A stretch of DNA of 64,000 nt from Ignavibacteria bacterium (GTDB lineage Bacteria; Bacteroidota; Ignavibacteria; Ignavibacteriales; SURF-24). Below, one piece after another: positions 1 to 64,000 of this stretch (the stretch's first letter is position 1; every line of letters begins with the position of its first letter). The stretch spans positions 1-64,000 of the forward strand of contig JAAXKN010000009.1 in assembly GCA_025612375.1 (NCBI GenBank), written 5' to 3'. Below the pieces are notes generated by a model that was not told the origin of the DNA, did no database searches, and worked only from the letters and a program-made list of their open reading frames with translations. Both the position numbers and the translations under genes were made by a program.

Positions 1-92
1 GGCTTCTTTATTCTGCATGGCACATATTCCGGTACTTTATTGTTACCAGCTGAGATCTATGTTAATGAATTTTGCAAAGGTTTCAGGCAAGA

Positions 93-130
93 ATAAGGGT
101 TATACATAAATAAGAATGTATAACCCTTAT
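93..130. terminator. Perfect 15-bp hairpin after TonB receptor gene
   Basis: Two perfectly complementary 15-base arms (93-107 and 116-130) flank an 8-base loop. The hairpin lies 28 bases beyond the stop of the minus-strand TonB receptor gene. Neither side has a convincing T run, so it may be a terminator without a U tail, or an RNA 3'-end stabiliser. Confidence 0.5.
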
Positions 131-158
131 AAAGCTGTGTGATTATCACGATAAATAA

Positions 159-2633
159 TTATCTGTTTTGTCCTACATTTTCATATTCACGCGCACCATT
201 ATCATCTTCAGGCCTGCGATCACGGTTAGGACTGTAATTATTTATATTATACTGAAAGGATAATGTAAATATCTGACTCTGAGGCTTGAAATTGTTAACA
301 GCCGAGAAATTTGTGCCGAGGGTTTCATTTCTGAATCTCATTGCATTAAAGACGTCGTTTACTCTAAGACTGACAGATAATTTTCTTTCAAGGAAAGATT
401 TCTTTAAGCCGAGATCGGAGAAAAACATTCCTTTGGAATTTCCCTGCGGAGTAACATTTTTCGACATATAAAAGCAGTTGAACTGAAGGTCCATATCCCA
501 GCCGAGCATTATCATAGATGTAAGTCTTGCATTCCACACCCTGCTTGTACTTGTATTACTCAGGCCCGGTGTATTGGGATCGAACTTTGTTCCATAATAG
601 CTGTATCCGCCATTAAGAGTCCACCATTTGAAAAGAGAGGTATACCCGTTAAACTCAATTCCATAGGAAGTAACACCGGCAATATTGCGGAAAGTAGAAA
701 CTGTTACATTGTTTTCATTAAGGTCTGTAAACTGGTTTATATTATCATGAACCCGTCTGTAGAACACGTTTGAAAACAGTGAGGACTGATTAACTATAAG
801 GTTATGGCCGAATTCATATGAGTCTGTATATTCAGGTTTCAGATATGGATTTCCTGCCCATGCATTCTGGGGATCCATATATCTTATAAAAGGATTTATC
901 ATCTGAAGCGGAGGACGGTTAAGTCTTCTGCTATAGCTGAGTTTTAGTTCCTGTCCTTCTGAGAGTTCCTGTGAAAGATGAATAGTCGGTATAAATGAGA
1001 AATAATCCTTTTTATATTCATTATTCAGTGTCTGCTGAACTGAGCGTGTAAGTGCTTCTTCCAATCTTAATCCGGTCTGAAATTTGAATTTGTTTATTTG
1101 ACCGGAATACATTACATAGGCAGCGTGGATCTGTTCCTTATAAAGAAAAGCGTTGCTCTGGCTGCGGTCGTTAACCCAGTTATTCACGCTGTAGTCGTAG
1201 TTCTCGACGTTGTAATTTAGGTTGCGTTCTCTGAAAATAACTTTATAACCCGATTCAAACTTACCCGCCTCACCGACCGGGGAAACAAAATCAGTCTTAA
1301 AGGAAATAAGCCTGTTGGAGTTATCGGAGTAAGTGTTTTGCTTTTCAGGTCCTGCTGAAAGATTCTGTGCCATGTATGTATTAAGAATATCCCTGTCTGT
1401 ACTGTCGCTGTTAATTGATTTTGAAAAATAAAAGTCGGCAGTAAGTTCCTCATCAGGTTTATCAAATTTCTTCTTGTAATCCAGCGTATAGTCAAGTGAC
1501 TGGCCATTGCTTTCCGAGTGGTTACGCGTTGTATAACCTGTGACAGAGGAGCCGGGCAGCAGCCCGTCGTTAACGCTCACGGCGGAGTGATTAAAATTGC
1601 CGCCTCCTAAATTGAAAAGCAAAGTTGTATTTAATGAATTCTGTTCATTTATGGAATAATCTGCTCCCAGCTTTAAGTTATGGGAAAATCCCCCGGATCT
1701 GCCGTTCATTTCCTGGTGCATGCTGCTGGTCCCCTCTGCAAGAGTAGTACGCCTGTCCAGTGTGGCGCTCATTCCTCTTGTGTTAAAGCGGTTGTCATAG
1801 CTACCGAAAATATTCCATTTATTCTGTCTGAAGTTCAAGTTAACAGAACTGCCGTAGTTATCCCTGGTACCGGCATTAGCCTGGATCATTCCGTTCCAGT
1901 TCATTTCAGCCTGTTTCTTCATTATAAGGTTAATGATGCCTGCTGTTCCGTCTGCATCATATTTAGCAGAAGGATTTGTTACTACTTCAATTTTTTCAAT
2001 TGCGCTTGCCGGGATCTGCTCGAGCATTTTTGAGTCAGTTACACCTGAAGGGTGGCCATCCAGTAAAATGGTAAGGTTTGTGTTGCCCCTTAAGCTTACG
2101 TTATTATCCATGTCCACGCTTACGGAAGGGGTATTCTTTAGGACGTCTATAACCGAACCGCCAGCAGCAGGAAGTGTTTTTTCAACGTTAACCACCATTT
2201 TATCGATTGCAAATTCAACTGCGCCTTTCTGTGCCGTTACTTCAACGCCTTTTAGCTGCACAGATTTTTGTGAGATTTTGATTACTCCAAGATTAACCGA
2301 GAGCCTCTGCGGAGTAATAATCACCGAATCTTTTGTAAGAGTATTATAACCCATAAAGGATATTTTTACCTTAAAAGGTCCGAACGGTACTTTCTCAACA
2401 ATAAACTTTCCCTGTATGTCGGAAATAGAACCTGTAATTACTTTAGGGTCATTATTCCTCATGACTGAGATAGTGGCATATTCAATAGGTTTTGACGTTA
2501 CTGAATCTATAATGCTGCCGCTTATTGTTCCTGCAGCGTTAAATTGTCCATTTCCCCTTTGAAAATTCTGAGCGGAAAGACTTCCCGATATAAGCAGCAC
2601 AAAAACAAAAAACAAAATAGTATATTTTTTCAT
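159..2633 (-). CDS. TonB-dependent receptor, outer-membrane beta-barrel family (824 aa)
   Basis: Predicted outer-membrane receptor; the substrate cannot be read from sequence. It has an N-terminal signal peptide (about residues 1-21, ending SLSAQ), a carboxypeptidase-regulatory-like beta-sandwich (about 36-115, 'GTISGSIIDSVTSKPIEYA'), a plug domain (about 145-240, with 'ILLDGHPSG' and 'IEKIEVVTNPSAKYDADG') and then a long barrel typical of the OMP_b-brl_3 group of Bacteroidota. The C-terminus does not end in the usual aromatic barrel residue but continues about 20 residues as a charged tail rich in R, D, E and N. The gene stands alone: no SusD-like lipoprotein lies next to it, which argues against a classical Sus polysaccharide locus. 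A candidate -7 promoter element lies about 76 bases upstream. Confidence 0.85.
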   Translation of the reverse strand: MKKYTILFFVFVLLISGSLSAQNFQRGNGQFNAAGTISGSIIDSVTSKPIEYATISVMRNNDPKVITGSISDIQGKFIVEKVPFGPFKVKISFMGYNTLTKDSVIITPQRLSVNLGVIKISQKSVQLKGVEVTAQKGAVEFAIDKMVVNVEKTLPAAGGSVIDVLKNTPSVSVDMDNNVSLRGNTNLTILLDGHPSGVTDSKMLEQIPASAIEKIEVVTNPSAKYDADGTAGIINLIMKKQAEMNWNGMIQANAGTRDNYGSSVNLNFRQNKWNIFGSYDNRFNTRGMSATLDRRTTLAEGTSSMHQEMNGRSGGFSHNLKLGADYSINEQNSLNTTLLFNLGGGNFNHSAVSVNDGLLPGSSVTGYTTRNHSESNGQSLDYTLDYKKKFDKPDEELTADFYFSKSINSDSTDRDILNTYMAQNLSAGPEKQNTYSDNSNRLISFKTDFVSPVGEAGKFESGYKVIFRERNLNYNVENYDYSVNNWVNDRSQSNAFLYKEQIHAAYVMYSGQINKFKFQTGLRLEEALTRSVQQTLNNEYKKDYFSFIPTIHLSQELSEGQELKLSYSRRLNRPPLQMINPFIRYMDPQNAWAGNPYLKPEYTDSYEFGHNLIVNQSSLFSNVFYRRVHDNINQFTDLNENNVTVSTFRNIAGVTSYGIEFNGYTSLFKWWTLNGGYSYYGTKFDPNTPGLSNTSTSRVWNARLTSMIMLGWDMDLQFNCFYMSKNVTPQGNSKGMFFSDLGLKKSFLERKLSVSLRVNDVFNAMRFRNETLGTNFSAVNNFKPQSQIFTLSFQYNINNYSPNRDRRPEDDNGAREYENVGQNR

Positions 2634-2708
2634 GGTTCCTTTTTTTACCTGACTTCTTTTTGATCAATATGATAATTATATACGCCCCAATAACCTTTTT
2701 TTTCGTTG

Positions 2709-2716
2709 CAAATATA
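2709..2716 (-). promoter_or_regulatory. Candidate Bacteroidota-type -7 element (TATATTTG)
   Basis: On the minus strand this reads TATATTTG, matching the TAnnTTTG -7 consensus of the Bacteroidota primary sigma factor. It is placed to give a leader of roughly 70 nt for the TonB receptor gene starting at 2633. No TTG-type -33 box was found at the expected distance, so the call is weak. Confidence 0.35.
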
Positions 2717-2945
2717 ACTCCGGAATGGAATAAAATGCCTTTAAAAAGTAAATTAATATCTGATTAAATAACTCTTTGGATCTTTTGTGGGGAATCAGTA
2801 ATTTAATTCAGGAACAACGGGGGCATAGCAGTCAGATGGACTTTTCAAGTAAAATACCAGAAAAAAAAGCGGTTGTTTATCTGGTGCTCTTTCCTTTCTT
2901 ATGCTTAATCTTCGTTATGGAGTGAATTATGGCACAAAATCCCTA

Positions 2946-3023
2946 CAAGCCGCTCCTCCGGAGCTCTATGGGTGGGGGTGAGGCTGCCATTGTCTACAGA
3001 CAAGTCGTACCTCCGGTACTCTT
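2946..3023. repeat. Two-hairpin intergenic repeat, copy A
   Basis: This 78-bp element aligns without gaps to 10010-10087. It has two tandem units. Unit 1: flank ACAAGCC, stem GCTCC (2952-2956), loop TCC, stem GGAGC (2960-2964). Unit 2: flank GACAAGTC, stem GTACC (3007-3011), loop TCC, stem GGTAC (3015-3019), then TCTT. The middle 27 bp are poorly conserved. Compared with copy B the stems differ at several positions, always with compensating changes. It lies between two minus-strand genes. The design resembles REP-type palindromes in outline, but I cannot assign it to a named family from sequence alone. Confidence 0.7.
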
Positions 3024-3063
3024 AGGAAGAGCAAAGGATGCGGGCGAAATTTAATCAAATCCG

Positions 3064-3081
3064 GGCGAGCCGCCGCTCGCC
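3064..3081 (-). terminator. GC-rich hairpin after the 343-aa gene
   Basis: A perfect 7-bp stem (GGCGAGC / GCTCGCC) with a CGCC loop lies 33 bases downstream of the stop of the minus-strand gene ending at 3115. It could be a terminator or a third, diverged hairpin of the neighbouring repeat. It lacks the TCC loop and ACAAG flank of those units. Confidence 0.35.
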
Positions 3082-3114
3082 ATACAGCAATAAATGTTTC
3101 GTAATGCTATTCTA

Positions 3115-4146
3115 TTATTCGGCGATGAAGTATTGTGGGAGCATGTTGGCTATACCTGTATGCGACCAGGCGCCGAAGACCTGGAACGGGATCAGCTCTT
3201 TTACGTTGCCTTTGCTATCCATAGTGATTTCGGGATATAACATCCTGAGCCAGGTGGTTTCGTGGTTGTATTCAATTCTCAGAAAGCCCTTAAATTTAAG
3301 CGTGTATTCATCCCCTTTTGATCTGCTGCTTTTGTAGATCAGGTCATCGGCATTTATTCTTTCCGAGCTCATGCCGGCGTAGTTCTGTGCTTTGGGATAC
3401 TGGTCGAGATAAATCCTGTAGCCTTTTTCAAAATAGTCGTTTTCAATGAGGCTTTGAAGAAAGCGCTCGGTGGAAAGTTCGTAGGCTTTCATTCTGTTCT
3501 GCTTCCATTTAAGAGTGTCCTGAGGACTCTTTGGTGCAAGGAGTGAAAATCCGGGTTTTACAATGTAGTTTACCATCTGGTTTGCCCTGTCCCACGTAAA
3601 GTCTTCCAGTATGCAGTTCAGGCGGTAGCCCAGGGCATTATTTATAATTGTAACGGGCACTTTTGCTTTGGCCTTCAGTATGTCGAAGCTTTCCCACTTC
3701 AGATCTATCAGCTCTTTGTTTTCAATTTCACATTCCTCTGCAAAGGAGGATTTCCCAAGGAAGAGTCCGCGGAAAAGGTTGTAGTTGTTCCGCCATTCCT
3801 TCGGGTCTTCAGCCGTAACACTGATGCCCTCAAGGACATAAGTCGCGGGACTCATTTTGAAATCCTTCTTTTGCTGGCGTGCATTATCGAAATACATGAC
3901 CTGGCTTTTTGTATTATAGCCTATTAGCGAGGCAACGACTTCGTACTGCCCTTCGTGTATGCCGGAAATCTTATAGTATCCGCTGTCGTTTGACATTGCC
4001 CCGAGGAGTGAGTTTGACAGGTATACGTTAACATTTGCAAGAGGCCTGCCTGATGCATCGTCAAAAACGCGGCCGCTCAAAGTGTAGCCTGTTTGAGCCA
4101 TAATGCATGAAGAGAGCAAGCAAAGAGTAAAAAATGCAATTTTCAT
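3115..4146 (-). CDS. Carboxypeptidase-regulatory-like domain protein, unknown function (343 aa)
   Basis: A signal peptide (about residues 1-17, ending IMAQ) is followed by a carboxypeptidase-regulatory-like domain (about 20-105, 'TLSGRVFDDASGRPLANVN' and 'GYYKISGIHEGQYEVVASLIGY'). The remaining roughly 240 residues have no motif I recognise. In Bacteroidota such proteins are exported, and the same domain begins many TonB receptors. Here there is no plug or barrel: the C-terminal part is mixed charged and aromatic, and ends 'MLPQYFIAE'. It is probably periplasmic or surface-associated. It is a single-gene unit, separated by about 150 bp from the oxidoreductase operon upstream. Function unknown. 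Confidence 0.75.
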   Translation of the reverse strand: MKIAFFTLCLLSSCIMAQTGYTLSGRVFDDASGRPLANVNVYLSNSLLGAMSNDSGYYKISGIHEGQYEVVASLIGYNTKSQVMYFDNARQQKKDFKMSPATYVLEGISVTAEDPKEWRNNYNLFRGLFLGKSSFAEECEIENKELIDLKWESFDILKAKAKVPVTIINNALGYRLNCILEDFTWDRANQMVNYIVKPGFSLLAPKSPQDTLKWKQNRMKAYELSTERFLQSLIENDYFEKGYRIYLDQYPKAQNYAGMSSERINADDLIYKSSRSKGDEYTLKFKGFLRIEYNHETTWLRMLYPEITMDSKGNVKELIPFQVFGAWSHTGIANMLPQYFIAE

Positions 4147-4255
4147 TAATTCCCCTGACTGTTGTATGAAAACTTAAGGCAGGCAGGACAAAAAATAAAG
4201 GGAAAACAGGATAATTTTTATGAGCGGAAAAATGGCTGTTTGAGCGGTAAAAGTT

Positions 4256-4286
4256 TCCGGGAGGCACCCCACAGGGACCTCCCGGA
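4256..4286 (-). terminator. Terminator of the VOR-like operon
   Basis: A perfect 9-bp stem (4256-4264 with 4278-4286) has an inner CCC/GGG pairing in its loop. It is followed on the minus strand by a short T-rich tail. It lies 15 bases past the stop of the gamma-subunit gene. Confidence 0.65.
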
Positions 4287-4300
4287 TAAAAGTGATGTAT

Positions 4301-4855
4301 TTAGACGGCAGCGCTTACGCTTTCGGCTAATTCCATTCCTCTTCTTAAGGCCTGCTCATTAAGAGGAATGAGGTGATGATATCTTTCTGGGAGCACTTTC
4401 TTAAGCCCTTTAAGGATATTATCCATTGCAATTATGGGTTTTTTCTTCAGGAAGGCACCAAGGACGATCATGTTCATGATCTTTGAATTATTCATCTTTG
4501 TTGCCTCATTGGCGGCTTCAATCGGGAGCACGTCAATGTCTTTCCTGGTGGGCGGATTAAGGATGGTGGAGGCCTCATAAATAAGAAGTCCGCCGGGCTT
4601 AACCGCCGACTCGAATTTGTCCAAAGAAGGCTGATTAAGCGCAATAACAGTATCGAACTTTGTAAGGATGGGCGAGCTAATAGGTGTATCGCTGATAATA
4701 GTGATACAGTTAGCTGTACCGCCGCGCATTTCAGGTCCGTAGGAAGGCATCCAGCTTACTTCCTTATCCTCCATTACGCCTGAATAGCAAAGGATCTGTC
4801 CCATTGAGAGCACACCCTGACCGCCGAAGCCTGCAATAATGATTTCTTCAGTCAT
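4301..4855 (-). CDS. 2-oxoacid:ferredoxin oxidoreductase, gamma subunit
   Basis: This is the gamma subunit of a four-subunit, CoA- and ferredoxin-dependent 2-oxoacid oxidoreductase (cytoplasmic, oxygen-sensitive). At 184 aa it has the usual size. The N-terminus 'EIIIAGFGGQGVLSMGQIL' is the family's glycine-rich motif, followed by 'SYGPEMRGGTANC', typical of POR/VOR/KOR gamma subunits. It is the last gene of a four-gene operon (delta-alpha-beta-gamma), starting 1 base after the beta stop. Substrate class (branched-chain or 2-oxoglutarate) is not decided by this subunit. Confidence 0.9.
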   Translation of the reverse strand: MTEEIIIAGFGGQGVLSMGQILCYSGVMEDKEVSWMPSYGPEMRGGTANCITIISDTPISSPILTKFDTVIALNQPSLDKFESAVKPGGLLIYEASTILNPPTRKDIDVLPIEAANEATKMNNSKIMNMIVLGAFLKKKPIIAMDNILKGLKKVLPERYHHLIPLNEQALRRGMELAESVSAAV

Positions 4856-4856
4856 T

Positions 4857-5678
4857 TTATTTCTCCTTATCGTTAGGTACTTTTAATTCGCCAAGCGGGT
4901 AGTAAGGAAGCATATTTTCTTCCAGCCACTTGTTAGCCTGAGATGGTGTCATCTTCCAGTTTGAAGGGCAATTAGAGACTATCTCAACAAAGCAGAGTCC
5001 CTTATTAAGCTTCTGGTATTCAAAGCTTTTAGTAATAGCCTTCTTAGCCTTCCTGACGTTATTTGGAGTATTAACGGCGCAGCGGGTTGCATAGTAAACG
5101 CCTGGCAGTGTAGCAACGATATCTGTAATTTTCAAGGGGTTACCCATTGTTTCGACGTCGCGGCCATAAGGAGAAGTAGTGGATTTCATTCCGGGCAGTG
5201 TAGTCGGGGCCATCTGACCTCCTGTCATGCCGTAGATGCCGTTATTTATGAAAACGATTAGTATATTTTCACCGCGGTTGCAGGTATGTATAGTCTCGGC
5301 GGTGCCGATAGCCGCAAGGTCGCCGTCGCCCTGGTATGAGAAGACGAATTTTTCGGGCAGAACTCTTTTAATACCTGTAGCCACAGCGCTGGCGCGTCCG
5401 TGGGCTGCTTCCTGCATATCGATATTGAGGTAGTTATAAGCAAACACGGCGCATCCGACCGGGGCGACGCCGACGGTCTGGCTTTGAATGCCGAGTTCAT
5501 CGATAACCTCAGCAATAAGTTTATGAGCAACACCGTGTCCGCAGCCCGGGCAGTAGTGCATCGGGGTATCGGTGAGTGTGTCCGGTTTTTCATAGACCAC
5601 GTTTTCCGGGCAGCAGATCACTTCTTCGTTAGCTGCGGCATCCAGAGTGGATTCTTCTAACATTGTTTTCTCGTTCAT
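4857..5678 (-). CDS. 2-oxoacid:ferredoxin oxidoreductase, beta (TPP-binding) subunit
   Basis: This is the thiamine-pyrophosphate-binding catalytic subunit (273 aa). Seen in the sequence: 'YCPGCGHG' near residue 43 and 'APVGCAVF' (iron-sulfur cysteines of this family), then the TPP/Mg motif 'QGDGDLAAIG' with 'FINNGIYGMTGGQ' about 30 residues later. It overlaps the alpha gene by 4 bases (ATGA) and is followed 1 base later by the gamma gene, implying translational coupling. The closest family is KorB/VorA-type. It differs clearly from the second beta subunit at 47532-48566, which is longer and from the two-subunit class. Confidence 0.9.
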   Translation of the reverse strand: MNEKTMLEESTLDAAANEEVICCPENVVYEKPDTLTDTPMHYCPGCGHGVAHKLIAEVIDELGIQSQTVGVAPVGCAVFAYNYLNIDMQEAAHGRASAVATGIKRVLPEKFVFSYQGDGDLAAIGTAETIHTCNRGENILIVFINNGIYGMTGGQMAPTTLPGMKSTTSPYGRDVETMGNPLKITDIVATLPGVYYATRCAVNTPNNVRKAKKAITKSFEYQKLNKGLCFVEIVSNCPSNWKMTPSQANKWLEENMLPYYPLGELKVPNDKEK

Positions 5679-6751
5679 ACCAATTCTCCCACAAATTTTT
5701 CTTCAATTTTAGCGAGAACTTCTTCAGGACTAGGGACGACGCCGCCCATTCTGCCGTGAAATTCTACTCTTGTTTTGCCGTTGACGGCGAGGCGCACGTC
5801 TTCGACCATCTGACCGGCATTCATTTCAACGTCCAGTATACCCTTTAATTTCGGGCTGGAAGAGAGTTTTGAAAGTGCCTCATAAGGGAACGGGAAGAGA
5901 GTCTGGGGTCTGAAGACGCCAACTTTAATTCCCTTTTCCTTTGCGAGCTGGGCTGCCTTCTGGCATATTCTGGCCACAAGGCCGAAAGCAGTAAGAATAA
6001 TGTCGGCATCCTCGCAGTTAATTGCTTCAAATCTTATTTCCTCTTCTTCAATTGCCTTATATTTCTTCTGGAGGTGGAGGTTAATTTCTTCCATCTTATC
6101 GGGCTGTATATGAAGAGAAGTAATGATATTTCTTTCCCTGTCCTTAGGTTTTCCGACAGTAGCCCAGGGTTCAACCTTAGTTTTTCTAGGCTGCTGTTCG
6201 AAGAACTCGACTTTTTCCATCATCTGTCCCAGTGCGCCGTCGGCCAGGAGCATAACAGGGTTTTTCCATTTGAAAGCCAGCTCGAAGCTCAGGCGTACAT
6301 AGTCCACCATTTCCTGCACGGTTGAAGGTGCCAGAACGATCATCTTATAGTCGCCGTGTCCGCCGCCCTTGACGGCCTGGAAGTAGTCGCCCTGAGAAGG
6401 CTGTATAGTTCCGAGACCAGGTCCACCCCTCATGACGTTAACGATAAGGCATGGCAGTTCAGCGCATGCGATATAGGAGATACCTTCCTGCATAAGGCTA
6501 ATGCCAGGGCTGGAGGATGAGGTCATAGCAAGTTTACCAGTGCCAGCGGCTCCATAGACCATATTAATAGAAGCCACTTCACTTTCTGCCTGAAGCACAA
6601 TCATACCGGTTCTTTTATTAGCTTCGGCGCTAAGATATTCCAGTACTTCTGATTGTGGTGTAATAGGATATCCGAAGTAAGCATCGCATCCGCTGCGTAT
6701 TACAGCCTCAGCCAGTGCCTCATTTCCTTTCATAAGTTTTAATTCTTTCAT
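5675..6751 (-). CDS. vorB: 2-oxoacid:ferredoxin oxidoreductase, alpha subunit (VorB-like)
   Basis: This is the pyrimidine-binding alpha subunit (358 aa), without the fused gamma domain seen in the other locus of this window. It starts 'LMKGNEALAEAVIRSGCDAY' and continues with 'GYPITPQSEVLEYL', 'QAESEVASINMVYGAAGTG' and 'TSSSSPGISLMQEG', the standard motifs of domain I. These match what is usually annotated as VorB (3-methyl-2-oxobutanoate:ferredoxin oxidoreductase). It overlaps the ferredoxin gene upstream and the beta gene downstream by 4 bases each. A branched-chain substrate is a family-based inference; 2-oxoglutarate remains possible. Confidence 0.85.
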   Translation of the reverse strand: MKELKLMKGNEALAEAVIRSGCDAYFGYPITPQSEVLEYLSAEANKRTGMIVLQAESEVASINMVYGAAGTGKLAMTSSSSPGISLMQEGISYIACAELPCLIVNVMRGGPGLGTIQPSQGDYFQAVKGGGHGDYKMIVLAPSTVQEMVDYVRLSFELAFKWKNPVMLLADGALGQMMEKVEFFEQQPRKTKVEPWATVGKPKDRERNIITSLHIQPDKMEEINLHLQKKYKAIEEEEIRFEAINCEDADIILTAFGLVARICQKAAQLAKEKGIKVGVFRPQTLFPFPYEALSKLSSSPKLKGILDVEMNAGQMVEDVRLAVNGKTRVEFHGRMGGVVPSPEEVLAKIEEKFVGELV

Positions 6752-7035
6752 TGCTGCACCGTCACTGTTATATCGTTAGTTACATTAGTTATTATTGCTA
6801 CCGGTTCCTTTTTGTTCAAGGTTTTTCTGTAGACTTTAATTATGCCTTCCGGGCATACAAGAGCACAATTAGTGCATCCTGTACAGTTATCCTCCACCCT
6901 CACGATGTAGTGATACCCTTTAGTATTAATTTTTCGTGAAAGTTCCAGGGAGTTCTGAGGACAAGCTACTTTGCAAAGTTCGCATCCTTTGCATTTTTCG
7001 ATATCAACGATGATATCTCCTTTTACCTTAGCCAT
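6748..7035 (-). CDS. 2-oxoacid:ferredoxin oxidoreductase, delta subunit (2x[4Fe-4S] ferredoxin)
   Basis: This small ferredoxin-like subunit carries electrons from the catalytic subunits. It has two CxxCxxCxxxCP clusters ('CKGCELCKVACP' and 'CTGCTNCALVCPEG'), the expected number for two [4Fe-4S] centres. I take the ATG at 7035 (protein begins MAKVKGD, 95 aa) because GGGG lies a few bases upstream. The open frame extends 10 codons further, to 7065, without a good ribosome site and into the terminator zone of lipA. It is the first gene of the operon; its stop overlaps the alpha start as ATGA. Confidence 0.85.
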   Translation of the reverse strand: MAKVKGDIIVDIEKCKGCELCKVACPQNSLELSRKINTKGYHYIVRVEDNCTGCTNCALVCPEGIIKVYRKTLNKKEPVAIITNVTNDITVTVQQ

Positions 7036-7060
7036 TATGGTACCCCGTATTTTATTTAAA

Positions 7061-7094
7061 AACAAAAAAGGTTACCGGGAAATCAGTAACCTTT
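7061..7094 (-). terminator. Rho-independent terminator after lipA
   Basis: The arms AAAGGTTAC (7067-7075) and GTAACCTTT (7086-7094) form a 9-bp stem, followed on the minus strand by TTTG and TTTTT. It separates the lipA unit from the ferredoxin oxidoreductase operon. Confidence 0.8.
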
Positions 7095-7155
7095 CATTCC
7101 AATTATATATCAGAAAGAATAATCATGGATGAGTTTAGATAATAAAGATTCATTT

Positions 7156-8109
7156 TTATTCTCTTGCATGTTTATCTGCGTGATAAGAACTCCTGACCAA
7201 AGGAGCGCTTTCGACGGCTCTGAAGCCCATTTTAAGCCCCTCGTCTTTGTACATTTTAAATTCTTCAGGAGTCACGTATCTGTCAATCGGCAGGTGCATC
7301 TTTGTAGGCTGCAGGTACTGTCCGATTGTTAAAATATCGCACTCGTGTTCTCTCAAGTCGTGCATTAGGCTTAAGACCTCTTCGGTGCGTTCGCCGATAC
7401 CGACCATAATACCGCTTTTAGTTCTCAGGCCGCGGGCCTTAAACCATTTAATAAGTTCAAGGCTTCTTTCGTATTTCGCCTGGGGCCTGACGACGTGATA
7501 GAGGCGTTTTACGGTCTCAAGGTTATGGTTCAGTATATCGGGCGGATTTTTCATAATAATTTCAAAAGCTTCTTCTGAACCCTTAAAGTCGGGTATAAGG
7601 ATTTCGACCGTACAGCCGGGCACTTTTTGGCGTATTAGGCGTACGGTTTCAGAGAAAATAGTTGAGCCGCCGTCTTTAAGTTCGTCACGGTTAACCGACG
7701 TAATAACGGCATGCCTGAGCTGAAGTGTTTCAACAGCCTCGGCGACGCGTCTTGGTTCATCCAGGTCGACCTGGTTTGGGAGCCCGAGTTTCACGTTACA
7801 GAATCCGCAGCTGCGTGTGCACGTGTCGCCCAGTATCATAAACGTGGCCGTACGGGCATTCCAGCACTCGCCCATGTTAGGGCATCTAGCTTCTTCGCAG
7901 ACTGTATGGAGCTTTGAAGATCTCATTAAATGATGAACGTCCGAAAAATTCTCCCCTATAGGGAGCCTGACCTTCAGCCATTCAGGTTTCTTACCCAGCT
8001 CGTCTTTATCTTTTTCTACCGACTCTTTATAATTTTTTTGGTACTGATTTATTTTCTGATTCTGATTTGTCAAAGCGCTCAACCTTTCTATAAAACAGTT
8101 GCAGAGCAC
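7156..8109 (-). CDS. lipA: Lipoyl synthase
   Basis: This radical-SAM enzyme inserts two sulfurs into protein-bound octanoyl groups to make lipoyl cofactors. Both cluster motifs are present: the auxiliary cluster 'CEEARCPNMGEC' and the radical-SAM 'CTRSCGFC'. The C-terminal 'RSSYHA' serine motif is also there. At 317 aa it is slightly long because of a variable N-terminal extension rich in N, Q and K. The chosen GTG start (8109) has AGGG five bases upstream, but a later TTG cannot be excluded. It lies 106 bases downstream of the E2 gene, whose lipoyl domains are its substrate. Confidence 0.95.
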   Translation of the reverse strand: MLCNCFIERLSALTNQNQKINQYQKNYKESVEKDKDELGKKPEWLKVRLPIGENFSDVHHLMRSSKLHTVCEEARCPNMGECWNARTATFMILGDTCTRSCGFCNVKLGLPNQVDLDEPRRVAEAVETLQLRHAVITSVNRDELKDGGSTIFSETVRLIRQKVPGCTVEILIPDFKGSEEAFEIIMKNPPDILNHNLETVKRLYHVVRPQAKYERSLELIKWFKARGLRTKSGIMVGIGERTEEVLSLMHDLREHECDILTIGQYLQPTKMHLPIDRYVTPEEFKMYKDEGLKMGFRAVESAPLVRSSYHADKHARE

Positions 8110-8215
8110 AATTACCCTACAAAAGAAGAATTACGGTAATAAATTTAAGCAAATTATTTAAACTAAAAAACGAATTCCGTAAAATTTAATTCGGAGAAAA
8201 TTCCCGTTTGTTTAA

Positions 8216-9973
8216 TTAAATTTCAAAAGAATCGAAGTTTTCCAAAGTATCCTTTATGAATTTAAGGAATTTTCCGCCCAGCATACCGTCTACAAGACGG
8301 TGGTCGTGGCTGAGGGATAAATAGAGCATGTGTCTTACTGCAATAGTATCAGTACCGTCGACTTCTAGAACGACCGGCTTTTTGGTAACAGTACCGACTC
8401 CCAGGATTGCGACTTCCGGCTGATTGATAATAGGCGTACCGAAGAGTGTTCCAAAAACGCCATAGTTGGTAATGCTGAAAGTGCCCGAGGAAATATCATC
8501 AGGAGTCAGTTTTTTAGTTCTGGCTTTATTACTTAAGTCAGCAATTGCCCTTGCCAGTCCAACAATGTTCTTTTCGTCAGCATTTTTAATATTCGGAACA
8601 ATTAACCCGTTAGGCTCCACCGCGACGGCAAAACCGAGGTTAATGAACCTTTTTAGTACAATATTAGTGCCATCAATTGTGGAATTCAGGTACGGATACT
8701 CTTTTAATGCTTTAATGCAGGCATAAGCAATAAATGACATATACGTAAGCTTGATATTTTCTCTTTTTAGGAAATTATCTTTATTGTTTTTGATAAAATT
8801 GTGAATTTTTGTCACATCTGCCTCCACAACGGCAGTTACATGGACAGACGTATCGCGGCTTTTAACCATGTGGTACATGATTTTCTGCCGTATGTTATCC
8901 ATTGGAATCATTTCTGTGTTTCCGCCTACTGGTGCAGGCTGAGGCAATGGAGCAGAGGGCTTTGGCCTTTCCCGTTCCTCCGGGGCTTTTGAGTAGTAGG
9001 CAGCATGGGGCTCCTGCCTAATCTCTTCAGCCGTTAAGGCGCGAGGCCTTGGGGCTTCAGTCTTTCCCCTTTTAGAAATATAGTCGAGGATATCCTTTTT
9101 TGTAACACGTCCTTCGATGCCTGAGCCTTTAAGTCTGTTTAATTCATCAAAGCCGACGTTTTCTTTCTGTGCGATATTGAGGACCAAAGGAGAATAAAAC
9201 CTACCTCCTGATGTACCCATTCCTTCGGGTGCTCTTTCCGTTGGGGGTTCCTTATAGTACTCAACGACGGTTCCTGCCTCCTTTACAGATTCTTCGATCA
9301 GGGGGGCCGGAGTCTGGACCTCATCTTTTACTGGCGCTACAACAGGCTCTTCAACTCTTTCCCGTGCTGACTGTTGAACAACTCCTCCTGTAGTTGAAAT
9401 TCTGGCTACAATTGTGCCCACTGAGACGGTCTCCTGTTCCTGAACCAGGATCTCGGCAAGGACGCCGTTTTCGGGAGACGGGATTTCAGTATCTACTTTA
9501 TCTGTACTGATCTCAAAAAGGGTCTCATCTTTTTTAACCGTATCGCCCGGCTTTTTATGCCATTTGATTATTGTGCCTTCCATGACGGATTCGCCCATCT
9601 TGGGCATTGGTATATCAACGAGGCTTCCTCCTGCCTGTTTGGTGGAAGGAGTTTCCTTCTGCTGAGGCCTGGACACAGGCTGAGGGGGTTCTGCCGGGGG
9701 CTGCGGCTGCGCCGGGGCAGGCACGGCTTTGGAGGCCTCGGTTTCAATTACAGCCACCACGGTATCCGTCTGGACAGTTTCCTGTTCAAAGACCCTGATT
9801 TCGGAAAGGATTCCGTCTGCCGGGGAAGGTATTTCGGTATCGACCTTATCTGTAGAAATCTCGAAAATGATCTCGTCTTTTTTAACGGTATCCCCCTGCT
9901 TTTTATGCCATTTTATAATTGTGCCTTCGTTGACACTCTCCCCCATTTTAGGCATAACAACATCAATTTTCAT
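8216..9973 (-). CDS. 2-oxoacid dehydrogenase E2 (dihydrolipoyl acyltransferase), two lipoyl domains
   Basis: This is the core acyltransferase of a lipoate-dependent 2-oxoacid dehydrogenase complex (585 aa). Lipoyl domain 1 spans about residues 1-78 (lipoyl lysine K43 in 'STDKVDTEI') and lipoyl domain 2 about 120-195 (K159, same motif). Pro/Ala/Glu-rich linkers follow, then a peripheral subunit-binding domain at about 258-297 ('SPLVLNIAQKENV') and the catalytic domain from about 355. The catalytic motif 'HDHRLVDG' is at about 556-563. The two lipoyl domains are near-duplicates. The pairing with an alpha-beta fused E1 suggests a branched-chain-type complex rather than SucB, but substrate is inferred. 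The start has GAGGG upstream. A repeat element sits in the spacer to E1. Confidence 0.92.
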   Translation of the reverse strand: MKIDVVMPKMGESVNEGTIIKWHKKQGDTVKKDEIIFEISTDKVDTEIPSPADGILSEIRVFEQETVQTDTVVAVIETEASKAVPAPAQPQPPAEPPQPVSRPQQKETPSTKQAGGSLVDIPMPKMGESVMEGTIIKWHKKPGDTVKKDETLFEISTDKVDTEIPSPENGVLAEILVQEQETVSVGTIVARISTTGGVVQQSARERVEEPVVAPVKDEVQTPAPLIEESVKEAGTVVEYYKEPPTERAPEGMGTSGGRFYSPLVLNIAQKENVGFDELNRLKGSGIEGRVTKKDILDYISKRGKTEAPRPRALTAEEIRQEPHAAYYSKAPEERERPKPSAPLPQPAPVGGNTEMIPMDNIRQKIMYHMVKSRDTSVHVTAVVEADVTKIHNFIKNNKDNFLKRENIKLTYMSFIAYACIKALKEYPYLNSTIDGTNIVLKRFINLGFAVAVEPNGLIVPNIKNADEKNIVGLARAIADLSNKARTKKLTPDDISSGTFSITNYGVFGTLFGTPIINQPEVAILGVGTVTKKPVVLEVDGTDTIAVRHMLYLSLSHDHRLVDGMLGGKFLKFIKDTLENFDSFEI

Positions 9974-10009
9974 TTCATCCCTCTTATAAATATTTATTCA
10001 ATAAAAGTG

Positions 10010-10087
10010 CAAGCCGCCCTTCCAGGGCTCAAAAAATTGTGGGAGACATGTTCTTTTCTACTGACAAGTCATCCCTCCGGGATTCTT
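10010..10087. repeat. Two-hairpin intergenic repeat, copy B
   Basis: Gapless 78-bp counterpart of 2946-3023. Unit 1: GCAAGCC, stem GCCCT (10016-10020), loop TCC, AGGGC (10024-10028). Unit 2: GACAAGTC, stem ATCCC (10071-10075), loop TCC, GGGAT (10079-10083), then TCTT. All four 5-bp stems of the two copies are perfectly paired though their sequences differ. This copy lies inside the operon, in the 138-bp spacer between the E1 and E2 genes, so it is expected to be transcribed as part of the mRNA. Confidence 0.7.
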
Positions 10088-10111
10088 TAGCTTAGATCCT
10101 CCTCATCTGAT

Positions 10112-12208
10112 TTAATAAGCCAGAATTTCCTTTAATGATTTATAGATCCTCTGCCTGGTCGGGAGGACCGTATTCTCGAGGTTCGGGTGATACGGTACGT
10201 GTGTATCCATGGCTGCAATTCTTTTTACAGGCCCGTCCAGGTACTGGAAGCATCTGTCGGCAATGCGGGCCGCAATTTCGGCACCGAAGCCCCCGGTCAG
10301 CATATCCTCATGCACAATAACGGCTTTACTGGTCTTTTTAACGGATTCAAAAATCGCATTTTCATCCAGCGGGTTAATTGTACGGATGTCAATTAACTCA
10401 ACCGAGTAGCCCTCTTCTTCCAGTTTGGAAGCCGCAAAATTCGATTCGTGCACCATTGCGCCGTATGTAATAACGCTTACGTCTGTTCCTTCCCTTACAG
10501 TCCTGGCCTTGCCGAAAGGAAGAAGGTAGTTTGCATCGGGTTCAGGCACGGTTGAATAGCTCTGGCGGTAGAGCCCCTTATGCTCCAGGAAAAGGACGGG
10601 GTCATTCAGCCTTAAGGCAGTCTTAAGAAGCCCTTTTGCATCGGCGGCATTTGAAGGGTAAGCTATGTATAGCCCCGGCATATGGGCAAAGAAGCCTTCA
10701 ATATTCTGGCTATGGTAAAGACCGCCATGAATAAAGCCCCCTACTGCCACGCGCGTTACGACGGGAGCCTCCCAGAAGTTATTTGAGCGGTAGCGGTATG
10801 TAACCATTTCATCGCGGAACTGCATGAATGCGGGCCATATATAGTCCCCGAACTGGATTTCCACTACGGGCTTAAGTCCCGAGAGTGCCATACCTATAGC
10901 AACACCCACAATGCTTGCCTCGGCAAGAGGCGAGTTAAAGACCCTGTCAGTTCCGAACTGCGTGGAAAGGCCTTTTGTTGCAGAAAAGACGCCTCCTTTG
11001 AGGTCTGCCACGTCTTCGCCGAAAAGGTAGATCTTATCGTTTCTTTCCATTTCCTCTCGCAGAGCGTGGTTAATTGCGTCAACCATCACGACGGGCTTTC
11101 CGGAGGGCTTGGTTTTCTCGTAGTCCAGGCGGTCTTTTTTGCCGCTTTCGTCGTAAACGTAATGGGCCGCGGTTTCAGCTTTCGGGTCGGGGCGGCTCAT
11201 AGCCCAGACCGAGGCCTCCTCGATATGGTTATTGACCTCTTTTTTCAGCTCGTTAAAGGCAAGTTCCGTAAGGACGCCTCTTTTTATTAAAAACTGTGAG
11301 AACTTTTCAATAGGGTCACGTTTTGAGTCCGTTTCTATTTCCAGGAGGTCGCGGTATTTTTTCTGGTCGTCAGAAGATGAATGGGAAAGGAGCCTGATGC
11401 ATTCGGCTTCAATTAAAGCGGGGCCTTTGCCCTGTCTTGCGTACTTAAAAGCCGTCTGAGCCGCGGCATGCATGGCAAGGAAGTCGGTTCCTTCCACTCT
11501 TAGCCTGAGCAGGTTTTCATAGCCTTTCATCATCTCGGAAATTGAGTTATCCTTTCCTCCCGACTGCTGGCTTACGGGTACAGAAATGGCGTATTTGTTA
11601 TTTTCAATTACAAATACTACCGGGAGCTTTTCTCGGCTTGCCCAGTTGACGGCCTCGTGGAATTCACCCTGGCTTGTTGTACCTTCGCCGCTTGAGACGT
11701 AGACCACGGCGCCTGAGTTTGTGCGGACACTGGCAAGGGCTGTTCCAACGGCCTGAAGGAACTGTGTTCCTGTTGGGCTTGACTGTGTGGGGATATTGAA
11801 CTCCTTATGGCCCCAGTGGCAGGGCATCTGGCGCCCTCCGGTCATAGGGTCATCAGCCTTAGCCAGCATAGCCAGGAAGACCTCTTCTGGTTTAATTCCC
11901 ACGGCCAGTGAGAACGCCAGGTCGCGGTAGTAGGGATAAGCCCAGTCGAGTCCTTTTCTCATAGCTAGGCCGCAGGCCACCTGAACTGCCTCATGGCCTG
12001 CTCCGGCGATATGGAAAAAAGACTTCCCCTGTTTAAGCAGGGTCATTGATTTCATGTCGATCTGCCTGGAGGTATACATCAGCCTGAGGGCGTTCATAAG
12101 CTCGTCCTTTGTAAGCCCTCCAAAGGTATCGCTCTTACCGGTCGGGCCTTCCGGTTTAATCTCGGCATCAACTATATTATCAGCAACTATGACATCTTTT
12201 TTAGTCAT
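10112..12208 (-). CDS. 2-oxoacid dehydrogenase E1, alpha-beta fusion (branched-chain type)
   Basis: This is the thiamine-dependent decarboxylase of the complex, 698 aa, with alpha and beta parts in one chain. The alpha part (about residues 25-360) has the TPP motif 'SSGEGTTSQGEFHEAVNWAS ... ENNKYAIS'. The beta part (about 371-698) starts 'KPVVMVDAINHALREEM' and has 'FGEDVADLKGGVFSATKGL' and 'FNSPLAEASIVGVAIGMAL', as in BCKDH/PDH E1-beta. Single-chain alpha-beta E1 proteins are known in Bacteroidota, often annotated as 2-oxoisovalerate dehydrogenase. SD-like AGAGGG precedes the ATG. The substrate is inferred. Confidence 0.9.
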   Translation of the reverse strand: MTKKDVIVADNIVDAEIKPEGPTGKSDTFGGLTKDELMNALRLMYTSRQIDMKSMTLLKQGKSFFHIAGAGHEAVQVACGLAMRKGLDWAYPYYRDLAFSLAVGIKPEEVFLAMLAKADDPMTGGRQMPCHWGHKEFNIPTQSSPTGTQFLQAVGTALASVRTNSGAVVYVSSGEGTTSQGEFHEAVNWASREKLPVVFVIENNKYAISVPVSQQSGGKDNSISEMMKGYENLLRLRVEGTDFLAMHAAAQTAFKYARQGKGPALIEAECIRLLSHSSSDDQKKYRDLLEIETDSKRDPIEKFSQFLIKRGVLTELAFNELKKEVNNHIEEASVWAMSRPDPKAETAAHYVYDESGKKDRLDYEKTKPSGKPVVMVDAINHALREEMERNDKIYLFGEDVADLKGGVFSATKGLSTQFGTDRVFNSPLAEASIVGVAIGMALSGLKPVVEIQFGDYIWPAFMQFRDEMVTYRYRSNNFWEAPVVTRVAVGGFIHGGLYHSQNIEGFFAHMPGLYIAYPSNAADAKGLLKTALRLNDPVLFLEHKGLYRQSYSTVPEPDANYLLPFGKARTVREGTDVSVITYGAMVHESNFAASKLEEEGYSVELIDIRTINPLDENAIFESVKKTSKAVIVHEDMLTGGFGAEIAARIADRCFQYLDGPVKRIAAMDTHVPYHPNLENTVLPTRQRIYKSLKEILAY

Positions 12209-12328
12209 TGCACCCTCTTTTCATTGCATTTATGCATAATTAAATATTTTTTAGACAAACTATTTATTCACAATACAAGCAGAAAGTCCATAACCGCCTG
12301 TTGTGAAGTAATATACAAAACATAAGGC

Positions 12329-13021
12329 TTATGACAAACCGGTACTACGAAGAAGAAGCTGATTTTCCTGGTTTGAAAGTACTGAGTCATAATTAAAAAT
12401 GCGCTTAAAGTTATTTACAAGCTTTTCCTTCACCTCGTTCATATCAGGATCATAACCCAGCTCTTTTGAAAGTGAAGTAACGCTTTTATCCGTAATGCCG
12501 CATGGAATGATGCCCTGGAACAAGGAAAGGTCGGTTGTGACATTAAAGGCGAAGCCGTGCATGGTAATCCAGCGGCTGACCTTAATGCCTATTGCGGCAA
12601 TTTTCCTGTCTTCAATCCACACGCCTGTAAGTTTCTCAATTCTTCCGGCATGAAGACCGTAATCCCGGCAAGTAAGTATAATAACCTCCTCTATGCTGCG
12701 GAGGTAGAGGTGGGTATCCTGTTTCCACTCCGTGAGGTCCAGGATCGGGTAGCCCACGATCTGTCCCGGTCCGTGATAAGTGATATCGCCTCCTCTATCG
12801 ATGTCGTAGACAGATATTCCCTTTTCCTTCAGGAAGTTTTCCGAACTGATGAGGTTTTTCCTGTCGGCAACCTTTCCCAAAGTGTACGTATGAGGATGTT
12901 CCAGGAGGTAGAGGGTATCGGGAACGTCCTTATTTCTTCTTGAATCGAAAGTTTTTCTCTGGAGATCCCACGCCTTTTCGTAATCGATAAGCCCCAGGTC
13001 GTAATAGACAAGTTCTCTCAT
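12329..13021 (-). CDS. lipB: Octanoyl-[acyl-carrier-protein]:protein N-octanoyltransferase
   Basis: It transfers octanoyl from ACP to the lipoyl-domain lysine, the step before LipA. Family motifs are present: 'EHPHTYTLGK', 'RGGDITYHGPGQIVGYPI', the lysine in 'AAIGIKVSRW', 'MHGFAFNV' and the catalytic cysteine in 'GIIPCGI'. Length 230 aa is normal. The start overlaps the lpd stop by 4 bases (ATGA), so the two are translationally coupled. It sits between lpd and E1, within the complex it serves. Confidence 0.95.
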   Translation of the reverse strand: MRELVYYDLGLIDYEKAWDLQRKTFDSRRNKDVPDTLYLLEHPHTYTLGKVADRKNLISSENFLKEKGISVYDIDRGGDITYHGPGQIVGYPILDLTEWKQDTHLYLRSIEEVIILTCRDYGLHAGRIEKLTGVWIEDRKIAAIGIKVSRWITMHGFAFNVTTDLSLFQGIIPCGITDKSVTSLSKELGYDPDMNEVKEKLVNNFKRIFNYDSVLSNQENQLLLRSTGLS

Positions 13022-14418
13022 ATATGAATAGCTCCTTCATAAGCTGCTGCAGAAGCCTCGGCAACGGTTTCTGCGAGTGTTGGATGTGCATGAACAGTTT
13101 TAATAATTGATTCGTAAGTGGCTTCCATGGTTTTTGCCAGCGTAAACTCGGCAATAAGCTCGGTTGCCTCGGGGCCTATTATGTGAGCTCCTAAAAGTTC
13201 GCCGTATTTAGCGTCGAAAATAACCTTAACAAACCCCTCGCGTTCCCCAATTGCAAAGGCCTTGCCTGAGGCCATAAAGGGGAATTTCCCGATTTTTAGC
13301 TCATAGCCCATTTCTTTGGCCTTCCTTTCCGTCAGCCCCACGCTTGCCACCTGGGGGCTGCAGTAAGTGCATCCGGGAATTGAGTCGTAGTCGACCAGGG
13401 GCGGATTAAGGCCCTTAATCTTCTCGACGCAGCAGATCCCTTCGGCCGAGGCCACGTGTGCAAGCCACGGGGGCCCGATAACGTCTCCAATGGCATAGAC
13501 GCCTTTAACGTTAGTCTCATAGGTGGATTTATCGACTTTTATATGCCGGGCATAAAGCTCGACACCAAGTTCCTCAAGACCGAAGCCTTCAACGTTGCCC
13601 GTAACGCCTACGGCGCTTAGGGCAACGTCAGCCGTAAGGACCTTAATTTCATCTGATTTGGATTTTATCTGAACTTCCACCCTGTTATCCTTGACTTCCG
13701 CCCTTTCAACCATTGTGCTTGTATAGAAAGTAATCCCCTGTTTTTTAAGCTCTTTTAAGAGCGCCTGGCTTACTTCCGTATCTTCAATGGGAAGAATATT
13801 ATCCATAACTTCCACAACCGTAACTTTGGTGCCGAGGACGTTGTAAAAATAGGCGAATTCAATTCCTATTGCGCCGGCGCCGATAATTATCATCTCCTTA
13901 GGCTGGCTCTTAAGCGACATGGCCTCGGTTGATGTAATAATAAACTTTTTATCCACAGGAATCATCGGCAGGCTTCTGGGCCTTGCACCTGTTGCAATAA
14001 TGATCCTGTCTGCATCCACCTGTTCAGTTTTGCCTCCTTCAAGCGAGACCTCGAGGGAGTTTTTAGAGGTAAGGCGACCGAATCCCCGCAGGCGGTCTAT
14101 CTTGTTTTTCTTCATCAGGTATTCCACATTCTTGGAGATGCGGTCTGCGATGTCGCGGCTTCTTTTTATGACTTTTGAGAAGTCGAAGGAGTAACTGTCG
14201 ATTTTAATGCCGTAATCGGCTGCGTGTTTAACCTTATCTAGCACTTCCACATTTTTCAAAAGAGCTTTGGTTGGAATACATCCCCAGTTGAGGCATATAC
14301 CCCCAAGATTATCCTTGTCAATAACTGCCGTTTTCAGCCCAAGCTGAGAGGCTCTGATTGCCGCCACGTAGCCGCCCGGGCCCCCTCCTAAAACGGCAAC
14401 GTCGTACTTTTTTGCCAT
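13018..14418 (-). CDS. lpdA: Dihydrolipoyl dehydrogenase (E3)
   Basis: This FAD enzyme reoxidises dihydrolipoamide with NAD+ (466 aa). Seen: the FAD Rossmann motif 'GGGPGGYVAA' (about 11-20), the redox disulfide C42/C47 in 'GGICLNWGCIPTK', the NAD-binding motif 'IIGAGAIGIEFAYFY', and the C-terminal His-Glu pair in 'HAHPTLAETVAEA'. It is the first gene of lpd-lipB-E1-E2-lipA and starts 119 bases after an EamA-type transporter gene on the same strand. Confidence 0.95.
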   Translation of the reverse strand: MAKKYDVAVLGGGPGGYVAAIRASQLGLKTAVIDKDNLGGICLNWGCIPTKALLKNVEVLDKVKHAADYGIKIDSYSFDFSKVIKRSRDIADRISKNVEYLMKKNKIDRLRGFGRLTSKNSLEVSLEGGKTEQVDADRIIIATGARPRSLPMIPVDKKFIITSTEAMSLKSQPKEMIIIGAGAIGIEFAYFYNVLGTKVTVVEVMDNILPIEDTEVSQALLKELKKQGITFYTSTMVERAEVKDNRVEVQIKSKSDEIKVLTADVALSAVGVTGNVEGFGLEELGVELYARHIKVDKSTYETNVKGVYAIGDVIGPPWLAHVASAEGICCVEKIKGLNPPLVDYDSIPGCTYCSPQVASVGLTERKAKEMGYELKIGKFPFMASGKAFAIGEREGFVKVIFDAKYGELLGAHIIGPEATELIAEFTLAKTMEATYESIIKTVHAHPTLAETVAEASAAAYEGAIHI

Positions 14419-14537
14419 ATAGCCTTCTGTCCTAGTTATTTACTTAATATAAATAAAACATGCTAACTTAAAAAGAGGAAGAATCAGACAAGAGCAATTA
14501 AATACGGGGAGTGCTTTTTATCCAAAAAGTGTAAAAT

Positions 14538-15398
14538 TCAGGTAAAAAGTATCAGAATGACGCCGATAAACATGATAAATGATCCAAGGATCCTTTCTCT
14601 CAGGTTAGCCTCACCCAGGATAAAGTGGCCGATAAGGACGCTCAGCATGCCGGAGGTTCTTTTTAAGGCAATAACGTAAGCCACGTAGGTTTGAGTAATT
14701 GCAAGGAGGAAAAGGAGGCTTCCCAATAAATTAAGTATACTGAGCATAAGGAGGTTTTTCCGCCCGCGGAGGAGTTCATCCGTCTTAAAGCTTTTTGTAA
14801 GAAGGACAATAGCCGTTACGCCTAAGAAAACGTAGAGGTTAAGGAACAAGAGGTGCTGCAAAGGCGAGGAGCAATTAACGGCAACCTTATCGAAATTTGA
14901 AGTTATGCTGTAGAGGAAAGATACAAAAAGCATGATCCTGGTTCCTGTATTTCGGAAAAGCGCCTTTACCGGGTCAATGAAGTTCCTTTTCCTGAGATTG
15001 ACATTAAGGAGGTATGAGCCGGTAACGACCAGTATAATCCCTGCTATTCCGCCAGGCCTTGGGAACTCCCCTACAATTATGGGGGAAGTAATGAGCATAA
15101 AAAGGGGGGTAAAGCTGAGCATCGGGATAATTTCCGATATGTCCCCTTTTGAAACGGCGTGCATATAGAGGATCGTGGCAAAAATATTTATTGTACCGGT
15201 TACGCTGAGGGCTATAAAGTAGCCAGCTGTAAGTTTGAAATCCACGAAATAAGACAATAAAAGGACGAGTAAGACGACAACAACATTGTTGCTCCAGGAG
15301 ATCAGTATGGGACGGACACCCATGAGGGAAGACTTTTTATTGAACAGGTTGCCGAAGGCGTCAATAAAAGGTATAATGGTGATAAGAAATATCCACAT
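14538..15398 (-). CDS. EamA/DMT-superfamily membrane transporter
   Basis: This integral membrane protein of 286 aa has about ten hydrophobic segments in two halves, the layout of EamA-type drug/metabolite transporters. The second half ends with the conserved pattern 'GMLSVLIGHFILGEANLRERILGSFIMFIGV'-like residues (GH...LGE...R..G...M..GV; positions about 240-282). The substrate is unknown. It is divergent from glmM; a -7 element (TATCTTTG on the minus strand) lies at 15444-15451, about 46 bases upstream. It may run into lpd, but the 119-bp gap argues for separate transcription. Confidence 0.8.
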   Translation of the reverse strand: MWIFLITIIPFIDAFGNLFNKKSSLMGVRPILISWSNNVVVVLLVLLLSYFVDFKLTAGYFIALSVTGTINIFATILYMHAVSKGDISEIIPMLSFTPLFMLITSPIIVGEFPRPGGIAGIILVVTGSYLLNVNLRKRNFIDPVKALFRNTGTRIMLFVSFLYSITSNFDKVAVNCSSPLQHLLFLNLYVFLGVTAIVLLTKSFKTDELLRGRKNLLMLSILNLLGSLLFLLAITQTYVAYVIALKRTSGMLSVLIGHFILGEANLRERILGSFIMFIGVILILFT

Positions 15399-15443
15399 GT
15401 TTCAGAAGTGAAAAATGGAAAAAATTAGTTATTCGTGCATAAA

Positions 15444-15451
15444 CAAAGATA
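15444..15451 (-). promoter_or_regulatory. Candidate -7 element (TATCTTTG) for EamA gene
   Basis: On the minus strand it matches TAnnTTTG and lies 46 bases upstream of the EamA start, in the divergent promoter region. No clear -33 box. Confidence 0.35.
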
Positions 15452-15459
15452 AAAATAAT

Positions 15460-15488
15460 TTGTATTTAGATAAAAATCTTTAATTTTG
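15460..15488 (+). promoter_or_regulatory. Candidate Bacteroidota-type promoter for glmM
   Basis: A TTG (15460-15462, within TTTG) is followed after 18 bases by TAATTTTG (15481-15488). Both elements and spacing fit the Bacteroidota -33/-7 promoter. The predicted leader of about 72 nt ends in a strong AAAGGAGG ribosome site (15555-15562). Confidence 0.45.
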
Positions 15489-15566
15489 CATTATTATTTA
15501 CTTACTTTGTAAGATATCCTTATACTCATTTTTTAGAAATTATTTTATTCGAATAAAGGAGGAACA

Positions 15567-16919
15567 ATGCCTACCCTGATGGTAAGTATTTCAGGAATCA
15601 GAGGTATAATTGGAGATGGACTTGAGCCAGAAGTCCTGGTGAAATATACTTCCGCATATGCAGACTTTTGCGGAGGAGGAAAAATTGTTGTCGGCCGTGA
15701 TGCAAGGGTTTCAGGCGAGATGGTCAGAAGCATAGTCAGCGGCACACTTGCCGCCAAAGGCAACGATGTAATTGATATAGGAATAGTTCCTACTCCAACC
15801 GTTCAATATACAGTTAAGACACTTAAGGCCGCAGGAGGAATAGCAATTTCGGCAAGCCACAATCCGAATGAGTGGAATGCCTTAAAGCTCCTGAACTCCA
15901 CGGGGCAGTTCATGACGCCGGAAGAAAACCTTGAGCTTCAGAAAATCCTCCTAAGCGGAAAAAACGATTATCCCGCGTGGGATAAGATTGGTAAAATTAC
16001 GTACTATGAAGAGGGGCTGAAAAGGCATGTTCATGACGTTCTGAACCTCAGGCACATAGACGTTGAAGCAATAAGAAAAAGAAAATTCAAGGTGCTCTGC
16101 GACTGTGTCAACGGCGCCGGAGTGTATGTAATACCCGAACTTTTAAGGGACTTAGGGTGTGAAGTAATTGAAATGAACTGTGAAAAGACCGGCATTTTCC
16201 CGCGGCTTCCGGAGCCCCTGCCTGAAAACCTGACCGAGACGATGAAAGCCGTCAAGGCCTCAGGGGCAGAGCTTGGTGTTGTGGTGGATCCCGATGTAGA
16301 CCGCCTGGTTCTAATAACAGACAAAGGGGAACCCTTTGGAGAAGAAAACACAATTACGCAGGCCGTAAGGTTTGTCCTTTCAAAAGAAAAAGGGAACGTT
16401 GCAATTAACCTTTCCACCACAAGAGCAGTTGACGACGTTGCGCGTGAGGCCGGCTGCCAGGTCTTCCGCTCCCCTGTCGGAGAGGCAAACGTGGTAAAGA
16501 AGATGAAAGAAGTTGATGCTGTTATAGGAGGCGAAGGAAGCGGAGGCGTAATTTATCCTGCACTTCACTTCGGGCGTGACGCGCTGGTGGGCGTTGCAAT
16601 TACGCTTCAGCACCTGCTGGAATTCGGGAAAAGCATCAGTGAGCTTAAAAAGGCTTTGCCCCAATACTATATAGCAAAAAGGAAAATTGTTCTGGGAGGC
16701 AAGGACCCCGACGAGATAGTAAAAATACTAACTGAGAAGTACTCGAAAGAAAAAATCAATACCGAAGACGGCCTCAGGATAGATTTTGAGGATCACTGGG
16801 TGCATTTCAGGAAGTCGAATACTGAACCTATCATCAGGTGTGTTACAGAGGCCAGAAGCCAGGAAGAGGCTGAGAAGTATATAGATAAATACTTTGGCGA
16901 AATAAAGAGCTTTTTCTAA
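15567..16919 (+). CDS. glmM: Phosphoglucosamine mutase (Bacteroidota/archaeal-type phosphohexomutase)
   Basis: An alpha-D-phosphohexomutase, 450 aa, likely converting glucosamine-6-P to glucosamine-1-P for cell-wall and LPS precursors. Features in order: 'SISGIRGIIGDG' at the N-terminus, catalytic serine S97 in 'ISASHNPNEW', the metal loop 'DPDVDRLVL', the sugar loop 'GGEGSGGVIYP', and the phosphate loop 'RKSNTEPIIR' near the C-terminus. The GEGSGG loop matches Bacteroidota/archaeal GlmM and some phosphomannomutases rather than the E. coli form, so PMM/PGM activity is the main alternative. Start fixed by a strong SD. Monocistronic, with its own terminator. Confidence 0.82.
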   Translation: MPTLMVSISGIRGIIGDGLEPEVLVKYTSAYADFCGGGKIVVGRDARVSGEMVRSIVSGTLAAKGNDVIDIGIVPTPTVQYTVKTLKAAGGIAISASHNPNEWNALKLLNSTGQFMTPEENLELQKILLSGKNDYPAWDKIGKITYYEEGLKRHVHDVLNLRHIDVEAIRKRKFKVLCDCVNGAGVYVIPELLRDLGCEVIEMNCEKTGIFPRLPEPLPENLTETMKAVKASGAELGVVVDPDVDRLVLITDKGEPFGEENTITQAVRFVLSKEKGNVAINLSTTRAVDDVAREAGCQVFRSPVGEANVVKKMKEVDAVIGGEGSGGVIYPALHFGRDALVGVAITLQHLLEFGKSISELKKALPQYYIAKRKIVLGGKDPDEIVKILTEKYSKEKINTEDGLRIDFEDHWVHFRKSNTEPIIRCVTEARSQEEAEKYIDKYFGEIKSFF

Positions 16920-16939
16920 AGAAAAATGGTCTTACTCCA

Positions 16940-16971
16940 GGAACGGCAGAAAGCCTGCCGTTCCATTTTTC
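16940..16971 (+). terminator. Rho-independent terminator of glmM
   Basis: Perfect 9-bp stem GGAACGGCA/TGCCGTTCC with a 7-base loop, followed by ATTTTTCT, 20 bases after the stop. Confidence 0.9.
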
Positions 16972-17155
16972 TCTCTCCTAAAAAGTTCCTGTTATTCGGG
17001 TTATTATTTAATAATCCATTTGCATTTTCATAAGTTTTTACTAATTTCTAAACGGATTCAGATCGGATTTAAGCCGCCGGGACCGGCGCTGAAATTGGCT
17101 TTTTATGTTCTTTTGACCATAACAGTAATATTTCACAAGAGGAATTTCCGGAAAG

Positions 17156-19501
17156 ATGAGGCCAAAGGTTTTCAGATCCACAATAGTAATATTTCTCTTC
17201 TCAATAGCTTTCTGCTTTACAGGGGAACTGCAGGCACAGGGAATTAACCATACAGTTTCAGGTTTTATAAAAGACAGGACCACGGGTGAATTTCTTTCAG
17301 GTTCAAGCGTACTTATCTACCGTGACAGCCTGAGTTTTTCCAATCCCCCTTTAAGAGGCTCCACTTCAAACCAGTACGGTTACTTTGCCATTCCAAATGT
17401 CCAGTCCGGAAAATTTCTTTTAGTTGCCCGGCGCCTCGGATACAGGCCTTTGATAAAAGAGTTACCGGCAGGTGGCAAAGAGCCCGTAATCAGGATCGAT
17501 CTTGAGCTGGAGCCGCAGGATATAAGGCTTCAGGAGGTAGTGGTAAAAGGGAAAAAAAGCGAATCGGGTGAAGTCAGCTCCGTAGACGTCTCTCCCGGGC
17601 TTTTAAGCCAGCTTCCCTCTTTGAGCGGTGAAATTGACCTGTTCAGGAGCCTGCAGATGCTGCCGGGCCTGACGCAGAACAATGAGCTTTCTTCAGGGCT
17701 TTACGTAAGGGGCGGCAGCCCGGATGAGACCCTGACACTTCTTGACGGAGTAGTTGTTTACAACCCCTCGCATCTTGGGAATTTTGCAAGCACCTTTAAT
17801 TCTGATGCCCTGCAGAACGTAAGGCTTATAAAAGGGGCCTACCCGGCTGAATACGGGGGAAGGCTTTCGAGCGTTCTGGACATTAAGCTCAGAAGCGGCT
17901 CCAGGGATAAGCATAAAGGCATACTTGGCCTTGGCATTATAAATTCGCATCTGACGCTTGAAGGACCGATGGATGATAATTCCACGTACATTTTATCAGG
18001 CAGGAAAATGTATTATGATGCTTTTCAGAAGATGACAGATAAAAACGGCATGGCGCCTAGATACAATTTCTACGACATTAATTCAAAGTTTTCATTCAAT
18101 GCCTCGGGAAACGACATTGTTTCTTTGAGCGCACTTTTAAGCCGTGACCAGATTTACAGCTCCCCTTCCAACCAGGTGAACTATGATATACAGTGGCAGA
18201 ATGCAATTGTGAGTCTGAACTGGTCGCAGGTGCTTTCAAATTCCAGGTTTTCAAATACCTCTTTTAGCTACGTCAGCTACAATTTCAAATCTATTCTGGA
18301 CGACACTACGAGCAGGGTAACTACGTCTGACTATTATTCGTCGTCTGAACTACAGGACCTGGTATTTAAGAAGGATGTGGAATTTTATCTTTCTGAAAAC
18401 AACCTGGGGAAGCTGGGGCTGGATTTATCGCTGCACGATTATAAGCTGATTTACAGCGACGTCTACAGCGAGCTTATTGAAAGGAGCCTGGGAAATGAAA
18501 AGGAAATTATGAACTTTGAGGCTGCGGTTTACCTTCAGAGCGAGTGGCAGGTCAGCTCCCGCTTTAAGCTTAGTCCGGGCTTAAGGTTATACTATTTTAA
18601 CGACCAGAAGAAGCTTAAGTATGAGCCCAGGCTTTCCATGGCCTACAGCCTTACGGATGAGGCCACAATAAAAGGGGCATTTTCCGTTACGAACCAGTTC
18701 CTGCATATGATAGTAAGAAACGACATATCGCTTCCGACGGATCTCTGGTATCCATCGACCAACAGGGTTGAGCCATCAAGCTCAAGGCAGTATGTACTGG
18801 GGGTGGATTCATATTTCTGGCAGAAAGAGTATTTCTTCTCGGTTGAAGGATACTATAAGGATATGAAAAACCTGTATGAATTTAAGGACAACGCGCGTTA
18901 TAACCCGCAGAGCACGGTTGTGGACCTGTTTACAAAAGGAAACGGTGAGGCCTACGGGGTGGAGTTTTTCTTAAACAAGATCTCGGGAGATCTCTCGGGA
19001 TGGATCGGATACACTCTTTCATGGACGAGAAGAAAGTTTGACGAGCTTAATGCAGGACAGATATTTTATCCGAGGTACGACAGAAGGCACGACATATCTG
19101 TCCTTGCAGCCTATAAGATTTCCGAAAGCCTGACATTCAGCCTGACATGGACCTTTGCAACCGGGCAGGGCTACACGCTTCCGGTAAGTCAGTACCAGAT
19201 CGGGTCGATTGACCTGGACCCGAACAAAAGAGTGCAGTTTGATTATACTGCCAGGAACGCCTATAAGCTGCCGGACTACCACAAGCTGGACCTGAATGTA
19301 ACGTACAGGTTTTATTTGAGTGAGCTGCAGTTAGAGACGTACCTGAATATTTATAATGTATATGACAGGAAAAATCCATTTGCCTATTACGCCTCGGACG
19401 TTGAAAAGCCGACCCCGGAAGGAACAGTATCGCTTCCAAAATTCCATTCCATTACGCTGTTCCCTTTTCTGCCTACTGTGGGCGTAACATTAAAATTTTG
19501 A
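17156..19501 (+). CDS. TonB-dependent receptor with carboxypeptidase-regulatory domain (781 aa)
   Basis: Outer-membrane receptor: signal peptide (about 1-28, ending LQAQG), carboxypeptidase-regulatory-like domain (about 32-115, 'TVSGFIKDRTTGEFLSGS'), plug (about 125-230, with 'GLYVRGGSPDETLTLLDGV' and 'FNSDALQNVRLIKGAYPAEY') and barrel ending in 'GVTLKF', the aromatic C-terminus expected of outer-membrane barrels. It leads a three-gene unit with a DUF4249 lipoprotein and a tandem-rhodanese lipoprotein. TonB receptor plus DUF4249 is a recurrent pair in Bacteroidota whose substrate is not established. GGAAAG lies next to the ATG and AGGA slightly further upstream. Confidence 0.88.
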   Translation: MRPKVFRSTIVIFLFSIAFCFTGELQAQGINHTVSGFIKDRTTGEFLSGSSVLIYRDSLSFSNPPLRGSTSNQYGYFAIPNVQSGKFLLVARRLGYRPLIKELPAGGKEPVIRIDLELEPQDIRLQEVVVKGKKSESGEVSSVDVSPGLLSQLPSLSGEIDLFRSLQMLPGLTQNNELSSGLYVRGGSPDETLTLLDGVVVYNPSHLGNFASTFNSDALQNVRLIKGAYPAEYGGRLSSVLDIKLRSGSRDKHKGILGLGIINSHLTLEGPMDDNSTYILSGRKMYYDAFQKMTDKNGMAPRYNFYDINSKFSFNASGNDIVSLSALLSRDQIYSSPSNQVNYDIQWQNAIVSLNWSQVLSNSRFSNTSFSYVSYNFKSILDDTTSRVTTSDYYSSSELQDLVFKKDVEFYLSENNLGKLGLDLSLHDYKLIYSDVYSELIERSLGNEKEIMNFEAAVYLQSEWQVSSRFKLSPGLRLYYFNDQKKLKYEPRLSMAYSLTDEATIKGAFSVTNQFLHMIVRNDISLPTDLWYPSTNRVEPSSSRQYVLGVDSYFWQKEYFFSVEGYYKDMKNLYEFKDNARYNPQSTVVDLFTKGNGEAYGVEFFLNKISGDLSGWIGYTLSWTRRKFDELNAGQIFYPRYDRRHDISVLAAYKISESLTFSLTWTFATGQGYTLPVSQYQIGSIDLDPNKRVQFDYTARNAYKLPDYHKLDLNVTYRFYLSELQLETYLNIYNVYDRKNPFAYYASDVEKPTPEGTVSLPKFHSITLFPFLPTVGVTLKF

Positions 19502-19517
19502 GGTCGTGAAAATTAAC

Positions 19518-20330
19518 ATGAAAACAACTGGGATAATATCATTTTTAGCAATTGCTCTTCTTTCTTTTGCGGGCTGCGAGAAGACAGAGACACTGGAGCC
19601 GGACAGTATTTATAAGGAAAAGACGGTTGTATTTTCATCACTTAAGAGCGATTCCCTCTTCCAGGGGGTGACATTTACACGGACGCTTCCACTTAATACT
19701 GAATTTGATATTAAAAAAGCTGAGCTTAAGGATGTTACGGCATACCTGAAAATTAACGGGGTTAGTATCATTCCGATTATTTATACTGCAGACGGCATTT
19801 ATAAGCCCAGGGATCTGATGATGATCCATTCGGGAGATGTGTACGAACTATTTGCAAAATACGGCGAGAAAAGCATTTATGCACGCACCAGGATCCCTGT
19901 AAAACCTTCAGTTTTCAGTGCCACACTTGTCAACAGCAAGTATATTGAGGCCAGGATTGCCCCCAGGGAAAATGAGGCTTATGCCGCAGCCTGGTTCATA
20001 ACAGGCGCAAATCAGTATTCCTATTCAGGCCTGGCGACAGACTTTTTCGAGGTATATAAGACTCCTGAAAATCCGCCGGCAAGTGTATCAATAAGAACGA
20101 TGGACATTCCAGAGGATTACAGGACAGATAATCTGGCCGGCAAAACATACTTAAAGGTAATTTCCTTTGACAATGGGTTTTACGATTACTTCAGAACCAG
20201 GGGTAACAACCAGCAGGTCCATAACTCATTTACGCAGGGAGGAAGCCAGGTTATCTGGAATGTTTACGGCACAGATGTTATAGGAATGTTTATCGGAAGC
20301 GCCTCGGGGGAACTTGTTAAACCAAAATGA
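19518..20330 (+). CDS. DUF4249-family lipoprotein
   Basis: Predicted lipoprotein that partners the TonB receptor encoded just upstream. From ATG 19518 the N-terminus is a lipoprotein signal with lipid-attachment cysteine C20 ('LLSFAGCEK'). The frame can also start at GTG 19506, which has GAGG only 3 bases before it. The body (270 aa) shows the DUF4249 pattern: 'KTVVFSSLKSDSLFQGVTF', then 'GDVYELFAKYGEKSIYARTRIPVKP', a beta-rich protein. DUF4249 proteins are known almost only from Bacteroidota and relatives beside TonB receptors, so a surface-exposed binding role is likely but unproven. Confidence 0.75.
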   Translation: MKTTGIISFLAIALLSFAGCEKTETLEPDSIYKEKTVVFSSLKSDSLFQGVTFTRTLPLNTEFDIKKAELKDVTAYLKINGVSIIPIIYTADGIYKPRDLMMIHSGDVYELFAKYGEKSIYARTRIPVKPSVFSATLVNSKYIEARIAPRENEAYAAAWFITGANQYSYSGLATDFFEVYKTPENPPASVSIRTMDIPEDYRTDNLAGKTYLKVISFDNGFYDYFRTRGNNQQVHNSFTQGGSQVIWNVYGTDVIGMFIGSASGELVKPK

Positions 20331-20349
20331 TTTATTTCAGGCATAAATA

Positions 20350-21426
20350 ATGAAATATAAGGTATTTATATATTTTTATCTCGTACCCCTTTTATTATCT
20401 TTTGAAGGGTGCATGGAAAACAATCTTATTCCTGAAAACCACACTTCGATGGATAATGCAGCAGAAATGCTGGTTTATTTTGAATCGGAAGGGGACTTCA
20501 TAAATTCATTGGATGCGCCTCCTGTAGTCAGCGCCAGTGAAGTAAACAGCAGTCCTGAGAGTTACCTCATTATAGACACAAGAAGCCAGGACCTTTTCAG
20601 GGCAGGCCACATAAAAGGAGCCGTTAACGTTTTGGCGAAGGACCTGCTTAGCTATTTTAAGCAGAATAATACGGGAAAATATGTTAAAGCAGTGCTTGTA
20701 AGCAAAGCCGGGCAGGCATCATCATACTATGCAACGCTTTTAAGACTTTTGGGCTATAATAACGTTTATTCTCTTAATTTCGGCATGGCTTCATGGAATA
20801 CAGCATTTTCGGCCATCATGAATGCGAATACAAAAAACTCTCCCAACATGCAGAAATATACAAATGCTGATGCAGGGATGAATCCCAAGACCGCACTTCC
20901 CCGCCTTGAATTCAGGACAAAGTCTCAGAACATAAAAGACAAGGTTGAAGAAAGGGTCTCTGATATGCTTTTAGAGGGTTTTAATGAGGATCTGATCTTT
21001 GAGGGCGCTCAAGTTTCGGGCCCCGCCATAACGGCCGGGCACCTCTTCCCAGAGGAAAAAGTAAGTGACTACTACACTATCTGTTACGGCTCTGAAGTGC
21101 TTTACGCGGCTGTTGGAAAGTCAAATCCTTACAGCGGCTTAGGGCATCCCGAGGGGGCCATTTCCTATGCCCCATATTCCTCGCTTAAAAGCAGCAATTA
21201 CCTTCAGACTCTGCCCACGGACAGGAAGATAGGCATTTATTGTTACAACGGTCAGTTCAGCGCTTCTGCTGCGGCATATCTGAGGCTTTTAGGTTATGAC
21301 GCGAGGTCGATGCTTTTCGGGGCGCACGTGCTTTTCTACAGCCGCATGCTTTATGAGCCGAGGCTTCAGAAGTATGCGTTCCAGAAATATGCGGCAATTG
21401 AGTACCCGTTTGTCACGGGAGACTGA
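20350..21426 (+). CDS. Tandem rhodanese-domain lipoprotein
   Basis: 358 aa. Lipoprotein-like signal (C21 in 'LLLSFEGCMEN'), so exported and membrane-anchored. Rhodanese domain 1 spans about residues 65-155 ('YLIIDTRSQDLFRAGHIKGAVNV') but its active-site loop reads SKAGQAS, with serine where the persulfide-forming cysteine should be. Domain 2 spans about 215-345 ('GHPEGAISYAPYSSL') and its loop is CYNGQFS, with the cysteine kept. Both loops are followed by a similar 'YLRLLGY' helix. This is the classic layout of two-domain rhodaneses with an inactive first domain. It lies 19 bases after the DUF4249 gene. A sulfur-transfer role outside the cytoplasm is inferred. Confidence 0.82.
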   Translation: MKYKVFIYFYLVPLLLSFEGCMENNLIPENHTSMDNAAEMLVYFESEGDFINSLDAPPVVSASEVNSSPESYLIIDTRSQDLFRAGHIKGAVNVLAKDLLSYFKQNNTGKYVKAVLVSKAGQASSYYATLLRLLGYNNVYSLNFGMASWNTAFSAIMNANTKNSPNMQKYTNADAGMNPKTALPRLEFRTKSQNIKDKVEERVSDMLLEGFNEDLIFEGAQVSGPAITAGHLFPEEKVSDYYTICYGSEVLYAAVGKSNPYSGLGHPEGAISYAPYSSLKSSNYLQTLPTDRKIGIYCYNGQFSASAAAYLRLLGYDARSMLFGAHVLFYSRMLYEPRLQKYAFQKYAAIEYPFVTGD

Positions 21427-21446
21427 TATGTTTTTTTACAAAGTAG

Positions 21447-22355
21447 CTAGTGAAGCTGTGCCCTTTTCTTAAAATAGCTGAACAGGGCCTTATCGAATGG
21501 AACTGATGTATCAAGCAGATTATACTCGATTCCGGAGTTCAGGCATTCTTCCTTAATTCTTTCTATATATTCGCTCATCGCCTTCTGATATGCCTTTTGA
21601 ATCTGGAAAGGCTGGGTTACCATTTCCTCGCGGGTTTCCATATCCTTAAAGACGGCGTCACGCCCGAAGGCAAAGCTAATTTCCATCGGGTCGAGGACCT
21701 GGAAGACCACGACCTCATTTTTCTTGTACCTGAAGTGCTTCAAGGCGGTAAGGACGGAATTAACGTCGTCAAAAAAGTCGGATATAATAATAACGAGTCC
21801 CCGTCTTTTTACTTTTTCAGCCACGTAATTTAAGCAGTTTGCAGTTTTGGTCTGGCTGGAGGGTTTAGCAGAAGCCAGAGCCTTAAGGAGTTCCGTGAGG
21901 TAAATTCTGCTGGATTTAGGGGCCATAAAGGTTTCGATCTTATCGGAATAAAGAGCCAGGCCTGCGGCATCCTGCTGGTGCGTCATTAGGTACATGAGGC
22001 TTGCGGCAAGAATGGAAGCGTATTCAAGTTTCTTTATGTTACTTCCGTATGCAAAATCCATTGAGCGGCTGACGTCCAGTATGACGTGGCTTACCAGGTT
22101 CGTTTCCTCTTCAAACTGTTTGATATAGTATTTTTCAGTTTTGCCGTATGCCTTCCAGTCGACGCTCTTCAGGCTGTCGCCCTGCATATAAGGCCTGTGC
22201 TCGCTGAATTCAACGCTAAAGCCGTGGTAAGGGCTTCTGTGAAGCCCTACCATAAAGCCCTCAACAACAAGCCGGGCCTTAAGTTCCAGTGAATTCAGCT
22301 TGGATACAACAGACGGGTTCAGGAATTTTCTATAATCCTGGTTAGTTTCAGCCAC
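21447..22355 (-). CDS. DUF58 domain protein (VWA-like)
   Basis: 302 aa, no signal peptide. It carries the DUF58 core 'SVDWKAYGKTEKYYIKQFEEE', followed by a von Willebrand A-like start 'VILDVSRSMDFAYGS' with the MIDAS DxSxS residues, and 'LVIIISDFFDD' later. DUF58 proteins usually travel with MoxR ATPases and BatA/BatD proteins; none is in this window. Its start codon overlaps the stop of the TPR lipoprotein gene (TAATG), so they are translated together. Convergent with the rhodanese gene, 20 bases apart. Exact role unknown. Confidence 0.85.
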   Translation of the reverse strand: MAETNQDYRKFLNPSVVSKLNSLELKARLVVEGFMVGLHRSPYHGFSVEFSEHRPYMQGDSLKSVDWKAYGKTEKYYIKQFEEETNLVSHVILDVSRSMDFAYGSNIKKLEYASILAASLMYLMTHQQDAAGLALYSDKIETFMAPKSSRIYLTELLKALASAKPSSQTKTANCLNYVAEKVKRRGLVIIISDFFDDVNSVLTALKHFRYKKNEVVVFQVLDPMEISFAFGRDAVFKDMETREEMVTQPFQIQKAYQKAMSEYIERIKEECLNSGIEYNLLDTSVPFDKALFSYFKKRAQLH

Positions 22356-22870
22356 TATTTTTTTGCCTCAAGTTTCTTTTTTAAGATTTCATCGGGAGAA
22401 AGCCCCATATTGTCCAGCTCCGCCTGTGCTGAAGGCGACATTTCATGGTTAGGATAGCTTGACAAAAACTGCTTAAAAGACGCAGTTGCAGCGTTAAAGT
22501 CCTTCAGGTAATTTGCCTGGATGAAGCCAGCCATAAAAAGGGCGGTTGAAGCTTCGGCACTCTTAGGGTATTCTTTGAATATCCTGCTATAGTATTCAAC
22601 GGCTTTTTTCAGGGACTCCGTCTCCGGTACATTTTTAACAGTTTTACCCTCATAAAGTTTCCCGATTTCGAATAAAACTTTTGGTGCCCTGGGGCTCTGG
22701 GGGTAGTCTTTGACCAGGGTTTCATAGGCATCTACGGCCTCTGTGTACTTCCCTTCCTGTACGTCTTTCTGTCCGGCGTTATATAGTTCCTGTTCACTTT
22801 TCTTAGAACATCCGGTTAACAATATAGCTGTAATAAAAACTGAGCATAGCAACACGAAGTATCGATTCAT
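22355..22870 (-). CDS. TPR-repeat lipoprotein
   Basis: 171 aa. Lipoprotein signal with C21 in 'ILLTGCSKK'. It is followed by tetratricopeptide-like units ('LYNAGQKDVQEGKYTEAVDAY', 'AVEYYSRIFKEYPKSAEAST') of the BamD/YbgF type, with the 'YP.SP.AP' spacing that marks outer-membrane assembly TPR proteins. It is shorter than BamD (usually about 240 aa). It is coupled to the DUF58 gene. A periplasmic scaffold role is likely; the partner is unknown. Confidence 0.75.
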   Translation of the reverse strand: MNRYFVLLCSVFITAILLTGCSKKSEQELYNAGQKDVQEGKYTEAVDAYETLVKDYPQSPRAPKVLFEIGKLYEGKTVKNVPETESLKKAVEYYSRIFKEYPKSAEASTALFMAGFIQANYLKDFNAATASFKQFLSSYPNHEMSPSAQAELDNMGLSPDEILKKKLEAKK

Positions 22871-22930
22871 TTCTTTTCCAATTAGTTGTGATTAAATGTA
22901 AAAAAGACCGGATATTAATATAATAATAAA

Positions 22931-23983
22931 TCAAATGAATTGAGACAAGTTTGCGGCGTGTTTCATGGAATCGCCGCGTGAGGTTGAGACCTTTCTTCCC
23001 ATGGAGCTGATAATATGCTGAATTGAAGAGGCGCTGTTAAGCGGGTCGTCGACAATATATTTTTTATTGGGGTAAATGCAGTATTTATCCCTGTAAGGTT
23101 TTGGCGTAAAGTTAGGCATAATCACGTTTGCGCCTACTCTTAAGGCCTTTTCCCTGCCGAGCGAGTCGATAGTTGCGATAGCCGTTGTTGCCGGAATGTG
23201 TGTGTCTTTCATGAGTATGCGGCTGACGGCAATGGTCTTAAGCGTCAGTTCCACGCTTCCGACGGCCTTATTCCTGTATGGGGTGTTAGGAGACGGGATA
23301 AAAGGGCTGAAGGAAGCCATATCGACGTCCAGTTCCCTGCAGAGCAGGAGGTCTTCTGCGATATCTTCAACCGACTGACCGGGAAGCCCAATAATGTTGC
23401 CGCTTCCGATCTGGTAGCCGATAGATTTCAGGAACTGCAGCTGTTCAAGGCGTTCCTGAACTTTCTGCCTCTGGTGGTAGACGGAGTAAAGCCTGGGGTT
23501 TGCAGTTTCATGCTTAAGGAGATAGCGGTCTGCCCCGGCATAGCGCCAGGTTTTGTATTCCTCGAAGTCCCTTTGGCCGAGGCTAAGAGTAATAGCGACG
23601 TCGCAGTTCTGTTTTATGAAATAGATTATGTAAGCTATTTTATCTACGTCGAAGGCCTGGTCCTCGCCTGACTGCAGAACGATAGTACGGATGCCGAGGT
23701 TAGATATGAGTTTAGCCGTATCGATTATCTCGTCGGCATTCATCCTGTAGCGTTCTATTGTATCATTGCTTTTCCTGAGGCCGCAGTACAGGCAGTCCTG
23801 TTCGCAGTAGTTTGAAAATTCAATAATTCCCCTCAGGTGGACCTCGTCGCCGCAGTAGGCTTTTCTGACCTCATCGGCCTTATCGAAAAGCCTGCGCGTA
23901 TTTCTGAAGTCAGAAAGCTCCAGGAGGTAAATTATCTCCTCTTTTGATAAATCCTTTTTATTTAAAATATGGTCGAGTTTCAT
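22931..23983 (-). CDS. hydE: [FeFe]-hydrogenase maturase HydE (radical SAM)
   Basis: 350 aa radical-SAM protein with the cluster motif C60-x3-C64-x2-C67 ('CEQDCLYCGLR') and 'GSGNIIGLPGQSVEDIAEDLL', typical of HydE. HydE acts with HydG and HydF to build the dithiolate-bridged two-iron subcluster of [FeFe] hydrogenases. The gene starts 8 bases after hydG, with AAGG upstream. BioB or PylB are the nearest relatives; adjacency to hydG settles the call. HydF and the hydrogenase are not in this window. Confidence 0.88.
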   Translation of the reverse strand: MKLDHILNKKDLSKEEIIYLLELSDFRNTRRLFDKADEVRKAYCGDEVHLRGIIEFSNYCEQDCLYCGLRKSNDTIERYRMNADEIIDTAKLISNLGIRTIVLQSGEDQAFDVDKIAYIIYFIKQNCDVAITLSLGQRDFEEYKTWRYAGADRYLLKHETANPRLYSVYHQRQKVQERLEQLQFLKSIGYQIGSGNIIGLPGQSVEDIAEDLLLCRELDVDMASFSPFIPSPNTPYRNKAVGSVELTLKTIAVSRILMKDTHIPATTAIATIDSLGREKALRVGANVIMPNFTPKPYRDKYCIYPNKKYIVDDPLNSASSIQHIISSMGRKVSTSRGDSMKHAANLSQFI

Positions 23984-23991
23984 TTCATGCC

Positions 23992-25377
23992 TTAGAGGTA
24001 GACGTCCCTTTCGCCACCAGTTACTCTTTCGAGCATTGAAGTTACAACATTTTGAGCTGTCCCGTTTTCCTGAGGGATACGGGTTTTGAGGAATTCTTCA
24101 CCCAGGAGCCTGGTTTCCTCAGAAGCAAAATCCGTCAGGTATTCCCTGAAAGTAGAAAGTGCATTTTGAGTACAGAGCACTTCAACGCCTCCTGATTTAG
24201 CGAGTTCCATAAAGCGGCCGCCGGTTCTTTCAGAGCGGTAGCAAGCGGTGCAGAAGCTGGGAAGGTATCCCAGTCGGCAGCAGGCTTTTACCACGTCATC
24301 AAGGTTTCTGTGGTCACCCAGTTGGAACTGCTGCATGGTTTCATTTTCAGCTGAGACCTCGCTGTATGCTCCGGGTGAAGTACGGCTGCCGGCGCTCAGC
24401 TGTGAGACTCCTGCTGAGAGGAGTTCACGCCTGAATTCTGCTTTTTCCCTGGTAGAAAGGATAATGCCCGTATAAGGCACAGCAAGGCGCAAAACTGCAA
24501 TAATTTTCTTAAAGTCTTCGTCGCTTACGGCGTGAGGGGGATTTTCGGCAGCAGGAGCGTTTAATGCAGGTTCAAGCCTTGGGACAGAAATTGTATGAGG
24601 GCCGATACCATATCTTACGTCGAGGTTAAAAGCGTGGCTTAAGAGCGCCAGAGTTTCGAACCTGTAGTCTGAAAGTCCAAAAAGTGAACCGATGCCGACG
24701 TCTTCAATACCGGCCTGCAGTGCCCGGTCCATTGCATAAAGCCTCCAGGCGTAGTCGCTCTTAGGGCCGTCGGGGTGCATAGTTTTATATGTATCGTAGT
24801 TATAGGTTTCCTGGAAGCACTGGTAAGTGCCAATTCCGAAACCTTTCAGCGTCTTAAAATCGTCAACAGACATTGGGGCGGAATTTACGTTTACCCTTCT
24901 TATGCTGCCGTTATTAATTTTTACAGAATAAATTTTTTCAACCGCACGGCCAATAAAGTCGAGTGCAGCTTTTTTAGGATGTTCGCCTGCAACTAAAAGC
25001 AGTCTTTTGTGCCCCTGTTCAACGAGGATTCCGGTTTCCCTTTCAATTTCCTCCAGTGAAAGGCTCTTTCTTTGAAGGTCCTTATTATCGCGTCTGAAAG
25101 CGCAGTAGAGGCAGTTATTGACGCAGGTATTTGTGATATAAAGGGGAGCAAAAAGTACGAGTCTGTTTCCGTAGATCTTTTCCTTTACTTCCCTGGCAGC
25201 ATCGAACAGCTCTTCAAGGGTATCCCGGGAGGTAATATTTAATAATGCGGCGCTTTCCTTAAGAGAAAGCCCTCTAGCCTCTTTTGCCTTCCGTATAACC
25301 TCGAGCTGAAAAGAGCCATCCTTCAAGGAGCTGTCGCCCATTAAAGAACAGATATAAGCTTCATTAATAAATTCCAC
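23992..25377 (-). CDS. hydG: [FeFe]-hydrogenase maturase HydG (radical-SAM tyrosine lyase)
   Basis: 461 aa. It splits tyrosine to supply CO and cyanide ligands for the H-cluster. The radical-SAM motif is C85-x3-C89-x2-C92 ('CVNNCLYCAFRRDNK'). Near the C-terminus the accessory-cluster motif CX2CX22C is intact ('CTAC' followed 22 residues later by C in 'VEVLCTQNA'), which separates HydG from ThiH. The GTG start (25377) has GAGG 6-7 bases upstream. Co-transcribed with hydE. Confidence 0.9.
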   Translation of the reverse strand: MEFINEAYICSLMGDSSLKDGSFQLEVIRKAKEARGLSLKESAALLNITSRDTLEELFDAAREVKEKIYGNRLVLFAPLYITNTCVNNCLYCAFRRDNKDLQRKSLSLEEIERETGILVEQGHKRLLLVAGEHPKKAALDFIGRAVEKIYSVKINNGSIRRVNVNSAPMSVDDFKTLKGFGIGTYQCFQETYNYDTYKTMHPDGPKSDYAWRLYAMDRALQAGIEDVGIGSLFGLSDYRFETLALLSHAFNLDVRYGIGPHTISVPRLEPALNAPAAENPPHAVSDEDFKKIIAVLRLAVPYTGIILSTREKAEFRRELLSAGVSQLSAGSRTSPGAYSEVSAENETMQQFQLGDHRNLDDVVKACCRLGYLPSFCTACYRSERTGGRFMELAKSGGVEVLCTQNALSTFREYLTDFASEETRLLGEEFLKTRIPQENGTAQNVVTSMLERVTGGERDVYL

Positions 25378-25697
25378 TAATTACCTCAAATTTTAACTAT
25401 TAATGAATAATATAACAATTAACATACCACAGCTGTATTTTCTGCAATACGGTGTAAAAAGGAAAGGTTGGCGGATTTTATTCTTAAAAAAGAGAAATAA
25501 ATTCCTTTTTTTTCATTAATTGCCGTTTTGAGGGGGTTAAGGGCGTAGTTTTGGTAAGTTTTTGTATTAACAGGGGTTATGCGGAAAAAGAGCCCTGAAG
25601 CTTTTGATGGGAAAAAATTGAGGAGTATTCCGGGGCTAAAACAAAAAAGCCCTGCTGAAAAATTCAACAGGGCTTTATAGAAACTAACCTGGAAATC
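25378..25697. other. 320-bp AT-rich intergenic region
   Basis: Lies upstream of hydG and downstream of the T9SS-protein gene. Apart from the terminator at 25646-25676 I see nothing definable; small frames here lack ribosome sites and family resemblance. Confidence 0.6.
25646..25676 (-). terminator. Terminator after T9SS-secreted protein gene
   Basis: The 9-bp stem AAAGCCCTG/CAGGGCTTT has a 13-base loop; on the minus strand it runs into TTTTTTG and TTTT. It lies 22 bases past the stop. Confidence 0.85.
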
Positions 25698-27914
25698 TTA
25701 CTTAACGAGCATCATTTTCTTTGTTGAAGAGAAAGAGCCGCTGGTAAGGTTGTAGAGGTAGATACCGCTTGAAAGTCTAGAAGCGTCGAAGGAAACTTCA
25801 TAGCTTCCGGCGTTCTGCATCTTATTAACAAGTGTAGCTATTTCCTGACCTAACATGTTATAGATCTTAAGAGAAACCATTCCAGCCTGCGGAACAGCGT
25901 AACGGATAGTTGTAGCAGGGTTGAACGGGTTTGGGTAGTTCTGAGCAAGTGAATAAACAGTAGGAACCTTTGAATCCTTAAGTTCCTTTACGCCTGTAGT
26001 CATGTTGCCGAACAGAGCCTTAAGTTCAATTCTCCCGCTTGCTTCGTCCGTAAGGTTAAATACATGATTAACTCCACCTGAGGCTTCATTATCAAGAATC
26101 TTGGTATTTCCACTAGCGTGCTGGTCGGCACCTGTATACCAAATACCATATTTGAACTGCCTAAAGCCGCCTGGAGTCCCAGAGTTATAAACTACTTCGC
26201 GCGACCAGATATTATCTCCTGCAACCTTGTCGCCAAAGAACCCTTTATCGTTTAATGCAAGCATGCTTTTGCCTGTAGTATCTGCAACTACCCAGTTTCC
26301 ACCCCATGCTCCGAGTACGGAGTCGGCGCCTTTAAGGCCAACAAACTGGATGTCATTAAGAGCGATATCTGAACCATCGTATGCGTTCTTTGCACCCTTT
26401 ACATCTACCTGGAATAAAACGGCAATATTTTTTGTAATAGCCGGTCTCAAAAGAAGGAAAGAAGGAGCAATTGTTTCAAGAGCCATGCTGTCCTTGCCGC
26501 CAAAATCCTTAAAGTAAATATATCTGTTCGGAGCATTTATCTGTTCCCAGCCGTTATCCCCAAATAAGTTGTTGGGGAAAAGGCGAAACTTATAAGAAGC
26601 TGAATCGGCTAAGGCAGTAACCTGCAATGTCGTTTCATATACACCGGCTACAAGGGTTTCTTTCATTTTCCTTGAACCAATCACCTCTTTGCCTAAACCA
26701 TCCCAATCAAGCCCCTGAACAAGAAGTGAATCTTTATTCGGGTCGAAACCCTGATTGTAGATTGAGCTTATATCAGCTGTAAACGTAATTTTGAATTTCT
26801 GACCAGAATACTGTGATACGTTAACCACTGAATCATTGTTATAGTAAACTGGATAAAGAATGATATTCGGGGTTGCATTGAGAGTGAAACTCCTGTTAGG
26901 GGATCCTTCCCAGCTATCAGGAGCAAGTACTAACTTATACTCATATCCGGTGCCAGCCTTTGCAATCGGGAAGTCAGCCGTAAGGGTATATATACTATCC
27001 TTATCAGCATCCTGGAGTTCGAATTTTGCTCCGCTCCAGTCATCGGTGTCTCCAGCATCTTTCTGGAAGCTGCCGCGCAGAAGCATCTTATTGGTGTTGA
27101 CATCAAATGTACCTTCTTTAATCATAACCTTCATGTTAGCCTGGAAGGTAACAGGAATCACCGGGGCAGCTTTGAGGTTATCCCAGGTTTTAGCAACTCT
27201 GATACCATCTAAATTAGCTGTATATACTTTCCCACCCTGGCGCAAGCCGATTGCATTAATCATTAAATCTGAATCGAAACTACCGTTAAGTTCATCCAAG
27301 GTTATCGCAGGTGTAGTTGGTTCAGCTGCTGAAATATCAGGATTAATGAAAAGGCTGACTGAGTCATCTTTAGCAATAGTAGTACCAACATACTTGTATT
27401 TAACAACAACAAGATATGTGGTTTTATAATCATATTTAGTAGTTGTATAAGCCGCTGTACTGCTGGATTTAGATAACCCAAAATAAAAGCCGCCGGCAGC
27501 ATCGCCTTTTACCCACAATTTACCTCTGAAATTTGTTGGAGCACTGCTGTTGGTAAAATGTAAGAGATAATCGCCGTCTGTAACTGCAGTATCAACACTT
27601 ATCAGAAATGATGCATATACAGCGCCAGTGCTCTGCTTTTCAAAAGTATGATAAACATCTTCTCTCGAACCACTACCACCAGCCAAAACAAGCTTTCCTC
27701 CAATGTTTGACATCGGGTAGCCGGTATAAGTAAGATTACCAGTAGCTACTGTTTGGAAATTACCGGTACCGGTATTGTTGACATATCCGGTATCAACTAA
27801 TTTAGTGCCGACAGGATAATTAAAGTTTTCATCAAACAATACCTGGGCATTGATTTGGCTGAAAACGGCCGACACTAGGATTAAAATTAAGAACATATAA
27901 GTAACTTTTTTCAA
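25698..27914 (-). CDS. T9SS type A sorting-domain secreted protein (738 aa)
   Basis: Signal peptide (about 1-24), a first region with 'FDENFNYPVGTKLVD' (about 28-240; lectin/glucanase-like beta-sandwich character), then three related beta-rich modules. They begin near residue 253 ('VTFQANMKVMIKEG'), 375 ('FKITFTADISS') and 501 ('VLFQVDVKGA'), each with a later glycine/tryptophan motif, similar in style to starch-binding (CBM20-like) modules. The last ~85 residues form the T9SS C-terminal signal: 'YSLAQNYPNPFNPATTIRY', 'KIYNMLGQEIATLV', 'LSSGIYLYNL', ending KKMMLVK. The protein should be secreted and fixed on the cell surface. Carbohydrate binding is inferred; no catalytic motif was seen. Confidence 0.85.
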   Translation of the reverse strand: MKKVTYMFLILILVSAVFSQINAQVLFDENFNYPVGTKLVDTGYVNNTGTGNFQTVATGNLTYTGYPMSNIGGKLVLAGGSGSREDVYHTFEKQSTGAVYASFLISVDTAVTDGDYLLHFTNSSAPTNFRGKLWVKGDAAGGFYFGLSKSSSTAAYTTTKYDYKTTYLVVVKYKYVGTTIAKDDSVSLFINPDISAAEPTTPAITLDELNGSFDSDLMINAIGLRQGGKVYTANLDGIRVAKTWDNLKAAPVIPVTFQANMKVMIKEGTFDVNTNKMLLRGSFQKDAGDTDDWSGAKFELQDADKDSIYTLTADFPIAKAGTGYEYKLVLAPDSWEGSPNRSFTLNATPNIILYPVYYNNDSVVNVSQYSGQKFKITFTADISSIYNQGFDPNKDSLLVQGLDWDGLGKEVIGSRKMKETLVAGVYETTLQVTALADSASYKFRLFPNNLFGDNGWEQINAPNRYIYFKDFGGKDSMALETIAPSFLLLRPAITKNIAVLFQVDVKGAKNAYDGSDIALNDIQFVGLKGADSVLGAWGGNWVVADTTGKSMLALNDKGFFGDKVAGDNIWSREVVYNSGTPGGFRQFKYGIWYTGADQHASGNTKILDNEASGGVNHVFNLTDEASGRIELKALFGNMTTGVKELKDSKVPTVYSLAQNYPNPFNPATTIRYAVPQAGMVSLKIYNMLGQEIATLVNKMQNAGSYEVSFDASRLSSGIYLYNLTSGSFSSTKKMMLVK

Positions 27915-28012
27915 ACCGACCTCCTATTTTTGATATTAAAGGTGATATAAAGTACAAAGAAGTTTTATTTATGTCCAATACTTTTTTCGGTCATTGAATA
28001 AAAAAAGAGTGA

Positions 28013-28954
28013 CTATTCAACCGCATTTTCAGTTACCTCAACGGTGCATTTCGAGGTATTAATCCTGTAATTGAGCCCGAAAGCCATTGTTATGTTGTCT
28101 TTTATATGTCCGTGTTTAAAGTTATAAAGTACAGGGATTTCAAGGCTGCCCAGGTAATCCTCAATAACTTCATTAAGAGTGAGCGTTTTTTTGAACTGAT
28201 CAGATTCATAACAGTCGACGAACCTGCCGAGAATGATTCCGCTGATCTGCTTAAAGACTCCAGCGAGTTTCATCTGGCTGAACATTCTGTCCACGCGGTA
28301 AGGCGGTTCACCAATTTCCTCGACCATCAAGATCTTGTCCTTGAATGAAGGAAGATAATTAGTTCCCATTAAAGAAGCAATAAGGGATAGATTTCCCCCT
28401 ATTAGTTGGTTTTCTGCACTGCCGGGTCTAAGGACGTGGAATTTTTCGTTTTTAGGATTCTGGACCTTGCCGATTTTTTTTCTGGAAGTAACCATTGCCC
28501 AGAATATCTCTTCGGTAAAGGGGCTGACGTCGTTCCAGAAATCGACTGCAAGCATAGGTCCTGCAAAAGTAACGAGTCCCGTTTTTTTGAGGAAAGCCAT
28601 CTGGAGTGCTGTAATATCGCTATAGCCGACAAAAATTTTGGGATTTTTCTTGATGAGGCTGTAATCTATGCCGTCGAGAAGCCTGGGAGTTCCGTAGCCG
28701 CCTCTGACACAAAATATAGCTTTAACTTCTTTTTTTCTGAACATGTAGTGCAAATCGTCGAGTCTTGCATCGTCTTTACCGGCAAGGTAGCCGTGGTTTT
28801 GTCCGACGTTGCGGCCGACTTCTACGCTATAGCCCAGTTTTTCAAGATATTTTACACCCTTGTCGATCCTGGTCAAATCATCCGGAGTTGAAGCCGGGGA
28901 AATAATTCCGATCAGGTCCCCTTTTTTAAGTTTGCCAGGTTTTAATAAGTCCAT
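28013..28954 (-). CDS. ldcA: Peptidase S66 family (LD-carboxypeptidase, LdcA-like)
   Basis: It cleaves the L-Lys/DAP-D-Ala bond of murein tetrapeptides during peptidoglycan recycling. The triad is visible: Ser at about 111 in 'VGYSDITAL', Glu at about 210 in 'VEEIGEPPYRVD' and His at about 280 in 'FKHGHIKDN', spaced as in LdcA. I use the ATG at 28954 (protein starts MDLLKPGK, 313 aa) because AGGGG lies 6 bases upstream. The open frame reaches 29020, but the extra 22 residues have no ribosome site. No signal peptide, so cytoplasmic. It follows the acyltransferase gene. Confidence 0.88.
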   Translation of the reverse strand: MDLLKPGKLKKGDLIGIISPASTPDDLTRIDKGVKYLEKLGYSVEVGRNVGQNHGYLAGKDDARLDDLHYMFRKKEVKAIFCVRGGYGTPRLLDGIDYSLIKKNPKIFVGYSDITALQMAFLKKTGLVTFAGPMLAVDFWNDVSPFTEEIFWAMVTSRKKIGKVQNPKNEKFHVLRPGSAENQLIGGNLSLIASLMGTNYLPSFKDKILMVEEIGEPPYRVDRMFSQMKLAGVFKQISGIILGRFVDCYESDQFKKTLTLNEVIEDYLGSLEIPVLYNFKHGHIKDNITMAFGLNYRINTSKCTVEVTENAVE

Positions 28955-29036
28955 ATATTCCCCTGTAAAAAAAAATAGTAAATCAGGGGCTAAAATAAAT
29001 AATAAGACCGCTTCATGCAATAATTACTTTTAGCAA

Positions 29037-29855
29037 TTACTTTTCGATGCAGTCCTGCCTGCCCCACTGAGTGAGCTTATCTCTAATAAAGTCGAGCACC
29101 AGGAGGTGTTCCTTAGCGCCTGTGGATTCCACCCTGAAGGGTTCACCAAAGCTCATAAAAACCTTTTTGCCGGGGTCGATTTTGCCGAAGTCCTTAATTA
29201 TTTTCCCGTTACCCCAGGCATCGGTGACCAGAGCCGTAGGCACTACATAACATCCTGATTTTTTTGCCAGCTTTACGCCAAGTGTGTTGAACTGCTCAGC
29301 ATTAAATTTGCTGCTTCTGGTCCTCTGTGGAAAAATAATAATTGAGCGGCCCTCTTTGATATACTTGGCGCCTTCATCCATAACGTGAACGAGGTCCTCG
29401 CGCGGATTGCTGCGGCCAACAACGATAGGGTTTCTTGACCCGAGAATGTCTCTGAAAAAAGGATATTTCATCAGCTCCTGCTTTACAACGAAAGTTACTT
29501 CCTTAACAGGCTGTATTACTGAAGGCAGTATGACCGTCTCAAGCGTGCTCATATGATTGGAAACAAAAACAGCAGGCCCTTCAAAAGAATGCAGGTTATG
29601 CATACCCGTAACCTCAATCCTTACGCCTGACCTTTCAATGGCATCCATTATATCGACGCTCGACTGCACCCATTCGACCGGTCCGTATTTCCCATTCTGT
29701 GCTACTCTGCCAGAATCTATTACAATTTTCAGGAGCCTCGGGAAGAAGTACAATGCAGGGTTGAGGACTAACTTCCCTTTCTTTTCTTTCGGGGTTATGT
29801 AGACGTCATTTTCCGCCAGGACGCGCGGGTATTTCAGCTTATTTAGTTCTGTCAC
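29037..29855 (-). CDS. 1-acylglycerol-3-phosphate acyltransferase family (PlsC-like)
   Basis: 272 aa. The acyltransferase motif NHxSxxE appears as 'SNHMSTLE' near residue 97, with 'FPQRTRS' as the substrate-phosphate motif further on and 'GCYVVPTALVTDAWG' later. Family members acylate lysophosphatidate or related lipids at the inner membrane. The annotated start is GTG with no clear SD. The protein is longer at the N-terminus than PlsC from E. coli, so a different acyl acceptor is possible. Confidence 0.75.
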   Translation of the reverse strand: MTELNKLKYPRVLAENDVYITPKEKKGKLVLNPALYFFPRLLKIVIDSGRVAQNGKYGPVEWVQSSVDIMDAIERSGVRIEVTGMHNLHSFEGPAVFVSNHMSTLETVILPSVIQPVKEVTFVVKQELMKYPFFRDILGSRNPIVVGRSNPREDLVHVMDEGAKYIKEGRSIIIFPQRTRSSKFNAEQFNTLGVKLAKKSGCYVVPTALVTDAWGNGKIIKDFGKIDPGKKVFMSFGEPFRVESTGAKEHLLVLDFIRDKLTQWGRQDCIEK

Positions 29856-30034
29856 TATGATTATTTTAGTTGTTTTAGATTCCGGAGTTAAACTTAACAG
29901 GCAAAATAATAATTTTTTGGCAATTATGCCCGTAATTAAGGCTGGGGAGTTTATAATTCCTGATTACCGGCTGCGAAAACTTGCTTTTAGAGGCAAGTCA
30001 TCATTATCTTGCAGGCAAAAAATTTAAGAGGCTT

Positions 30035-31348
30035 ATGGAAACCAAAACAGAAGAAGTAAAAACAGATGAAAAGAAGGGAGTATTCTCACAGTTTCCCTTA
30101 AATTACTGGATTGTGATAATAATGGAGTTTTTTGAAAGGGGCTCTTATTACGGCGTTATGTCTGTACTTTCGGTCTATCTTGTACTGAGTCCGAATGAAG
30201 GGGGGCTTGGGTTTTCGAAGGAAAGCGTTGGAGTAATAAAAAGCACGATTACGCCTTTACTATATTTTCTTCCGATCCTCTCGGGCGCAATAGCAGACAG
30301 GTTCGGCTACAGGCTGACGCTGATGTTCGCCTTTGTTGTTATGAGCCTGGGGTATTTCTTTACGAGCATGGTCAGTTCATATGGCCTCGTTTTCTTAAGT
30401 CTTCTTATGATGGTTTTAGGGGCGGGCACATTCAAGCCCATAATTTCAGGAACAATAGCAAGAAGCACCAATGAAAATAATTCCACGCTTGGCTTCGGGG
30501 TTTACTACTGGTCAATAAACCTGGGGGCGTTCATATTCCCTCTTTTGCTGGTGCCTTACCTTAAGAGCATTTCGTGGAGTTATATTTTCCTCATGGCGGC
30601 AGTGGGGACGGGCTGGCTTCTAATACTTAATATATTTGCATACAAAGAGCCTGAAAGGCCGAAGAGCAAGAAGTCGATTCTGGAAGTTCTGGGCGGAATC
30701 GTACTTGTACTTAAGGATTTCAGGTTCATACTGATGATCGTAATTTATTCAGGCTTCTGGATTCTATACTTCCAGCAGTTTGATACTGTGCTCTGGTACT
30801 TAAAAGAGCACGTGGACATGACGCCTGTAAACAATGCTGTCAATTCCCTGCTCGGCCTATTTGTCAGCAATCCGAACTGGAAATTTGATGCCGAGCACGT
30901 AACGGTAATAAATGCAGGGACAATCATTCTTCTGCAGATACTTATTTCCAGAATAGTAAAGAATACAAAAGCGCTGCCGACAATGATTACTGGGATCGGG
31001 CTTGGGACAATAGGCATGGGCATACTTGCAATTTCAACTCACGCATGGGTTTTTATTGCAGGGATGATAATTTTTTCTTTGGGTGAAATGACGGCACATC
31101 CGAAGTACCTGAGCTATGTGGGGCTTATTGCGCCCGAGGACAAGAAGGCCCTTTACCTGGGCTATTCGTTCTTATACGGAGTATTAGGAAGCGGGATTGG
31201 CGGAATACTGGGTGCAAGCCTTTACGTTCACTTTGTGGACAAGATGAATACTCCGGGAACGCTATGGGTTATTTTTTCAATGATAGGTGTTCTTACGATG
31301 GCAGGGCTGCTGCTTTACAACAAATTCCTGGCGCCGAAGAAAGTATAA
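30035..31348 (+). CDS. POT/MFS-family oligopeptide transporter
   Basis: About 437 aa with twelve or so hydrophobic segments. The proton-coupled peptide-transporter signature is near the N-terminus: 'EFFERGSYYGVMSVL' corresponds to ExxERFxYYG. 'GALADRFGYRLTL'-like residues (GAIADRFGYR) form the MFS loop 2-3 motif. The frame opens at TTG 29981; ATG 30035 is chosen because GAGG lies just upstream and the residues before it look random. Probably imports di- and tripeptides, fitting a peptide-using heterotroph (PepA nearby). It ends at a strong terminator. Confidence 0.8.
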   Translation: METKTEEVKTDEKKGVFSQFPLNYWIVIIMEFFERGSYYGVMSVLSVYLVLSPNEGGLGFSKESVGVIKSTITPLLYFLPILSGAIADRFGYRLTLMFAFVVMSLGYFFTSMVSSYGLVFLSLLMMVLGAGTFKPIISGTIARSTNENNSTLGFGVYYWSINLGAFIFPLLLVPYLKSISWSYIFLMAAVGTGWLLILNIFAYKEPERPKSKKSILEVLGGIVLVLKDFRFILMIVIYSGFWILYFQQFDTVLWYLKEHVDMTPVNNAVNSLLGLFVSNPNWKFDAEHVTVINAGTIILLQILISRIVKNTKALPTMITGIGLGTIGMGILAISTHAWVFIAGMIIFSLGEMTAHPKYLSYVGLIAPEDKKALYLGYSFLYGVLGSGIGGILGASLYVHFVDKMNTPGTLWVIFSMIGVLTMAGLLLYNKFLAPKKV

Positions 31349-31375
31349 TAAAGAAGAAAATTTATCAAATAAAAA

Positions 31376-31411
31376 AACTCCTGAAGCAATAATTGTTCAG
31401 GAGTTTTTTTT
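31376..31411 (+). terminator. Terminator of the peptide transporter gene
   Basis: The 10-bp stem AACTCCTGAA/TTCAGGAGTT with a 10-base loop is followed by eight T. The complement also has a T run, so it could work in both directions. Confidence 0.9.
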
Positions 31412-31433
31412 ATTTTAACTATTTAAAACACAA

Positions 31434-31462
31434 AAGCCTTAAAAGAAAAACTTTTAAGGCTT
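31434..31462 (-). terminator. Terminator of the tRNA operon
   Basis: Perfect 12-bp stem (31434-31445 with 31451-31462) and a 5-base loop, followed on the minus strand by TTTGTGTTTT. It lies just past tRNA-Glu. Confidence 0.8.
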
Positions 31463-31466
31463 ATTG

Positions 31467-31538
31467 TGACCTCAAGGGGATTCGAACCCCTATTACCGCC
31501 GTGAAAGGGCGAGGTCCTGACCATTAGACGATGAGGCC
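31467..31538 (-). tRNA. tRNA-Glu (UUC)
   Basis: 72-base cloverleaf on the minus strand: acceptor GGCCTCA pairs TGAGGTC (one G-U), anticodon loop CTTTCAC gives UUC, T-arm contains GGTTCGAATCC. CCA is not encoded. Confidence 0.96.
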
Positions 31539-31560
31539 AAAAGAACAAATTTTATATTCG

Positions 31561-31636
31561 GGTGAGTGATGGGACTCGAACCCATGACCCTCAGAGCCAC
31601 AATCTGATGCTCTAACCATACTGAGCTACACTCACC
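31561..31636 (-). tRNA. tRNA-His (GUG)
   Basis: 76-base cloverleaf on the minus strand with anticodon loop TTGTGGC (GUG). The extra 5' G(-1) typical of tRNA-His is encoded and faces C73. CCA is not encoded. It lies 22 bases from tRNA-Glu. Confidence 0.96.
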
Positions 31637-31645
31637 ATTTAGAAG

Positions 31646-31719
<74 letters not shown>

Positions 31720-31919
31720 GTCCAAAGAAAGTTCCCGTTATTTGATCTCTGGAGTTGGACTTAGATGAGTTCTAAACCAAATTTTCCATACACTAAACAT
31801 AAGAACAAATTAACAATCAATCAAGCACAAGTAACATCAGATTCCTATGTTTAAGTTCTGCAACTAGTTTCATCTTCATTACACATCAAACCGGGTATTG
31901 CAAGTACTATTCTTTAGTG

Positions 31920-31995
31920 TCGGGGCGGCAGGATTCGAACCTGCGACCTCCTGCTCCCAAAGCAGGCGCGATGAACCGGGCTACGCTACGCCCCG
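31920..31995 (-). tRNA. tRNA-Pro (UGG)
   Basis: 76-base cloverleaf on the minus strand; acceptor CGGGGCG pairs CGCCCCG, anticodon loop TTTGGGA gives UGG. CCA not encoded. It is the first of the four tRNA genes; a 200-bp AT-rich spacer without a recognisable RNA follows before tRNA-Arg. Confidence 0.96.
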
Positions 31996-32183
31996 TTGTT
32001 TCAGTCAGTATTTCAAGAACAACATTATTTCCAATTGAGAGTTCTAAAATATGATTATTTTTATCATTAGTCAATTATTTTTTTCATTATTTTTGGAATT
32101 ATATTTATTTATTGATAATTTTTGTTTTTAGTTTGTTCGATAAATTTTTTTACAACTTGACACTGGGGTGCTGCAAATAATAG

Positions 32184-33413
32184 ATGTCAGTTTCTTTATT
32201 CATAGCGAACAGGTTTACGGGGTCTAAGAAGAATTCAAAACTTATCTCCCTGATTTCGGTCATCTCCATAGCAGGGATTGCCATTGGTGTAGCCACACTT
32301 ATAATTGCGCTTACTGTAATAAACGGATTTGAAAAGGCAATTTCAGATAAGATAGTACAGCTTAATTCACACGTACAGATCAGTTCTTTCAGCAACAGGA
32401 ATCTGCCTGATTACAATATAATACTGCCCGTTCTTGAGCGGAGGCTGAGGCCTTACTCGAGGGGGATCTCCCCTTTTGCGCTCAGGCTTGCAATAATCAA
32501 GCGCAGGCATAATACCGAAGGGATCACGTTAAAAGGGATTCTGCCCGGCTACACGAATACAGAGATCAGGAACTATATTGTGGACGGGAAGTTTGACATC
32601 AGTGTTCCTGATTCCGGGATACCGCCGGTAGTAATAGGACGGAAGCTTGCGGACAAGCTTTTTGCGCGTGTAGGCGACCGAGTAACGGTATTTACATTAA
32701 AGCAGCTCACAACGCCATCGCCCGAGAATCCGCCAAGCATAAAACAGTTCCGTATCTCGGGAATTTTTGAAAGCAACCTTGCAGAATACGATGACCAGTT
32801 CTGTTATATCAATATGCACATTGCGCAGGAGCTCTTCGGCATGAACGACAACGTCAACGGGTATGACATTAAGTTAAGCGACGTAACAAAAGCCGACAGC
32901 ATTGCAAATAACCTTAACCATTATCTTGGCTATCCTTATTACGCAAGGAGCATATTCAAGATTTATCAGAATATTTTCACATGGATTGATCTGCAGAAAA
33001 GGCTCGTTCCGATAGCGCTTGTGCTGATTGTTGTTGTTGCCGCTTTTAACATAGTCGGGACACTTCTGATGATAGTGCTGGAACGCTCGAATGCCATTGG
33101 CACACTGAAGTCGCTTGGCGCGAGCGGGCGTCAGATAGTATCCATCTTTATTTATCAGGGAATTTATATCTCGCTAATCGGGATTTTAACGGGTAACATT
33201 CTGGCGTATATACTAAGCGTGCTGCAGGACAGGTTTGATCTTGTGACGCTTCCCGAGTCGGTATATTTCATGTCGAAGGCTCCGGTATTAATCGACTGGC
33301 ACAATTACCTTCTGGTTTCACTTGCAAGTTTTGTGCTCTGTTTTTTCTCCACTCTGGTGCCAAGCTATATTGCTTCAAAAATAAACCCGATTTCGGCTTT
33401 AAGGTTTGACTAG
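32184..33413 (+). CDS. LolC/LolE-type ABC transporter permease (first copy)
   Basis: 409 aa inner-membrane subunit of a lipoprotein-releasing ABC transporter. It begins 'MSVSLFIANRFTGSKKNSKL' and continues 'IAGIAIGVATLIIALTVINGFEKAI', the family's first membrane segment. A ~220-residue periplasmic domain follows, then three FtsX-type segments with 'GTLKSLGASGRQIVSIFIYQG', and it ends 'INPISALRFD'. With the next two genes it forms a LolCDE-like set that extracts outer-membrane lipoproteins. The two permeases are similar but not identical, so a heterodimer is likely; which is C or E cannot be told. No good SD before the ATG. Confidence 0.88.
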   Translation: MSVSLFIANRFTGSKKNSKLISLISVISIAGIAIGVATLIIALTVINGFEKAISDKIVQLNSHVQISSFSNRNLPDYNIILPVLERRLRPYSRGISPFALRLAIIKRRHNTEGITLKGILPGYTNTEIRNYIVDGKFDISVPDSGIPPVVIGRKLADKLFARVGDRVTVFTLKQLTTPSPENPPSIKQFRISGIFESNLAEYDDQFCYINMHIAQELFGMNDNVNGYDIKLSDVTKADSIANNLNHYLGYPYYARSIFKIYQNIFTWIDLQKRLVPIALVLIVVVAAFNIVGTLLMIVLERSNAIGTLKSLGASGRQIVSIFIYQGIYISLIGILTGNILAYILSVLQDRFDLVTLPESVYFMSKAPVLIDWHNYLLVSLASFVLCFFSTLVPSYIASKINPISALRFD

Positions 33414-33419
33414 GACAAT

Positions 33420-34655
33420 ATGAAATACGAAATATTCATAGCAAAAAGATATCTGCGCTCGAAGCACAAGCTGAACTTCATTACAATTATTTCAATTGTT
33501 TCCGTGCTTGGAATTACGCTGGGTGTTGCGGCGTTGATAGTAGTTTTATCTGTATTTAACGGATTTGGAAGCCTGGTAACTTCCATTCTTGTAAACTTTG
33601 ACCCTCACATAAGGATTACAGCTCTCAGTGAAGAAGCATACGACAGGATGCCTGAGGCGGCACATGTGCTTAAGACGACGGGTCACATTAAATCGTACTC
33701 CCCTTTTGTTTCCGGAAAAGCAATTGCTCTAAAAAACCAGCTTACGAGCATTGTTGACGTAAAGGGTATGGAATACCCAAAAGGGGCCGATGAGGACTGG
33801 GGTGTCAGGTCGAAGGTTGAATACGGGAGGTTTGATTTAAGCCCTGCCGGAGACAAAGACGGCATCATAATTGGATTTAACCTGGCAAATAAAATACAGA
33901 GCCTCGTTGGCGACAGCCTATATCTGACGTCATTTAATTCCATAAGCCAGTCGGCTGCAAGCCTTTCTGTTCCGTCGGTTAAGAAGTATGTTATCCGAGG
34001 GATCTTTGAATCGAACAACAACGATTACGACTTGTATTCGGTATTTGTTTCTTTGAATTCGGCGCAGGACCTTTTAGGTTTAGGCGACCGTTTTCAGGGT
34101 TATGAAGTAAGGCTTGATGACATAAAAAACTCTATGCAGGTAAAGCAGGAGCTCCAGCAAAAGCTGGACGGAAGGCTTTTCAGGATAAACACCTGGTATG
34201 ACCTTCACAAGGATCTTTATTCAATGATGCAGATTGAACGCTGGGCGGCTTTTATAATTGTAAGCCTTATAATTACAGTTGCCACATTTAACGTCCTGGG
34301 TTCGCTTTCCATGTCGGTAATTGAAAAGACCAAAGACATCGGAGTCTTGAGGTCAATGGGCGCGCGTGACCGTTCGATACTAAGGATTTTCATGTTTGAA
34401 GGAATGCTGACCGGAATAGTCGGAACAATAGCCGGAAGCATAATCGGCGTAGGCATAATACTGCTTCAGATGAAGCTGAAGTTTTATCCGCTGGATCCTA
34501 ATAAATATATAATTGATGCGCTTCCTGTTGAACTGAGGCTTTGGGATTTTCTGGCCGTTGCGGTGATGGCTTTATTACTGTCGTTTCTGGCTTCACTCTA
34601 CCCTGCCAAAAGGGCCGTTAAGGTTCCGGCTTTAGAAGCCATTAAATGGGAATAA
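33420..34655 (+). CDS. LolC/LolE-type ABC transporter permease (second copy)
   Basis: 411 aa paralogue of the upstream gene, 6 bases after its stop and with AGGA before the ATG. It shows the same plan: 'MKYEIFIAKRYLRSKHKLNF', 'LGVAALIVVLSVFNGFGSLV', a periplasmic domain, the FtsX domain with 'IGVLRSMGARDRSILRIFMFEG', ending 'VPALEAIKWE'. The N-terminal half matches LolC/E of Bacteroidota best. It would pair with the first permease and the ATPase encoded 44 bases downstream. Confidence 0.88.
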   Translation: MKYEIFIAKRYLRSKHKLNFITIISIVSVLGITLGVAALIVVLSVFNGFGSLVTSILVNFDPHIRITALSEEAYDRMPEAAHVLKTTGHIKSYSPFVSGKAIALKNQLTSIVDVKGMEYPKGADEDWGVRSKVEYGRFDLSPAGDKDGIIIGFNLANKIQSLVGDSLYLTSFNSISQSAASLSVPSVKKYVIRGIFESNNNDYDLYSVFVSLNSAQDLLGLGDRFQGYEVRLDDIKNSMQVKQELQQKLDGRLFRINTWYDLHKDLYSMMQIERWAAFIIVSLIITVATFNVLGSLSMSVIEKTKDIGVLRSMGARDRSILRIFMFEGMLTGIVGTIAGSIIGVGIILLQMKLKFYPLDPNKYIIDALPVELRLWDFLAVAVMALLLSFLASLYPAKRAVKVPALEAIKWE

Positions 34656-34699
34656 GTTAATAACATTCTGAATTTTACTATCTGCAGACAAAAAATAAT

Positions 34700-35401
34700 A
34701 TGAGCGAAATAATCCTAAAGACTGAAAACATTCATAAATCCTATGAGAGCCTCGACAAGAAAAAGTTTGAGGTGTTAAAAGGAATTTCAATTAGCATTTC
34801 CAAAAACAAGATTACAGTTATCATGGGTGCCTCAGGCGCCGGTAAAAGTACTCTTCTTCACATAATCTGCGGGCTGGACCGCCCGGATACAGGGGTTGTA
34901 AATTTTGAGGGAAGTGACATACTGAAGTTTTCAGATGAAAAACTGGCTTCATTCAGAAACAGGAATACCGGTTTTGTATTCCAGTTCCATCATCTTCTGC
35001 CGGAGTTTACGGCCTCGGAAAACGTTGCAATTCCCTTGATGATAAACAACGTTTCACTGAGCGATGCACTGGCCAAGGCAAAGTTTCTTCTTAAGCAGGT
35101 AGGACTTGAAGACAGGATGGAACACAAGCCGGCTGAGCTTTCCGGAGGCGAGCAGCAGAGGGTAGCAGTTGCCAGGGCGCTTGCAAACGATCCTGAAATA
35201 ATTTTTGCAGATGAGCCAACGGGCAACCTTGACTCTGTAAACAGCGAGGCCATAAACAGGCTTTTTGTTGAGCTGAGGGACCAGTTCAAAAAAACACTAG
35301 TAATTGTGACGCACAACCCTGATCTGATGAAGCTTGCAGACGAGGTATTTGAGATGAAGGATGGCGAAATTGTTGCTTTCAGGGCAAAAGGCGATAATTG
35401 A
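34700..35401 (+). CDS. lolD: LolD-type ABC transporter ATPase
   Basis: 233 aa ATPase of the lipoprotein-releasing transporter. Walker A 'GASGAGKSTLLH', Q-loop 'FVFQFHHLLPEFTA' (the H-H-L-L-P-E-F-T pattern is typical of LolD), signature 'LSGGEQQRVAVARAL', Walker B 'IIFADEPTGNLD' and the H-loop 'VIVTHN' are all intact. As the third gene of the unit it should power both permeases. MacB/FtsE-type ATPases are the alternatives; the context favours LolD. Confidence 0.88.
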   Translation: MSEIILKTENIHKSYESLDKKKFEVLKGISISISKNKITVIMGASGAGKSTLLHIICGLDRPDTGVVNFEGSDILKFSDEKLASFRNRNTGFVFQFHHLLPEFTASENVAIPLMINNVSLSDALAKAKFLLKQVGLEDRMEHKPAELSGGEQQRVAVARALANDPEIIFADEPTGNLDSVNSEAINRLFVELRDQFKKTLVIVTHNPDLMKLADEVFEMKDGEIVAFRAKGDN

Positions 35402-35611
35402 AGACTGCCATTAATTTATTCATTTTTCCATTAACCTATTGATTTAAAGAAATTTTTTTATAAACTTGATGTCAGCAATACCAAGACTTAATTCTTAGGC
35501 CCAAAAAACTCACGCTGTTGTTTACCAAGTTACGTTTTCGTTCCCTTTTAATCTGTTAGAAATTGTTCCCTTTAGATAGAGTTCAATCACCAATAAACAG
35601 AGAGGCGGAAT

Positions 35612-37249
35612 ATGAAACGTTATTATTGTATTTTGTTTATTCTTTCATTTCTTTCAATTTCCTTAAATGCCCAGACTACGGGTACCTTCAGGAGGCTTGA
35701 TACACTCTCAGTCCAACCCCTTGATGCAGGCGGCTGGGGTGAAGTTGTTGCGGGTCTGGATCTGGACAAGGACGGGAAGCCCGAAATTTATGCCGTCAAC
35801 AGCAATGCTATTGATGAGCCCCCATCGCAGTTAACCCCAAGAATCTACAAGTATGAGCTTAATAACAATAAGTGGGAAATGGTATGGAGTGCTGAAATCC
35901 CGGACATTAAGCAGAATACCTGGCCGGCATTAACATACGGCGATCTTGACAAAGACGGCAAGGGAGAGATAATCTTTGCCCCGGCAAACTGGGTTGATAC
36001 AGAGCATCCGAATCCTGACAGGGTGTTTGTTTATGAAGCCAGGGAAGGCAGCGACAGTATGGGCGTTGACATTTTCGGCAGCTCTGCTCCAAATGCAAAG
36101 TTTAAGATTGCAACGACGGATAATTCTGACATAAGACCTATGAAATGGTTCGTCGAAGACTATGACGGCGACGGTACACCGGAACTTATGTTCTGCGACC
36201 GCAGCAGCGGTACAGGCGCTCTTGGTTTTGGCATCCTGTCGGTTGACAAAATTCCCGACAACGCCGACGGATCAGAAAAATGGACCATTGAGGCAAGCGG
36301 CCTGTCCAGCCTAACAGGCTTCCCTGCTGCTATATATTATGATATAGCATGGCTTAACAATGTCCTTTATCTGTGGGACAGTAAAGGAAACATTGTTTCG
36401 GTTAAATACAATACTGACAAGACCTGGAAGCTAGTTGCCACTCAGACAACTATAGGCGGAGCAACCGGATCTTTCAAGACCGCACAGGTAGCTGATATTG
36501 ACAATGACGGGACCAAGGAAATCGTTTTTGGCGGCTGGTCTGACGGCAAGGCATACGTATGCAAGCAGCTAAATGACACCCTGGCTGCTACAGTAGCTGC
36601 CGACTATTCACTGCTTGGGGTTACAAGATTAAATGGCGGCGGTAAAGGTGACCTGGATAAGGATGGGAAAATTGATTTTGTTTTCGGAAGCAGAAACAAT
36701 ACAGCCACAAAGGTATTTGACGCCGTAGTGCGCCTGCAGTATACTGGCGGAAAAGCAGATGATCCCAAAAGCTACACCCCTTCAGTTATCGATTCATTAA
36801 TTCATCCGAATACCGGGCAGCTGGATATTGTAACGGTAGGAGACGTTGATAAGGATTCAGTTGACGAGGCTGTATATTCTTCAGGTTATCCGAGAGGTAC
36901 GCTCGACTTCCCGAACATTCCTCTTGTCATACTGAAATATCAGTCTCCTTCGGGTGTTCAAAAAGAAAACTCCCGCATTCCGGCTAATTTCTTCTTAGCA
37001 CAGAACTTCCCCAACCCGTTCAACCCGTCTACAACCATTAGATTCGGATTGCCGGGCGATGCAGTTGTTACGTTAAGGATATTCAACATTCTTGGACAGG
37101 AAGTTGCGACCTTACTTAACAGCGAGCAGATGAGTGCAGGAAGCTATAATGTTGACTTTAATGCTTCAAAGCTTACAAGCGGCACATATATCTATCAGTT
37201 AAACTACAACAACCAGACCGTAACAAAGAAGATGTTACTGATGAAGTAA
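35612..37249 (+). CDS. FG-GAP/VCBS-repeat protein with T9SS sorting domain (545 aa)
   Basis: Signal peptide (about 1-22, ending LNAQT), then about six repeats centred on Asp-rich calcium-type loops: 'GLDLDKDGKPEIYAVNSN', 'YGDLDKDGKGEIIFAP', 'VEDYDGDGTPELMFCD', 'VADIDNDGTKEIVFGG', 'KGDLDKDGKIDFVFGS', 'VGDVDKDSVDEAVYSS'. These build an integrin-like beta-propeller. The last ~90 residues are a T9SS tail ('FFLAQNFPNPFNPSTTIRF', 'LTSGTYIYQL', KKMLLMK). Expected to be a surface-bound, calcium-stabilised propeller; its ligand is unknown. GAGGCGG precedes the ATG. Confidence 0.88.
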   Translation: MKRYYCILFILSFLSISLNAQTTGTFRRLDTLSVQPLDAGGWGEVVAGLDLDKDGKPEIYAVNSNAIDEPPSQLTPRIYKYELNNNKWEMVWSAEIPDIKQNTWPALTYGDLDKDGKGEIIFAPANWVDTEHPNPDRVFVYEAREGSDSMGVDIFGSSAPNAKFKIATTDNSDIRPMKWFVEDYDGDGTPELMFCDRSSGTGALGFGILSVDKIPDNADGSEKWTIEASGLSSLTGFPAAIYYDIAWLNNVLYLWDSKGNIVSVKYNTDKTWKLVATQTTIGGATGSFKTAQVADIDNDGTKEIVFGGWSDGKAYVCKQLNDTLAATVAADYSLLGVTRLNGGGKGDLDKDGKIDFVFGSRNNTATKVFDAVVRLQYTGGKADDPKSYTPSVIDSLIHPNTGQLDIVTVGDVDKDSVDEAVYSSGYPRGTLDFPNIPLVILKYQSPSGVQKENSRIPANFFLAQNFPNPFNPSTTIRFGLPGDAVVTLRIFNILGQEVATLLNSEQMSAGSYNVDFNASKLTSGTYIYQLNYNNQTVTKKMLLMK

Positions 37250-37264
37250 TTTCTGTTTGAACAG

Positions 37265-37295
37265 AAGCCGGGGGCTCGTCTCCCGGCTTTTTTTA
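37265..37295 (+). terminator. Terminator after the FG-GAP gene
   Basis: The 8-bp stem AAGCCGGG/CCCGGCTT with a 9-base loop is followed by TTTTT, 15 bases after the stop. Confidence 0.9.
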
Positions 37296-37468
37296 CGGGC
37301 TGTCACTCCCCTTTCTTTCTGGGTTGCCAGGAATAGTTCTTTTTTTTCTTGAGGTGTAATAATGCTAAGGTGTTCATTCTTAACGACTATTGAAGACCGT
37401 ATTAAGATTGTTGCGTGAAATGTATTTGCAGTATCTCTTTTTCAATTATGACAATATGAGGTTTTATA

Positions 37469-40222
37469 ATGCAGAAAAAGTTTCTGACCATGGTTTTAAT
37501 ATTTTTAGCTGTTTTATCTCACAACCTGCTTGCCGGAACCACCGGGAAAATCGCCGGCAAAGTAACTGACCAGGAAACGGGTGAAGCTCTCATGGGAGTA
37601 AACGTCATTATTGACGGCACTACTCTCGGTGCAGCTACAGACATAGAGGGTTATTACACGATCAATAATATCCCGCCCGGGATCTATACGATCTACGCCT
37701 CTGCCGTAGGATACCAGAAAAGGCAGATAGTAAACGTAAAGGTTTCGGCAGATTTTACTACAAAGCTGGATATTCAGATATCCTCAACGGCAACAACACT
37801 AAGCACTGTTGTAATAACGGCTGAAGCCCCTTTGATCAGGAAGGATTTAACTTCTTCGCAGACTTCAGTAGATGCCGGGCAGATTGCGAGCCTGCCGGTT
37901 GAAAGTGTAAACCAGATACTTTCTCTTCAGGCAGGTTTTGTACAGGGCGCCGGCGGAGAGCTTCACATAAGGGGCGGGCGTTCAACAGAAATTTCATATG
38001 CCGTAAACGGCGTATCCATTTCAAATCCGTTCGACAATTCCCGAACGGTTGAAATTTCCACAAACGCCATACAGGAGCTTTCAGTTGTAAGCGGAACCTT
38101 CAACGCCGAATACGGAAATGCCCTTTCCGGCATTGTAAACACAATTACTAAGGAAGGCGGGAGCAAGTACCAGGGATTTCTTTCATTTTACACGGGGGAC
38201 TACCTGAGCACGCACAGCAACGTCTTCTATAACATTAAAAACGTCAACCCCCTTAACAGCAATGTTTCAGAAGCCACCCTAAGCGGCCCAATTCCTTTTC
38301 TCGGGGATTACTTCTCCTTCTTTGCCTCCGGAAGATATAATTACGACAAGGGTTATTTATACGGCGTGCGTGAGCACAACCCACAGGATTCAGTCTACAG
38401 AAATCCGCAGAATCCGGATGACATCAGAATCGTTTCCACAGGCGACGGATCTGCCGTCTCGATGAACCCGAGCAAGGACATAAGTTCGACATTCAAGCTG
38501 ACATTCAGGCCCATTTCCACGATCAAGATCAACTATGACGTGGTTTATTCAAATTCTGATTATCAGACCTATAACCACGACTTAAAGTATGACCCGGACG
38601 GGAATTACCACAATTATGAGTGGGGCCTTCTGAACTCAGTTGAATTAAGGCACGCCGTAAGCAACAGCACGTTCTACACTCTTAAGGGATCATATAACCT
38701 GAATGACTTTAAGCAGTATGTCTATCCCCTGCTTGATGCCGGCGGAAATGAAGTGGATTACTACCCCGGCCTTGGGACAGAAAACCTGCACGCGGATCCA
38801 AGATATCAGAACCGCAGCAAACTTGACCCGGCGATGAATTATACATTTGCCTCGGGCGGAACCTTAAATAACCAGTATTATCAGAGGAGCAAGAGCTACG
38901 GTGCAAAGCTTGACTTTACGAGCCAGCTGAACAAAAACCATGAAATGAAGTTCGGGCTTGATTTCAGGAGCCACGTTCTGGAATTTGAGAACTTTGAAGT
39001 CATAAAGGAATCCTCATTGCCCGAAATTCCCGACCTGACGACGCCGAAACATGACTACTATACAAAGAAGCCTCTTGAATTCTCTTCATACATACAGGAC
39101 AAGATGGAATTTGAAAGCATCATCTTGAACGTGGGGCTCAGGTATGATTACTTTGCCTCGCGTTCTCCGTATTCAGTTGATACATTCCATCCGTCTCCGA
39201 ACGACCCGAAGCTGCCGCCGCAGATTGATGCCGCGAGCCTCCTTAAAGACGCGCCGGCAAAATATCAGCTGAGCCCCAGAATAGGTATTTCGTACCCTAT
39301 TACGGATAAAGGCATAATACACCTGTCCTACGGTCACTTTTATCAGATGCCACCATTCCAGTATCTCTACAACAACGCCAATTTCAAAACCAGTTTTTCA
39401 TCCGGATTCCCCACATACGGCAACGCCAATCTGAACCCGGAGAAGACTGTTACATATGAGTTTGGACTGCAGCAGCAGATGACAGAAAATCTGGCTTTTA
39501 ACCTGACGGCTTTCTATAAAGACGTACGCGACCTGTTGGCGCTTCAGCAGATCAGAATAAGCACACAGGAGACGTACAACAAATACGTCAACAAAGATTA
39601 CGGAAGCATTAAGGGTGTTACCTTTTCTCTTAATAAGAGAAGGAATATCGACGAGTTTTTCGGGGCCTCGCTGGACTACACATTCCAGGTGGCAGAAGGA
39701 AACGAAACCAGCGCAGATGCATTCTTCCTGGATCTTTCTTCAGGCAGGCAGTCAGAAAAAGTGCCGGTACTACTCAGCTGGGATCAGTCGCACACACTAA
39801 ACGGCTCGCTTCTTTTCGGGCACGACGACTGGAACGTTACCTTAGTCGGACGTATCGGCACGGGGCTTCCCTACACGCCGCAGATAGTTTCAGGCAAGAT
39901 TTATCTTCCCACAAACAGCGACAGGAAGCCATCGCAGATGAGTGTGGATCTGTTGGCAGACAAGTCATTTAATGTTTTCGACTTTACTTTTACGCTTTTC
40001 CTGAAGGTTTACAACCTCTTTGACGCACTAAATGAAAGGTATGTTTATGATGACACCGGAAGGGCTACTTATTCGATTGAGGAAAAGATGGGCTCGGCCC
40101 AGAATACAAACGAGAAAGCGGCAAAAACCCCGGGCATGCATTCAGCAGACGAGTACTTTGTAAGGCCGAACTACTATCTTGCCCCGAGGAATGTAAAAGT
40201 AGGAATATCCGTAAAATTTTGA
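37469..40222 (+). CDS. TonB-dependent receptor with carboxypeptidase-regulatory domain (917 aa)
   Basis: Signal peptide (about 1-22), carboxypeptidase-regulatory-like domain (about 27-105, 'KIAGKVTDQETGEALMGVNV'), plug (about 115-240, with 'ELHIRGGRSTEISYAVNGV' and 'VSGTFNAEYGNALSGIVN') and a large barrel ending 'GISVKF'. It leads a tight three-gene unit: a 1155-aa secreted protein 27 bases later and a PorV-like barrel after that. This grouping recurs in Ignavibacteria-type genomes; the transported molecule is unknown, and no SusD homologue is present. The PorV partner suggests a link to T9SS export of the middle gene's product. Confidence 0.88.
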   Translation: MQKKFLTMVLIFLAVLSHNLLAGTTGKIAGKVTDQETGEALMGVNVIIDGTTLGAATDIEGYYTINNIPPGIYTIYASAVGYQKRQIVNVKVSADFTTKLDIQISSTATTLSTVVITAEAPLIRKDLTSSQTSVDAGQIASLPVESVNQILSLQAGFVQGAGGELHIRGGRSTEISYAVNGVSISNPFDNSRTVEISTNAIQELSVVSGTFNAEYGNALSGIVNTITKEGGSKYQGFLSFYTGDYLSTHSNVFYNIKNVNPLNSNVSEATLSGPIPFLGDYFSFFASGRYNYDKGYLYGVREHNPQDSVYRNPQNPDDIRIVSTGDGSAVSMNPSKDISSTFKLTFRPISTIKINYDVVYSNSDYQTYNHDLKYDPDGNYHNYEWGLLNSVELRHAVSNSTFYTLKGSYNLNDFKQYVYPLLDAGGNEVDYYPGLGTENLHADPRYQNRSKLDPAMNYTFASGGTLNNQYYQRSKSYGAKLDFTSQLNKNHEMKFGLDFRSHVLEFENFEVIKESSLPEIPDLTTPKHDYYTKKPLEFSSYIQDKMEFESIILNVGLRYDYFASRSPYSVDTFHPSPNDPKLPPQIDAASLLKDAPAKYQLSPRIGISYPITDKGIIHLSYGHFYQMPPFQYLYNNANFKTSFSSGFPTYGNANLNPEKTVTYEFGLQQQMTENLAFNLTAFYKDVRDLLALQQIRISTQETYNKYVNKDYGSIKGVTFSLNKRRNIDEFFGASLDYTFQVAEGNETSADAFFLDLSSGRQSEKVPVLLSWDQSHTLNGSLLFGHDDWNVTLVGRIGTGLPYTPQIVSGKIYLPTNSDRKPSQMSVDLLADKSFNVFDFTFTLFLKVYNLFDALNERYVYDDTGRATYSIEEKMGSAQNTNEKAAKTPGMHSADEYFVRPNYYLAPRNVKVGISVKF

Positions 40223-40249
40223 CAGAATTCTAATTGGAGATTTTTCATA

Positions 40250-43200
40250 ATGAAAAGAAAGATTCACATTAAGTTATTCATTGCAATAATTTTTCTCTTA
40301 ACTGTCTATTGCGGCATAAATCAGGCGCAGAGCCGTGAAGAGATGCGGCGTCAGGAGCATCAGGCAGTAATAAATCTTATTAACGATTATATCAGCAAGC
40401 ATCCGGCAAAAGTCAGCTCTGGCAGTTCCGAATCCAACGGCAAGTACGATTATGCAGGCTCGGGACTCAGGAAGACTACCGGATTCAGGGACCGCAAGTC
40501 TTTTCTGATGAACGGAAATAAAATTAAGGTAGGTTTAACTAATTACGGCGGCATTGGTGAAGGCTACGGCGGCATAAGGGAAATTACGGAGCTCGTATGG
40601 CATGGTTCGCCCTACATCTTCCAGTTCTCGCCGCTTGTAGGAGCCTCGGTGCCGGATTCAAGAAATCCGCAGAAAAGGATTCACATAATTTCAGACGGTC
40701 TGAATGACTGGCCCTCGTGGAACCTGCCGGAAGTAAGCCCCAAAGGGGACACATTATGGCAGTGGGAGCCTCTTCCGGGCTATGCAGACCCGAACCAGGC
40801 TTACATGGCATCAAATCCTTGTGATGACCTTGATCACGACGGAAAGCCCGACAGCTGGCCCAGTGAATGGTACAACTCTACTTTAGGGAAGTACGTCTGG
40901 CCGGGATATCTGACTCAAGGGGTGAACAATGCCGATCTGGAATGCTTCTGGTCGATGGATGACAGGGACAATGCCGAATTTTCCTACTTCCCTTTCAAGA
41001 ACGATCTTAAGCGCAGGGGGCTTGGTGTTCAGATTGACGGAAGGGCCTTTCAGTGGAGCAACTCGCTGGCAGAAAATGCCATATTCTTTGTTTATACAAT
41101 TACGAATGTAAGCGATTACGACCTGGACAGCGTGTTCTTTGGTGTTTACGGAGACCCTGATGTTGGAAACGCCGCAGACAATAAAGATGACCTGGGGTTT
41201 TTTGTTCCCCCGTACAGCACGCCGGACGTAAATGTGGATCAAATTCCTGTTTATTCAAGAAGCATGGTCTATTTCTATGATAACGATGGAATTGGCGCAC
41301 AGGGAATTAAACTTGGTTACCTGGGCTGCAAATTCCTTGAAAGTCCCGGAAACTCCTCGGACGGGATTGACAACGACGGCGACGGGCTTGTTGATGAAAG
41401 GCAGGATGACGGAATTGATAACGATCACGACTGGAACGCCGAGACTGACGACGTGGGGAAAGACGGTATTGCGGGTACCGGGGACGAAGGTGAAAACGAC
41501 GGAAAGCCGACCGCAGGAGGAAGGCTGGCTGACGGCTCGCCTGATCCTCTCTTTCCGGGTGAACCGAATTTTGAGCTGACAGATCTTGATGAAGTGGACC
41601 AGATTGGTTTAACAAGCTTCAACAGCTGGATCTGGAAAGACGGCGGAGCTGTAAAGGACGATGAGCTCATGTGGACGCGCTCGATTCCAGGTACATTCAG
41701 TCCCATTCCGAACAAGAATGACATCGTTTTTAATTACGGCTCGGGCTACATTTCGCTGAAGAAAGGTGAAACCAAGAGAATTTCAATGGCGCTTCTTTTC
41801 GGCGAGAATTTAGGTGACCTTCTTACAACGGCCGAGACCGTACAAGACATATACAATAAAAATTACAACTTCTTCAAGCCGCCTGACCTTCCGAAGGTTA
41901 CAGCCGTACCAGGCGACAAGAAAGTAACGCTTTACTGGGATACAAAAGCCGAATCAAGCAAAGATCCCATAACTGGAAATGACTTTGAGGGGTATGTTAT
42001 TTACAGAAGCACAGACCCCACCTTTACTGATATACTTACCATTTCTGACGGCAAGGGTGCAGGGTTCCTCTCTGAGCCTTTGAAGGACCTGCAGGGTTAT
42101 GACGCAAGGTGGGACATGGACAATGCGTGGAAAGGGTTCCATCCTGTAGCATACCAGGGGCGCGGCGTGCATTATTTCCTGGGTGACAATACGGGACTTG
42201 TACACAGTTTTGTGGACTCAAATAACGTTATAAACGGGCAGACATATTACTACGCTGTTGTTGCATACGACCACGGCGATTCACTTGGAATTCCGCCCTC
42301 CGAGACCACAAAGAAAATAACGCTTGATCCTGTGACGTCGCAGTATAAGTTTGACGCAAATACCGTACAGGTAATTCCGGGTCCCAGGGCTTCGGGCTAC
42401 ATGCTGCCTGAGGTTGATAACGGCAGCAACCTACTGCACTCAAGCGGGCTGGGCAACGGCAGGATATCGTTTTCCGTTTACAACGACCTTCTGGTAAAGG
42501 ATAACGAGTACAGGCTGGTCTTCAGCGACTCAATGCTTGTTGCAGATAAGATGGTCAAGGCAAAGAATTACAGCTTGTCCAGTTCAAATGCCGTAACCGA
42601 GTCATTTGTTGCAGTAAACGGGAAATTCACAGAACTGGGCAACAGGAATCTTGTTAAAGACGAGGTCATGAAGGTTACCGATGAGAATGGAACGGTTTAC
42701 ACTGAAGGGGCTGACTACATAATAAACTACATCCGCGGGGCCGTGCAGAGGATGGGAAACAGCAGGATGGCTGACGGCGGGCGTTTTAATATAACTTACC
42801 ACTACTACCCGATCTTTCAGAGCACTTCCCTTACAGGAGACGACTCAAATCCTGTATTCGACGGGATCAGCCTGAAGATTCAGGATGAGAAAGAAGTCAG
42901 CGTTGATTCCAGCAGATCGGGCTTTAACGGGAAGAATTCAAATCTGACTTTCTCCAGCGGCCTTTATGCCTATGGTAAGAATGTGAAGAATCCGTCTGAT
43001 TATGAAATTACATTTTCTTCTTCAAACAACGATTCGACCTTTTTGCTTGAAAGCGGCAAACTGGTTAAAACTCCTGTAAACTTTTCCATAAAGGATATTA
43101 CCTCGGGTGTTCCTGTTCCGGTAGTATCTATGCTGGTTGAGCAGAACAGCACAAAGAACAAAAAGTGGGATATTGGAGAAGACCTGGTCCTCTTCAAGCC

Positions 43201-43717
43201 TGGTTCAAAAGGGACACAAAAGGACACACTGACCTGGGACATAAAGCTGAGGCCTCCGAAGGATACGTCAAAGGCAGCTGTAATGCCGGGTGACGGAGAT
43301 ATTCTGAAGATATTTACAAAGCGTCCATTTACATCCAAAGACATCTTTGTTCTTAAGACTACTGCGGCAAAAATAAGCACTGAAAAGGCGTCTGCCTCAC
43401 TGGACAATATACGGGTTGTTCCAAATCCGTACGTTGGATATAACGAGCTGGAGCCCTTAAACCGTCTGCCAGATAAGAACAGGGGTGAAAGGAGGATTTA
43501 CTTTGATAATCTTCCGCCCCAGTGTACAATACGAATCTTTACTTTAAGCGGTGATCCGGTAAGGACAATTGTTCATGACTCCAATATGCAGAACGGGCGC
43601 GAGTTCTGGAACCTGTTAAACCGTGACGGCTTCGGTGTTGCATACGGCTTGTATATAGCACACATAGAAGCTCCGGGTATAGGCGAAAAGCTAGTTAAAT
43701 TTGCCCTTATAAAGTAG
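40250..43717 (+). CDS. Large secreted multidomain protein with Asp-rich block, FnIII-like domain and C-terminal sorting-like domain (1155 aa)
   Basis: Signal peptide (about 1-27). A long N-terminal region (about 80-530) of unknown fold contains at about 365-425 a dense run of Asp/Asn/Gly loops ('GIDNDGDGLVDERQDDG', 'GIDNDHDWNAETDDVGKDG'), like thrombospondin-type-3/EF-hand calcium loops. An FnIII-like domain follows near 547-670 ('VTAVPGDKKVTLYWDTKA', 'GYVIYRSTDP'). The final ~95 residues ('VVPNPYVGYNELE', 'TIRIFTLSGDPVRTI', ending KLVKFALIK) look like a variant T9SS C-terminal signal. Probably exported and surface-anchored. Function unknown; it is encoded between a TonB receptor and a PorV-like protein. 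Confidence 0.75.
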   Translation: MKRKIHIKLFIAIIFLLTVYCGINQAQSREEMRRQEHQAVINLINDYISKHPAKVSSGSSESNGKYDYAGSGLRKTTGFRDRKSFLMNGNKIKVGLTNYGGIGEGYGGIREITELVWHGSPYIFQFSPLVGASVPDSRNPQKRIHIISDGLNDWPSWNLPEVSPKGDTLWQWEPLPGYADPNQAYMASNPCDDLDHDGKPDSWPSEWYNSTLGKYVWPGYLTQGVNNADLECFWSMDDRDNAEFSYFPFKNDLKRRGLGVQIDGRAFQWSNSLAENAIFFVYTITNVSDYDLDSVFFGVYGDPDVGNAADNKDDLGFFVPPYSTPDVNVDQIPVYSRSMVYFYDNDGIGAQGIKLGYLGCKFLESPGNSSDGIDNDGDGLVDERQDDGIDNDHDWNAETDDVGKDGIAGTGDEGENDGKPTAGGRLADGSPDPLFPGEPNFELTDLDEVDQIGLTSFNSWIWKDGGAVKDDELMWTRSIPGTFSPIPNKNDIVFNYGSGYISLKKGETKRISMALLFGENLGDLLTTAETVQDIYNKNYNFFKPPDLPKVTAVPGDKKVTLYWDTKAESSKDPITGNDFEGYVIYRSTDPTFTDILTISDGKGAGFLSEPLKDLQGYDARWDMDNAWKGFHPVAYQGRGVHYFLGDNTGLVHSFVDSNNVINGQTYYYAVVAYDHGDSLGIPPSETTKKITLDPVTSQYKFDANTVQVIPGPRASGYMLPEVDNGSNLLHSSGLGNGRISFSVYNDLLVKDNEYRLVFSDSMLVADKMVKAKNYSLSSSNAVTESFVAVNGKFTELGNRNLVKDEVMKVTDENGTVYTEGADYIINYIRGAVQRMGNSRMADGGRFNITYHYYPIFQSTSLTGDDSNPVFDGISLKIQDEKEVSVDSSRSGFNGKNSNLTFSSGLYAYGKNVKNPSDYEITFSSSNNDSTFLLESGKLVKTPVNFSIKDITSGVPVPVVSMLVEQNSTKNKKWDIGEDLVLFKPGSKGTQKDTLTWDIKLRPPKDTSKAAVMPGDGDILKIFTKRPFTSKDIFVLKTTAAKISTEKASASLDNIRVVPNPYVGYNELEPLNRLPDKNRGERRIYFDNLPPQCTIRIFTLSGDPVRTIVHDSNMQNGREFWNLLNRDGFGVAYGLYIAHIEAPGIGEKLVKFALIK

Positions 43718-43752
43718 TCATGAATTAAAGAAGGAAAATCAGGAGTTTTATA

Positions 43753-44763
43753 ATGAAATTAATAAAAATAATATTTGTGCTTATGATAATAACTCCGGCT
43801 TTAGCGTTTCCGCAGTCAATTACGAAGACCGGAACCACTGTCGGGCAGTTCTTAAAGATCGGAGTAGGCTCGAGGGCAGCAGGAATGGGAGGAGCCTTTT
43901 CGGCTTCTTCCGACGACATATCCTCAACTTACTGGAATCCGGCAGGGCTTGCCAGGATAACGTCTAATGAGGCAGCCTTTAATCACGTAAAGTGGTTTGC
44001 CGACATCAATCTGGAGAACGCAGCTTTTGCAACCACTGTGCCGGGTTTTGGGACTGTGGGAGCATTTGTCTCCGTGCTCACGACTGGTGAAATGATGGTT
44101 ACCACTCCGGAGATGCCGGAAGGAACGGGAGAATACTTCAAGTACAACAATCTTGCCGTGGGATTAAGCTATGCAAGAAACCTGACTGATAATTTCTCTA
44201 TAGGCATGAATGCAAAGTATATAGGTGAAAATATCTGGCACATGAATGCGCAGGGTTTTGCAATTGACCTTGGCACATTGTACAGGATACCGATCTTAAA
44301 CGAATTCCGCATTGCAGCCAGCATTTCAAACTTTGGTACAAAGATGAAGCTTGAAGGGCGCGATGCCCTCAACATTAAAACCGTAGGCTCGGGTGATGCT
44401 AACCTGATCAATACAGACGTTGAAATGGAATCCTTCGACCTGCCGTTGATGTTCCGTTTCGGGGTTGCAGCCGATGTAATTAAGTCAGAGTCCTCAAGGC
44501 TCACGCTTGCTGCAGACGCCATTCACCCGAACGACCACACTGAGTATGTAAATACAGGACTGGAGTTTGCCTGGAGTGAAACGTTTTATATACGGGGCGG
44601 CTACAATTCCCTTTTTGAACGTGATACTGAAAAGGGGCTGACATTCGGTTTCGGGTTAAACTACCGTATGTTTGATTTTGCAAACGTTGTAATTGATTAT
44701 GCGTATGAAGACATGCACAGGCTGAACAACGTGCAGTATATTTCGCTCGGTCTGAAGTTCTGA
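43753..44763 (+). CDS. PorV/PorQ-family outer-membrane barrel protein
   Basis: 336 aa. Signal peptide (about 1-21) then 'FLKIGVGSRAAGMGGAFSA' and 'YWNPAGLARI', the hallmark N-terminal motif of PorV/PorQ proteins (FadL-like barrels of the type IX secretion system). It ends in alternating hydrophobic strands and a C-terminal phenylalanine ('YISLGLKF'). PorV shuttles T9SS substrates to the attachment complex. Placement right after a large T9SS-type substrate suggests a dedicated partner, an inference. Followed by a strong bidirectional terminator. Confidence 0.82.
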   Translation: MKLIKIIFVLMIITPALAFPQSITKTGTTVGQFLKIGVGSRAAGMGGAFSASSDDISSTYWNPAGLARITSNEAAFNHVKWFADINLENAAFATTVPGFGTVGAFVSVLTTGEMMVTTPEMPEGTGEYFKYNNLAVGLSYARNLTDNFSIGMNAKYIGENIWHMNAQGFAIDLGTLYRIPILNEFRIAASISNFGTKMKLEGRDALNIKTVGSGDANLINTDVEMESFDLPLMFRFGVAADVIKSESSRLTLAADAIHPNDHTEYVNTGLEFAWSETFYIRGGYNSLFERDTEKGLTFGFGLNYRMFDFANVVIDYAYEDMHRLNNVQYISLGLKF

Positions 44764-44785
44764 TTTATCTAAGGTATAAATTAAA

Positions 44786-44817
44786 AAAGGCGGGAGGTTA
44801 GTCCCGCCTTTTTTTTG
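44786..44817. terminator. Bidirectional terminator between porV-like gene and pepA
   Basis: Stem AAAGGCGGGA/TCCCGCCTTT with a 6-base loop. A T run follows on the plus strand and an A run precedes it, so it can end both convergent transcripts. Confidence 0.92.
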
Positions 44818-44819
44818 TC

Positions 44820-46307
44820 TTAAAGTTTTGAAAGGTATTCAAACAGGAGTCTTACGCCGAAGCCGGTCATGTATTTCTGGGTATAGTTATTAAGGTTATT
44901 TTGAATTGCAGGGCCAGCAATATCGAGGTGAGCCCAGGGAACTTTACCCGTGGTAAATTTCTCAAGGAACTTAGCCGCCGTAATAGCCCCGGCCCACTTC
45001 CCTCCCACGTTTTTAACATCCGCAACGTCGCTCGAGATGAGTTTATTGTACTCATTCCAGAGAGGCAGGCGCCAGAGTCTTTCGAAAGTGTTCATTCCGG
45101 CCTGGAAAAGGTTTTCTGCAAGTGTATCGTCCTGTGTAAAGAGCCCCGCCGTATATTCACCAAGAGCCACGACGCAGGCGCCCGTAAGTGTCGCCAGGTC
45201 TACTATTGCGTCTGGTTTTTCATCGTGAGCCAGTTCAAGTGCGTCGGCAAGGATTAGTCTTCCCTCGGCGTCCGTATTATCGACTTCAATAGATTTTCCC
45301 GATGCGGTTTTAATAATGTCGCCTGGTTTAATTGCCTTTCCTGAAGGCATGTTTTCAACCGCGGGAACAAACCCTATAAGTTCAACCTGCAGTCCGGCCT
45401 TTGAGGCCGACATGAAAGTACCTATAACGGCCGCGGCACCGCTCATATCGGCCTTCATTTCACCCATTCCGGCAGAAGGTTTAATGGATATTCCGCCTGA
45501 ATCGAAAGTGACCCCTTTCCCGACAAGAGCAATCTTCTTTTTGGCTTTTGCGGGTTTATAGTTTAAGACAATGAGCCTCTGCGGGTTATCGCTTCCGCGT
45601 CCGACGGCAAGAATTCCGCCAAGTTCCCTTTTCTGAATATCCTTGAGGTCGTATATAGTTACTTTAACGCCCAGCTTTTCAAGCTCCTTTTTTGATCTTT
45701 GTGCAAGCTCCGCAGGCGTCAGGACGGACGAGGGTTCATTGGCCAGGTCGCGTGCAAAGCAGACGCCGTCCATAAGTGCCAGCCCGTTTTTTATTGCTTC
45801 ATCCAGGCCCGCTTTATTTCCGTATAGTGATACGGTAACTGTTTTCGAACTATCCTTTTCAGACATGTACTTGTCGAACCTGTAGTTTCCAAGCTGTATG
45901 CCTTCGATAAATGTCTGGTAAAAATAGCTTTCATCAGAAAAATATTTTCCCACCGTGCTTAATTCTGGGAGAACTATCTGCAGGTTTGAAACATTTTCAT
46001 CGTGCAGTGAGGATATAAAGCCCGCGAAATAATTCCTGAAGTAATCGTTTGAAAAATCTTTTTTTGTTTTAACCTTATGAAGGATGAGGATTGAAGGAAG
46101 CCCATCAGGGTTATAGATTTTAATTTCACTTCCCTTTTCAGAAAGGATGTTTTTTCTCTGTACCTCAGGAATACTTATTCCGTACAGGTTTTCGAGCACG
46201 CCAAGCTGTTTTTTAAGGTTTTCATCTTCAAACAGGAAGCGCATAAGAAGGGAATCTTTAAGAAGCGAAGTCTTAGTCCCTTCATTTTTGAATTTGATAT
46301 TAAGCAT
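44820..46307 (-). CDS. pepA: Leucyl aminopeptidase (M17)
   Basis: Cytosolic di-metal aminopeptidase, 495 aa. The metal- and substrate-binding core is intact: 'VGKGVTFDSGGISIKPS', 'MKADMSGAAAV' and 'NTDAEGRLILADAL', which carry the conserved lysine, aspartates and glutamate. It releases N-terminal residues from peptides, consistent with the peptide transporter in the window. ATG with GAGGG upstream. Convergent with the porV-like gene. Confidence 0.95.
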   Translation of the reverse strand: MLNIKFKNEGTKTSLLKDSLLMRFLFEDENLKKQLGVLENLYGISIPEVQRKNILSEKGSEIKIYNPDGLPSILILHKVKTKKDFSNDYFRNYFAGFISSLHDENVSNLQIVLPELSTVGKYFSDESYFYQTFIEGIQLGNYRFDKYMSEKDSSKTVTVSLYGNKAGLDEAIKNGLALMDGVCFARDLANEPSSVLTPAELAQRSKKELEKLGVKVTIYDLKDIQKRELGGILAVGRGSDNPQRLIVLNYKPAKAKKKIALVGKGVTFDSGGISIKPSAGMGEMKADMSGAAAVIGTFMSASKAGLQVELIGFVPAVENMPSGKAIKPGDIIKTASGKSIEVDNTDAEGRLILADALELAHDEKPDAIVDLATLTGACVVALGEYTAGLFTQDDTLAENLFQAGMNTFERLWRLPLWNEYNKLISSDVADVKNVGGKWAGAITAAKFLEKFTTGKVPWAHLDIAGPAIQNNLNNYTQKYMTGFGVRLLFEYLSKL

Positions 46308-46359
46308 TTACCCTCTCTCTATAGATTATTTCAAAAAATAGTACAGGAACAGTGTCCTT

Positions 46360-47355
46360 TTATTTCTGTTCAACCGTAAGGTACTTTTCCGCGGCCTCTA
46401 CAATTTGCGCAACGTGGTCGTTCAGTGCGGCCCCGGCAAGGCGGATTCCGGAGGCGTTTGTGTGGCCCCCTCCGCCGAACTCCTCAGCCAGGAGGTTGAC
46501 AGGTATTTTACCTTTAGAGCGGAAGCTGACCTTTATGCCGTCTTTAAGCTCAAAGAAAAGCATGCCTATCTTAACGCCCCTGATAGAAAGGCAGTAGTTT
46601 ACAAAGCCGTCCACCTCAGCCTCCTGTGCGCCTGAGCGGTCTAAGGCCTCACGTGTAATTACCATATAGGCGATCCGGTTATCGGCAGCCAGGCGGATTG
46701 ACGAAAGCGACTCTCCCAGGAGTTTAATTTTGCCGAAATGGCTCTGGTCGTAGATCTGGTCATATACGTAGTTTGGGTCAACGCCCGCCTCGAGCAGCCG
46801 GGCCACGATCATGTGAATGGCAGGGGTAGTCCTGTCAAAGCGGAAGCTTCCGGTATCGGTCATTATTGCAGCGTAGATGGGAAGAGCCGTGGAGTAGTCG
46901 AGCTTAACAATTCCCGTTTCATTTATGAGGTCATAAATTATCTGTCCAGTTGATGAGTATTCGGCATCGACAAAGAAGTGGTTGACAAAAGCCGAGGGGT
47001 TCTGGTGGTGGTCTATGCAGATTTTAGTTCTCGTGCTGTTAACAAAGGTATCCTCCATTCTGACGAGTCTTTTGGGGTTATTAAGGTCGAGAGCCGCCAG
47101 AACGTCCACGTCACTTAAGAGCAGGGCGTGTTTTTCAGCGTCGTATTTCTGTATGACATTATCTGTGTCCAGGAACGTCAGGTTATAGGGTACAGCGCTA
47201 TGGTTAACTATATAGGCTGTTTTACCGAGCTGTTTGAGGATCTGGTAAAAGGCCACCTCGGAGCCGATTGCATCAGCGTCCGGGTTTACGTGAGTTGTAA
47301 TTAAGAAAGTATGGTTTTCCCTAATGATTTTAGCCAGGTATGAGAAATCTATCAT
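46360..47355 (-). CDS. DHH-family phosphoesterase (NrnA-like)
   Basis: 331 aa. DHH-domain motifs: 'THVNPDADAIGSE' near residue 21, 'ALDLNN', and the DHH triad in 'CIDHHQNPS'. The C-terminal DHHA1 domain has 'GGGGHTNASGIRL'. The size and motif set match bifunctional oligoribonuclease/pAp phosphatase NrnA, which degrades nano-RNAs or the sulfate-assimilation by-product pAp. A c-di-AMP- or pppGpp-related phosphodiesterase role is less likely since no sensory domain is present. Confidence 0.85.
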   Translation of the reverse strand: MIDFSYLAKIIRENHTFLITTHVNPDADAIGSEVAFYQILKQLGKTAYIVNHSAVPYNLTFLDTDNVIQKYDAEKHALLLSDVDVLAALDLNNPKRLVRMEDTFVNSTRTKICIDHHQNPSAFVNHFFVDAEYSSTGQIIYDLINETGIVKLDYSTALPIYAAIMTDTGSFRFDRTTPAIHMIVARLLEAGVDPNYVYDQIYDQSHFGKIKLLGESLSSIRLAADNRIAYMVITREALDRSGAQEAEVDGFVNYCLSIRGVKIGMLFFELKDGIKVSFRSKGKIPVNLLAEEFGGGGHTNASGIRLAGAALNDHVAQIVEAAEKYLTVEQK

Positions 47356-47473
47356 AAGTATGAGTATTTGATTAATAAAAAGTGAATCTAAAAGACATTC
47401 TTTATAAGATAAGAATTTTCCGGGTAATGTTCCTGAAATTAAGCAAATTCCGGGAATCAGCCCTAAAAAGAAA

Positions 47474-47504
47474 AAGGCGGAAGCTAAATATTTGCTTCCG
47501 CCTT
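47474..47504 (-). terminator. Terminator of the korAB operon
   Basis: Perfect 11-bp stem AAGGCGGAAGC/GCTTCCGCCTT with a 9-base loop, followed on the minus strand by TTT-C-TTTTT. It lies 28 bases past the korB stop. Confidence 0.9.
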
Positions 47505-47531
47505 AAAAACGAGCCTGCTTAAGGGAGGTAA

Positions 47532-48566
47532 TTATTTAACTTCCCATGTATTACCGCTGAAGAGTAATTTTTCCAGATCGCCTTCGCCTTTTTTAGCTTT
47601 AACGGCATCGATCTGTTTCATCATATCTTCATGGTAAGTAGACTTTTTGATCTGTCTGAATATGCCGACCGGAGTCGGGAATTCAGCGTGGTTACTCATC
47701 TGCCCCAGCAGGTAAGCAAGCACGACGCTCTGGTCGAATTCGTTATGAACCAGGAGGTCGTTGACCGAATACTTCCCGTCCGTAAGGCTTACAACCTTAG
47801 GAGTTGTACCATCGACAATAATTCCCTTATCCTTATTCTTTCCAAAGACCATCGGTTTACCGTGTTCAAGGAAAAGAACGTTATCATCCTTTGTCTCCTT
47901 GTTTGCCTGTGCGTCAAAGGCTCCGTCATTAAAGATAACGCAGTTCTGGTATATTTCCACAAACGCGGTACCCTTATGTTCGGCTGCTCTTTTGAGCACA
48001 TACTGGAGGTGTTTCGGGTCACGGTCCAACGAGCGTGCAACGAAGCTTGCCTCGGCACCCAAAGCCAGTGTAACAGGGTTAAATGGGAAATCGAGGCTTC
48101 CGTACGGGGAGCTCTTAGTTACCTTACCCTTTTCAGAAGTCGGTGAATACTGCCCTTTTGTCAGTCCGTAAATCCTGTTATTAAAGAGCAGGATTTTAAG
48201 GTCGATATTCTTTCTGCAAGTATGAATAAAGTGATTGCCGCCGATGCTAAGGAGGTCGCCGTCGCCGGTTGCAACCCAGACAGAGAGTTCAGGGTTAGCG
48301 AGTTTAGCGCCAGTAGCAATTGCAGCAGCCCTGCCGTGGATTGTATGGAAACCGTAAGTATTCATATAGTACGGGAAACGGCTTGAGCAGCCGATGCCGG
48401 AAATCCATACGATTTTTTCCTTCGGCAGACCCAGGTCGGGCAATGTTCTTTGGGTCTGTGCAAGGACTGAATAATCTCCGCATCCCGGGCACCATCTGAC
48501 GTCCTGGTCGGTTACAAAGTCTTTAGCAGTAAGTTTAGTTTCGTTTGAATCTATGTTATTTGCCAT
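47532..48566 (-). CDS. korB: 2-oxoglutarate-type ferredoxin oxidoreductase, beta subunit
   Basis: TPP-binding subunit of the two-subunit (KorAB) class. Motifs: 'WCPGCGDYSVL', 'GIGCSSRFPYY', the TPP site 'ATGDGDLLSIGG' and 'LFNNRIYGLTKGQYSPTS'. I choose ATG 48566 (344 aa): the upstream in-frame TTG (48584) lies inside korA, and the GGAGG covering the korA end serves the ATG. KorAB enzymes interconvert 2-oxoglutarate and succinyl-CoA with ferredoxin; oxidative or reductive direction cannot be read from sequence. Confidence 0.9.
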   Translation of the reverse strand: MANNIDSNETKLTAKDFVTDQDVRWCPGCGDYSVLAQTQRTLPDLGLPKEKIVWISGIGCSSRFPYYMNTYGFHTIHGRAAAIATGAKLANPELSVWVATGDGDLLSIGGNHFIHTCRKNIDLKILLFNNRIYGLTKGQYSPTSEKGKVTKSSPYGSLDFPFNPVTLALGAEASFVARSLDRDPKHLQYVLKRAAEHKGTAFVEIYQNCVIFNDGAFDAQANKETKDDNVLFLEHGKPMVFGKNKDKGIIVDGTTPKVVSLTDGKYSVNDLLVHNEFDQSVVLAYLLGQMSNHAEFPTPVGIFRQIKKSTYHEDMMKQIDAVKAKKGEGDLEKLLFSGNTWEVK

Positions 48567-48567
48567 A

Positions 48568-50409
48568 TTATTGTTTTCCTCCAAGGAGATTCATTATTTC
48601 AGCTTCAATTTCTGAAGCCTTGAAAGGCAGTCCTCTCATTTTGTTATAAGTAACCACAGGTACCAGGAATTCGCTTCTGAGGATTCTGGCCAGCTGGCCG
48701 AGGTTAATTTCAGGAACCAGGACAGTCTTAAATTTTTTAAGCACCTCTGCCGTATTTTTAGGGAAAGGATTGAGGTACTTAAAGTGTGCCTGTGAGACTT
48801 TCAAGCCTTTTTGTCTGGCCTTAAGGACAGCCTCAGTAATTGCGCCATAGGTGCCGCCCCATCCAAGGACGAGGAGGTCGCCTTCCTGTTCATACTTAAC
48901 ATCCAGAAGAGGGATATCGTTTGCAATATTTTTTACTTTCTGATCCCTCATACGGACCATGAAGTCATGGTTATCTGGGTCATAGCTGACGTTTCCGTAG
49001 ATGTGGGATTTTTCAAGACCGCCGATTCTGTGTTCAAGGCCCGGTGTACCAGGAACAGCCCAGGGTCTGGCGAGGTTTTCGTCCCTGTTGTAAGGATGGA
49101 ATCCCTCAGTTAAAGTCCACTGTTTAGCTTTGATATCCGGCAGTTCGTCCGAGTGCGGGATTTTCCAGGGTTCCGAGCCGTTAGCCAGGTAGCCGTCCGT
49201 AAGAAGGAGCACAGGAGTCATATACTTTGTAGCTATTCTGCAGGCTTCATAAGCCATATAGAAGCAGTCGCTAGGTGTTGAAGCGGCAATGACAGGTATA
49301 GGAGATTCGCCGTTTCTGCCATAGATTGCCTGCATAAGGTCGGCCTGTTCAGTTTTAGTTGGAAGTCCTGTACTAGGGCCGCCGCGCTGAACGTCAACAA
49401 TAACAAGTGGGAGTTCAGTCATAACTGCAAGTCCCATAGCCTCAGTCTTAAGAGCAAGTCCCGGTCCGCTTGTAGTAGTAATAGCAAGGTCTCCGGCATA
49501 AGAGGCGCCGATAGCCGAGGCAATACCTGCGATTTCGTCTTCAGCCTGGAAAGTTTTAATTCCAAAGTTCTTATGCTTGCTAAGCTCATGCAGTATATCG
49601 GAGGCCGGGGTAATAGGATAAGAGCCCAGGAACAAAGGCAATCCTGTTTTAACAGTAGCGGCAATAAATCCGTATGCAGTAGCCTGGTTGCCTGAGATAT
49701 TCATATAAGTTCCCTTCGGCAAGGGAGCAGGCTCAACCTGGTAAGAAGAAGCGAATACTTCAGTAGTTTCGCCGTAGAAATAGCCGGCCTTAAGAGCCTT
49801 TGAGTTAGCCTCGGCAATTTCAGGTTTTTTAGAAAATTTCTGGTTAATCCAGGAAAGTGTCTGTTCGATGGGCCGGCTGTAGAGCCAGTACATCATTCCA
49901 AGGGCGAAGAAATTCTTGCAGCGTGTTACTTCCTTATTTGAAAGCGGGCTGCCTTCGAGGGCAGCTGCCGTAAGTGAGGTGATTGGCACAGGAATAACAT
50001 TAAAGCCCTGCAGGGAATCATCTTCCAAAGGATTAGAAGCATAGTTGGCTAATTTCAGGTTCTTGGCATCAAATGAATCTGTATTTACAATGATAGTTGC
50101 AGCAGGCTTAAGGTCCTTCAGGTTAACTTTCAGGGCTGCCGGGTTCATAGCCACCAGAACGTCGGGATGATCTCCTGGAGTATGAATATCGCTGCTGGAG
50201 AAGTGGAGCTGGAAACCGCTGACGCCATAGAGTGTACCGGCGGGGGCGCGGATTTCTGCAGGATAATCGGGCAGAGTAATTAAGTCGTTACCAAACAAAG
50301 CTGTAGTATCACTGAATTGTGTTCCTGTCAGCTGCATTCCGTCACCGGAATCGCCGGCAAATCTAACCGTAACCTCGGAAAGACTTTTTACTTCTTTCTT
50401 TTTTGCCAT
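48568..50409 (-). CDS. korA: 2-oxoglutarate-type ferredoxin oxidoreductase, fused gamma-alpha subunit
   Basis: About 613 aa. The gamma domain lies at about 12-190 ('VRFAGDSGDGMQLTGTQF', 'EIRAPAGTLYGVSGFQLHF') and the alpha domain from about 225 ('TAYGFIAATVKTGLPLFLG', 'YPITPASDILHEL', 'AEDEIAGIASAIGASYAG', 'TTSGPGLALKTEAMGLAV'). This fused order marks the KorAB class and contrasts with the separate subunits at 4301-7035. GTG 50418 is an alternative start three codons earlier. A perfect palindrome lies upstream at 50481-50501. Its stop is one base before the chosen korB start. Confidence 0.92.
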   Translation of the reverse strand: MAKKKEVKSLSEVTVRFAGDSGDGMQLTGTQFSDTTALFGNDLITLPDYPAEIRAPAGTLYGVSGFQLHFSSSDIHTPGDHPDVLVAMNPAALKVNLKDLKPAATIIVNTDSFDAKNLKLANYASNPLEDDSLQGFNVIPVPITSLTAAALEGSPLSNKEVTRCKNFFALGMMYWLYSRPIEQTLSWINQKFSKKPEIAEANSKALKAGYFYGETTEVFASSYQVEPAPLPKGTYMNISGNQATAYGFIAATVKTGLPLFLGSYPITPASDILHELSKHKNFGIKTFQAEDEIAGIASAIGASYAGDLAITTTSGPGLALKTEAMGLAVMTELPLVIVDVQRGGPSTGLPTKTEQADLMQAIYGRNGESPIPVIAASTPSDCFYMAYEACRIATKYMTPVLLLTDGYLANGSEPWKIPHSDELPDIKAKQWTLTEGFHPYNRDENLARPWAVPGTPGLEHRIGGLEKSHIYGNVSYDPDNHDFMVRMRDQKVKNIANDIPLLDVKYEQEGDLLVLGWGGTYGAITEAVLKARQKGLKVSQAHFKYLNPFPKNTAEVLKKFKTVLVPEINLGQLARILRSEFLVPVVTYNKMRGLPFKASEIEAEIMNLLGGKQ

Positions 50410-50480
50410 TTTACTCACTTAATTTGTTTTAAATTGTGTTCTAAAAATACGAAGTCTTTTCTCTATTATCAATTTATCCG

Positions 50481-50501
50481 AGATATTTGTACCAAATATC
50501 T
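50481..50501. promoter_or_regulatory. Perfect palindrome, candidate operator upstream of korA
   Basis: The arms AGATATTTG and CAAATATCT are exact reverse complements around a TAC centre (9-3-9). It lies about 70 bases before the korA start, in a 137-bp spacer after dsbD. Its AT content and lack of a T tail argue against a terminator; size and symmetry fit a dimeric regulator site. The regulator is unknown. Confidence 0.45.
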
Positions 50502-50555
50502 TATTTAATGTTTGAAACACCAGTAATGCGCTAAAAAGTTTCGTTTTCAAGCAAA

Positions 50556-52451
50556 TTAGTCGACATTACTTATGATTTTATAGAACTCATCGGCATTGAC
50601 GAATCCTGTAATTCTCTGGACTTCCTCCCCTTTTGAATTGATTATCAGGACGGTTGGCATACCGACAATTTTGAATTTATTTCTGATATTCGCAGTCTGT
50701 TCAGAGAGCGATTTAGTCATATCAACTTTGTAGGTATGGAACCTTCTGGATTCATCAATCACCCTGGCGTTGGAGAAGGTCATTCCGTCCAATTCCTTGC
50801 AAGGGATGCACCAGTCCGCAAAAAAGTCAATGATCACGGGTTTGCCCGTCTTAAGGGATGTGGTGTAGGCTTCCTCAGAGTAGTACTTCCAATCCGGAGT
50901 ACTTTTCTTTTCAGGGAGCAACATATAAACTGCCGCGGCAATAATCAAGACAGAAAACGCAGTCTTAAAATATTTCATCCATTTTACGCTTCCGGCCGTG
51001 CGGTCGAATACAAGGAGGTAGATTGCGGCACCGATCATATAGACCGGAAGGACGTATTTGCCGAATGATTTCGGGAGAATGGGCTCCAGGAAGTAGAGCG
51101 CCATTCCAAGCAGTATAAATCCGAAGATATGCTTAACTGCTTCCATCCACATACCTGCTCTAGGGAGGCTTTTAATTTTGCCTGAGAAGAGTGCCAGTAT
51201 GAGGTATGGGAATCCCAGCCCAAGGGCCAGGAAGAAGAACATCATAAAGCCGTAGTAAGGGTCACCCTTTGTTCCTACGAATGTTACAAGCCCCAGGACG
51301 AAAGGCCCGATGCAGGGGGCAGCAACAATACCCATTGTGAGTCCCATGAAAAAGGCTCCGAAGTATCCCCCTTTGGCTCCTCCTGCCTTAGCAACGAGCG
51401 TATCCGGGAGCTTAAACTCGTATACACCGAACATGCTTAAGGAAAGTGCAAATAGAACCAGGGCTACAGCAATAACAACAATGGGGTTCTGCATCAGTGT
51501 CCCAAATACCGCGCCGCTTAAGGCTGTTACAACGCCGATAACAGAATATGTCAGGGCCATTCCAAGGACATATAGAACTCCAAGCGAAAAGAGTTTGCCT
51601 GTACTTCCCTCGCTCTGGCCTCCAAAATATCCAATAGTAATGGGGACCAGGGGGTAGACGCACGGTGTAAGGTTAAGTGCAAGTCCGCCTAAAAATACGA
51701 TTATAAGGCTCAGGAACAGTCCGCTTGAGGCAAGTTTGTCCGAGAGCGAGCCTTGCTGCTGAGTGACACTTCCCTGCTGAATGGAAGCAGGCTTTTCATT
51801 GCCCTGTTCCGAAGGCGGATTAGCCTGTGCAACGGGGGCTGAAGCGGTGTCTGAAGTCTTAGCCTGAAGGCTGCCTGCAGTGACGTTTAATGTAACATTG
51901 CTTTCAGCAGCTGAGGGCGGCAGGCACGTATTGTTATTGCACGACTGGTAATTAAGCACGAGTTTAACCGGGTATTTCCCAGGTTTTGCATCAGCCGGGA
52001 CCTGTAGTTCAGCGTTTATAGTAACTTCCCCTTCATATACGCTTACCGGAGTTTCAGAAAACTCAAATTTTATATTTTTTGCCGCGGGATAACGGACCGA
52101 AGTAAGCTGAAGCCTGGCCGGGTTTTTAGCCTTATCGAGCGTAAGGGCTGTAGGGATAAGGTAATCCTCATTAGGCTTATTTGAGTTAATATGCCATGAG
52201 CTTTCAATTGAAACCCTGGCCGTAAGTTTAACTTTTGAGCCCGCTGCAGCTTCAGTTTGTGAAAGTCTGGCATTAAGCTTAATATGGCTTTCTTCCCCGC
52301 CCATCTGAGCCCGTGAGGAAGAAAAAGTAAACAGTAAAGAGAGCAAGACGGTCAGCAGAAAACTGAGCTTCAGGGCACTTTTTCTGCCTGAAAATTTGGG
52401 GAGTAAATTAACGTTTAATTTCTCCTTTCCGGTTGAACTGTTCAGGGTCAT
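50556..52451 (-). CDS. dsbD: Thiol:disulfide interchange protein, DsbD-like
   Basis: It carries reducing power across the inner membrane to periplasmic thiols. N-terminal signal segment, periplasmic DsbD-alpha-like domain with the cysteine pair in 'SCNNNTCLPP', then about eight membrane segments (with 'GLALNLTPCVYPLVPI' and 'APCIGPFVLGL', the two membrane cysteines), and a C-terminal thioredoxin domain with 'ADWCIPCKELD'. All three cysteine pairs are present, so the full relay is possible. The ATG at 52451 overlaps the nadE stop as TAATG and has GGAG upstream, better than ATG 52463. Length 631 aa, slightly above E. coli DsbD. Confidence 0.9.
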   Translation of the reverse strand: MTLNSSTGKEKLNVNLLPKFSGRKSALKLSFLLTVLLSLLFTFSSSRAQMGGEESHIKLNARLSQTEAAAGSKVKLTARVSIESSWHINSNKPNEDYLIPTALTLDKAKNPARLQLTSVRYPAAKNIKFEFSETPVSVYEGEVTINAELQVPADAKPGKYPVKLVLNYQSCNNNTCLPPSAAESNVTLNVTAGSLQAKTSDTASAPVAQANPPSEQGNEKPASIQQGSVTQQQGSLSDKLASSGLFLSLIIVFLGGLALNLTPCVYPLVPITIGYFGGQSEGSTGKLFSLGVLYVLGMALTYSVIGVVTALSGAVFGTLMQNPIVVIAVALVLFALSLSMFGVYEFKLPDTLVAKAGGAKGGYFGAFFMGLTMGIVAAPCIGPFVLGLVTFVGTKGDPYYGFMMFFFLALGLGFPYLILALFSGKIKSLPRAGMWMEAVKHIFGFILLGMALYFLEPILPKSFGKYVLPVYMIGAAIYLLVFDRTAGSVKWMKYFKTAFSVLIIAAAVYMLLPEKKSTPDWKYYSEEAYTTSLKTGKPVIIDFFADWCIPCKELDGMTFSNARVIDESRRFHTYKVDMTKSLSEQTANIRNKFKIVGMPTVLIINSKGEEVQRITGFVNADEFYKIISNVD

Positions 52452-54088
52452 TATCTTCTCCATTTTTGGACTATTGGGAATCTTCTGCCGTAGCCAAAAG
52501 CTTTTGTAGAAACTCTAAGGGCAGGGGCAGCCTGTTTTCTCTTAAATTCATTGAAATCCACCAGGTTAAGGACTCTTTTGACAGTATCCGGGTGCCCAAT
52601 CTCTTTAACAATCTGATTGAGCTCTTTGTTCTCCTCGAGATACATTTTCAGTATCTTATCCAGCAGGTCATATGGAGGCAGTGAATCCTGGTCTGTCTGG
52701 TTATGCCTTAATTCAGCCGAAGGGGCCTTATTTATTATTTCATAAGGGATTACTTCTCCTTCGCGGTTAATATAGTTTGCCATTCTATAGACGTCGGTCT
52801 TATATACGTCGGCAATAACCCCAAGTGCGCCGCACATATCTCCGTACAAAGTTGCATAGCCTACTGCAACTTCGGATTTATTGCCTGTTGTTAAGAGGAG
52901 GCTGCCGAATTTGTTAGACATGGCCATCAGGTACATTCCTCTTATTCTGGGCTGTATGTTTTCTTCCGTCACATCCTCCGGAAGCCCCTTAAAGTGGGGT
53001 TCCAGGACCTCTTTCACCTTTTCGAAGACCGGCTGAATTGAAAGCACATCGGATGAGATGCCCAGGATATCTATTAGTTTCTCAGAATCCTTAAGGCTTC
53101 CCAGGCTTGAATATTCAGAAGGCATCATAACCACGTGCACATTTTCTTTTCCCATGGCTCTTACGGCAATATAGGCAACGAGTGCCGAATCAATTCCGCC
53201 GCTAAGGCCTACCAGAATCTTCTTAAAGCCTGTTTTCATGCAGTATTCACGAACGCCGAATATGAGGGCATTTAAGACCTCCTCTTCATAGCTCCCTTCG
53301 GCCTGAGCTACAGGGGTGTAGTCTTCCTTTGTATCAAAAATAAAATAGTCTTCCCGGAACGCTTTACCCAGGCGGACGAGCTCCCCTTTTTTATTAAAGC
53401 ACATGCTGGCGCCGTCAAATATTAAATCCGTCTGTGCCCCTGCGCAGCAGACATAGGCGAGGGGTATACTATCCCCTTTGGATACTGTTGAGAGCATTTT
53501 CCGTCTTTGTTCTCTTTTGCCGTAGGCATAAGGGGAAGCAGAAATATTAAGCAGGATTGTAGCCCCCATTTTTACAAGTGTATTAACCGGGTCTGTGGGG
53601 TATCTTCTTTTTTTCCAGAAATCCATGTCGTTCCAGATGTCTTCGCATATAGAAAGACCTAGTTTTTCTCCCTTAAATTCGTGCACCTGGCAGAGTTTTG
53701 CGGGTTCAAAATACCTGACTTCATCGAAGACGTCATAATTCGGGATAAGGCTTTTATCCTGTACGGCCTGAATTTTGCCGTTATAGCATAAAATTGCCGA
53801 ATTATATACCCCTGTTCCAACGTTTTCTTCTTCCTCAGTTATTGAACCGAAAAGGAGTGCCGTATCTCCTGTCTGAGAGGCAATATACTGTGCAGTTGCT
53901 TCAACTTTACGCCTGAATTCCTCTTTTTCCACAAAGTCCAAGGGCGGATAGCCGCAAAGCGAGAGTTCAGGGCAGATAACAAGGTCGCAATTATCGCGGA
54001 TACCCTGCTCATAGCCATGGAGTATCTTATCTTTATTCCCTTCAATGTCCCCGATTACCGAATTTATCTGGCAAAGCGCAATTTTCAT
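52451..54088 (-). CDS. nadE: Glutamine-dependent NAD+ synthase
   Basis: Final step of NAD+ synthesis, with an N-terminal glutamine-amidase (nitrilase-like) domain and C-terminal synthetase. Amidase triad: Glu in 'CPELSLCGYPPLDF', Lys in 'DKSLIPNYDVFDEVRYF', Cys in 'SICEDIWND'. The synthetase P-loop is 'LVGLSGGIDSALVA'. I use ATG 54088 (MKIALCQINS, 545 aa), which has AGGA five bases upstream; the frame extends to 54142 without a site. Coupled to dsbD by TAATG overlap. No metabolic link between the two is evident. Confidence 0.95.
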   Translation of the reverse strand: MKIALCQINSVIGDIEGNKDKILHGYEQGIRDNCDLVICPELSLCGYPPLDFVEKEEFRRKVEATAQYIASQTGDTALLFGSITEEEENVGTGVYNSAILCYNGKIQAVQDKSLIPNYDVFDEVRYFEPAKLCQVHEFKGEKLGLSICEDIWNDMDFWKKRRYPTDPVNTLVKMGATILLNISASPYAYGKREQRRKMLSTVSKGDSIPLAYVCCAGAQTDLIFDGASMCFNKKGELVRLGKAFREDYFIFDTKEDYTPVAQAEGSYEEEVLNALIFGVREYCMKTGFKKILVGLSGGIDSALVAYIAVRAMGKENVHVVMMPSEYSSLGSLKDSEKLIDILGISSDVLSIQPVFEKVKEVLEPHFKGLPEDVTEENIQPRIRGMYLMAMSNKFGSLLLTTGNKSEVAVGYATLYGDMCGALGVIADVYKTDVYRMANYINREGEVIPYEIINKAPSAELRHNQTDQDSLPPYDLLDKILKMYLEENKELNQIVKEIGHPDTVKRVLNLVDFNEFKRKQAAPALRVSTKAFGYGRRFPIVQKWRR

Positions 54089-54226
54089 AATTTCCTGCTT
54101 TTTTCTAACAAAAATAAAAAAGATATGAGCTTTTAACAACACTTACTCTGATTAGTATCACATTGTTTTATGAATAAAGTAAGGGCAGGCTCGTCCATAG
54201 TGCTGTATAAATCCCAAGCTTTCGTT

Positions 54227-54234
54227 ATATTTGG
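54227..54234 (+). promoter_or_regulatory. Candidate -7 element (TATATTTG) for TSUP gene
   Basis: Matches TAnnTTTG in the divergent nadE/TSUP spacer, 45 bases upstream of the TSUP start. No clear -33 box. Confidence 0.35.
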
Positions 54235-54278
54235 CGCTGGATTAATGGTTTTAGCTAAACTTTGGAAAAATGAAATAA

Positions 54279-55034
54279 ATGCATTCAGTCTGGATATATC
54301 CATTACTTTTTCTTACGGGTACCGTGGCAGGCTTAATTGACGCAATTGCAGGCGGCGGAGGCTTAATAACACTTTCTGTTCTTCTGGGCGTTGGTTTCCC
54401 GCCTCACATTGCGCTTGGGACGAACAAGTTCCAGGCATGTTTCGGAAGTTTTACGGCTTCATATTATTACATGCAAAAAGGCGGTGTTTCACTCAAGAGT
54501 GCCATGCCGGGCATCATATTTACCTTAATTGGTTCTGCCCTGGGAACCTGGACAGTACAGCAGGTAAATAGCGACATACTAAAAGATATCATCCCATTTC
54601 TTCTTGCCGCAATTATTGTCTACTCGCTTCTAAGCCCGAAGCTGGGAGAAACGGACAAGCATCCGCGCATGGGAAGATATTCTTTCTATATTGCTTTCGG
54701 CCTTATGCTTGGGTTTTACGACGGTTTCTTCGGCCCCGGGGTAGGTTCTTTCTGGGCAATATCATTTGTAATAATGCTGGGTTTTAATCTTACCAAAGCT
54801 ACAGGCTATACGAAGGTTATGAACTTCACGAGCAACATTGTTTCATTTATCATTTTTATTGCCGGAGGGTTTGTAATGTTTGCGGCCGGGCTTGCAATGG
54901 CCGCCGGACAGATACTCGGCAGCAAGATAGGCGCAGGACTGGTAATAAAGCGCGGCACGAAATTCATCCGTCCGATATTTATTACCATGGTAGTTTTAAC
55001 GACCTTAAAGCTGATATACAGCAGGTTTTTCTGA
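54279..55034 (+). CDS. TSUP-family (TauE/SafE) anion exporter
   Basis: 251 aa, about seven to eight membrane segments. Conserved features: 'GTVAGLIDAIAGGGGLITL' at the first helix, 'GTNKFQACFGSFTASYYY', 'GFYDGFFGPGVGSFWAISF' in the second half. TSUP proteins export sulfite, sulfonates or related organic anions. The tandem rhodanese lipoprotein elsewhere in the window hints at sulfur chemistry, but there is no linkage. Possible leader of the unit with the next two genes, 67 bp apart. Confidence 0.82.
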   Translation: MHSVWIYPLLFLTGTVAGLIDAIAGGGGLITLSVLLGVGFPPHIALGTNKFQACFGSFTASYYYMQKGGVSLKSAMPGIIFTLIGSALGTWTVQQVNSDILKDIIPFLLAAIIVYSLLSPKLGETDKHPRMGRYSFYIAFGLMLGFYDGFFGPGVGSFWAISFVIMLGFNLTKATGYTKVMNFTSNIVSFIIFIAGGFVMFAAGLAMAAGQILGSKIGAGLVIKRGTKFIRPIFITMVVLTTLKLIYSRFF

Positions 55035-55101
55035 AACTTTGACTAAAGACGGTTAATTAATTATTTTAAGCCAATATTGAAAAAATCAATTTGAGGGGCA
55101 A

Positions 55102-58068
55102 GTGGTAAAAAAGCTGTTACTCTTATTTCCAGTTATAATTGCGGTCTTATCAGGATGTCTGAAGAAAGAAATTACACTCATGGATGAACTGGCAATCCAG
55201 GTGAAAGACACTTCGCGGGCTTTTTCATATACAAATAAAAAGTTCGGGCAGTATTACGGCGAGACGAACGCTTACTTTAAGGACGGCTGGCAGGGCTGGA
55301 CGTTAAAGGAACAGAGGATATTTAACGACTACGCATTTGAGCAGGACGGGCAGGCTTTAGCGCGCACGACTTCGACGGCTACGGTTTACCCTCATGAACT
55401 CTTAAGAGAATATGCCGATGGGACAGGCGAAAGATTTTTCTTTGCCGACAGCCTGGACCTGATTATTCTTGAACTTAATTCCAAGGGCAGAAGCGACATT
55501 ACATTCCGCCTGGACGGGCTGTTGGGTAATGACGATTTTGTTCTTGAGAACAACGTTGTAAAGCATGACTTAAGCCAGGCAATTCCGGGAAGTTTTCTTT
55601 TTATTACTTCGGACAAAAAGATTGCAAGCGCAGGGAAAGAAAACGGCACTTTCCGCCTCAAGATACCGGGTGAAAAATCGGCCAAAATTTACCTCTGTGT
55701 TTCAGACAAAACTCCAGACTTTAAGTCAATAATGGAAAGTGGTGAAAGCCTGATTGAAAAGAAGGAAAAAAGAATTGAAAACCTCCTTTCTTCAAGCTAC
55801 GTCAAGACAAACAATAAGGAGTTTGACAAGGCCATGATGTGGGCCAAGATCTCGCTGGATGCTCTGATTACAGAGCAGGATACAAAAGGGATCTTTGCCG
55901 GACTTCCCTGGTTTAACAACTACTGGGGGCGCGATACGTTCATATCGCTTCCGGGAGCAACTTTTGTAACCGGCAATTATAAAGATGCCCGCGACATACT
56001 TCTCTCGTTTGCAAAGTACCAGGATAAAAATCCTGCAAGCCCAAACTACGGCAGAATTCCGAACAGGATCACATTAAAGGAAACCATATATAACACAGCC
56101 GACGGAACGCCCTGGTTTGTAATACAGTCCTACAACTATTTCCTGAGCTCAAACGACACATCGTTTCTTGGCAGCATATACCCTGCTGTAAAGCTGGCCT
56201 TTGAGGCTTCAGTAAAAAACGATACAGACGACAAAGGCTTCCTGATGCACAGGGATGCAGAGACGTGGATGGATGCCGTGGGCCCCGAAGGCCCGTGGTC
56301 GCCAAGAGGAAACCGTGCCAATGACATTCAGGCACTCTGGTATAAAGAGCTTACATACACGGCCGAGATGGCGCTGGTGATGAAAGATTCTTTGCTTGCG
56401 CGCAAGGCAGTGGCTTTGTCGGAAAAGTTAAGCACTAATTTCAGGAAGTATTTTGTAAATGAGGAAAAAGGGATTGTTTATGACAGGCTTACCTCTGAGG
56501 GGAAGGCAGACAGCACTTTGCGCCCTAATTTATTCTTTGCATTAAATGAGCCTGCATTCTTCCCCGATGCCCTTACAAGGCTTAAGATACTGAGATCTGC
56601 CGTAGGAAACCTTGTCTATCCTTACGGGGTCCTTTCGCTTTCACAGAGGGATCCTAATTTCCATCCTTATCACCAGTATCCGCCATACTACGTAAAAGAT
56701 GCAGCCTACCATAACGGAATAATATGGCAGTGGAATACCGGAGCGGTAGTGCAGACGCTCTGCGGCTTCGGGAAGCAGGATATGGCATGGAGCCTTACAA
56801 AAGAGCTTACTAATGAGATATTAAACAGAGGCGCTGCCGGCAGTCTTGCCGAACTTATGGACGCCTTGCCAAGGGAAGGTGAAAAAGACCCGCGCCTAAG
56901 CGGAACATTCAGCCAGGCCTGGAGCCTTGCCGAATATATAAGAAACTTCTACCAGGATTATCTTGGTGTTAAGACGGATGCCCCGCATAAGGCTTTATAT
57001 CTTTTACCCACGATGCCAAATGAACTGACAAACGTTGAATTTGACCAGAAGGTTGGAGATGACGTTCTTAGAATTAAGTATGCTTTTAATGACGAGTATT
57101 ACAGGGTTTATATTGATGCCTCAAGGATTAAGGACAGCCTGGACGTCGGAATAGGGCTTTTCAACCGTGCAGAGGCAAACTTCCAGATGAAGACTTCAAT
57201 TAAAAAGAACGACAAGATGATCTTTGAAGTCCCCTCTCATTCAAATAACCTGAATGACCTCCTGGCAGTAAGAAACGACAAGAGGATACACGTATCTTCG
57301 CAGATATACAATGAGCCGCCTGCAAATGCAGAACTGTATAACAGCATTAAGTTTGCTGTTCCCCATCTTGATAAGAGCCTTAAGGCTCTTCAGGGACCGG
57401 GATACAATCTTCTTAGCAACGGTGAAGTTAAGAAAGACAACCCTGCAGCACGTGTTATAATTGACAAGTCTTCTGCCGAGAAGGATGAAAAATATTCATA
57501 CCCCACCAACCCAAATTTCAGGGACGGCATACTGGATATTACAAGGTTCAGTCTTAAGGAAGATGAGAGTAACTATTACTTTACGCTTACATACAGGAAT
57601 CTGTCAAACCCAGGCTGGCACAATGAGTACGGCTATCAGCTGACATTTACAAGTATATGCATTCAGAATGAGGACATAAAAGAAAAAAGCCGCAGCGTGA
57701 ACCTGAATTCTGGCTATACTCTGCCTGAGGAAAGAGCCTTTTCGAGGCAGGTGAACGTCGGGGGAGGTTTTGAGATAAAAGACTCACAGGGCAAAATCCT
57801 TGCTGCATATCTCCCGCTTCAGGAAGACATAAAAAACCCTCTTGGAAGCGTGGAGAAAAAGACAGTTAAGTTTGCAGTTCCTAAGGGGCTTCTGGGCAGG
57901 ATAACGCCCACTTCAAAAATCACTGTACTTACAGGAGCACAGGATGACCACGGCGGGGCAGGCATAGGTGAGTTCAGAAATGTAAGCCCCAAAGTATCCG
58001 AGTGGGAAGGCGGAGGAAAGAAATCTCCTGCCGAGAGTAACGTGTTTGATTATCTACTGATAAATTAA
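55102..58068 (+). CDS. Glycogen-debranching-like glycosidase fused to glucodextranase C-type domain, lipoprotein (988 aa)
   Basis: Lipoprotein signal with C19 ('AVLSGCLKK'). The N-terminal domain (about 60-240) resembles GDE_N. The catalytic (alpha/alpha)6 domain (about 250-640) carries amylo-alpha-1,6-glucosidase motifs: 'NNYWGRDTFISLPGATF', 'DAETWMDAVGPEG' and 'GTFSQAWSLAEYIRNFYQ'. The C-terminal region (about 740-988, 'RDGILDITRFSLKEDESNYYF', 'TVLTGAQDDHGG') resembles the C-terminal binding domain of glucodextranase. The GTG start has GAGGGG five bases upstream. The lipid anchor places it outside the cytoplasm, so it probably trims imported or external alpha-glucans rather than storage glycogen. 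Exact linkage specificity is unknown. Confidence 0.82.
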   Translation: MVKKLLLLFPVIIAVLSGCLKKEITLMDELAIQVKDTSRAFSYTNKKFGQYYGETNAYFKDGWQGWTLKEQRIFNDYAFEQDGQALARTTSTATVYPHELLREYADGTGERFFFADSLDLIILELNSKGRSDITFRLDGLLGNDDFVLENNVVKHDLSQAIPGSFLFITSDKKIASAGKENGTFRLKIPGEKSAKIYLCVSDKTPDFKSIMESGESLIEKKEKRIENLLSSSYVKTNNKEFDKAMMWAKISLDALITEQDTKGIFAGLPWFNNYWGRDTFISLPGATFVTGNYKDARDILLSFAKYQDKNPASPNYGRIPNRITLKETIYNTADGTPWFVIQSYNYFLSSNDTSFLGSIYPAVKLAFEASVKNDTDDKGFLMHRDAETWMDAVGPEGPWSPRGNRANDIQALWYKELTYTAEMALVMKDSLLARKAVALSEKLSTNFRKYFVNEEKGIVYDRLTSEGKADSTLRPNLFFALNEPAFFPDALTRLKILRSAVGNLVYPYGVLSLSQRDPNFHPYHQYPPYYVKDAAYHNGIIWQWNTGAVVQTLCGFGKQDMAWSLTKELTNEILNRGAAGSLAELMDALPREGEKDPRLSGTFSQAWSLAEYIRNFYQDYLGVKTDAPHKALYLLPTMPNELTNVEFDQKVGDDVLRIKYAFNDEYYRVYIDASRIKDSLDVGIGLFNRAEANFQMKTSIKKNDKMIFEVPSHSNNLNDLLAVRNDKRIHVSSQIYNEPPANAELYNSIKFAVPHLDKSLKALQGPGYNLLSNGEVKKDNPAARVIIDKSSAEKDEKYSYPTNPNFRDGILDITRFSLKEDESNYYFTLTYRNLSNPGWHNEYGYQLTFTSICIQNEDIKEKSRSVNLNSGYTLPEERAFSRQVNVGGGFEIKDSQGKILAAYLPLQEDIKNPLGSVEKKTVKFAVPKGLLGRITPTSKITVLTGAQDDHGGAGIGEFRNVSPKVSEWEGGGKKSPAESNVFDYLLIN

Positions 58069-58081
58069 GGTATAAATAAAA

Positions 58082-58903
58082 ATGAAAAAAATATTGTTAA
58101 TACTCCTGCTTATTTCATTAAAGCAGGCCTGCGGACAGAGTCTTTTAGTAAAGGATTCTAAAAATATTCCGCACGCGGACTCCTCGCTTGTATTTGTGCC
58201 CGAAGGCTACAACGAAACAAAGAGCTATCCCCTGCTCGTTATGCTGCACGGCTGGAGCGGGAACTACAAGCACTGGAATGAATTATCGGGCGGCCTCCAG
58301 AAATACGCAGACAAGTACCAGTTTATAATTGTATGCCCCGACGGGTTTTATGATTCGTGGTATTTGGACAGCCCGATAAACCCCAAAAGCCAGTTTGAGA
58401 CCTTCTTTATTAAAGAATTCCTGCCCGAAGTAGAAAGCAGGTACCGTGTTGACAAGGCAAACATATTTATTACTGGCCTCAGCATGGGCGGCCACGGTGC
58501 AATGATGATGCTTTTGAAGCACCCTGATATTTTCAGGAGCGCAGGCAGCACAAGCGGAATTCTGGATATAACTGAGTTTCCCGACCGCTGGAGCATGTTA
58601 AACGCGCTTGGAAAGTATAGTGAATATCCTGAGAACTGGGAAAAGAATACGGATATTCTGCTCCTTGAGAATATAAAGGGTCTGAACAAGGAGATCATAT
58701 TTGACTGCGGTACAGAGGACTTCGCATATAACGTCAATAAAAGGTTTAATGAAAAGTGCATAAGCTTAAAAATTAAGGCTACCTTCATCTCGCAGCCCGG
58801 AAACCACAACAGGCAGTACTGGAATAAATCGATTGAGAACCATTTCAGGTTCTTTAAGGCGCTTGAAGAAAGCACTCCGGTTCAAGGTGCAGAAAAACGG
58901 TAA
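58082..58903 (+). CDS. Alpha/beta-hydrolase esterase (EstD/FrmB-like), exported
   Basis: 273 aa. Signal-type N-terminus, possibly a lipoprotein (cysteine at 17). The esterase fold is shown by 'VFVPEGYNETKSYPLLVMLHG' and the nucleophile elbow 'ITGLSMGGHGAMM' (serine nucleophile). The acid and histidine are likely in 'FDCGTEDFAYN' and 'SQPGNHNRQYW'. Starts 13 bases after the debranching-enzyme stop, so co-transcribed. A deacetylase or feruloyl-esterase-like role on carbohydrates fits the context but is not shown. Confidence 0.82.
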   Translation: MKKILLILLLISLKQACGQSLLVKDSKNIPHADSSLVFVPEGYNETKSYPLLVMLHGWSGNYKHWNELSGGLQKYADKYQFIIVCPDGFYDSWYLDSPINPKSQFETFFIKEFLPEVESRYRVDKANIFITGLSMGGHGAMMMLLKHPDIFRSAGSTSGILDITEFPDRWSMLNALGKYSEYPENWEKNTDILLLENIKGLNKEIIFDCGTEDFAYNVNKRFNEKCISLKIKATFISQPGNHNRQYWNKSIENHFRFFKALEESTPVQGAEKR

Positions 58904-58983
58904 AAAATATGTATCTGCAATAGAACTTTTGCGCACAAAGGACAGTCTAAACTGGTAGAAACAACCTAAAAAGGAGAAAGGTT

Positions 58984-59451
58984 ATGCGTGAAAGATTATA
59001 TCGCTCTCAAAAAGACAAGATGATAGCCGGCGTTTGCGGCGGACTTGCGGAATATTTTGACGTGGATCCGGTAATCATCAGAATAGCTTTTGTTGCCGCT
59101 ACAATACTGTCGGGCATGGGTTTAATAGTATATATACTGCTTTGGATCATTGTTCCCTACAAGGAATCAGTTGCTGCAGCTGCGGCAGGCTCAGGATCTG
59201 CTGCTTATGCCGCCCCGGCCGGAAGTGAAACTGCTTCTGAAGGGGCTCAAGGCACAAGCGAAGCTGAAGCTCCCTATACATCATACAGGGAGAGAAGAAG
59301 GAACAGACCGATCCTCGGATACATACTTGTAGGGCTGGGTCTATTGTTTTTTGCTGATCGTTTTTTCCCTTATTTTGAATTTCACGATTTCTGGCCTCTT
59401 ATACTGGTTGCAATAGGAATTGGATTATTACTCAGATCTTCAAAAAAATAA
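58984..59451 (+). CDS. PspC-domain membrane protein
   Basis: 155 aa. The PspC motif begins the protein ('LYRSQKDKMIAGVCGGLAEYF', 'DPVIIRIAFV') with one membrane segment and 'WIIVPYKE'. An Ala/Gly/Glu-rich linker follows, then a second pair of membrane segments resembling DUF5668 ('PILGYILVGLGLLFFADRF'). PspC proteins act in envelope-stress signalling. AAAGGAGAAAGG lies before the ATG. The next gene starts 15 bases later, also a DUF5668 protein. Confidence 0.88.
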   Translation: MRERLYRSQKDKMIAGVCGGLAEYFDVDPVIIRIAFVAATILSGMGLIVYILLWIIVPYKESVAAAAAGSGSAAYAAPAGSETASEGAQGTSEAEAPYTSYRERRRNRPILGYILVGLGLLFFADRFFPYFEFHDFWPLILVAIGIGLLLRSSKK

Positions 59452-59466
59452 GCCTGGAGAACTACA

Positions 59467-60366
59467 ATGCGTACAAATCATTTATTCTGGGGTATTCTCT
59501 TTATAACGCTGGGCATTCTTGTACTGATGAATAACTTTATGTCCCTGAGTTTCAACTGGGATATGATGTGGAATCTGTGGCCGCTTTTACTGGTGCTAGC
59601 CGGCGTTTATTTTATTTTCAGGGAAGGCAGGTTCAGGTGGATCATTGTTCTGGTTATAGCTTTTCTGCTGGGGGTTGTAATTTTTGCCGGGGTCAAGAGT
59701 TTTTCATTGTTCTTTGACGGTGATTTCGAGGATTTCAACGTAAGCGCGCAGGAATTTACGCTTCCCTATGAAAGCAGCATCAAGAAAGCAAAGCTGAACC
59801 TGGAGGCTGCAGCAGGAAATTTCAACCTGGACGGGACAACCGACAGCCTTGTATATGCAAAGACCAAAGGTGAGTTCAGTGACTATTCACTTAATAATGA
59901 AACAAGTGACAGTTCGGCAGATATAACCTTTGAGATGAATAACAAGCATCAGAGGATAGTTCATGGCCTGGGCAAAAACCGCATGGAGATAAAGCTTAAT
60001 TCGAATCCCGTCTGGGATATGGATCTGAATGTAGGTGCAGCTTCAGTAAACCTGGATCTGGTGCCATTTAAGGCTGAGAACATATATCTTAAAAGCGGGG
60101 CTTCCTCACTCAAGCTCAAGCTTGGCGACAAGAATCCAATGACGAAGGTGAAATTTGAGTCGGGCGTATCGCGTCTTGAGATAATGATTCCAAAGACGAG
60201 CGGCTGTGAAATTAATTCCGACACGGAGTTCTCGAAGAAAGAGTTCAGTGAATTTGTAAAGATAGATGACAATGTTTACCGCACGCCAGATTTTGCACAG
60301 AGCGGGAAGAAGATTTACCTGGAAATTGCAGCCGGAGTATCCTCGGTAAAGGTTGAAAGGTATTAA
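59467..60366 (+). CDS. DUF5668/LiaF-like membrane protein
   Basis: 299 aa. Three membrane segments at the N-terminus ('HLFWGILFITLGILVLM', 'WNLWPLLLVLAGVYFIF'), then a beta-rich ~200-residue domain of the LiaF/toastrack type with a repeated 'aGa(S/a)s' pattern ('LNLEAAAGNFNLDG', 'LNVGAASVNLDL', 'LKSGASSLKLKL', 'FESGVSRLEIMI'). LiaF proteins sense cell-envelope stress with PspC-like partners, matching this gene pair. The sign of the effect is unknown. Ends at a terminator. Confidence 0.78.
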   Translation: MRTNHLFWGILFITLGILVLMNNFMSLSFNWDMMWNLWPLLLVLAGVYFIFREGRFRWIIVLVIAFLLGVVIFAGVKSFSLFFDGDFEDFNVSAQEFTLPYESSIKKAKLNLEAAAGNFNLDGTTDSLVYAKTKGEFSDYSLNNETSDSSADITFEMNNKHQRIVHGLGKNRMEIKLNSNPVWDMDLNVGAASVNLDLVPFKAENIYLKSGASSLKLKLGDKNPMTKVKFESGVSRLEIMIPKTSGCEINSDTEFSKKEFSEFVKIDDNVYRTPDFAQSGKKIYLEIAAGVSSVKVERY

Positions 60367-60387
60367 AAAGTAAAGAAACGGGAATAA

Positions 60388-60420
60388 AAGAAATCTAAAT
60401 TAAAAGTTAGATTTCTTTTT
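60388..60420 (+). terminator. Terminator of the pspC-liaF pair
   Basis: The 11-bp stem AAGAAATCTAA/TTAGATTTCTT is followed by a long T run that overlaps the end of the convergent MGMT gene. Confidence 0.85.
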
Positions 60421-60786
60421 TTTTCCGGATGGTTTCTTCTCCGGCTTCCAGAAATATTTTTCCATAACGACACACCCCTCGCTATCGAACTCAACGCCCT
60501 CACTTTTAAGAAGGTCTTCCATTATATCCGGGCTTCCGAAGTGCACTTTCCCTGTAAGGGCTCCGTATCGGTTTACGACCCTGTGGCAAGGAAGACCTGA
60601 ATCCTTTGCGCCGTTCAAGGCCCAGCCCACGGTGCGGGCAGAAGCCTTAGTGCCGCAGAATTCAGCTATTGCGCCGTAAGTGGTAACTTTCCCATAGGGT
60701 ATTTGGGCTACAATCTCGTAGACGCGGTCGAAGAAGTCCTTATTATTTCCCCGGGTATCTTTTGTTGTTTTGGAACCTTTTGCCAT
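60400..60786 (-). CDS. MGMT-family protein, DNA-binding/active-site domain only
   Basis: 128 aa, covering only the C-terminal domain of O6-alkylguanine-DNA alkyltransferases. 'IPYGKVTTYGAIAEFCG' is the recognition part, 'SARTVGWALNGAKD' the helix-turn-helix arginine finger, and the acceptor motif 'LPCHRVV' keeps cysteine C67, unlike ATL proteins where it is Trp or Ala. So it may still accept alkyl groups. Lys-rich tail ('PSGKKKKSNF'). It lies next to yjbQ. Confidence 0.85.
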   Translation of the reverse strand: MAKGSKTTKDTRGNNKDFFDRVYEIVAQIPYGKVTTYGAIAEFCGTKASARTVGWALNGAKDSGLPCHRVVNRYGALTGKVHFGSPDIMEDLLKSEGVEFDSEGCVVMEKYFWKPEKKPSGKKKKSNF

Positions 60787-60810
60787 ATCAATTCCCTTTT
60801 TGTGGAATTA

Positions 60811-60832
60811 TGCCGGGAAATGGTTCCCGGCA
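60811..60832 (-). terminator. Hairpin after yjbQ
   Basis: Perfect 9-bp stem TGCCGGGAA/TTCCCGGCA with a 4-base loop, 13 bases past the yjbQ stop. The T tail is weak, so it may be a partial terminator before the MGMT gene. Confidence 0.5.
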
Positions 60833-60844
60833 AATCTCCAAAGG

Positions 60845-61258
60845 TTATTCACCCATGACTTTAATGATGAGGCGTTTGCGGCGCTGGCCGTCGAATTCCG
60901 CATAATAGACCTGCTGCCAGGGACCGAAGTCGAGTTTCCCGTCTGTAACAGGAATTATGACCTCGTGGTGCACCAGGAGGCTTTTAAGGTGAGAATCCCC
61001 ATTGTCCTCACCCGTATGGTGATGGCGGTAATTGGGGTTAAACGGGGCCAGTTTCTCGAGCCATTCGTCTATATCCTGAATGAGGCCTGACTCAGCGTCG
61101 TTAACGTAAACTCCTGCTGTTATATGCATTGCAGAGACCAGTATCATGCCATCCTTAATGCCGCTTTTATGGAGCACTTCTTCCACATTTCGCGTGATAT
61201 TTATGTACTCGCGGTGCTTTTTAGTATTAAACCAGAGATATTCTGTAAATGTTTTCAT
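60845..61258 (-). CDS. YjbQ/UPF0047 family protein
   Basis: 137 aa. Conserved features: '[21 protein letters not shown]', '[20 protein letters not shown]' and '[21 protein letters not shown]'. The histidines probably coordinate metal. E. coli YjbQ has weak thiamine-phosphate synthase activity, often given as the name; the true role is uncertain. AGGA lies 4 bases before the ATG. Starts 15 bases after the unknown 417-aa gene. Confidence 0.88.
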
Positions 61259-61273
61259 GAATCCTATCCGTTT

Positions 61274-62527
61274 TTAGAGTAATATACCGACATTAAATCC
61301 GACAAATAGTTTATATCCTTTTAGAAAGTAATCAACTTTTGAGGACTTGTCAAAGGAAAATCCCAGGTCGTACATAATACGGCTCTCAGCAGAGGAGACA
61401 TAATCCAGACCGAAGAATGCATTCATAATTGTTGCATTGAAACTGTTCTCCGGCATTGAAAGCTCAATAGTTTTCAGAGCTTCACCGTAATTAGCAATAG
61501 AATAATGGTATTCTGTAACACAAGAGAAACTGCTCCTTGTAAAACTGCTGTAGCCGTAACCGATTCCAACGTAGGGGCACACGCCCACTGTAGTCTTAAG
61601 ATAATATCGGGCTGAGAGGAGGAAGTCTGAATTCCTGACCTCAAGGCTGGTTTTTCCAATAGTTTGTGGGAGTTCCAATTCCTTATATTTCACGCTGCCG
61701 GAAGAATATGAAAAGTTAATTCTGAGATAATCCAACAGTCTATAGCCTACGGAGAATGAATAATCGAATCCCACTTCTTTTTTTATTCTTGTCGGGATGT
61801 GCAAAAGTACCTTTTTCAGATATATTGGGTCATTTAGAAAATATGTCATATCATATTGGCTATAAGATGGATAGTAAAGGAGACCTCCTCCAAAAGTAAT
61901 GCTGAAGTTATAGTCGCTTATTTCCTTCTGGTCCCAGTCTTTTTTCTCCTTTTCAATTGTCATGAATTTTTCTTTAGCCCTGAGGCGGAAGGATTTGACT
62001 GAGTCCTTAAATGACACAGCGAAGAATGGATTGCCGCTGGTGATATTTTCAACATACTGACAGAGCTCAAGCGATCTATTAAATTTCCTGCGGCTAAAGC
62101 ATTCCTGAGCCTCTTTGAAATCCCTGTCGAGCGAGATTTTGATGCCTGAGATATAACTGTTCTTAAAAAAGCGGGCGATATAGAAATAAGTTATTGCCTC
62201 ATCCTGTCTGCCCTTATTGGCCGAAGATTCGAATTTATCAAAAGCTCTTGAGGCCAGCATGCCTGCATAGGCTTCCGTATAGTGGCTCTTATTACTCCTG
62301 GCCTGTCCGATAAGAATGTCCTTACTATCCAGGTTCGGGATCTCCTTTACGGATGAGATTATTCCCTGGTAGGAAGCGGCCTTAGATGCGTTTGCATTTT
62401 TAAGAACTTCCTGAAGCTTAATAAAATTGCATTCAAGGAGCAATGAATCGGGATTATTACTTTCCTTCTGGGCAAAGGAGACAGTTGCAAAAAGGAATAA
62501 GAAAAGGATTAAGAGGCGTGAAACCAT
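61274..62527 (-). CDS. Exported protein with helical N-terminal half and barrel-like C-terminal half, unknown (417 aa)
   Basis: Signal peptide (about 1-19, ending TVSFAQ). Residues about 25-200 are helical and TPR-like in spacing ('YTEAYAGMLASRAFDKFES', 'EAQECFSRRKFNRSLELCQY'). Residues about 205-417 are beta-rich with alternating aromatic residues ('ITFGGGLLYYPSYSQY', 'LLSARYYLKTTVGVCPYVGIGYGYSSF', in part), ending 'GFNVGILL'. This suggests an outer-membrane barrel with a periplasmic repeat domain. No family recognised. GGGGAG precedes the ATG. Confidence 0.65.
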   Translation of the reverse strand: MVSRLLILFLFLFATVSFAQKESNNPDSLLLECNFIKLQEVLKNANASKAASYQGIISSVKEIPNLDSKDILIGQARSNKSHYTEAYAGMLASRAFDKFESSANKGRQDEAITYFYIARFFKNSYISGIKISLDRDFKEAQECFSRRKFNRSLELCQYVENITSGNPFFAVSFKDSVKSFRLRAKEKFMTIEKEKKDWDQKEISDYNFSITFGGGLLYYPSYSQYDMTYFLNDPIYLKKVLLHIPTRIKKEVGFDYSFSVGYRLLDYLRINFSYSSGSVKYKELELPQTIGKTSLEVRNSDFLLSARYYLKTTVGVCPYVGIGYGYSSFTRSSFSCVTEYHYSIANYGEALKTIELSMPENSFNATIMNAFFGLDYVSSAESRIMYDLGFSFDKSSKVDYFLKGYKLFVGFNVGILL

Positions 62528-62663
62528 AATAAAGAGCTCCCCTGTTTTCGTTTTGAAATAGAAAAGAATATGAACGAGTCTGTAAAAACACGGATAAAAA
62601 AATAGGGAAATATTAAACTAAAATCGAGGCGGGCAGGCTGAAAAGTCATATTAAAATAAAAAT

Positions 62664-62690
62664 ACCCCGGAGGCTAAATATCTCCGGGGT
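62664..62690 (-). terminator. Terminator of prfB
   Basis: Perfect 9-bp stem ACCCCGGAG/CTCCGGGGT with a 9-base loop, followed on the minus strand by ATTTTTATTTT, 26 bases past the prfB stop. Confidence 0.92.
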
Positions 62691-62715
62691 AGAAGTTAAA
62701 GGAATTTCAAATTCA

Positions 62716-63826
62716 TCAAACTTTATTATTCTGTGAGAACATGAGGAGGTAAGCTTTGATGAATTTATTCAGGTCGCCATCCATAACCCCCTGCACGTCT
62801 GAGGTCTCGACGTTTGTCCTGTGGTCCTTTACCATATTGTAGGGGTGAAAGACGTAGGAGCGGATCTGGCTTCCCCATTCGATCTTCATTTTGCCTTTTT
62901 CAATTTCATCGAGTTCGGCAATCTGTTTTTCCCTTTCGATCTGGTAGAGTCTGGACTTGAGGAGCTTCATTGCGTTATTCCTGTTCTGAAGCTGGCTGCG
63001 TTCGGTCTGGCATGCAGCCACGACACCGCTCGGGATATGAGTTATTCTTACGGCCGTTTCCACTTTGTTGACGTTCTGGCCGCCTTTACCGCCGGAGCGG
63101 TAAGTATCTACTCTTAAGTCTGCCGGGTTGATCTCAATTTCAATTGAGTCATCTACTTCAGGTATTACGAATACGGAAGCAAATGAAGTATGCCGTCTTT
63201 TATTTGCGTCAAAAGGAGAAATCCTTACCAGGCGGTGGACCCCGTTTTCAGCCTTAAGGTATCCGTAGGCAAATTCACCAGTAACCTCGATTGTAGCGCT
63301 TTTAATGCCGGCGCCGTCGCCTTCAAGCACATCGAGAACAGCCATCTTAAAGCCGTTCTGCTCGCCGTAGCGAAGGTACATTCTCATGAGCATTTCAGCC
63401 CAGTCCTGTGCCTCGGTGCCGCCGGCTCCGGAGTGGATGGTAAGTATACAGTTTTTATCGTCATCTTTACCGCTAAGCATGTTCTTAAACTCAAGGTTCT
63501 CGAGTGTATCCCTGAGCGAATCGAGCTCGGTTTGAATGTCCTCTAAAAATGAATCGTCATTTTCGGAGCGGGCAAGCTCAATGATGTCGTGTATATTTTC
63601 GCTTCTTTTCCTGACGTCCTCGTACAAATCTACCCATTCCTGCAGTGACTTGATCTGCTGGAGGACTTTTTGTGCCTCTGTCTGGTCGTTCCAGAACGAA
63701 GGGTCTTCTGTTTTAAGCTTAAGCCCCCTTATTTTTTCTTCCCTGGCATCTAAGTCAAAGATAGCTCCGCAGATTATTGATTCTCGACTGGTAATCCGAT
63801 AACTTTCTTACTTCTTCATCGTACAT
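62716..63826 (-). CDS. prfB: Peptide chain release factor 2, with programmed +1 frameshift
   Basis: RF2 reads UGA/UAA stop codons. The gene is join(complement 63758..63826, complement 62716..63756): 23 codons from ATG 63826 ('[16 protein letters not shown]...'), then CTT TGA C at 63760-63754, where the ribosome slips past one base and reads GAC. The total of 369 aa matches RF2. A Shine-Dalgarno-like GGAG sits three to four bases before the CTT, as in the E. coli frameshift site. Downstream motifs: '[18 protein letters not shown]' (the SPF stop-codon selector of RF2) and '[19 protein letters not shown]' (GGQ). A start at 63627 would cut off about 66 residues and is rejected. Confidence 0.93.
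63754..63765 (-). promoter_or_regulatory. prfB frameshift site
   Basis: On the minus strand: GGAG, short spacer TAT, then CTTTGAC. RF2 scarcity slows termination at the in-frame TGA and lets the ribosome slip +1 on CTT, giving autoregulation as described for E. coli prfB. Confidence 0.9.
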
Positions 63827-63865
63827 TAAAAATCCCTGTTTAATTGTTAACTGAAATATATTAAA

Positions 63866-63891
63866 AATGCCCCGTCCGCTAAAGACAGGGC
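63866..63891 (-). terminator. Terminator of the gene entering from the right edge
   Basis: Minus-strand stem GCCCTGTC/GACGGGGC (one G-T pair), loop of 7, then ATTTTTAA. It lies between the partial gene and prfB. Confidence 0.7.
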
Positions 63892-63940
63892 TAAAGAAAA
63901 ACTTCCGGAATTGCAGACTATAAAGATCTTAAAAAAGACG

Positions 63941-64000
63941 TTAAATATCCAATTCCATTCTTAAAAGTGCCGCAGCCAGAGTTTTGCCCTGGGCGTCGTG
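63941..64000 (-). CDS. C-terminal end of a gene cut by the window edge
   Basis: The last 60 bases on the minus strand read as 19 codons and a TAA stop ('HDAQGKTLAAALLRMELDI'), closed by a terminator 50 bases later. The tail is too short to assign a family. Confidence 0.5.
   Translation of the reverse strand, partial: HDAQGKTLAAALLRMELDI

Follow-up and report, generated by a model that had tools for sequence, protein, structure and literature searches.

The REP/RAYT systems (class 2 TnpA-Y1; REPtrons, REPINs/BIMEs) are built of short, dispersed, mostly intergenic palindromes that form inverted clusters, with a Y1 HUH transposase gene located between inverted copies and a separate repeat type for each enzyme. 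In E. coli, the REP enzyme cleaves single-stranded REP DNA at CT dinucleotides on the 5' or 3' side of the hairpin; what REP enzymes read is the tetranucleotide together with loop or stem irregularities (PMC8266576). Classical REPs are defined by a 5' GT[AG]G tetranucleotide at the hairpin foot, and only some class-2 and class-3 Y1 enzymes are associated with REP-like structures (PMC6006769). Quentin et al. 2018 (PMC6006769) give the enzymes of TnpA-Y1 subclass 1.2 a length of about 148 aa and list them with REP 'no' and generally without IS200-type terminal structures; their hairpin search required a GT[AG]G foot.

The window, a stretch of 64,000 nucleotides that was analysed as a whole, contains two copies, A and B, of a two-hairpin repeat that shares with the REP/RAYT systems all of the organizational features named above. 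Its 5-bp stems also resemble those of the Marinomonas REPs, which lie 2 nt from GTAG (PMC8266576). Unlike a classical REP, the repeat has no GT[AG]G at the hairpin foot. Instead, a CTAY tetranucleotide stands 9 nt away on the 5' side of the stem, which is 5 bp long and closes a 3-nt loop, and the enzymes of the repeat contain YxxxQxxHH where classical RAYTs contain YxxxNP. We infer that the repeats work like REP/RAYT. Without the GTAG foot, however, they are not classical REPs, and without YxxxNP the enzymes are not classical RAYTs; we class the elements as REP-like repeats of subclass 1.2. With CTAY 9 nt ahead of the stem, these hairpins would presumably escape a search that requires GT[AG]G at the foot.

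Likeness to subclass 1.2 extends to the motifs DH[IV]H, WQ, and YIxNQxEHH, a length of about 150 aa, a low number of diverged gene copies, and hosts in the Bacteroidota. The system differs from the published description in that inverted cognate hairpins enclose the genes and the hairpin family of the genes on contig C16 is dispersed. IS200/IS605 elements (IS608, ISDra2) share the transposase family, supply the nearest PDB relatives and, by analogy, also have a hairpin near a cleavage-type tetranucleotide. However, their subterminal hairpins lie on the same strand while those described here are inverted, and here there are many gene-less hairpin copies and no near-identical multicopy insertion sequence. 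In the literature searched, neither GCTCCTACGGAGC, which papers outside that search may mention, nor a combination of Ignavibacteria, IS200, and REP was found.

Anatomy and dispersal of the repeat

Copies A and B and their surroundings comprise the following features, with positions given in the window.

2917 to 2944, + strand: sequence to the left of copy A, with homology to the region 5' of the Y1 transposase gene on C16 (ATGGAGTGAATTATGGCACAAAATCCCT)
2945 to 2967, + strand: copy A unit 1, inner type, without CTACAG upstream, ACAAGCC-GCTCC-TCC-GGAGC-TCT
2994 to 3022, + strand: copy A unit 2, outer type, CTACAG-ACAAGTC-GTACC-TCC-GGTAC-TCT; the hairpin unit proper, without CTACAG, is 3000-3022 (+)
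8216 to 9973: 2-oxoacid dehydrogenase E2 gene, adjoining the copy B spacer
10000 to 10108, unstranded: E2-E1 spacer holding copy B, between 2-oxoacid dehydrogenase genes
10009 to 10030, + strand: copy B unit 1, inner type, GCAAGCC-GCCCT-TCC-AGGGC-TC
10058 to 10086, + strand: copy B unit 2, outer type, CTACTG-ACAAGTC-ATCCC-TCC-GGGAT-TCT; the hairpin unit proper, without CTACTG, is 10064-10086 (+)
10112 to 12208: 2-oxoacid dehydrogenase E1 gene, adjoining the copy B spacer

The repeat is real as the sequence-only reading described it: all four 5-bp stems pair perfectly, all four loops are TCC, and the tandem spacing, claimed to be about 55 bp, is 55 bp in both copies. The starts given as 2946 and 10010 are in truth 2945 and 10009, one base to the left. 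The proposed flank ACAAGyC stands as CAAGYC, common to all four units, without its first A, as copy B unit 1 starts with GCAAGCC. The CTACAG (copy A) or CTACTG (copy B) that precedes the second unit of each pair had been overlooked.

Window positions 2917-2967, comprising the left flank and unit 1 of copy A, match L103:3168-3218 over 51 bp at 96% (BLASTN), and the left flank also matches C16:17982-18017 at 97%. Its resemblance to the sequence 5' of the C16 gene (the 51-bp alignment) makes copy A most likely the remaining half of an element that bore a transposase gene. Copy B has the look of a half-element that landed between two genes of an operon.

Allowing one mismatch, the pattern ACAAGTCNNNNCTCCGNNNNTYT has 65 matches in the 5.23-Mb genome versus 2 for a reversed control pattern. 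The first reading had named a lack of further copies genome-wide as telling against it; the genome stretches examined hold about 81 units in 35 clusters. A unit reads ACAAGTC, then the first arm of a 5-bp stem, the loop TCC, the second arm, and finally TCT. CTACAG or CTACAA precedes the outer unit (unit 2), and the inner unit (unit 1) usually has a T-rich run there instead. The tandem pairs often combine into inverted clusters. A full cluster spans about 190-200 bp, with units 2 and 1 pointing left followed by units 1 and 2 pointing right, so that the outer units are outside. In the stretches examined, 33 of 35 same-strand spacings are 52-58 bp, and 8 of 11 facing pairs are 51-62 bp apart from start to start. 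By a crude ORF call, 31 of the 35 clusters are not within an ORF; the remaining four fall within short ORFs (about 130 codons or fewer), which may be spurious. The genome search did not find the family on the largest contigs, C1-C6. Several copies sit near contig ends (C8:52, C37:53, C77, and C89), so an assembly broken by the repeats is a likely reason for this gap, rather than a biological bias.

A second hairpin subfamily, CTACAAACAAAGC-GCACC-TCC-GGTGC-TTAGTGATTGCGT and variants, forms inverted pairs about 300 bp apart at L098 (G000:C8:57387 - / 57699 +) and at G000:C14:83347 - / 83656 +, and is also present on C16, C22, C39, C47, and C51. Its tail, TTAGTGATT, resembles the tail of the hairpin that flanks the C30 transposase. 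Variant units carry a perfect 14-bp palindrome in place of ACAAGTC, for example CTACAGATCAGCCGCGGCTGACC-TCTCCGAGG, at L103 2440-3460, L095 2640-2900, L104 2330-3300, and L118 2480-2720. A small tandem repeat, GTCGGAC / GTCGGACCTTTTCCTCAT, adjoins a single hairpin unit at L321 ~19440-19520 (G000:C14:47.9 kb).

Stem covariation and the same-genus relative

Pairing was assessed on matches picked by the 13-nt flank alone, with the stem unused for selection; 29 of these have no mismatch. Watson-Crick pairs occupy 120 of the 145 stem cells; when the 3' arms were shuffled 10,000 times, the mean was 73 and the maximum 95. The compensatory stem change proposed from copies A and B is thereby borne out, with flank-selected units pairing far above shuffles. 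Among the 54 members with a three-base loop, which include a few from a sister subfamily, stem positions 1 to 4 each have more than one Watson-Crick pair type, and position 2 has C-G, T-A, and G-C.

The same-genus relative G001 contains 14 matches to the outer-unit pattern, and its closest gene, for a similar enzyme, lies between inverted hairpins in the same architecture. At C14:36.7 kb, an orthologous cluster is present in both genomes. As we read the alignment, the stem of one unit is GCCTC/GAGGC in the first genome or the second and GCCCC/GGGGC in its counterpart; a further unit has not changed, and still others pair imperfectly. Loss of both the pairing and the TCC loop in relatives, which the sequence-only reading had named as telling against its proposal, is thus not what this cluster displays; it mostly stays paired with its stem bases changed. 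Copy B is missing in G001, where the E1-E2 spacer measures 52 bp versus about 108 and contains no recognisable hairpin unit. Its site there holds another short sequence, and the comparison with G001 yielded no clean filled/empty pair with exact ends. The surroundings of copy A are not syntenic in G001, and the comparison at C14:47.9 kb is ambiguous.

Y1 transposase genes between inverted hairpins

The genome encodes the matching Y1 HUH transposase that the first reading had recommended looking for, in genes flanked by the family's hairpins. Eight Y1_Tnp (PF01797) loci score above the cut-off, one of them broken. Every one of the eight has inverted CTAC-N9..11 hairpins of its own sequence type on its flanks; the C30 gene sits so close to the end of a contig that its upstream side alone is visible. 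The flanking CTAY hairpins are on the - strand upstream and on the + strand downstream of the gene. On C16, a pair of genes with 95% identity carries on its flanks the hairpin family of copies A and B; the two loci have 825 bp in common at 84%, and the homology stops within the outer hairpins on both sides. The other gene copies in the genome are 45-61% identical. The broken gene, which runs across reading frames at L137 (G000:C91:1-2158), still has its own hairpins, CTACTAAGGTTACG.

The enzyme matches the IS200/IS605 model NF033573 (79.9 bits, cut-off 55), while its 37 bits against the RAYT model NF047646 fall below the NCBIfam cut-off of 80. The nearest solved structures in the PDB are IS200/IS605-type transposases, including that of IS608 (ISHp608). 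The enzyme motifs are DHxH, WQ, and YIxNQxEHH; the C5 transposase deviates, with DHMH and QEEFH. By their DH[IV]H, WQ, and YxxxQxxHH motifs, the predicted enzymes are TnpA-Y1 subclass 1.2.

CTAY-hairpins are also concentrated close to 80 related genes from Bacteroidota, Verrucomicrobiota, Planctomycetota, Acidobacteriota, KSB1, Poribacteria, Neomarinimicrobiota, and others. These genes encode proteins with a median length of 153 aa, and DHxH is found in 73, WQ in 78, YxxxQxxHH in 75, and YxxxNP in none of the 80. CTAY-hairpin density is 2.54/kb upstream (- strand) and 2.05/kb downstream (+ strand), versus 0.13/kb farther out, at 1.5-2.4 kb from the gene. A CTAY-hairpin lies upstream in 59 loci, downstream in 52, and on both sides in 36. 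The distance from CTAY to the stem has a sharp peak at 9 nt, and in 53 cases CTAYAAACA is followed by a stem that begins exactly 9 nt from CTAY and closes a 3-nt loop; 24 different stems were seen. Upstream and downstream flanks of the same gene have an identity of 0.79, versus 0.61 between different genes; none of 10,000 shuffles reaches 0.79.

Within the phylum, the general hairpin pattern is present in 41 of 198 genomes, with almost no control matches. A transposase match at E<=1e-50 occurs in 23 of the 41 pattern-bearing genomes and in 31 of the 157 others (Fisher p ~1e-5, a test that ignores kinship and so overstates independence). Co-occurrence is not strict, as 14 of the 41 have no transposase match at E<=1e-20. 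Same-layout CTACCAACAT hairpins occur in G075, G087, G060, and G121, which have no subclass-1.2 match at E<=1e-20; a different Y1 subclass, 2.6 for example, may serve these hairpins. In G170, another genome of the phylum, six hairpin units lie head to tail, 50 bp apart (G170:C1:2702990-2703267), near the Y1 gene G170:C1:2702396-2702845. Tandem hairpin arrays with 50-71-bp spacing flank genes in L193, L210, and L220.

Probable mobilisation in trans and rival explanations

Copies A and B are very probably REP-like non-autonomous repeats mobilised in trans by the subclass-1.2 Y1 HUH transposase that is encoded twice on C16, and within that system they are most likely half-elements. In single-stranded DNA, such as the lagging-strand template, each unit would fold into its 5-bp hairpin. 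The putative substrate is single-stranded CTACAGACAAGTC-hairpin DNA. The enzyme would recognise its fold, together with the loop of 3 nt and the 13 conserved nucleotides of the flank, but not the letters of the stem. A stem recognised in this way would be free to drift while staying paired. The enzyme would then cut near the CT of CTAC and move or copy the element. CTAY and its distance of 9 nt are fixed, the loop is nearly so, and the stem covaries freely; by analogy to REP enzymes, this suggests such binding to the folded hairpin and cutting near CTAC. Homologous recombination or gene conversion could also spread copies without the enzyme.

One rival, rather unlikely, takes the hairpins simply for the termini of an ordinary IS200/IS605 insertion sequence, and A and B for solo ends or MITE-like remnants. 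The enzymes do exceed the NCBIfam cut-off for IS200/IS605 transposases, and homology between the C16 loci stops at the outer hairpins, as if gene and hairpins had moved together. However, the flanking hairpins are inverted rather than on the same strand, the gene copies are few and, apart from the 95% pair, diverged while hairpin units are many, and PMC6006769 sets subclass 1.2 apart from IS200 as lacking IS properties. Chance resemblance of two short palindromes has a negligible probability: a loose two-mismatch pattern is modestly enriched in the window (19 versus 7.8 expected), but the 65 versus 2 matches genome-wide and the covariation test refute this explanation, and the multi-phylum context also stands against it.

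Retention as RNA stem-loops (an mRNA stabiliser, processing site, or terminator), with mobility secondary, is improbable. Secondary roles of this sort have been hypothesised for classical REPs (PMC3733652), and they would suit clusters that lie mostly outside ORFs, 13 in a co-directional and 8 in a convergent setting. But the 5-bp stems have no consistent T-run, the hairpins occur in both orientations, and their tie to Y1 genes extends across several phyla. No Rfam match at gathering score falls on the repeats, with only four tRNAs found in the window; the folding energy of the 87-88-nt copies is not better than that of shuffles; and terminator-like sites are not in excess over shuffles. Among the three meanings originally offered for the repeat, the REP-like mobile palindrome is supported by the dispersed, mostly intergenic copies and by the Y1 genes that these hairpins flank; RNA processing found no support in the Rfam, folding, and terminator scans.

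The preferred reading, mobilisation in trans by the subclass-1.2 enzyme, has a more tentative extension, rated slightly below an even chance. Subclass 1.2 and the CTAY-N9-hairpins may form a separate multi-phylum REP-type system that recognises its DNA by a different layout, a CTAY resembling a cut site 9 nt ahead of a 5-bp hairpin. The tandem pair may then be the minimal mobile element and its hairpins the two unlike ends. Within the pair, the inner unit lacks the CTAC that the outer unit carries.

Subclass 1.2 genes of several phyla lie between matching hairpins, contrary to their published 'no REP' listing, which would extend REP-type systems to the branch next to IS200 itself. The enzymes thereby gain a predicted substrate, the CTAY-N9-5-bp hairpin, and the covarying stems suggest which parts of that hairpin the enzyme reads. 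Mobilisation by these enzymes would also account for an intergenic hairpin found in 41 of the 198 sampled genomes of the phylum.
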